20,578 bases of DNA from a virus: IMG/VR virus record IMGVR_UViG_3300048927_000054, positions 1 through 20,578 of that record; one strand, given 5' to 3'. A program made the position numbers and the translations under genes. The notes below the pieces were generated by a model. That model saw only the letters and a program-made list of their open reading frames with translations. It did not search any database and was not told where the DNA came from. Below, one piece after another: positions 1 to 20,578 of the stretch. Position 1 is the stretch's first letter, and every line of letters begins with the position of its first letter.

Positions 1-2
1 GG

Positions 3-191
3 GAGCGTCATGACCGTAACTTACGCCGTATATCAACCCTTGAGACTGACCTGAAGCTGATTAAAAACGCCCTAAGCATCCTCCTTGCGATGTCTGAGGC
101 CAGTACCGCTGTCGGAAATGAGCGATTCAGAACCGAGATAGACCGGCTGATTGCGAAAATGGAGACCCACAGCGATGACGAACAGCGCTAA
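3..191 (+). CDS. 3' end of an unidentified phage gene (partial)
   Basis: An open frame enters from the left edge and stops at TAA 189-191, giving 62 visible residues; the start lies outside the window. The visible part is highly charged and looks helical, with leucines and isoleucines spaced as in a coiled coil (around LETDLKLIKNALSILLAMSE) and a polar C-terminus ending SDDEQR. It overlaps the start of the next gene by 17 bases, which fits a compact late phage operon. I do not recognise the family. The lack of stops across the full available frame, together with the overlap, is the main support that it is real. Confidence 0.5.
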   Translation, partial: ERHDRNLRRISTLETDLKLIKNALSILLAMSEASTAVGNERFRTEIDRLIAKMETHSDDEQR

Positions 192-480
192 ATATAATCA
201 CAAACGTAGCCTGATAGTTGGCTGCGTTCTCACCATGATGACACTCATCTGCATTGCAATGACCTGCCTGTTTGTTTACGTGACAAATGATGCAAACCGC
301 CAGATTGAAAACATCCGCAATGATTACCGCAAGGTTGCCGAGCGACGCGATGCAAAGGTGGCCAGCCTTGCTAATCAGGTGGCATCCCTTCAGCAGCAGA
401 TGAGTTCATTACCAGATCGCACAGCCAACAAGACTGCCGCACAGGTCAAGCAGGTAGTGAAGGAGGATGAGGGCAAATGA
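175..480 (+). CDS. Small membrane-anchored coiled-coil protein at head of lysis cassette
   Basis: This is a 101-aa protein beginning MTNSAKYNHKRS. I chose the ATG at 175 over the upstream in-frame TTG at 151 because the extra eight residues lie inside the preceding gene and add nothing recognisable. A basic N-terminus (KYNHKR) is followed by one hydrophobic segment at about residues 13-36, then a long charged stretch (about 38-80) with heptad-like spacing. This predicts N-in/C-out topology with a periplasmic coiled coil. Its stop overlaps the endolysin start (ATGA). The topology resembles an inner-membrane spanin, but a separate Rz/Rz1 pair lies downstream, so its role is open: lysis accessory, antiholin-like factor or something else. 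I do not recognise a named family. Confidence 0.75.
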   Translation: MTNSAKYNHKRSLIVGCVLTMMTLICIAMTCLFVYVTNDANRQIENIRNDYRKVAERRDAKVASLANQVASLQQQMSSLPDRTANKTAAQVKQVVKEDEGK

Positions 481-1016
481 CGAAAGACGAAATCTTTAGC
501 GCCATCCTCGGCAAAGAAGGGGGTTACGTTAATAACCCGGCAGACAAAGGCGGACCAACCAACTGGGGTATCACTCAGGCGGTCGCAAGAGCACACGGTT
601 ATACCGGTGACATGAAAGACCTCACCCAATCTCAGGCTCTGAATATTCTTGAATCAGATTACTGGGTCGGTCCGCGATTCGACCAGGTCTCTCAGGTCAA
701 TAATGCGATCGCTGTAGAGCTAACCGACACCGGCGTAAACATGGGGCCATCGGTTGCCGCAAAGTTTCTTCAGCGTTCCCTGAACGTGTTTAACAATCAG
801 GGCAAGCTTTACGCTGACATCGTGGCAGACGGTCAGATTGGCCCGCGCACTATCACCGCACTGCGATCATTCCTTTCCGCACGTAGTCGCGATGGCGAGA
901 AGGTGATGCTTAAAGCGCTGAACAGCCTGCAGGGCGCACGGTACATTGAGCTGGCAGAATCCAGAGCAGCTAACGAGACATTCGCCTACGGATGGTTTGA
1001 GAGGGTGGAAATCTGA
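477..1016 (+). CDS. Endolysin, GH108-type N-acetylmuramidase
   Basis: A 179-aa peptidoglycan hydrolase that cleaves the glycan strand at the end of infection. The N-terminal half (about residues 5-90) has the glycoside hydrolase 108 signature KEGGYVNNPADKGGPTNWGIT, with E14 in the KEGGY motif as the expected catalytic acid. The C-terminal half (about 91-170) fits the small peptidoglycan-binding domain found with this family, including NMGPSVAAKFLQ and DGQIGPRT. There is no signal peptide or SAR segment, so release should depend on a holin. The start has a strong Shine-Dalgarno, AAGGAGG at 460-466, and overlaps the preceding stop. P22 itself uses a different lysozyme type (gp19), so this cassette was exchanged relative to P22. 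Confidence 0.93.
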   Translation: MTKDEIFSAILGKEGGYVNNPADKGGPTNWGITQAVARAHGYTGDMKDLTQSQALNILESDYWVGPRFDQVSQVNNAIAVELTDTGVNMGPSVAAKFLQRSLNVFNNQGKLYADIVADGQIGPRTITALRSFLSARSRDGEKVMLKALNSLQGARYIELAESRAANETFAYGWFERVEI

Positions 1017-1270
1017 TGGACGCCTTAAGCATGCTGCGCGGTTCAAGTGGCAACATCTCGCTAAGCCGTACTCAGGCCATTCTCGGCTTCCTGGTGTGTA
1101 GCGGCATCCTCATCTGGCAGGCCTATAAAGGCGAGTTGAGCGAAGCAATCTTTATCGCTTATTTCGGCTTCTCAACAGCCGGATACATCGGTGCGAAGAA
1201 AATCGCATCCGACAAAGACCTGAGCGAACAGAAGCTGGATGCAGGCATCGATCCCGGAGCTAAGCCATGA
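1016..1270 (+). CDS. Two-helix holin candidate
   Basis: An 84-aa membrane protein whose ATG shares bases with the endolysin stop (TGATG). It has two hydrophobic segments, about residues 20-37 and 43-62, joined by a short polar loop (KGELSE), with a charged, hydrophilic C-terminal tail (KKIASDKDLSEQ). Small size, two membrane helices, charged tail and position between endolysin and spanins are typical of phage holins that permeabilise the inner membrane and free the endolysin. The segment SLSRTQAILGFLVCSG resembles small phage membrane proteins often annotated as holin or DUF2644-like, but I name no family firmly. The gene following the endolysin rather than preceding it is unlike P22. Confidence 0.75.
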   Translation: MDALSMLRGSSGNISLSRTQAILGFLVCSGILIWQAYKGELSEAIFIAYFGFSTAGYIGAKKIASDKDLSEQKLDAGIDPGAKP

Positions 1271-1536
1271 CCATTGAATTCATCCTCGGCATTATCGGCG
1301 TCATTGTTGCTGCCGTGATGACGGCATTCGGCATTGGTCACTCTAAAGGCAAGGCGAAAGCAGAGGCCTCTGCCACTGAGCGAGAAACCAAAGCGGCTAT
1401 TGAGTCCCAGCAAGCAGTATCTAAGCGCCAGCAAGAAACCATCAAAGGAGCTGCAGATGTACAGGAAACTGTTTCCCGCATGCCTGGCAGCGCTGTTGAC
1501 GACGAGCTGCTCCGTGACTGGACCCGCAAGGACTGA
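1267..1536 (+). CDS. Rz: Rz-like inner-membrane spanin
   Basis: An 89-aa protein, translationally coupled to the holin candidate by an ATGA overlap. One N-terminal membrane segment (about residues 4-24, FILGIIGVIVAAVMTAFGIG) is followed by a long alanine-, lysine- and glutamine-rich helix (26-70), the i-spanin arrangement. The end, DDELLRDWTRKD, is typical of short Rz-like proteins of enterobacterial phages. It should pair across the periplasm with the outer-membrane lipoprotein encoded in the overlapping frame, and the complex fuses the two membranes as the last lysis step. It is shorter than lambda Rz (153 aa) but in the range of other short spanins. The overlapping Rz1 frame is the strongest support. 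Confidence 0.88.
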   Translation: MTIEFILGIIGVIVAAVMTAFGIGHSKGKAKAEASATERETKAAIESQQAVSKRQQETIKGAADVQETVSRMPGSAVDDELLRDWTRKD

Positions 1537-1678
1537 GGTAATCGATACGGCGTGCCTGTGGTCGAATCCCATCATCCTTACCAGAGCTGATGTCCTGGCT
1601 CTGGATGATGCAACCAAGCAGGCCATTCTGGTTCACAACAAAACGTGGAAGGCCAACTGCGGAACGGTGACCCAATGA
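1457..1678 (+). CDS. Rz1: Rz1-like outer-membrane lipoprotein spanin
   Basis: A 73-aa protein starting at ATG 1457 with a good Shine-Dalgarno (AAAGGAG, 1444-1450). It is read in the +1 frame relative to Rz, inside the last 80 bases of that gene, and runs 142 bases past the Rz stop. The N-terminus MYRKLFPACLAALLTTSC is a lipoprotein signal with Cys18 as the likely lipidated residue; the -3 position is Thr rather than the preferred Leu, so the lipobox is imperfect. The mature part (ACLWSNPIILTRADVL, then LVHNKTWKANCG) matches the Rz1-like type common in enterobacterial prophages. It is the o-spanin partner of Rz. The frame opens further upstream, but only this start gives a lipoprotein. Confidence 0.88.
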   Translation: MYRKLFPACLAALLTTSCSVTGPARTEVIDTACLWSNPIILTRADVLALDDATKQAILVHNKTWKANCGTVTQ

Positions 1679-1845
1679 GTGGTTACTCAATCTACAACAT
1701 CCTCTCTGGTGCCTGCATAGGCGCATTGGTAATGACGTGGATAGGCTTCTGGATTCACCAGCGTCAGGAGAAGCGGCACCGCAAAGAATTAAGCAGGATG
1801 CAGCAGCAGATCATCACCGAAGTAAAGAACAGCCTCAGAAAGTGA
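1675..1845 (+). CDS. Small single-pass membrane protein after the spanins
   Basis: A 56-aa protein starting at ATG 1675, which overlaps the Rz1 stop (ATGA), so its translation is probably coupled; there is no strong Shine-Dalgarno. A hydrophobic segment at about residues 7-28 is followed by a strongly basic, helical tail (HQRQEKRHRKELSRMQQQ). The charge distribution predicts N-out/C-in topology. An in-frame GTG upstream at 1645 lies inside Rz1 and is less likely. I do not recognise the family. Its position suggests a lysis accessory or late moron, but nothing in the sequence proves a function. A short intergenic stretch (1846-1896) follows, in which I see no terminator or convincing promoter. 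Confidence 0.65.
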   Translation: MSGYSIYNILSGACIGALVMTWIGFWIHQRQEKRHRKELSRMQQQIITEVKNSLRK

Positions 1846-1896
1846 CCATCACTTAGCTCATATCCGTGGGCTAATTAATGGTTAAAGGAGACTGTC

Positions 1897-2130
1897 ATGG
1901 CATCTAAAGACCTCACCCTTACATCAGATTGGCAGCAAATAACTGACGGCACACAGGATATGCAGCTGCAGGTGCTAGGCGGAACCATCTGGTTAAGAGA
2001 CTCCCCCAAGAAACCTGCAGTGAATGCGAAGGGCCACATCGTATCGACCATGGAGTGGATTGGCATTACCGCACCCCAGCAGATGTGGGCCAGATCGCAG
2101 GGCAGTAATGCATCAATAATTGTGACGTGA
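1897..2130 (+). CDS. Hypothetical 77-aa protein, probable accessory virion protein
   Basis: A 77-aa protein with a clear Shine-Dalgarno (AAAGGAG at 1884-1890, six bases before the ATG). It has no membrane segment. The sequence alternates polar and hydrophobic residues (LTLTSDWQQITDGTQDMQLQ, then IWLRDSP) and ends ASIIVT, which looks like a small all-beta domain. It is followed after eight bases by the repeat-containing protein and begins what appears to be a capsid-accessory cluster between the lysis and packaging genes. I do not recognise a named family. A small beta-sandwich decoration or fibre-associated protein is a reasonable guess from context only. Confidence 0.7.
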   Translation: MASKDLTLTSDWQQITDGTQDMQLQVLGGTIWLRDSPKKPAVNAKGHIVSTMEWIGITAPQQMWARSQGSNASIIVT

Positions 2131-2138
2131 GGTGAATT

Positions 2139-3140
2139 ATGGCTCTATTCCCACAAAGAGGATTCACCCCAGTCAAAATAGTCATGACCGACCAGGTGAA
2201 GGCGACCAACCTTGAAATTGGCAAGGTTGTAACCAATGCACCCGATCAGCCCGCTGGCGCATCCATTACCGGCGACGCACCAAAGCAGTTTCTTAACCTG
2301 GCGATCCCAAAGGGGCTGCCTGCAGATAGTCTTCCGCCGCCACAAATGAGGACGGGAACGGTAACTACTATTCCAGCTGGTAGTCAGCCAACTGTCGAGA
2401 TGACCGGCACTTATCCGGACTTCGTGGTTAATTTTGCCTTCCCGGCACCCTTAAACGGAAAAGATGCTGAGCAATACAAGCTGAGCATCGGAGAGATAAC
2501 AGCATTGCCTGCTGGAACCCAGCCTACCGCAAGCATAACTGGCGACCATCCAAACCAGTTGCTTAACGTAGGCCTTCCAATACCCAAGAATGGTGACGAT
2601 GGACGCAATGCAACTCTGAAGGTTGGGACGGTCACCACGCTTCCTTATGGGAATCCCGCCACGGTGGAGATTGCCGGAACAGGCCCCGAGCAAGTAGCAA
2701 ACTTCTCTATTCCTGCAGGAAAGGATGCATCAGACCCCATTCCTACATCATTCACTGTAGGCAGCGTCATACAGCTCGCGTCTAACAAAGCGCCAACGGT
2801 TGAGATTACCGGGGCAGCGCCGAAGCAGACGATTAACTTTGGGATACCAGCAGGCGCAAGTGCAACTCCAGCCAATTTCGAAACACTGGTATCGAAGGTG
2901 GTTGCGGCAGGTACTCCAGTGAGTGTCACCTTTGCCAAGAAATACAGCGTGCCGCCGGTCGTTTTACCGAATCCGATATGGAACGGAGATCAGCTGGTTA
3001 TGGGGCAGGCATCAGACATCACAGTCACTGGATGCAAGGTCATCGTTAAGCAATCTGTCGGAACTCTCCTCCTGAACGGCAGCCCATTTAATAACGCACC
3101 TAAAGACGCCTCCTTCAGCATGTTCGTAATCGGCAACTAA
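2139..3140 (+). CDS. Repeat-containing fibre-like structural protein (five 45-aa repeats)
   Basis: A 333-aa protein with Shine-Dalgarno TGAGGTGA at 2128-2135. After about 24 N-terminal residues it holds five tandem repeats: the conserved glycine opening each unit falls at residues 28, 73, 118, 163 and 208, exactly 45 apart. The approximate consensus is 'xVGxVTTLPAGxxPTVEITG' followed by 'xxPxQxxNFxIPxG'. Such repeats occur in phage head fibres, tail fibres and baseplate proteins, where they form beta-rich, probably trimeric stalks. The C-terminal 85 residues are a different, beta-rich domain (KKYSVPPVVLPNPIW ... FSMFVIGN) that may be the exposed tip. Neighbours with head-fibre features suggest capsid surface attachment, but tail attachment cannot be excluded. 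No enzymatic motif is visible. Confidence 0.82.
   Translation: MALFPQRGFTPVKIVMTDQVKATNLEIGKVVTNAPDQPAGASITGDAPKQFLNLAIPKGLPADSLPPPQMRTGTVTTIPAGSQPTVEMTGTYPDFVVNFAFPAPLNGKDAEQYKLSIGEITALPAGTQPTASITGDHPNQLLNVGLPIPKNGDDGRNATLKVGTVTTLPYGNPATVEIAGTGPEQVANFSIPAGKDASDPIPTSFTVGSVIQLASNKAPTVEITGAAPKQTINFGIPAGASATPANFETLVSKVVAAGTPVSVTFAKKYSVPPVVLPNPIWNGDQLVMGQASDITVTGCKVIVKQSVGTLLLNGSPFNNAPKDASFSMFVIGN
2211..2855 (+). repeat. Five degenerate tandem repeats of 135 bp coding for 45-residue units
   Basis: Units start near 2211, 2346, 2481, 2616 and 2751. Spacing is constant at 45 codons with no indel. Identity is clear in protein (G-x-V/I-T, P-T/A-x-x-I/M-T/A-G, P-x-x-x-x-N, P at the unit end) but low in DNA, which indicates old duplication with purifying selection on spacing rather than recent slippage. 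The first unit is the most divergent. Each unit's C-terminal linker differs in sequence but not in length. Confidence 0.85.
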
Positions 3141-3152
3141 GAGGAAATAACC

Positions 3153-3419
3153 ATGTCGCTTAAGCGCAACCAACTGCCTCGCTACCAGGGTAAAGACAAC
3201 CAGGTGCTGGCACTCAAAATCAAAGAAGTGCGTCAGGATGTAGATGGCGCTGGTTACATTGTGCCTGAAGATGATTTTTACCCTGAGTTTCAGGTGTCAG
3301 GTGAGTACATGAGTAAGTATCAGCCCAAAGCGGGCGGCTACTACGTCGAGCTGATTGATGGCGATCCGATTTACATGGATGCCAAAGACTTCTCCAAGCA
3401 ATACACACTGATGAAGTAA
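3153..3419 (+). CDS. Small protein with duplicated domain shared with the next gene
   Basis: An 88-aa protein that follows the repeat protein by 12 bases, with an AGAGGAAAT ribosome site. The sequence VLALKIKEVRQDVDGAGY, the central QVSGEYMSKYQPKAGGYY and the end GDPIYMDAKDFSKQY match, in order and spacing, the first about 82 residues of the next gene's product, so the two are paralogues. It lacks the head-fibre-like extension of that protein and consists of the shared domain only. It has no membrane segment or signal peptide. I infer a small virion surface or capsid-binding domain that could compete with, or sit beside, the longer paralogue. The family is not firmly recognised. Confidence 0.75.
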   Translation: MSLKRNQLPRYQGKDNQVLALKIKEVRQDVDGAGYIVPEDDFYPEFQVSGEYMSKYQPKAGGYYVELIDGDPIYMDAKDFSKQYTLMK

Positions 3420-3431
3420 CTAGGGGAAAAC

Positions 3432-3947
3432 ATGAAACGCCAATGGCCTACCTACAGCGACACGGACAACAACTTTGTTTATGCGCTACCCATTAAGTCA
3501 ATCAGGCAGACAGTAGACGGTTACGCCTACGCCAGCTTTGATGGTGACTTTGATGAGCAATACCTCTCACCGCAATTCATGGGCATCTTCCGGCCAGTAG
3601 TAGGCGGATACCTGTTTACCAGCGCATCAGGTGAACTGCTCTACATGAGCAAGGCCAAGTTTGAAGCGCAGTACAGTGCAGCCGGAGCTGCCGCAACATG
3701 GGCGAGCATCACCGGCAAGCCAGCGACATTTGCACCGACCATCGGCACGACTGCTACAACAGCGATGGCGGGCAATAAGACGCCAACGTCAGCAGAGCGT
3801 GGTGGTGTACTGCAACAGGCAGCAGAGGCAGCTATCCCGGCTCAGGCGGTTGCAGACATTGCCGCAGCACAGACCTCAATCAACACCATCGTGACAAAGG
3901 TCAACAGCATCCTCACCAAGCTGAAGGCCGGTGGCGAACTCGCGTAG
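3432..3947 (+). CDS. Head-fibre-like protein: paralogous N-domain plus fibre C-terminus
   Basis: A 171-aa protein. Residues 1-82 are homologous to the preceding 88-aa protein (ALPIKSIRQTVDG, VVGGYLF, YMSKAKFEAQY). A middle segment, WASITGKPATFAPTIG (90-105) followed by TPTSAERGGVLQQAA (117-131), is of the kind found in phage head- and tail-fibre proteins. The C-terminus (about 140-168) is a helical, probably trimeric coiled coil, INTIVTKVNSILTKLKAGG, like the end of Phage_fiber_2/head-fibre proteins such as the phi29 gp8.5 group. I infer that the N-terminal domain and the helical C-terminus serve for capsid attachment and trimerisation, but which end binds the capsid is unknown. It ends the accessory cluster; 52 bases with a small hairpin follow. 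Confidence 0.78.
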   Translation: MKRQWPTYSDTDNNFVYALPIKSIRQTVDGYAYASFDGDFDEQYLSPQFMGIFRPVVGGYLFTSASGELLYMSKAKFEAQYSAAGAAATWASITGKPATFAPTIGTTATTAMAGNKTPTSAERGGVLQQAAEAAIPAQAVADIAAAQTSINTIVTKVNSILTKLKAGGELA

Positions 3948-3955
3948 TCATTACA

Positions 3956-3975
3956 GAGCATCTCAAGGGGTGCTC
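3956..3975 (+). other. Intergenic hairpin GAGCA/TGCTC
   Basis: GAGCA (3956-3960) pairs with TGCTC (3971-3975) around a ten-base loop in the 52-base gap between the head-fibre-like gene and the 80-aa gene. No T-tract follows, so it is not a standard intrinsic terminator. It could be an mRNA-stability hairpin or chance. Confidence 0.35.
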
Positions 3976-3999
3976 GATAATGATAACAGGAGACTAAAA

Positions 4000-4242
4000 A
4001 TGTCCGACTTGAACATGCAAACATCGCTGACCGACCAACAGAGACTCCGCTTAGAGCTCCTGTCACTGGTGCAGTACGACACTGCCGCCGCTCAGGATGC
4101 CATCGCAGAGATTAAAGACGATCAGCTGAAGTTCGAACTATTCAAGCGCCAGTACGCACTCGCACAGGGTGAACCTACTGCCGTATCCCGCACAACCAAA
4201 GCTATCCGGGGCATGAAAGAAGCTCTGGAGCTGTTTCAGTAA
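4000..4242 (+). CDS. Hypothetical 80-aa helical protein preceding the small terminase
   Basis: An 80-aa protein. The ATG at 4000 with Shine-Dalgarno ACAGGAGA (3986-3993) was preferred over an upstream in-frame ATG at 3931, which lies inside the previous gene. The sequence is largely charged and helical ([47 protein letters not shown]) with no membrane segment or recognisable motif. It sits 11 bases before gene 3. I do not know a function. The position next to the terminase could mean a role in packaging or simply a conserved small late gene. Confidence 0.72.
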
Positions 4243-4253
4243 GAGAGAAACAT

Positions 4254-4742
4254 ATGGCAGCACCAAAGGGTAACCGATTCTGGGAGGCCCGCAGCAGTCA
4301 CGGGCGTAGTCCTAAGTTTGAGTCACCCGAGCAACTATGGGCTGCCTGTTGCGAATACTTCCAGTGGGTAGAAGAGCATCCACTGTGGGAGATGAAAGCA
4401 TTTGCCTACCAGGGTGAAGTGACACAAACGCCTATTGCGAAGATGCGGGCTATGACGCTCACCGGCTTAACTCTGTTTCTGGATATCACTTTAGAGACGT
4501 GGCGAGTGTATCGCTCCAGAGAAGACTTATCTGAAGTCACTACGCGAGCAGAGCAAGTTATCTATGACCAGAAGTTCTCTGGCGCTGCGGCTGACCTGCT
4601 TAACGCCAATATCATCGCCCGCGACCTTGGGCTGAAAGAGCAATCGCAAGTCGAAGACGTGACACCTGATAAGGGAGATCGTGATAAGCGACGCTCTCGC
4701 ATTAAGGAGTTACTGAGCCGTGGTGGAAGAAGCGATTCTTGA
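4254..4742 (+). CDS. 3: Small terminase subunit, P22 gp3-like
   Basis: A 162-aa DNA-recognition subunit of the packaging motor; P22 gp3 is also 162 aa. The N-terminus [20 protein letters not shown], the core ([38 protein letters not shown]) and the end ([20 protein letters not shown]) match P22 gp3 as I remember it at most positions. In P22, gp3 forms a nonameric ring, binds the pac site within its own gene and regulates headful initiation by gp2. The basic C-terminal tail (KRRSRIK) is the DNA- and gp2-interacting end in P22. The gene overlaps the large terminase by 23 bases. P22-like packaging specificity, hence P22-type transduction behaviour, is an inference from the similarity. Confidence 0.97.
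4522..4543 (+). other. Probable pac site inside gene 3 (P22-type)
   Basis: The 22 bases at 4522-4543 correspond to the P22 pac core as I recall it, with 19 of 22 positions the same. The differences are at positions 5 (C for T), 18 (A for G) and 19 (C for T). The site lies in the codons for [12 protein letters not shown], the same codons as in P22. In P22 this asymmetric site is recognised by gp3 and the packaging series begins near it, running rightwards into gene 2. The comparison is from memory. Confidence 0.7.
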
Positions 4743-6219
4743 TGACATGTCAGAAGAAGAGCAAATCGAGTTGCTTGAGCTTCTGGAGGCCGAAGAGCAG
4801 TACAGCAAGACACACGCTCTCTACGAGTTTGTGCCCTACACGAAGCAAAGAGAGTTCATTGATGCAGGCAGCGGGTATACAGAACGCTGCTTCATGGCCG
4901 GAAACCAGCTAGGCAAATCATTCACTGGTGGCGCAGAGGTTGCATTCCACCTGACCGGAAGGTACCCCGGCACCAAAGGCTATCCTCAGGATGCAGCCTG
5001 GCAGGGCGAGTGGGGTGGCAAACGCTTCGACTCCCCTGTTGTTTTCTGGGTAGGTGGCGAGACAAACGAAACCATCACCAAGACTACGCAGCGCATCCTG
5101 TGTGGTCGTATTGAAGAGAACGACGGCCCCGGATACGGCGCACTGCCTAAAGAAGACATCATCAGCTGGAAGAAGTCTCCGTTCGGGCCAAACCTTGTCG
5201 ATCACATTCTTATTCGTCATCACAATGAGGATGGCGTAGAGGATGGCATGTCCATCTGCTACTTCAAGCCATACTCGCAAGGCCGTCAGCGCTGGCAGGG
5301 TGACACCATTCACGGCGTCTGGTTCGATGAGGAGCCACCTTACAGCATCTACGCTGAGGGCCTGACTCGTACGAACAAATACGGCCAGTTCTCGATTCTG
5401 ACGTTCACACCGCTGATGGGCATGTCAGATGTCGTCATTAAGTTTCTGAAGAACCCCAGCAAAGCTCAGAAGGTAGTCAACATGACTATCTATGACGCCG
5501 ACCATTACACGGAAGAGCAGAAAGAGCGGATCATCGCTTCATACCCTGAGCATGAGCGAGAGGCCCGAGCGCGCGGAATCCCAACCATGGGTAGTGGTCG
5601 CATATTCCAGATACCCGAAGAGACCATTAAGTGCCAGCCGTTCGAATGCCCGGAACACTTCTACGTCATCAACGCAATGGACTTCGGATGGGACCACCCA
5701 CAGGCTCAGATACAACTCTGGTGGGATAAAGACGCCGATAAGATTTATATCGCTCAAGTCTGGAAGGCGGCGGAGAAGACTGCTGTCCAGGCATGGGGCG
5801 CTGTTAAAGCATGGAACAAAGGCATCCCCTGCGCATGGCCACATGATGGTCATCAGCATGAGAAAGGCGGAGGCGAGCAGCTTAAAGGGCAGTATGCAGA
5901 TGCAGGTTTCATGATGCTGCCTGAGCATGCGACATGGCCTGATGGAGGTAACGCAGTAGAGCCTGGCCTAATCGAGATGCGTGACATGATGCTGGACGGA
6001 CGATTTCAGGTATTCAACACCTGCGAGCCCTTCTTTGATGAGTTCCGCCTCTATCACCGCGATGAAAACGGCAAGATAGTCAAGCTCAACGATGACGTGT
6101 TATCAGCCGTCCGTTACGCCTACATGATGCGCAGGTACGCAAGATTGATGCGTGACATCAAGAAGCCCAAAGAGAAGAAATTACCGGCGCCAATTCGCCC
6201 AATTCCCCGGAGAAAATAA
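4720..6219 (+). CDS. 2: Large terminase subunit (ATPase-nuclease), P22 gp2-like
   Basis: The packaging motor, 499 aa as in P22. The ATPase domain is N-terminal: Walker A AGNQLGKS at residues 60-67 and Walker B GVWFDEE at 199-205 (D203, E204). The nuclease domain is C-terminal, with D321 in [10 protein letters not shown], the [11 protein letters not shown] region (375-385) and the DDVLSAVRY acidic motif (458-466) for metal binding. It cleaves the concatemer at pac and at each headful and drives DNA through the portal. The start is GTG 4720, giving the same length and N-terminal alignment (xxxxAILD) as P22; GTG 4723 is an alternative. AAGGAG at 4704-4709 is the likely ribosome site. No key residue appears missing. 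Confidence 0.98.
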
Positions 6220-8402
6220 TGGCCGACAATAACGAAAAATTGCAGACCATTCTCAGGAAGTTCGACCGGGACTGGACAGCAAGCGATGAGGCCAGAACTG
6301 AAGCAACCAACGATCTGTTCTTCAGCCGCATCAGCCAGTGGGATGACTGGCTAAACGAATACACCACACTGCAGTATCGCGGTCAGTTCGACGTGGTGCG
6401 CCCGGTAGTCCGCAAGCTGGTCGCAGAGATGCGCCAGAACCCTGTCGATGTGTTGTTCAAGCCGAAAGATGGCGCTGACCCTAACGCGGCCGACATCCTG
6501 ATGGGCATGTATCGCACAGACATGCGGCACAACACCGCGAAGATTTCCGTCAACGTGGCAGTGCGTGAGCAGATTGAAGCGGGTGTTGGTGCGTGGCGTC
6601 TGGTGACTGACTATGAAGACCAGGACCCGACGAGCAACAATCAGGTTATTCGCCGCGTTCCCATTCATGAGGCATGCACTCACGTTGTGTGGGATGCCAA
6701 CGCCAAGCAGATGGACAAGAGCGACGCTAAGCACTGCACAGTTATCAGCGCCATGAGCAAAGACGGCTGGGAAGCGTTTGCTGAAGAGCATGACCTCGAT
6801 GAGGAGGATTTGCCTGACTTCCAGTCGCCATCCTCTAACTGGGCGTTCCCGTGGTCTACCAACGATGTTTACTACATCGCTGAGTATTACGAGGTTGAAG
6901 AGAAGAAAGAGACGGTATTCATCTATCAGGACCCAATGACAGGTGAGCCGGTCAGCTACTTCAAGCGCGACATTAAAGACGTCATTGATGAACTGGCAGA
7001 CAAGGGCATGGAGAAGATTGGCGAGCGCAAGGTAACGCGCCGCCGTGTCTACAAAAGCCTCCTGACCAACACGATGATTCTGAAAGACCGCGAACTGATT
7101 GCCGGTGAGCACATCCCGATCGTGCCCGTGTTCGGAGAATGGTCATTTGCTGGCGACAAAGAAGTGTATGAAGGCGTTGTCAGGCTGACGAAAGACGGTC
7201 AGCGCCTGCGCAACATGATCATGTCCTTCAATGCCGATATTGTTGCCCGCTCACCGAAAAAGAAACCGTTCTTTCATCCTGAGCAGATTGCTGGTTATGA
7301 GCACATGTACAGCGGGACGGATGATTACCCCTACTACCTGCTGAACAAGACCGATGAGAACGGTGGAGATATGCCTCCCCAGCCTCTCGGCTACTACGAA
7401 AACCCCGAGGTTCCACAAGCCAACGCCTACATGCTGGAAGCAGCTACCGGCGCGGTGAAGGAAGTGGCAACACTCGGAGTGGACGCAGAAGCAGCGGGCG
7501 GACAGGTGGCGTTCGATACCGTCAACCAACTGAACATGCGCGCTGACCTTGAGACATACGTGTTTCAGGATAACCTGGCTACAGCAATGCGCCGTGACGG
7601 GGAGATTTACGCGGCGATGGTCAATGACATCTACGACGTGCCACGCAACGTCTCAATGACGCTGGAAGATGGTAGCGAGAAAGAGGTTCAGCTGCTTTCT
7701 CAGGTCATGGACTTCCAGGCCGGCAAGGTAGTGACACTGAACGATATCCGAGGCCGGTATGAGACCTATACCGATGTCGGCCCATCGTTCCAGTCGATGA
7801 AGAATCAGAACCGCTCCGAGCTTCTCGACCTGCTTTCGAAGGTTCCGCCAGGCACGCCTGAATATCAGATGCTCCTGCTTCAGTACTTCACGCTGCTTGA
7901 TGGTAAAGGTGTGGAGATGATGCGTGAGTACGCCAACCGGCAACTGGTCACGATGGGTCTCAAGAAACCAGAGACGCCAGAAGAGCAGCAATGGGTGGCA
8001 GAGGCACAGCAGCAGCAACAGAACACGCCAGACCCGGCAATGGTTCAGGCGCAGGGCGTTTATCTGCAGGGTCAGGCTGACCTGATGAAAGCGCAGAATG
8101 ACCAGCAGTCACTCACCATTGAGGCCGCTAAGGTCGACGCTACCAGCCAGCTCAACGCGGCGAAGATAGCAGAAATCTTCAACGGCATGGACCTCGACAA
8201 GCAGAAGGCATTCCGTGAATACCTCGAGCTTATGGGTCACTTCCAGAAACAAACCAGTGATGACAGTCGCGCAAATGCAGAGCTCCTGCTGAAAGGTTCG
8301 GGGCAACAACATTCGCAGCGAATGGATATGACTAACTTCCTGCAATCGCAGAGACAAAATTCACCTTCCGCCAATCCCGGCGAGATTCCTCGAACCATGT
8401 GA
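6219..8402 (+). CDS. 1: Portal protein, P22 gp1-like
   Basis: A 727-aa subunit of the dodecameric portal ring at the packaging vertex (P22 gp1 is 725 aa). The ATG shares its first base with the terminase stop. The N-terminal part ([40 protein letters not shown]) and core ([40 protein letters not shown]) are P22-like. From about residue 600 the sequence is helical and glutamine-rich ([14 protein letters not shown], then long helices to about 710). This fits the extended C-terminal barrel that in P22 reaches into the capsid, senses DNA pressure and contacts ejection proteins. Below the ring it is the docking site for gp4. Nothing is truncated. Confidence 0.97.
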
Positions 8403-8416
8403 GAGAGTTAAACAAC

Positions 8417-9328
8417 ATGAGCGATACCACCGAAATTCAGAACACTGAAGAACAAACCCTGCCCGGCGATCACACTGCGGCATCAGTTGAGAGTCAGGTT
8501 GACGGCAATGCCACCGGCACCGAAGGGCAGGATGAGGGCTTTGACATTGTCCTGAATGACGATGAGAACAAGCCGAAGCAGGACCACGAAACAAACGCGA
8601 AGTTTGCTGCTCGTCGCCTGGCACGTAAGCGCCAGCGTGAACTTGAACAGCAGATGGAGGCGGTGAGTCGTGGTGAGCTTCCGGAAACCCTGCGGGTTAA
8701 TCCTGATTTACCCAAGCAGCCGGACGTGAATGAGTTCCTGTCAGACGATGCTTTGGCAAAGTATGACTACGACACCAGTCGCGCACTGGCTGCTTTTAAC
8801 GCTGCCAACACAGACTGGCTGATTAAGGCTCAGGACGCACGCAGCAATGCGGTAGCTGAGCAGGGGCGCAAGACGCAGGATTACACCCGCAACTCCACTC
8901 AGGTTGTCGAGGCGGCGCGCAAGCACTATGACGCCGCAGAGAAACTGAACCTTAGCGACTATCAGGAAACTGAAGAGGCTTTCAATGCGCTGGTGCCACC
9001 GGGTACTGACGTGGAGATTATGAACCTCTTCCCTGAGAAGTCGGCTGCGATCATCTACCACCTGGGTAAAAACCCGGAGAAGACCCGACAAATCCTGAGC
9101 ATGAACTCACAGCAGGCGCTGATTGAAATCACGCGCCTCTCAGATCGTTTAACTCTCAAGCCCCGCGGTAAGCAGGTGTCAGCAGCCCCACCGGTCGATG
9201 AGCCGATTCAGGGCAGTGTTGGCTCGGCCAATGTGTCTGCTCTTCAGAAGAAGATGGATGAAGCCGCACGACGTGGTGATACAGCGACATATCGCAAACT
9301 TAAAGAACAGATTAAAGGAATCCGCTAA
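8417..9328 (+). CDS. 8: Scaffolding protein, P22 gp8-like
   Basis: A 303-aa scaffolding protein, the same length as P22 gp8, that directs coat assembly into procapsids and exits before DNA packaging. I chose ATG 8417 ([13 protein letters not shown]) because it gives the P22 length and N-terminus. A GTG at 8399 overlapping the portal stop would add six residues. The acidic N-terminus, the [20 protein letters not shown] region, the long charged helices ([20 protein letters not shown]) and the basic helix-turn-helix C-terminus ([20 protein letters not shown], then KGIR) match. In P22 the last residues bind coat. In P22, scaffold represses its own synthesis post-transcriptionally; no element for that was identified here. 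Confidence 0.97.
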
Positions 9329-10632
9329 TGGCACTTAACGAAGGTCAGATGGTAACTCTCGCAGTAGACGAAGTTATCGAAACAATGCAGAACATCATGC
9401 CGATGGTTATGAAGGTGGATAAGTACACTCCGCCAGGCCGCGAAATGCAGCGCGGTGATAACACCATCTGGATGCCCGTAGAACAGGAAGCACCGACTCA
9501 GCGCGGCTGGGACCTGACCGACAAAGAAACCGACCTGCTCGAACTGAACGTGAAGGTCACTCTTGATGAGCCGGATAACGACTTCTTCGACATTCGCGCC
9601 GATGATGTGCGTGACGAGTCAACCTACCGCCGCCGCATTGCCGCCTCCGCTAAAAAGCTGGCGAACAACGTGGAAGCGGAGATTGCCCGTACCGCTGCTG
9701 AGATGGGTTCGCTGGTTGTGACCAGCACCGGCCCGGTCGGCAGCGCTAACACCGGCTGGGACTTCATCTCTGAAGCTGAATCGCTGATGTTCTCACGCGA
9801 GCTGAATCGCGATGCAGGCCTGTCATTCTTCTTCAACGCCAACGATTATCGCGGCGCCGGGCGTGACCTGGCTGGCAAAGACTTCTACGGCCGCATTCAG
9901 GATGACGCTTACACCAAAGGCGTGATTCAGAAGCAGGTTGCAGGCTTCAACGACGTGCTGCGTTCGCCAAAACTGCCGACTCTGGTTAAGTCTGATGCGA
10001 CCGGCGTTACTGTCAGTGGCGCGCAGAAGTTCAAGCCTCAGTCATGGCGTCTGAACGAAGACAACAGCCGTGAAAACGTGGATAACCGCTTTGCGACCGT
10101 CAACGTCAGCTCCGGCACCGGCTTCAAGCGCGGCGACAAGATTTCGTTCGCAGGCGTTAAGTTCCTCGCGCAGATGGCGAAAAACGTGCTGGTTCAGGAT
10201 GCGACTTTCTCTGTCGTGGCTGTGAACGGCAACGCCATCACTATCACTCCGAAGCCTGTTGCGCTGGATGATACCAGCCTGACTGCTGCAGAGCGTGCGT
10301 ATGCCAACGTCAACACGTCACTGGCTGCCGGAGCGGCTATCAATGTGCTGAACACTGATACCGTGGCAACCAACGTGTTTTGGGCTGATGACTCTATCCG
10401 CCTGGTATCGCAGCCAATTCCGCTGAACCACTCGCTGTTTGCTGGCATGAAGTCTGAAGCGTTCTCCATCCCGGGCACCGGCCTGAATGGGGTCATCGCC
10501 TTCCAGGGTGACATCAGCACACTGAGCGGCAAGTGCCGTATTGCACTGTGGTACAAGTCCACCGCCGTGCGTCCGGAAGCAATCGGTGTTGGCCTGGCGA
10601 ATCAGGATGTAGCAACCGCCGTAGAAGGCTGA
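9328..10632 (+). CDS. 5: Major coat protein, P22 gp5-like
   Basis: A 434-aa major capsid protein (P22 gp5 is 430 aa), starting in a TAATG overlap with the scaffold gene. The N-arm [56 protein letters not shown], the [17 protein letters not shown] region and the end RPEAIGVGL are P22-like. It should have the HK97 fold plus the P22-type inserted I-domain (roughly residues 220-345, [12 protein letters not shown] ... RAYANVNTS), which stabilises the monomer and shapes capsid size. It would assemble as a T=7 shell if like P22. A strong terminator follows directly. Codon use is more regular and GC-rich than in the neighbouring accessory genes, as expected for a highly expressed gene. Confidence 0.97.
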
Positions 10633-10636
10633 TGAT

Positions 10637-10658
10637 AAGGGGCTTCGGCCCCTTTTTT
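10637..10658 (+). terminator. Intrinsic terminator after the coat gene
   Basis: GGGGC (10639-10643), a TTCG loop, GCCCC (10648-10652) and six Ts (10653-10658). AA at 10637-10638 can extend the stem with the first two Ts. The C(UUCG)G loop is exceptionally stable. It lies four bases after the coat stop and 13 before the next ATG, so it can attenuate late transcription after the most abundantly needed product. Late antitermination would allow read-through. Confidence 0.92.
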
Positions 10659-10671
10659 ACTGGAGAAGATC

Positions 10672-11262
10672 ATGAGCGTAATGCTTTATAAGTCAGGCCG
10701 CGGCACCAAGGTGTGGGGCAAAGAACTGCAATCAAAAGTAGTTAGCGATGATGATGTTGAAGAATTGCTTGCAGATGGCTGGTATGAGCATCCCGGCGAC
10801 GTACCTGAAGAAGCAGGAGCCGATGAAGATACCGGCGTAGATGTTAATACTAATACCACAGAAGACATGGGTGAAGTATCTGATGGATATCACACCTTCA
10901 ACGAACTCTATGCGCATCGTGTTCGTCTTTTCTCTACCCTGATGAATGCATTCCCTAAGCAGGCGTGGTGGAGCTTTCAGCATCATGATGGTGAGCAGTG
11001 GGAAGGGTGGGTTCTGGCTGGAATCGACACTCCTGAAGGCGCGGTAACGTACCATCTGCCAGAGAGCGAAATCGAAAACCTTCCGCAGGGAACGGAGATC
11101 GAGTTTGGCAAAGAGTGGGATGGTCACACTGCTGATGATGTTCTGTCTCGCCTGTTGAGTATCCGCCCAGAAGCAAAAAAGAAGGGTGGACGCAAGCCTG
11201 ATCCAAAGCCAGGCGCTGAACCTCATGCAGAGGTAAATGATGAACCTGACAACGAAAGCTGA
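10672..11262 (+). CDS. Two-domain protein of unknown function between coat and gp4
   Basis: A 196-aa protein starting 13 bases after the terminator, with ribosome site GGAGAAG. Residues 1-45 (YKSGRGTKVWGKELQ, DVEELLADGWYEHPGDV) look like a small domain of the kind often encoded next to phage capsid genes. Residues 46-68 are an acidic, threonine/asparagine linker. Residues 70-165 contain SDGYHTFNELYAHRVRLF, a tryptophan-rich centre, VTYHLPESEIENLP and EWDGHTADDVLSRLLS. I recognise this pattern as a widespread phage domain of unknown function, often seen as a separate accessory protein. A lysine-rich, then acidic, tail follows. I know of no counterpart in P22 itself. Its 3' end overlaps gene 4. 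It could be a minor head protein or a moron; no catalytic residues can be named. Confidence 0.75.
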   Translation: MSVMLYKSGRGTKVWGKELQSKVVSDDDVEELLADGWYEHPGDVPEEAGADEDTGVDVNTNTTEDMGEVSDGYHTFNELYAHRVRLFSTLMNAFPKQAWWSFQHHDGEQWEGWVLAGIDTPEGAVTYHLPESEIENLPQGTEIEFGKEWDGHTADDVLSRLLSIRPEAKKKGGRKPDPKPGAEPHAEVNDEPDNES

Positions 11263-11761
11263 TCTGGTTAACGCCGCGCTGCGTAAGCTCGGCATAGCCT
11301 CAGACGCAACCGTAACCGATGTTGAGCCTCAGTCCACTCAGGATGCCGTAACTGACCTTGAGATGATGATGGCCGAGTGGTACCAGGACGGGGCGGGTAT
11401 TGATACCGGATACATCTTCACCGCCACCGAGGAAGGGCCTCAGGCTGGAGACCTGCACGGGATGAAGCCTCAGGCCATCAGTGCTGTTGTTTATAACCTC
11501 GCGGTGCGCATCTCCTCCGACTACGCAATCGAGCCGGTCAGTAAAATCATAATGTCTGCCAGAAATGGCAAAGAACTTCTCTACAAAAACTCAGCCCTGA
11601 AGCGAGCTGGTAAAGCCGGTCGCCTTGCATACCCTAACCGCATGCCTGTTGGTTCGGGGAATATTGGCTTAGGCCGCAACGGGTTTAACTATTTCTACAG
11701 ACGGGAATCCGACGATGCCGACGACTCAATTGCCATTGATGAAGGGGCTGGGGAAGGATAA
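11237..11761 (+). CDS. 4: Tail accessory factor / head completion protein, P22 gp4-like
   Basis: A 174-aa protein (P22 gp4 is 166 aa). In P22, twelve copies bind below the portal after packaging, form the platform for gp10 and tailspikes, and gp4 has peptidoglycan hydrolase activity during DNA entry. The N-terminus TKADLVNAALRKLGIASDAT, then DVEPQSTQDAVTDLEMMMAE and WYQDG, and the NGKELLYKNSALKRA segment are characteristic. The C-terminal tail is variable. ATG 11237 is used; ATG 11240, one codon later, has better spacing from AGAGG (11229-11233) and is equally likely. The gene overlaps the previous one by 26 bases and gene 10 by 47. Confidence 0.95.
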   Translation: MMNLTTKADLVNAALRKLGIASDATVTDVEPQSTQDAVTDLEMMMAEWYQDGAGIDTGYIFTATEEGPQAGDLHGMKPQAISAVVYNLAVRISSDYAIEPVSKIIMSARNGKELLYKNSALKRAGKAGRLAYPNRMPVGSGNIGLGRNGFNYFYRRESDDADDSIAIDEGAGEG

Positions 11762-13133
11762 AGGCAGCGCGGATTATATTGACCTGTTGCCGGTAAACTT
11801 TCTGGCAACGCCCAAAGAGGTGCTGGGCGCAAGCGGATATATGCGCTCATTCCCCGGCCTGACAAAGAGCCTCGACGTAAACGGCACATCACGTGGGGTG
11901 CAATATAACTCTGCTCAGAATGGCGTTTATCGCGTTCTGGGTAAGGGTCTCTACCTGTCCGGCAGATATATTGGTGAGGTTGATGGTGAGGAGAGGGTCA
12001 GCCTTGCATACAGTGATATCAGTCAGGCTGTATGCTCGATTGGCAGCATGAAAATATTCCGTTATGACGGTGGTGAGAAATACCTCACTAACTGGGATGG
12101 TGCGACGGGGTATGCGCAGTATGACATCGGTGCGGTGCGTGACATTTGCAGGGCGCGCGGACGGTTTGCCTGGGCTAAAGACCGCTCAGATACATTCGGC
12201 GTAACTGACCTTGAGGATGAGTCCCATCCTGACCGCTACCGGGCGCTGTATCGTGCTGAATCACAGCCCGATGGCATCATCGGTATAGCAGCATGGCGTG
12301 ACTTTATCGTGTGCTTCGGCAGCACCACGATTGAATATTTCTCCCTGACCGGCTCATCGGACGTCAATTCGGCCATTTACATCTCTCAGCCGTCGCTGAT
12401 GGTCACCAAAGGCATTGCAGGCACCCACTGCAAAGTCGGGTTTGCTGACAGCTTTGCCTTCATCAGTCACCCGGCAACCGGATCGCCTTCTGTCTACGTC
12501 ATCGACTCTGGCCGTACAGTGCCGATTGCCACGGCGCAGATTGAAAAAATTCTCCGTAGCTATTCGGCAACTGAGCTGTCTACCGGCGTGCTGGAAACGG
12601 TGAGGTTCGACGCTCATGAGTTGTTGCTTGTTCATCTCCCCCGGCATGTCCTGTGTTACGACGCGTCAGCCTCCGTAAATGGCCCTCAGTGGACCCTGCT
12701 TAAAAGTGGGATAGCCGACGATGCACACCGCGCCATTGATTACATGTACGAGGGTAATGAGATCGGCGTTGGCGACAAGACGGAAGCCGTTACCGGCACG
12801 CTCTCCTTCGAGGTGACATCGCAGTACGGCAAGGCAGTGGAGCACCTGCTCTATACGCCAATGTTCAAAGCAGATAACGCGCGAATATTCGATTTCGAAC
12901 TGGAGTCATCTACCGGTATCGCTCAGATTGCGCACCGGCTTTTTCTGTCGGCTACTGCTGATGGTGTGGTGTATGGCAAAGAGCAGTTAGTTGAGGCTAA
13001 CAAGCCGTTTGCGTATGACCGCAGAGTGCTGTGGCGGCGCATAGGGCGCATCAGAAAGAGTATCGGATTCAAGGTGAGGATTATCACTACCTCGCCTGTA
13101 ACGCTATCAGGCGCATCAGTAAGGGTGGAGTAA
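11715..13133 (+). CDS. 10: Tail hub / stabilisation protein, P22 gp10-like
   Basis: A 472-aa protein, the same length as P22 gp10. In P22, six copies form the tube between the gp4 ring and the gp26 needle and close the DNA channel. Landmarks shared with P22 are MPTTQLPLMKGLGKD, ADYIDLLPVNFLATPKEVL, TDLEDESHPDRYRALYRAES followed by QPDGIIGI, ATGSPSVYVIDSG and the end SPVTLSGASVRVE. It should be a beta-propeller-like fold. The start lies inside gene 4 in another frame; this long 47-base overlap and the conserved N-terminus fix the ATG at 11715. The stop overlaps the gene 26 start (TAATG). Confidence 0.97.
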   Translation: MPTTQLPLMKGLGKDKGSADYIDLLPVNFLATPKEVLGASGYMRSFPGLTKSLDVNGTSRGVQYNSAQNGVYRVLGKGLYLSGRYIGEVDGEERVSLAYSDISQAVCSIGSMKIFRYDGGEKYLTNWDGATGYAQYDIGAVRDICRARGRFAWAKDRSDTFGVTDLEDESHPDRYRALYRAESQPDGIIGIAAWRDFIVCFGSTTIEYFSLTGSSDVNSAIYISQPSLMVTKGIAGTHCKVGFADSFAFISHPATGSPSVYVIDSGRTVPIATAQIEKILRSYSATELSTGVLETVRFDAHELLLVHLPRHVLCYDASASVNGPQWTLLKSGIADDAHRAIDYMYEGNEIGVGDKTEAVTGTLSFEVTSQYGKAVEHLLYTPMFKADNARIFDFELESSTGIAQIAHRLFLSATADGVVYGKEQLVEANKPFAYDRRVLWRRIGRIRKSIGFKVRIITTSPVTLSGASVRVE

Positions 13134-13729
13134 TGGCTAATCCGGATTTATTAAAACCCGTCAGCTATCAGGCGGCGAGGCTGGACGCTACGGTTCTCCC
13201 TCCGGGGTTCAGTCAGGCTTTCACCCTTTACCTGTTGCAGCAAAACCAAAGTGGTTCAGGCGTTGCCGAAAAGGCCAACCAGGCAGCAGAGGGTGCGTAT
13301 CAGGCTCAGTTAACAAATGATGAGCAGGGCCAGCAGATTGGCGCCCTGGATGTTCGGTTATCGGCGAGTGAGCAGGGTATTCAGTCTCTTGGTGGGCGAG
13401 TTGACAGTGCTGAAAGCGCTATCGGCACCATCCAGAATAACTATGTTTCAAAATCTGTAACCACTCAGCAGACAATTCAGTCTCCACTCAGTGTCACCAC
13501 CTCACTATCGGTGGGCGGGATCAAGGTTGTGGGTGCGCGAGTTACCGGGTTCCCCGACCTGGGCGGAACCGGTTATTACGGAACCTTTAACGCCGACCTG
13601 ACGCAAAGCATCAGTTCAACCTACGTTCAGGCAGAGTCGCAGGCTCTGGCAACTCAGATACAGACAGCGCGTCGCAGGATAAAGGCTCTCGAAGATGCAC
13701 TGAAAGCTCACGGGTTAATCAGCATATGA
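13133..13729 (+). CDS. 26: Tail needle, P22 gp26-like, shortened
   Basis: A 198-aa trimeric needle that plugs the tail and penetrates the outer membrane; P22 gp26 is 233 aa. I chose ATG 13133, which overlaps the gene 10 stop and gives the conserved N-terminus (MANPDLLKPVSYQAARLDAT, then VLPPGF). The open frame extends upstream only inside gene 10. Residues 1-60 dock into gp10 in P22. A coiled coil runs from about 44 to 107 (NDEQGQQIGALDVRLSASEQ), followed by SVGGIKVVGARVTGF and a C-terminal helix (TARRRIKALEDALKAHGL). The deficit relative to P22 falls in the coiled coil, so the needle shaft should be shorter. The tip domain is P22-like, not the knob seen in Sf6. Confidence 0.95.
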   Translation: MANPDLLKPVSYQAARLDATVLPPGFSQAFTLYLLQQNQSGSGVAEKANQAAEGAYQAQLTNDEQGQQIGALDVRLSASEQGIQSLGGRVDSAESAIGTIQNNYVSKSVTTQQTIQSPLSVTTSLSVGGIKVVGARVTGFPDLGGTGYYGTFNADLTQSISSTYVQAESQALATQIQTARRRIKALEDALKAHGLISI

Positions 13730-14115
13730 ACGAGATATCAGCGCAGGCAGGCTCAGAGCTCATGCGCAGGTGGGGCGTTGATGGCTGGGAAGACCCGGGC
13801 GCGATGTATGTTACCTGGGATAACTCGTGCGTGTTTGCACTGGTCCAGCAGGATGGGTTCGTGGACATTCACATGGCTATGGATGCAAACCGGCTTCGTG
13901 AGTGCCGGGCGGCTGGCGCAGCAATTCTCAGCCTGATAGGCCATCTCACTCTCCGGGCGGTCATCCTCCCCGACAGGCCAAGGGTCTGCAACTATGCCGC
14001 GAGGATGGGCTTCACCGATAAAACAACCGAGCGCCTTAAAACCATAGACGGGAGCGAAAGCTCCTTTTTTGTTATGTGGCGAAAGCCAGGAGAATACAAT
14101 GGGCGGAGCAATTAG
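13726..14115 (+). CDS. 14: gp14-like head assembly / DNA transfer protein
   Basis: A 129-aa protein in the gene 14 position (ATGA overlap with gene 26). In P22, gp14 is a poorly understood protein needed for proper assembly or ejection. The sequence suggests a reduced GNAT-like fold: a strand GFVDIHMAMDA, a helix (LRECRAAGAAILSLI), a strand LRAVILPDRP and the helix VCNYAARMGFTD, followed by a final strand SFFVMWRKP. The usual Q/RxxGxG/A acetyl-CoA loop is not obvious, so it may be structural only. The final codons contain a terminator-like hairpin. Identification as gp14 rests mostly on gene order plus moderate sequence resemblance. Confidence 0.82.
   Translation: MNEISAQAGSELMRRWGVDGWEDPGAMYVTWDNSCVFALVQQDGFVDIHMAMDANRLRECRAAGAAILSLIGHLTLRAVILPDRPRVCNYAARMGFTDKTTERLKTIDGSESSFFVMWRKPGEYNGRSN
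14050..14070 (+). terminator. Terminator-like hairpin inside the end of gene 14
   Basis: GGAGC (14051-14055), a GAAA tetraloop, GCTCC (14060-14064), then six Ts (14065-14070). It lies wholly within gene 14 coding sequence, about 30 bases before the gene 7 start. A five-base GC-rich stem, GNRA loop and U-tract are the hallmarks of an intrinsic terminator. Confidence 0.7.
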
Positions 14116-14761
14116 TGGTTCAGGCGCAGCAGTAAGTAGCGTCATCGGCGGCATCGGCGCGAGAAAGGCAGCGAAGCAGCAGCAGAAATATCAAGACAAG
14201 GCGATGAACCAGACCCGTGAGGGTTATGAGAACGCCGTAAACTGGGTCTCTCCCTACGAGAAAGCAGGTCAGTCAGCACTGGTCGGACTGCAGTCAACGG
14301 CTGGCGTGCCAATCGACCGTAATCAGCTTCTCTCTGACTATTTCGTGAGCCCCGAGTATCAGCAACTTGCTAATCAGGCGCGCTATCAGTCCCTCGCCGC
14401 ATCTGAGGCAACCGGAGGCCTTGGTAGCACGGTTCAGTCAAACCAGCTCGGCGCGATTGCGCCCATGCTCGGGCAGAACTACCTCAACGATATGACCAAC
14501 CAGCAGCAAACGATGTACTCCCAGCTAATGAGCCTGTCAGGCTTGGGGGCGGAGTCTGCTAACGCGCTGGGCAACTATGCGATCGGGCAGGGGAATACGA
14601 TGGCGGGCATGTATCAGCAGAAAGGTCAGATTATGGCTGGAAAGGCTGCGCTGCCATATCAGGTGGCAGCGAGTGCGAATTCAAGCATGGCTAATGGTGC
14701 GGCTCAGGATGCCAACTCATTTACCAGCATGTTTGGCGGAATGATGGGAGGTTCGTTCTGA
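14099..14761 (+). CDS. 7: Ejection protein, P22 gp7-like
   Basis: A 220-aa protein carried inside the head and ejected with the DNA (P22 gp7 is 229 aa before processing). ATG 14099 with ribosome site CAGGAGA (about 14087-14093) was preferred over ATG 14069 inside the hairpin and gene 14. The N-terminus GGAISGSGAAVSSVIGGIGA is small-residue-rich; in P22 the first residues of gp7 are removed. Then come a basic helix (ARKAAKQQQKYQDKAMNQTR) and a glutamine/alanine-rich body (SLAASEATGGLGSTVQSNQL, GNTMAGMYQQKGQIMAGKAA). It ends in a glycine/methionine-rich tail, MFGGMMGGSF. With gp20 and gp16 it should form the trans-periplasmic conduit. Confidence 0.92.
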   Translation: MGGAISGSGAAVSSVIGGIGARKAAKQQQKYQDKAMNQTREGYENAVNWVSPYEKAGQSALVGLQSTAGVPIDRNQLLSDYFVSPEYQQLANQARYQSLAASEATGGLGSTVQSNQLGAIAPMLGQNYLNDMTNQQQTMYSQLMSLSGLGAESANALGNYAIGQGNTMAGMYQQKGQIMAGKAALPYQVAASANSSMANGAAQDANSFTSMFGGMMGGSF

Positions 14762-15981
14762 TGGCTCAATTCGGAGGTATCGGCGGACTCGGTGCGCCGA
14801 TTAACTACTACAACATGATCCCCGACTTCCGTGGCGAAGCTTTGCAGGAAACGCAGAACCAGCTTGGCCAGGCGCAACTTCAGCAGTATGCCGCCCAACA
14901 GCAGCAGCAACAGGCTGCCGCCGCACAGCAGCAGGCATTCCAGGCAGAGCTGCCATCTGCGATTAATGACCCAGCTAAACTTCAGGCGCTGGCCGTTAAG
15001 TACCCAACGCAGATCGGCGCTATCAGAGACCAGTTGCAGTTCAAAGACGCACAGGATGTGTCAGCAGTAAGCTCAGCAACATCTGACCTTCAGGCCGCCG
15101 CGCAGGCGGGTCCGGAGGCAGTAGCGCAGGCGCTGGTACGGCATGCTGGCACAGTGCAGCAGAAAGGCGCAACACCTCAGCAGCTGATGCAGATGTATGT
15201 GACTGACCCTGCGCAATTCAGTAACTTCATCAGTACCGTGAAGCTTGGCGCGCTGAGTGCCAAAGACCAGTTTGGTGTGCAGAACGACCAGCAGAAAAAC
15301 GCGCTTACCCAGCGTGGGCAGGACCTGTCAGCAGAGACTGCACGCCGTGGTCAGGACATCACTGTTCGCGGGCAGAATATTTCAGCTCAGAACTCTGCAT
15401 TTGACCGACAGATTCGCATGGCTGAGTTGCAGGACAAAGGGCTTGACCGGCAGATTGCCCGTGAAACCAACCTGGCCAGGCTTAGCGACCTGCAGCAGAA
15501 GCAAGCCGAGGCACAACAAAAGGCGGCGGACGCAAAGCAGGCGAAGGTGCAGCAGGCTCAGCAGACGTACGACACGTTCAATACAGCGCTCGGCACGATT
15601 GCAGAGCTGAAGGCATCGCCCGGCCTTGGTAAGGCTGTGGGCCTTAGTTCAGCGTTTCCCACAATACCCGGTTCTGATGCGGCCAACTTCGAGGCGACGC
15701 TGGATACCTTCAAGGCTCAGACATTCCTGCCAATGGTGCAGTCAATGAAAGGCATGGGCGCATTGTCGGATGCAGAAGGCAAGAAGCTTACCGATGCGGT
15801 AGGTGCGCTAAGTCCAAAAATGAGCGAGTCGGAGTTTAACCGCTCTCTGAATCGTATTGAAGGTCAGTTAAGAAGCAAACTGGCAACGGCGCAGAAAATA
15901 TATGGCGTACCGGTTCAAAGCACACAGCCACAGGCTCCTGCAGCGCAGGGCGGCGGGTATTCAAACTTATGGGGTGATTAA
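14761..15981 (+). CDS. 20: Ejection protein, P22 gp20-like, shorter
   Basis: A 406-aa protein (P22 gp20 is 471 aa) starting in a TGATG overlap with gene 7 and preceded by GGGAGG. It is strongly helical and glutamine/alanine-rich. A Q-tract lies near residues 37-62. A long charged coiled coil follows, with repeated RGQDL/RGQDI/RGQNI heptads (about 180-215). The C-terminal region contains DAANFEATLDTFKAQTFLPM and QSMKGMGALSDAEGKKLTDA, a motif pattern seen in several phage internal virion proteins. It should be packaged in the head and injected to help build the DNA channel. The conserved parts are the N-terminal FGGIGGLGAPINYYN and the C-terminal domain. Confidence 0.9.
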   Translation: MAQFGGIGGLGAPINYYNMIPDFRGEALQETQNQLGQAQLQQYAAQQQQQQAAAAQQQAFQAELPSAINDPAKLQALAVKYPTQIGAIRDQLQFKDAQDVSAVSSATSDLQAAAQAGPEAVAQALVRHAGTVQQKGATPQQLMQMYVTDPAQFSNFISTVKLGALSAKDQFGVQNDQQKNALTQRGQDLSAETARRGQDITVRGQNISAQNSAFDRQIRMAELQDKGLDRQIARETNLARLSDLQQKQAEAQQKAADAKQAKVQQAQQTYDTFNTALGTIAELKASPGLGKAVGLSSAFPTIPGSDAANFEATLDTFKAQTFLPMVQSMKGMGALSDAEGKKLTDAVGALSPKMSESEFNRSLNRIEGQLRSKLATAQKIYGVPVQSTQPQAPAAQGGGYSNLWGD

Positions 15982-18323
15982 TGGCTAAGGCATGGAAAGA
16001 GGTGATCGCGACACCCCAGTATCAGGCGCTATCACCAGACCAGAAAGCAGCCGCACAGAATCAGTACTTCGACGAAGTTGTGGCACCTAAAGCTGGACCG
16101 CAGGCTGATGTCGCTCGCCAGCAGTTCTTTACCGCTTATCCGCCAGTATCCAGCACGCAGCAATCTCAGCCCGTGCAGCCACAGAATCAGCCAGGAAGCC
16201 CCATTGAAGAAGCCGGTAAGGGCCTGCTGCAGGCTGGCGTGAACGTTGCCAATATCCCGGCAGAAGTCATGGATGCATTCAAAAGCGCTGGCTCATGGGC
16301 TGCCGGCAAGCTCGGATTGGGCGACGGTACATATCAGCCAACGCAGCGTGTTGAGCTGCCACAGAACCTTCAGCCGCAGGATGAGTACGCCAAAATTGGC
16401 GCAGAGATTGGCCCTTACCTGATTCCCGGCGTTGGGGCAGAGAGAACAGCCGCAGCTCTCGGCAGCGTGGCGGGTGCAGGCAGGGGCGAACGGCTGGCCA
16501 CGCAGGCATCTAACATGCTGGCAGAAAACGTACCGGGCGTGCTGGCGCAGAACAGCGACCAGAATGATGCTGGCTCTCTGGCAGGCGATCTGGCGCTGGG
16601 CGCTGCAGGCAGTGTGGCGGGCAGGGCTTTGGTGGCAGGGGGAGGCGCTGCCGTACGCGGTGTACGAAATCTCCTTGGCCGCGAGGCTGCTGAAGCAGCA
16701 CCTGCCGCAACGCAACCACTTACGCAAGCTGCGGCAACCCCTGAAGTTCAGAGCGCTCAGATGGCACCTGAATATGCCAGGGCGGCGCAGTCTGGCAAAG
16801 AGGGGCGCATTGCTCAGGTAGTTAATGACATCCAGCCAGACCAGAAAGTTGTCGAGGCAATGCGGCGGCTCGACATCAATCCGGATGACATGCTGGAAGC
16901 CTACACGTCAGGAAATGACGCTTTTAAGGCCGTGCAGATTGGCCTTGCCTCACAAGATGAGTCAGCACTGGCAGCCGTGCGTCGTGATAGTCTGAGCCGC
17001 ATCTCTCAACGCGCTGCGAAGATTATCGACGACGCTGGCGCAATGCCTGACCGGCTCGCTATGGATGACGCATTCAAGGCTCGGTTCAATACAGCACGGG
17101 AAGGGCTGAAGTCGCAGGAGGAGCAACTCTACAAGCCTGTGCAGGATGCTATTCCGCCGCGCCAGCCGGTAGATGCAGAAAACACCCGCGCCTACCTTGA
17201 TGGACTTGCTGATGACCTCAATGGCGCACAGCATCTGTCACCAATCGAAAAGCGCATCTATGAATCAATATCGCCTACAAGTGACAAGGGCGGCGAAATG
17301 ACTTATGCCCGCCTCAATCAGGCGAGGAGCATTGTTGGTGCGGAACTTCGTAAGTCAGGAACGCCTTTCGGCAGCGCTGAAGAAAGGAATCTGGCTCAGC
17401 TCTACAGTCAGCTATCAAACGATCGTGATGCTGTCGCTAAAGCGGCTGGATTTGGCGACCAGATAAAGCTGGCTAACGCCGTTACAGCCCAGCGCAAGAT
17501 GATGGAAGAGAACGTTTATAGCCTGCTTGGCAAGGATTTGAGCGGTAACGTTACAGTAAAGGCTCAGGGAGCGCTGAACGGGCTGCAAAGCGGCGATACG
17601 AAGGGATTTACGCAGCTGATGCGTACAGTTCCAGATAAGGATACTCGCGCTCAACTGGTGGCTACGGGCCTCAGGGATATGTTCAGGAAGGGATCGCGAA
17701 ACGAGGTGGATAACAACATCAACGGATTCGTTAATTTCTACGCTGACCTGAAGAGAAAGGGCACTGACAGGCTACTGCACAAAGAGCTCCCACCTCAGAC
17801 CGTGCGTGAGCTTGAGGACTTTTACACGCTCGCCCGCAATGTGACTTCTGCAAACCGTTACTACCTGGCGACAGGGAAGCTCAATTCTTTCCTGGAGAAA
17901 TTTGATAAGCCCGGTGGATTCCTCGACAAACTTGCGACGCACGGAAAAATGGCGACGATCGCAACGGTGCTCGGACACGTCCCTGTAGCAGGTCCGGTGC
18001 TGAACACAGCTATCGCTGCTCAGATGGGCGCAAGGGCAGCAACTCAGCGCTCTGGTGCGTCAGCGGTGCAGGAAATGATGGGCAGCTCAACATTCAAGAA
18101 TCTGACAGCGGCCGCCCGCAACAAACCGGGTACCGCAGCGCAGGCGAAGATTATTGCTGATGCAGAGAAGAAAATAGGCTCGACTAAAGCATGGAAGGAG
18201 TTCTTCCGCACGCTGCCAAAGACTGAGAAGCAGAAGATTGCGAGGGTAGGAATTATCGGCTGGCTTAGCGGCGACGAAGATAGCGACGACACCAGTCAGC
18301 AACTGAAAGCAGTATCCCAATAG
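15981..18323 (+). CDS. 16: Large ejection protein in the gp16 position
   Basis: A 780-aa protein, notably longer than P22 gp16 (609 aa), starting in a TAATG overlap with gene 20. The N-terminus AWKEVIATPQYQALSPDQKA is a small domain common at the start of phage internal proteins. It is followed by a P/Q-rich linker (53-72). A glycine/alanine-rich hydrophobic stretch lies at about 202-225 and another at about 658-684 (ATIATVLGHVPVAGPVLNTA), which could insert in the host membrane. The middle is helical and charged. The C-terminus (AWKEFFRTLPKTEKQKIARV, GWLSG) echoes the AWKE motif of the N-terminus. In P22, gp16 is needed for DNA entry. Gene order makes the role likely; sequence identity to P22 gp16 cannot be judged here. 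Confidence 0.87.
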   Translation: MAKAWKEVIATPQYQALSPDQKAAAQNQYFDEVVAPKAGPQADVARQQFFTAYPPVSSTQQSQPVQPQNQPGSPIEEAGKGLLQAGVNVANIPAEVMDAFKSAGSWAAGKLGLGDGTYQPTQRVELPQNLQPQDEYAKIGAEIGPYLIPGVGAERTAAALGSVAGAGRGERLATQASNMLAENVPGVLAQNSDQNDAGSLAGDLALGAAGSVAGRALVAGGGAAVRGVRNLLGREAAEAAPAATQPLTQAAATPEVQSAQMAPEYARAAQSGKEGRIAQVVNDIQPDQKVVEAMRRLDINPDDMLEAYTSGNDAFKAVQIGLASQDESALAAVRRDSLSRISQRAAKIIDDAGAMPDRLAMDDAFKARFNTAREGLKSQEEQLYKPVQDAIPPRQPVDAENTRAYLDGLADDLNGAQHLSPIEKRIYESISPTSDKGGEMTYARLNQARSIVGAELRKSGTPFGSAEERNLAQLYSQLSNDRDAVAKAAGFGDQIKLANAVTAQRKMMEENVYSLLGKDLSGNVTVKAQGALNGLQSGDTKGFTQLMRTVPDKDTRAQLVATGLRDMFRKGSRNEVDNNINGFVNFYADLKRKGTDRLLHKELPPQTVRELEDFYTLARNVTSANRYYLATGKLNSFLEKFDKPGGFLDKLATHGKMATIATVLGHVPVAGPVLNTAIAAQMGARAATQRSGASAVQEMMGSSTFKNLTAAARNKPGTAAQAKIIADAEKKIGSTKAWKEFFRTLPKTEKQKIARVGIIGWLSGDEDSDDTSQQLKAVSQ

Positions 18324-18615
18324 CAATGCAGGCGCAGATGAAGCACAGGACGATGCTCACTGCGCTTATTTTTTGCGGGTGAAGGAAATCTAATCCCGCG
18401 GCAACAACGAGCCAGCATAAGCATAAGGCGACCGAATATGTCAGGCCGCTTAGCTTCCCTTTGCTGATCGCAATCCAGTTTATAAACCTTCGAATTCCTT
18501 TGATCACCATCAGTAGCGCAACGATGCCTGCCAGCCAATACAGCAGGGGCGGCCACATGCGCGCCGCTATCACCACCATCATCACTGCAACTGTCATCTG
18601 AATAACTGGGTGCAT
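18265..18615 (-). CDS. Four-helix membrane protein in the sieA/immI position (moron)
   Basis: A 116-aa protein on the opposite strand to everything else. ATG 18615 has a strong ribosome site (AAAGGAG, read on the minus strand at 18621-18627), and an upstream start inside the tailspike gene is unnecessary. Four hydrophobic segments lie at about 5-19, 23-40, 58-78 and 83-106, with basic loops (KGIRRF, SKGK) and a very basic end (CRRYLRRR). It has six cysteines, all in or near helices 3 and 4. The 3' end overlaps gene 16 by 59 bases. P22 has sieA, a minus-strand inner-membrane superinfection-exclusion gene, plus mnt/arc/ant at this place. I see no clear sequence similarity to SieA, so exclusion is an inference from location and topology. 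Confidence 0.8.
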   Translation of the reverse strand: MHPVIQMTVAVMMVVIAARMWPPLLYWLAGIVALLMVIKGIRRFINWIAISKGKLSGLTYSVALCLCWLVVAAGLDFLHPQKISAVSIVLCFICACIAIGILLSVADWCRRYLRRR

Positions 18616-18658
18616 AAAAACTCCTTTTAAATAAACATAGCCATCACGGAGCAAACCA

Positions 18659-20518
18659 ATGGCAGATATCAAAGCCAACGTTGTTATATCAATGCCGGCT
18701 CAGCTTTTCACAGCATCCCGCGCCCTTAAGGCTCTGGCTAACGGAACGGTATATATCGGCAGGCCGGATACTGACCCGACATTGCCTGAGAACCAGATTC
18801 AGGTATACGTTGAGCAGGAAGACGGCTCTGTTATTGCGGTGCCTCAGCCCGTCATGATTAATGCTGGCGGCTTTCCTGTATATAACGGCAGCATTGCAAA
18901 GTTTGTCACTGTAGAAAACCACGCTATGTCTGTTTATGACAGCTTTGGCGTCTTGCAATTTTATTTCCCAAATGTTCTGAAATATGCTCCAGACCAGCTG
19001 CGTCAGGAATTGAGTTCCAGCGCAGGCGGCTCGATGATTGGCCTCAGCGATGGCTTAACGCTTCAACAGTTTGCAGACCGGGCTGGATTTCGCCTTTATT
19101 ACGTGACGCCTGAGGAGTTTGGTGCGAAAGGCGATGGTGTTACTGACGACCGCGTGGCGATTAATAGCGCGATCGCCGTGGGACTCCCTGTTAAGTTGAG
19201 CAAATTCTATAACGTTTCATCTGGCTCTATTAACATCCTGACCGGCACCCGCCTTTATTCAGATGGCGCCCGCGTCAAGAGTAACTCCACCACCGCGGCG
19301 TTTATCTATGCGTTCAACGTAGACGACTGGAGTGTAGAAGGCCGACTGACACTGATCGGTACCGGTACTACAACAGACCAGGGGCAGAACGGATTCCTCG
19401 AAAGTGGCTGCCAGAATTACCGTGTCGAAAATGTCACGGCATCCGGCATCTCAGGGCGCGGCTTCTATCAGCCTTCTAACGGCACATGGGAAGCTCCTCG
19501 CGGCAATAAAGGGGTGTGGACCAACTGCTCATCCTACTTCAGCTACTGTGGTCGTGAGGACGTTGCCGCATCAATTAGCACTAACCTTGTTGGTGAGTTC
19601 ACGACCTGGGTTAACTTCAAGGCGTCTGGCTGTAATATCGGCTCCCGCACATCAGCTGGCAACTGCCAGTTCATCGGGGGCATGCTGGTAGATAACCAGG
19701 AAGGTTTCACCAGCCCGGAAGTTGGCACGAATACGACCCATGGGCAGGCAGTAGGGATGACGATCGCCCATAACGCCGTTTATAACGTGAACATGGTCGC
19801 ACAGACGGCTGGGTTCACTTTCAGTGGCTGCAGCATCTACGGTGACACACCAACTGCAGGAGCAGTCAGGCTTGACCGTTGCCGCGGCGTTAAGTTTGTG
19901 GGCGGCAATTTCGAGGCAAGCATTTATAACGATGGACCCGGCACCAACTTTGTCGTGGGTTGCTACAACAACAATAACTTTGCGTTTTTCCGTTCAGGTG
20001 GAAACCCGGAAGGCATCGTTATTACCGACCTGTACGATCAGAGCGGTTACTCTTCCCGTAACGACGTCTTCTACGCTCACTCTGAAGCAACGTTCCAGGG
20101 CAACACATTAATCAGCTACCTCAATACCAACTTTGCCGGGCGTATGGCCTTTAACTTCTCAGCACGCGACCCGCAGAAAACCATGGACGTAACCAACTCG
20201 GCAACCATGGGATACAAGTACTGCCGCATCTCTGGCAGGGTGGCGGTGAGCACAAAGATTCATGTCACTGGCATGACCTCTGGTGCGACGATATACCTGA
20301 CTGTCGTAAGGGTGAGGGCTGGCGTGGCAAATGAGGACGTGGTGTATCAGACTATCCCGACATACAGCACAACGGCGGCTGCGGGCTGTCTTAACTCGGA
20401 AGTGAACGTTGTTGCCGGTGATGCGCTATTCATGAAGATAACGCTATCAACCGGCGATGGAACCATTACGGCGAGCAGGACGGAGTTTGCGTCACACTAC
20501 ATCGGTGGTGCAGGCTAA
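18659..20518 (+). CDS. 9: Tailspike with P22-type head-binding domain and beta-helix
   Basis: A 619-aa receptor-binding protein (P22 gp9 is 667 aa). Residues 1-115 are the P22-type head-binding domain: MADIKANVVISMPAQLFTAS, ANGTVYIGRPDTDP, MINAGGFPVYNG and PNVLKYAPDQL match P22 gp9 closely. A short linker (about 112-148) leads to EEFGAKGDGVTDDRVAINSA (152-171), the usual entry of a pectate-lyase-type right-handed beta-helix that runs to about 500. A final beta-rich domain (about 510-619, YKYCRISGRVAVSTKIHV to the end) is probably for trimerisation or binding. The body is unrelated by eye to the P22 endorhamnosidase, so the O-antigen or capsule target is different and unknown. The ribosome site is CGGAG (18647-18651). 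Confidence 0.95.
   Translation: MADIKANVVISMPAQLFTASRALKALANGTVYIGRPDTDPTLPENQIQVYVEQEDGSVIAVPQPVMINAGGFPVYNGSIAKFVTVENHAMSVYDSFGVLQFYFPNVLKYAPDQLRQELSSSAGGSMIGLSDGLTLQQFADRAGFRLYYVTPEEFGAKGDGVTDDRVAINSAIAVGLPVKLSKFYNVSSGSINILTGTRLYSDGARVKSNSTTAAFIYAFNVDDWSVEGRLTLIGTGTTTDQGQNGFLESGCQNYRVENVTASGISGRGFYQPSNGTWEAPRGNKGVWTNCSSYFSYCGREDVAASISTNLVGEFTTWVNFKASGCNIGSRTSAGNCQFIGGMLVDNQEGFTSPEVGTNTTHGQAVGMTIAHNAVYNVNMVAQTAGFTFSGCSIYGDTPTAGAVRLDRCRGVKFVGGNFEASIYNDGPGTNFVVGCYNNNNFAFFRSGGNPEGIVITDLYDQSGYSSRNDVFYAHSEATFQGNTLISYLNTNFAGRMAFNFSARDPQKTMDVTNSATMGYKYCRISGRVAVSTKIHVTGMTSGATIYLTVVRVRAGVANEDVVYQTIPTYSTTAAAGCLNSEVNVVAGDALFMKITLSTGDGTITASRTEFASHYIGGAG
18664..18692 (-). promoter_or_regulatory. Possible minus-strand promoter for the membrane protein gene
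   Basis: Read on the minus strand: TTGATA (18692-18687), a 17-base spacer, then ATATCT (18669-18664) as a weak -10. It would start transcription about 40 bases before the membrane protein ATG, inside the first codons of the tailspike gene. The -35 is near consensus, but the -10 is poor. Confidence 0.3.
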
Positions 20519-20578
20519 ACAAAACAGACGGTGGCGGGGCGCAGAGGTTTACTTGCTTTTGCGCTCCATGTGCCAGTC

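Follow-up and report, generated by a model that had tools for sequence, protein, structure and literature searches.

A tight gene row ahead of the terminase

The window analysed here, the whole 20,578-nt stretch at positions 1 to 20,578 of IMG/VR virus record IMGVR_UViG_3300048927_000054, comprises a P22-like late region with lysis genes, small and large terminase, portal, a scaffold position, coat and tail needle, the last matching phrog_1219 in the PHROG search. A large protein at 18659-20518 occupies the tailspike place and takes its name from that position alone. We focused on two plus-strand genes, flanked by the lysis genes on one side and the terminase on the other, S88 (3153-3419, 88 aa) and D171 (3432-3947, 171 aa), whose reading frames agreed with the initial annotation. 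They lie in a tight row, in which the stop codon of F333, a fibre-like protein upstream (2139-3140, plus strand), is followed after 12 nt by S88, and the S88 stop codon after 12 nt by D171. Plausible ribosome-binding sites, recognised in the sequence, precede both genes (GAGGAA at 3141-3146 before S88, AGGGGAA at 3422-3428 before D171, plus strand), and a small protein, u77 (1897-2130, plus strand; phrog_4772), is encoded in the same row.

S88 is a stand-alone Dec-like OB-fold protein without a spike. D171 was divided into residues 1-84 (3432-3683), a Dec-type OB-fold that is the capsid-binding foot in phage L Dec; residues 85-136 (3684-3839), a linker and a module common to other tips according to alignment A6 and AlphaFold2 (AF2); and residues 137-167 (3840-3932), a coiled-coil tip predicted from an AF2 helix and heptads. 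In phage L, the dec gene occupies the equivalent place to D171, before the small terminase gene. The presumed docking surface, a P22-type coat protein (PF11651, E 2e-156), is encoded on the plus strand at 9328-10632. A promoter scan returned one promoter-like site against 2.3 expected, and a terminator scan four terminator-like sites against 4.0 expected, none on the plus strand. Elsewhere in the window, the gene after the coat (10672-11262) encodes a WDGH domain protein (PF25311, E 4.1e-40) where phage L has orf186, and a minus-strand ORF of 137 aa (18265-18678), flanked by the 780-aa gene and the last gene, has several hydrophobic stretches and may encode a membrane protein.

The shared OB-fold and the exchanged tip of D171

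S88 and D171 were compared by BLASTP, which aligned them with 30 identities in 82 positions (37%, E 8e-15). The pair scored 131, while the best of 2,000 shuffled 88-mers reached 52 (Z about 21). Profiles built from 50 solo-type and 34 fused-type sequences matched each other with a probability of 96.3% (E 1.9e-9, 81 columns). Both proteins matched phage L Dec (PDB 6E3C) by sequence in phmmer, S88 at E 0.0051 and D171 at E 4.6e-26. The AF2 model of S88 (mean pLDDT 82.3) had its strands and helices in the order seen in Dec; Foldseek returned 6E3C as its sole PDB match at E <= 0.001 (E 9.5e-5), and VIA-align superposed 85 residues of the two (Z 8.5, rmsd 2.7), against a Z of 5.8 for the next row. 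The OB model of D171, with block-mean pLDDT mostly near 90, matched 6E3C at E 1.2e-8 (Foldseek). By sequence and predicted structure, both S88 and D171 have the OB-fold known from phage L Dec. The last residue of S88 lies four residues after the end of the OB-fold, and the C-terminal trimerising spike is absent.

Over residues 5-78, D171 shared 55-58% identity with phage L Dec and related proteins, and its N-terminal part matched phrog_3018, 'head decoration protein' (E 3e-12). A search with D171 matched 64 phage records, none of which spanned 80% of it, and its last 88 residues had no tblastn match among phages. Residues 75-168 matched phrog_1954, 'virion structural protein' (E 2.2e-11). At E <= 1, D171 matched no Pfam family and so no named head-fibre family, such as the phi29-type PF11133. 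The segment after the OB-fold contains the linker TWASITGKPATFAP and the module IGTTATTAMAGNK...RGGVLQQAA (alignment A6), and residues 81-130 had AF2 pLDDT mostly under 65. Residues 137-167 were predicted to form a helix, the block means of pLDDT over 141-160 being 90 and 93. Its heptads have I143/I150/V157/L164 in the 'a' positions and A146/I153/I160 in the 'd' positions; beta-branched side chains in such core positions favour trimers. The C-terminal segment is unlike the Dec spike in sequence and is predicted to be helical; it may take over trimerisation.

The initial annotation had proposed a domain shared between the 88-aa protein and the first 82 residues of the 171-aa protein, with a C-terminal coiled coil in the latter, and the pairwise and profile alignments and the predicted helix bear this out. 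Its theme of a head-decoration protein with an added C-terminal segment likewise agrees with the Dec and phrog_3018 matches. The description of that segment as fibre-like stands in the general sense of the phrog_1954 match, but the link to a head-fibre family found no counterpart in Pfam.

Dec-type tips were then counted at 83 loci, the window included and duplicate loci removed. There were 42 L-type beta-helices, 29 tips of coil A and eight of coil B, two hybrids and two loci cut in the tip. On sequence evidence, D171 is a Dec homologue whose spike has been replaced by a linker and a predicted coiled coil, and a single docking foot is combined with several interchangeable tips. In the two hybrids (L136 and L137, 4974-5477), an L-type OB-fold is followed by the IGTTATTAMAGN module and then by an L-type beta-helix. 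The E. coli prophage HL15 carries a Dec-type gene, annotated as hypothetical, before its terminase gene (2 of 5,426 genomes matched).

The S88 lineage and its docking residues

S88 matched phrog_11049 over residues 6-85 (E 1.2e-11). Searches of Pfam and NCBIfam gave no match to S88; PGDYG (PF14083), for which no members were found for comparison, was among the Pfam families without a match, and a BFVD 'PGDYG protein' matched only weakly (E 0.14). In IMG/VR, a profile of S88 relatives identified 144 encoded relatives, the majority being small solo proteins in quite different phages (80 of 144 relatives were retained in one viral scan and 80 of 115 in another). All wide-family relatives tested matched phrog_11049, and the family pattern reads MPRYxCHKxVWALKIK...GGYYVVYEDGYxSxSPAxAFExGYT. 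Fused forms fall in phrog_872 (Tad2-like), phrog_9467 (Gp49_66) and phrog_37613 (MazG-like). In a Pantoea eucrina prophage, the S-type domain follows a Tad2-like domain (L046, 5575-6345; E 5.5e-16); at L101 (980-1708), it is fused to Gp49_66 (PF13876, E 8.6e-25); the MazG-like fusion is supported by the PHROG profile and predicted structure; and a P1-like phage gene annotated DUF2829 begins with it (L183, 2992-3669). A literature search on the Tad2 and DUF2829 fusions yielded nothing of use. Solo members sit near replication, lysis or regulatory genes, and the neighbourhoods are mixed, the commonest terminase family being matched by just 6 of 119 neighbouring ORFs (119 of 206 ORFs were used, mostly on the same strand, with near-copies dropped). 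PaBG gp234 goes unmentioned, in the available part of its source, among 14 Coomassie-visible proteins identified, which are too few to count as a test. Among 61 Pantoea genomes, two matched S88, the full protein occurring only in P. eucrina LMG 5346, where a P22-type coat is also encoded, and the other being a weak match to a Tad2 fusion; the single D171 match (1 of 61) fell on the S88 of LMG 5346 itself.

We compared the S88 group with the wide family at three hallmark motifs, which we defined ourselves from alignment A5. The results showed that [CS]HK, [KR]HxP and GYxS[YFW]SP were each absent from the S88 group (0/10), whereas the wide family carried them in 39/40, 40/40 and 40/40 rows, respectively. 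Such a loss would be expected if the binding partner had changed. The 50 proteins of A5, picked as solo, all end 2-16 residues past the last OB residue; C-terminally extended proteins such as L042, L043, L083, L093, L098, L101 and L108 were left out of this alignment. In an unrooted tree of 87 columns, the Dec clade, D171 included (34 rows), lay on one side of a branch with 100/100 support, and the S88 group was intermediate, with Dec to one side and the wide family to the other (93/100), and a very long branch to Dec (3.6 changes per column). Rival topologies joining S88 with the wide-type solo S95 (p 0.13) or Dec with S95 (p 0.35) were not rejected. Separate lineages of S88 and D171 are well supported, with the direction of change left unset by an unrooted tree, and S88 is, in sequence terms, not a truncated D171 and instead a member of a separate spikeless lineage allied to phrog_11049. 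The S88 dN/dS ratios of about 0.03-0.24 indicate strong purifying selection in the pairs with computable dS (two dS values were uncomputable). A truncated relic was dismissed, since dN fell far short of dS in the pairs for which both were computed, and a recent duplication was dismissed on the separate clades and long branch of the tree. In the open-licence literature, we found no paper tying Dec to phrog_11049 and none in which a stand-alone Dec domain is described as a decoration protein.

The residues that bind Dec to the coat were examined against published mutants. In the available part of PMC6449081, Dec K30D and Y49E lowered binding, Y31A, Y71A and E73R did not, and the coat changes E81R and E323R lowered Dec binding. 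The same part describes the Dec OB-fold as legs and the C-terminal region as stalk, with little or no inter-subunit contact in the first 77 residues, and a partly available review (PMC7602432) places trimerisation exclusively in the C-terminal tail. D171 has site-1 residues, R25 and Y44, at the Dec K30 and Y49 positions. Across the 34 rows of the Dec clade, the K30 position holds K in 16, T in seven, N in six and R in five, and the Y49 position holds Y in 29. In the S88 group (n=10), the K30 position is basic (R nine, K one), as it is in 12 of 37 wide-family rows. The Y49 position there holds E in seven, D in two and Q in one (the alignment of S88 to Dec may shift by one residue near Y49; DSSP strands of both models fit the pairing used), the Y71 position D in 10/10, and the E73 position Q in nine and D in one.

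The coat of the window is 68% identical to the phage L coat and retains E81 and P82. Position 81 is E or D in 13/13 coats extracted from D171-bearing records (of the full set of 20 coats, L207, L208 and L209 were not extracted and are excluded from the counts). S88-only coats likewise keep E or D there, which shows merely that the docking acid is available. A P22-type coat was found in 20/20 records searched with S88, D-type or S95 genes, among them all nine S88-bearing ones, compared with 1 of 16 sampled wide-family records. The association of S88 with this coat may merely reflect phage kinship. Other P22-like phages carry S95, a wide-type solo, at the equivalent pre-terminase place, so a gene in this position need not act on the head, and the position is no proof that S88 does.

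Candidate roles of the two proteins

The reading we tentatively prefer, at a little under an even chance, is that D171 forms trimeric decoration spikes, with S88 as a second protein of the head surface that has no spike and docks in another way. The N-terminal OB-fold of D171 would serve as the foot on the P22-type coat, and its linker and coiled coil would substitute for the Dec beta-helix as the trimerising spike. S88 would most likely be an accessory protein of the head, without a spike and probably monomeric; a monomer is expected because S88 consists of the OB-fold only, while Dec trimerises through its C-terminal tail. Lacking the Dec site-1 tyrosine and the site-2 residues, S88 would dock through a different contact and would not compete with D171. 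The outcome would be a two-component decoration of sparse trimeric spikes and small OB caps. The P22-type coats in all S88 records searched, the lost wide-family motifs, purifying selection and a solo gene beside the capsid gene of phage PdC23 all favour a head role for S88. Against it stand the loss of Y49 and Y71/E73, which leaves the basic K30 position as the sole tested Dec contact predicting capsid binding, the avidity that a single foot would lose without a trimer, and the fusions and mixed neighbours of the wide family. D171 adds a new kind of tip to a known decoration protein, and S88 is a spikeless relative with a putative role.

We regard it as rather unlikely, and yet a serious prospect, that S88 is a non-virion protein, an accessory gene expressed late and retaining a cytosolic phrog_11049 role (ligand binding or counter-defence) at a pre-terminase place that collects cargo. 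The wide family is fused to Tad2-like, Gp49_66, DUF2829-annotated and MazG-type partners, its solo members neighbour replication, lysis or regulatory genes, and it is accompanied by a P22 coat in a single sampled record, all of which fits such a role. However, S88 has lost the wide-family motifs and so probably does not share a ligand with that family, and P22-type coats accompanied it in every record searched.

A further reading, improbable in our estimate, is that Dec arose when the widespread phrog_11049 domain was captured at the pre-terminase place of P22-like phages and swappable spikes were added to it, S88 being the surviving spikeless intermediate that, unconstrained by trimer geometry, caps single coat contacts which Dec trimers cannot span. 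If so, S88 would cap, for example, the quasi-three-folds round the pentons, giving one fold in two states and a fuller T=7 cover.

Co-occurrence was assessed on 16 S88-group contigs (15 including the window, plus L213), of which 10 had a Dec-type gene directly downstream at gaps of 10-16 nt, five had none and one was cut. Non-L-type Dec loci (41, two of them cut in the tip) carried S88 in 10 cases, a wide-type solo in one (L097) and neither in 30; none of the 42 L-type loci had either. In that P22-like phage, the solo gene (L097, 5007-5291, 95 aa) and the coil-B Dec-type gene (6043-6651, 203 aa) are 748 nt apart. Contigs found with u77 carried S88 in 5/5 cases. S88 lay directly downstream of F333 relatives in 8/8 contigs, with D171 present in only 5/8, and L213, located through F333 alone, encodes an S88 that is 65% identical and has no D171. 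Together with the 12-nt spacing in the window, this pattern suits an S88 that serves F333 as an adaptor or cap for fibre attachment or folding. We consider such a role quite improbable, since S88 occurs without F333 in eight contigs, the pattern could come from linkage alone, and the F333-based search gave only four contigs, three of them already known.

A duplicate pair in which one copy lost or gained a fibre and both compete for the same capsid site, as the initial annotation had suggested, is very improbable: the 37% identity, tandem order and tight spacing agree with it, and the tree position of S88 between Dec and the wide family would permit an old local duplication, but D171 falls in the Dec clade and S88 in a separate solo group across a very long branch, the binding residues differ (Y49 to E/D/Q and Y71 to D in the S88 group), and proteins of the S lineage as a rule have no spike. 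Nor do the genes form an obligate pair, each also occurring alone.

Compared with phage L Dec, D171 has a 57% identical OB-fold over residues 5-78 and a P22-type coat with E81/P82, but lacks the L-type beta-helix sequence. S88 has the same fold as Dec (26-27% identity in structural alignments), but no C-terminal segment, and Y49, Y71 and E73 are changed. Its profile match, size and fold family are those of phrog_11049, whereas it lacks the three motifs and has so far appeared only in P22-coat records (9/9 searched). Pantoea phage PdC23 encodes a solo protein of about S88 size (UGC97720.1), known from its annotation, 'Dec protein OB-Fold Decoration', directly 3' of the major capsid gene; unlike S88, it is very divergent (end branch 1.77) and belongs to another phage type and coat. 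The phi29 protein gp8.5 is a head fibre. T4 has a two-component decoration, Soc and Hoc, a pair named in the available part of PMC7602432. These systems resemble the window in having a head fibre or two decoration proteins together, but S88 and D171 both belong to a single fold family.

Most useful here is the tie between Dec and phrog_11049, as it would offer a first fold and a route to function for a wide uncharacterised family, and this link stands even if S88 proves to be non-virion. In the available part of PMC6449081, P22 is described as having no Dec despite a coat nearly the same as that of phage L, and Dec as discriminating between nearly identical three-fold sites for a reason treated as unknown. 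A spikeless relative beside a differently spiked Dec could serve as a probe of trimer geometry versus OB surface in site choice, and interchangeable tips on one foot could be of use in capsid display.

Relatives of F333 keep their N- and C-terminal parts and exchange the shaft (L013, 3699-4985; L015, 3675-4985; L017, 1-981; L047, 799-1779). Some shafts consist of about five to seven 45-residue repeats, and those of L017 and L047 are collagen-like (Gly-X-Y); Pantoea phage AAM22 has the C-terminal domain of F333 too, in its 'structural protein containing collagen triple helix repeat'. At L016 (2939-3199), u77 is joined to the last F333 residues (NAPINATASMFVIGTGN), and the joint looks like a deletion scar at which the fibre was lost and S88 and D171 were kept. 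The large terminase (4254-6219 in the window) has also been swapped among close relatives, being 43% identical in L007 and L008 and 97% identical in L018, and the portal is 92-100% identical in all three despite the terminase exchange.
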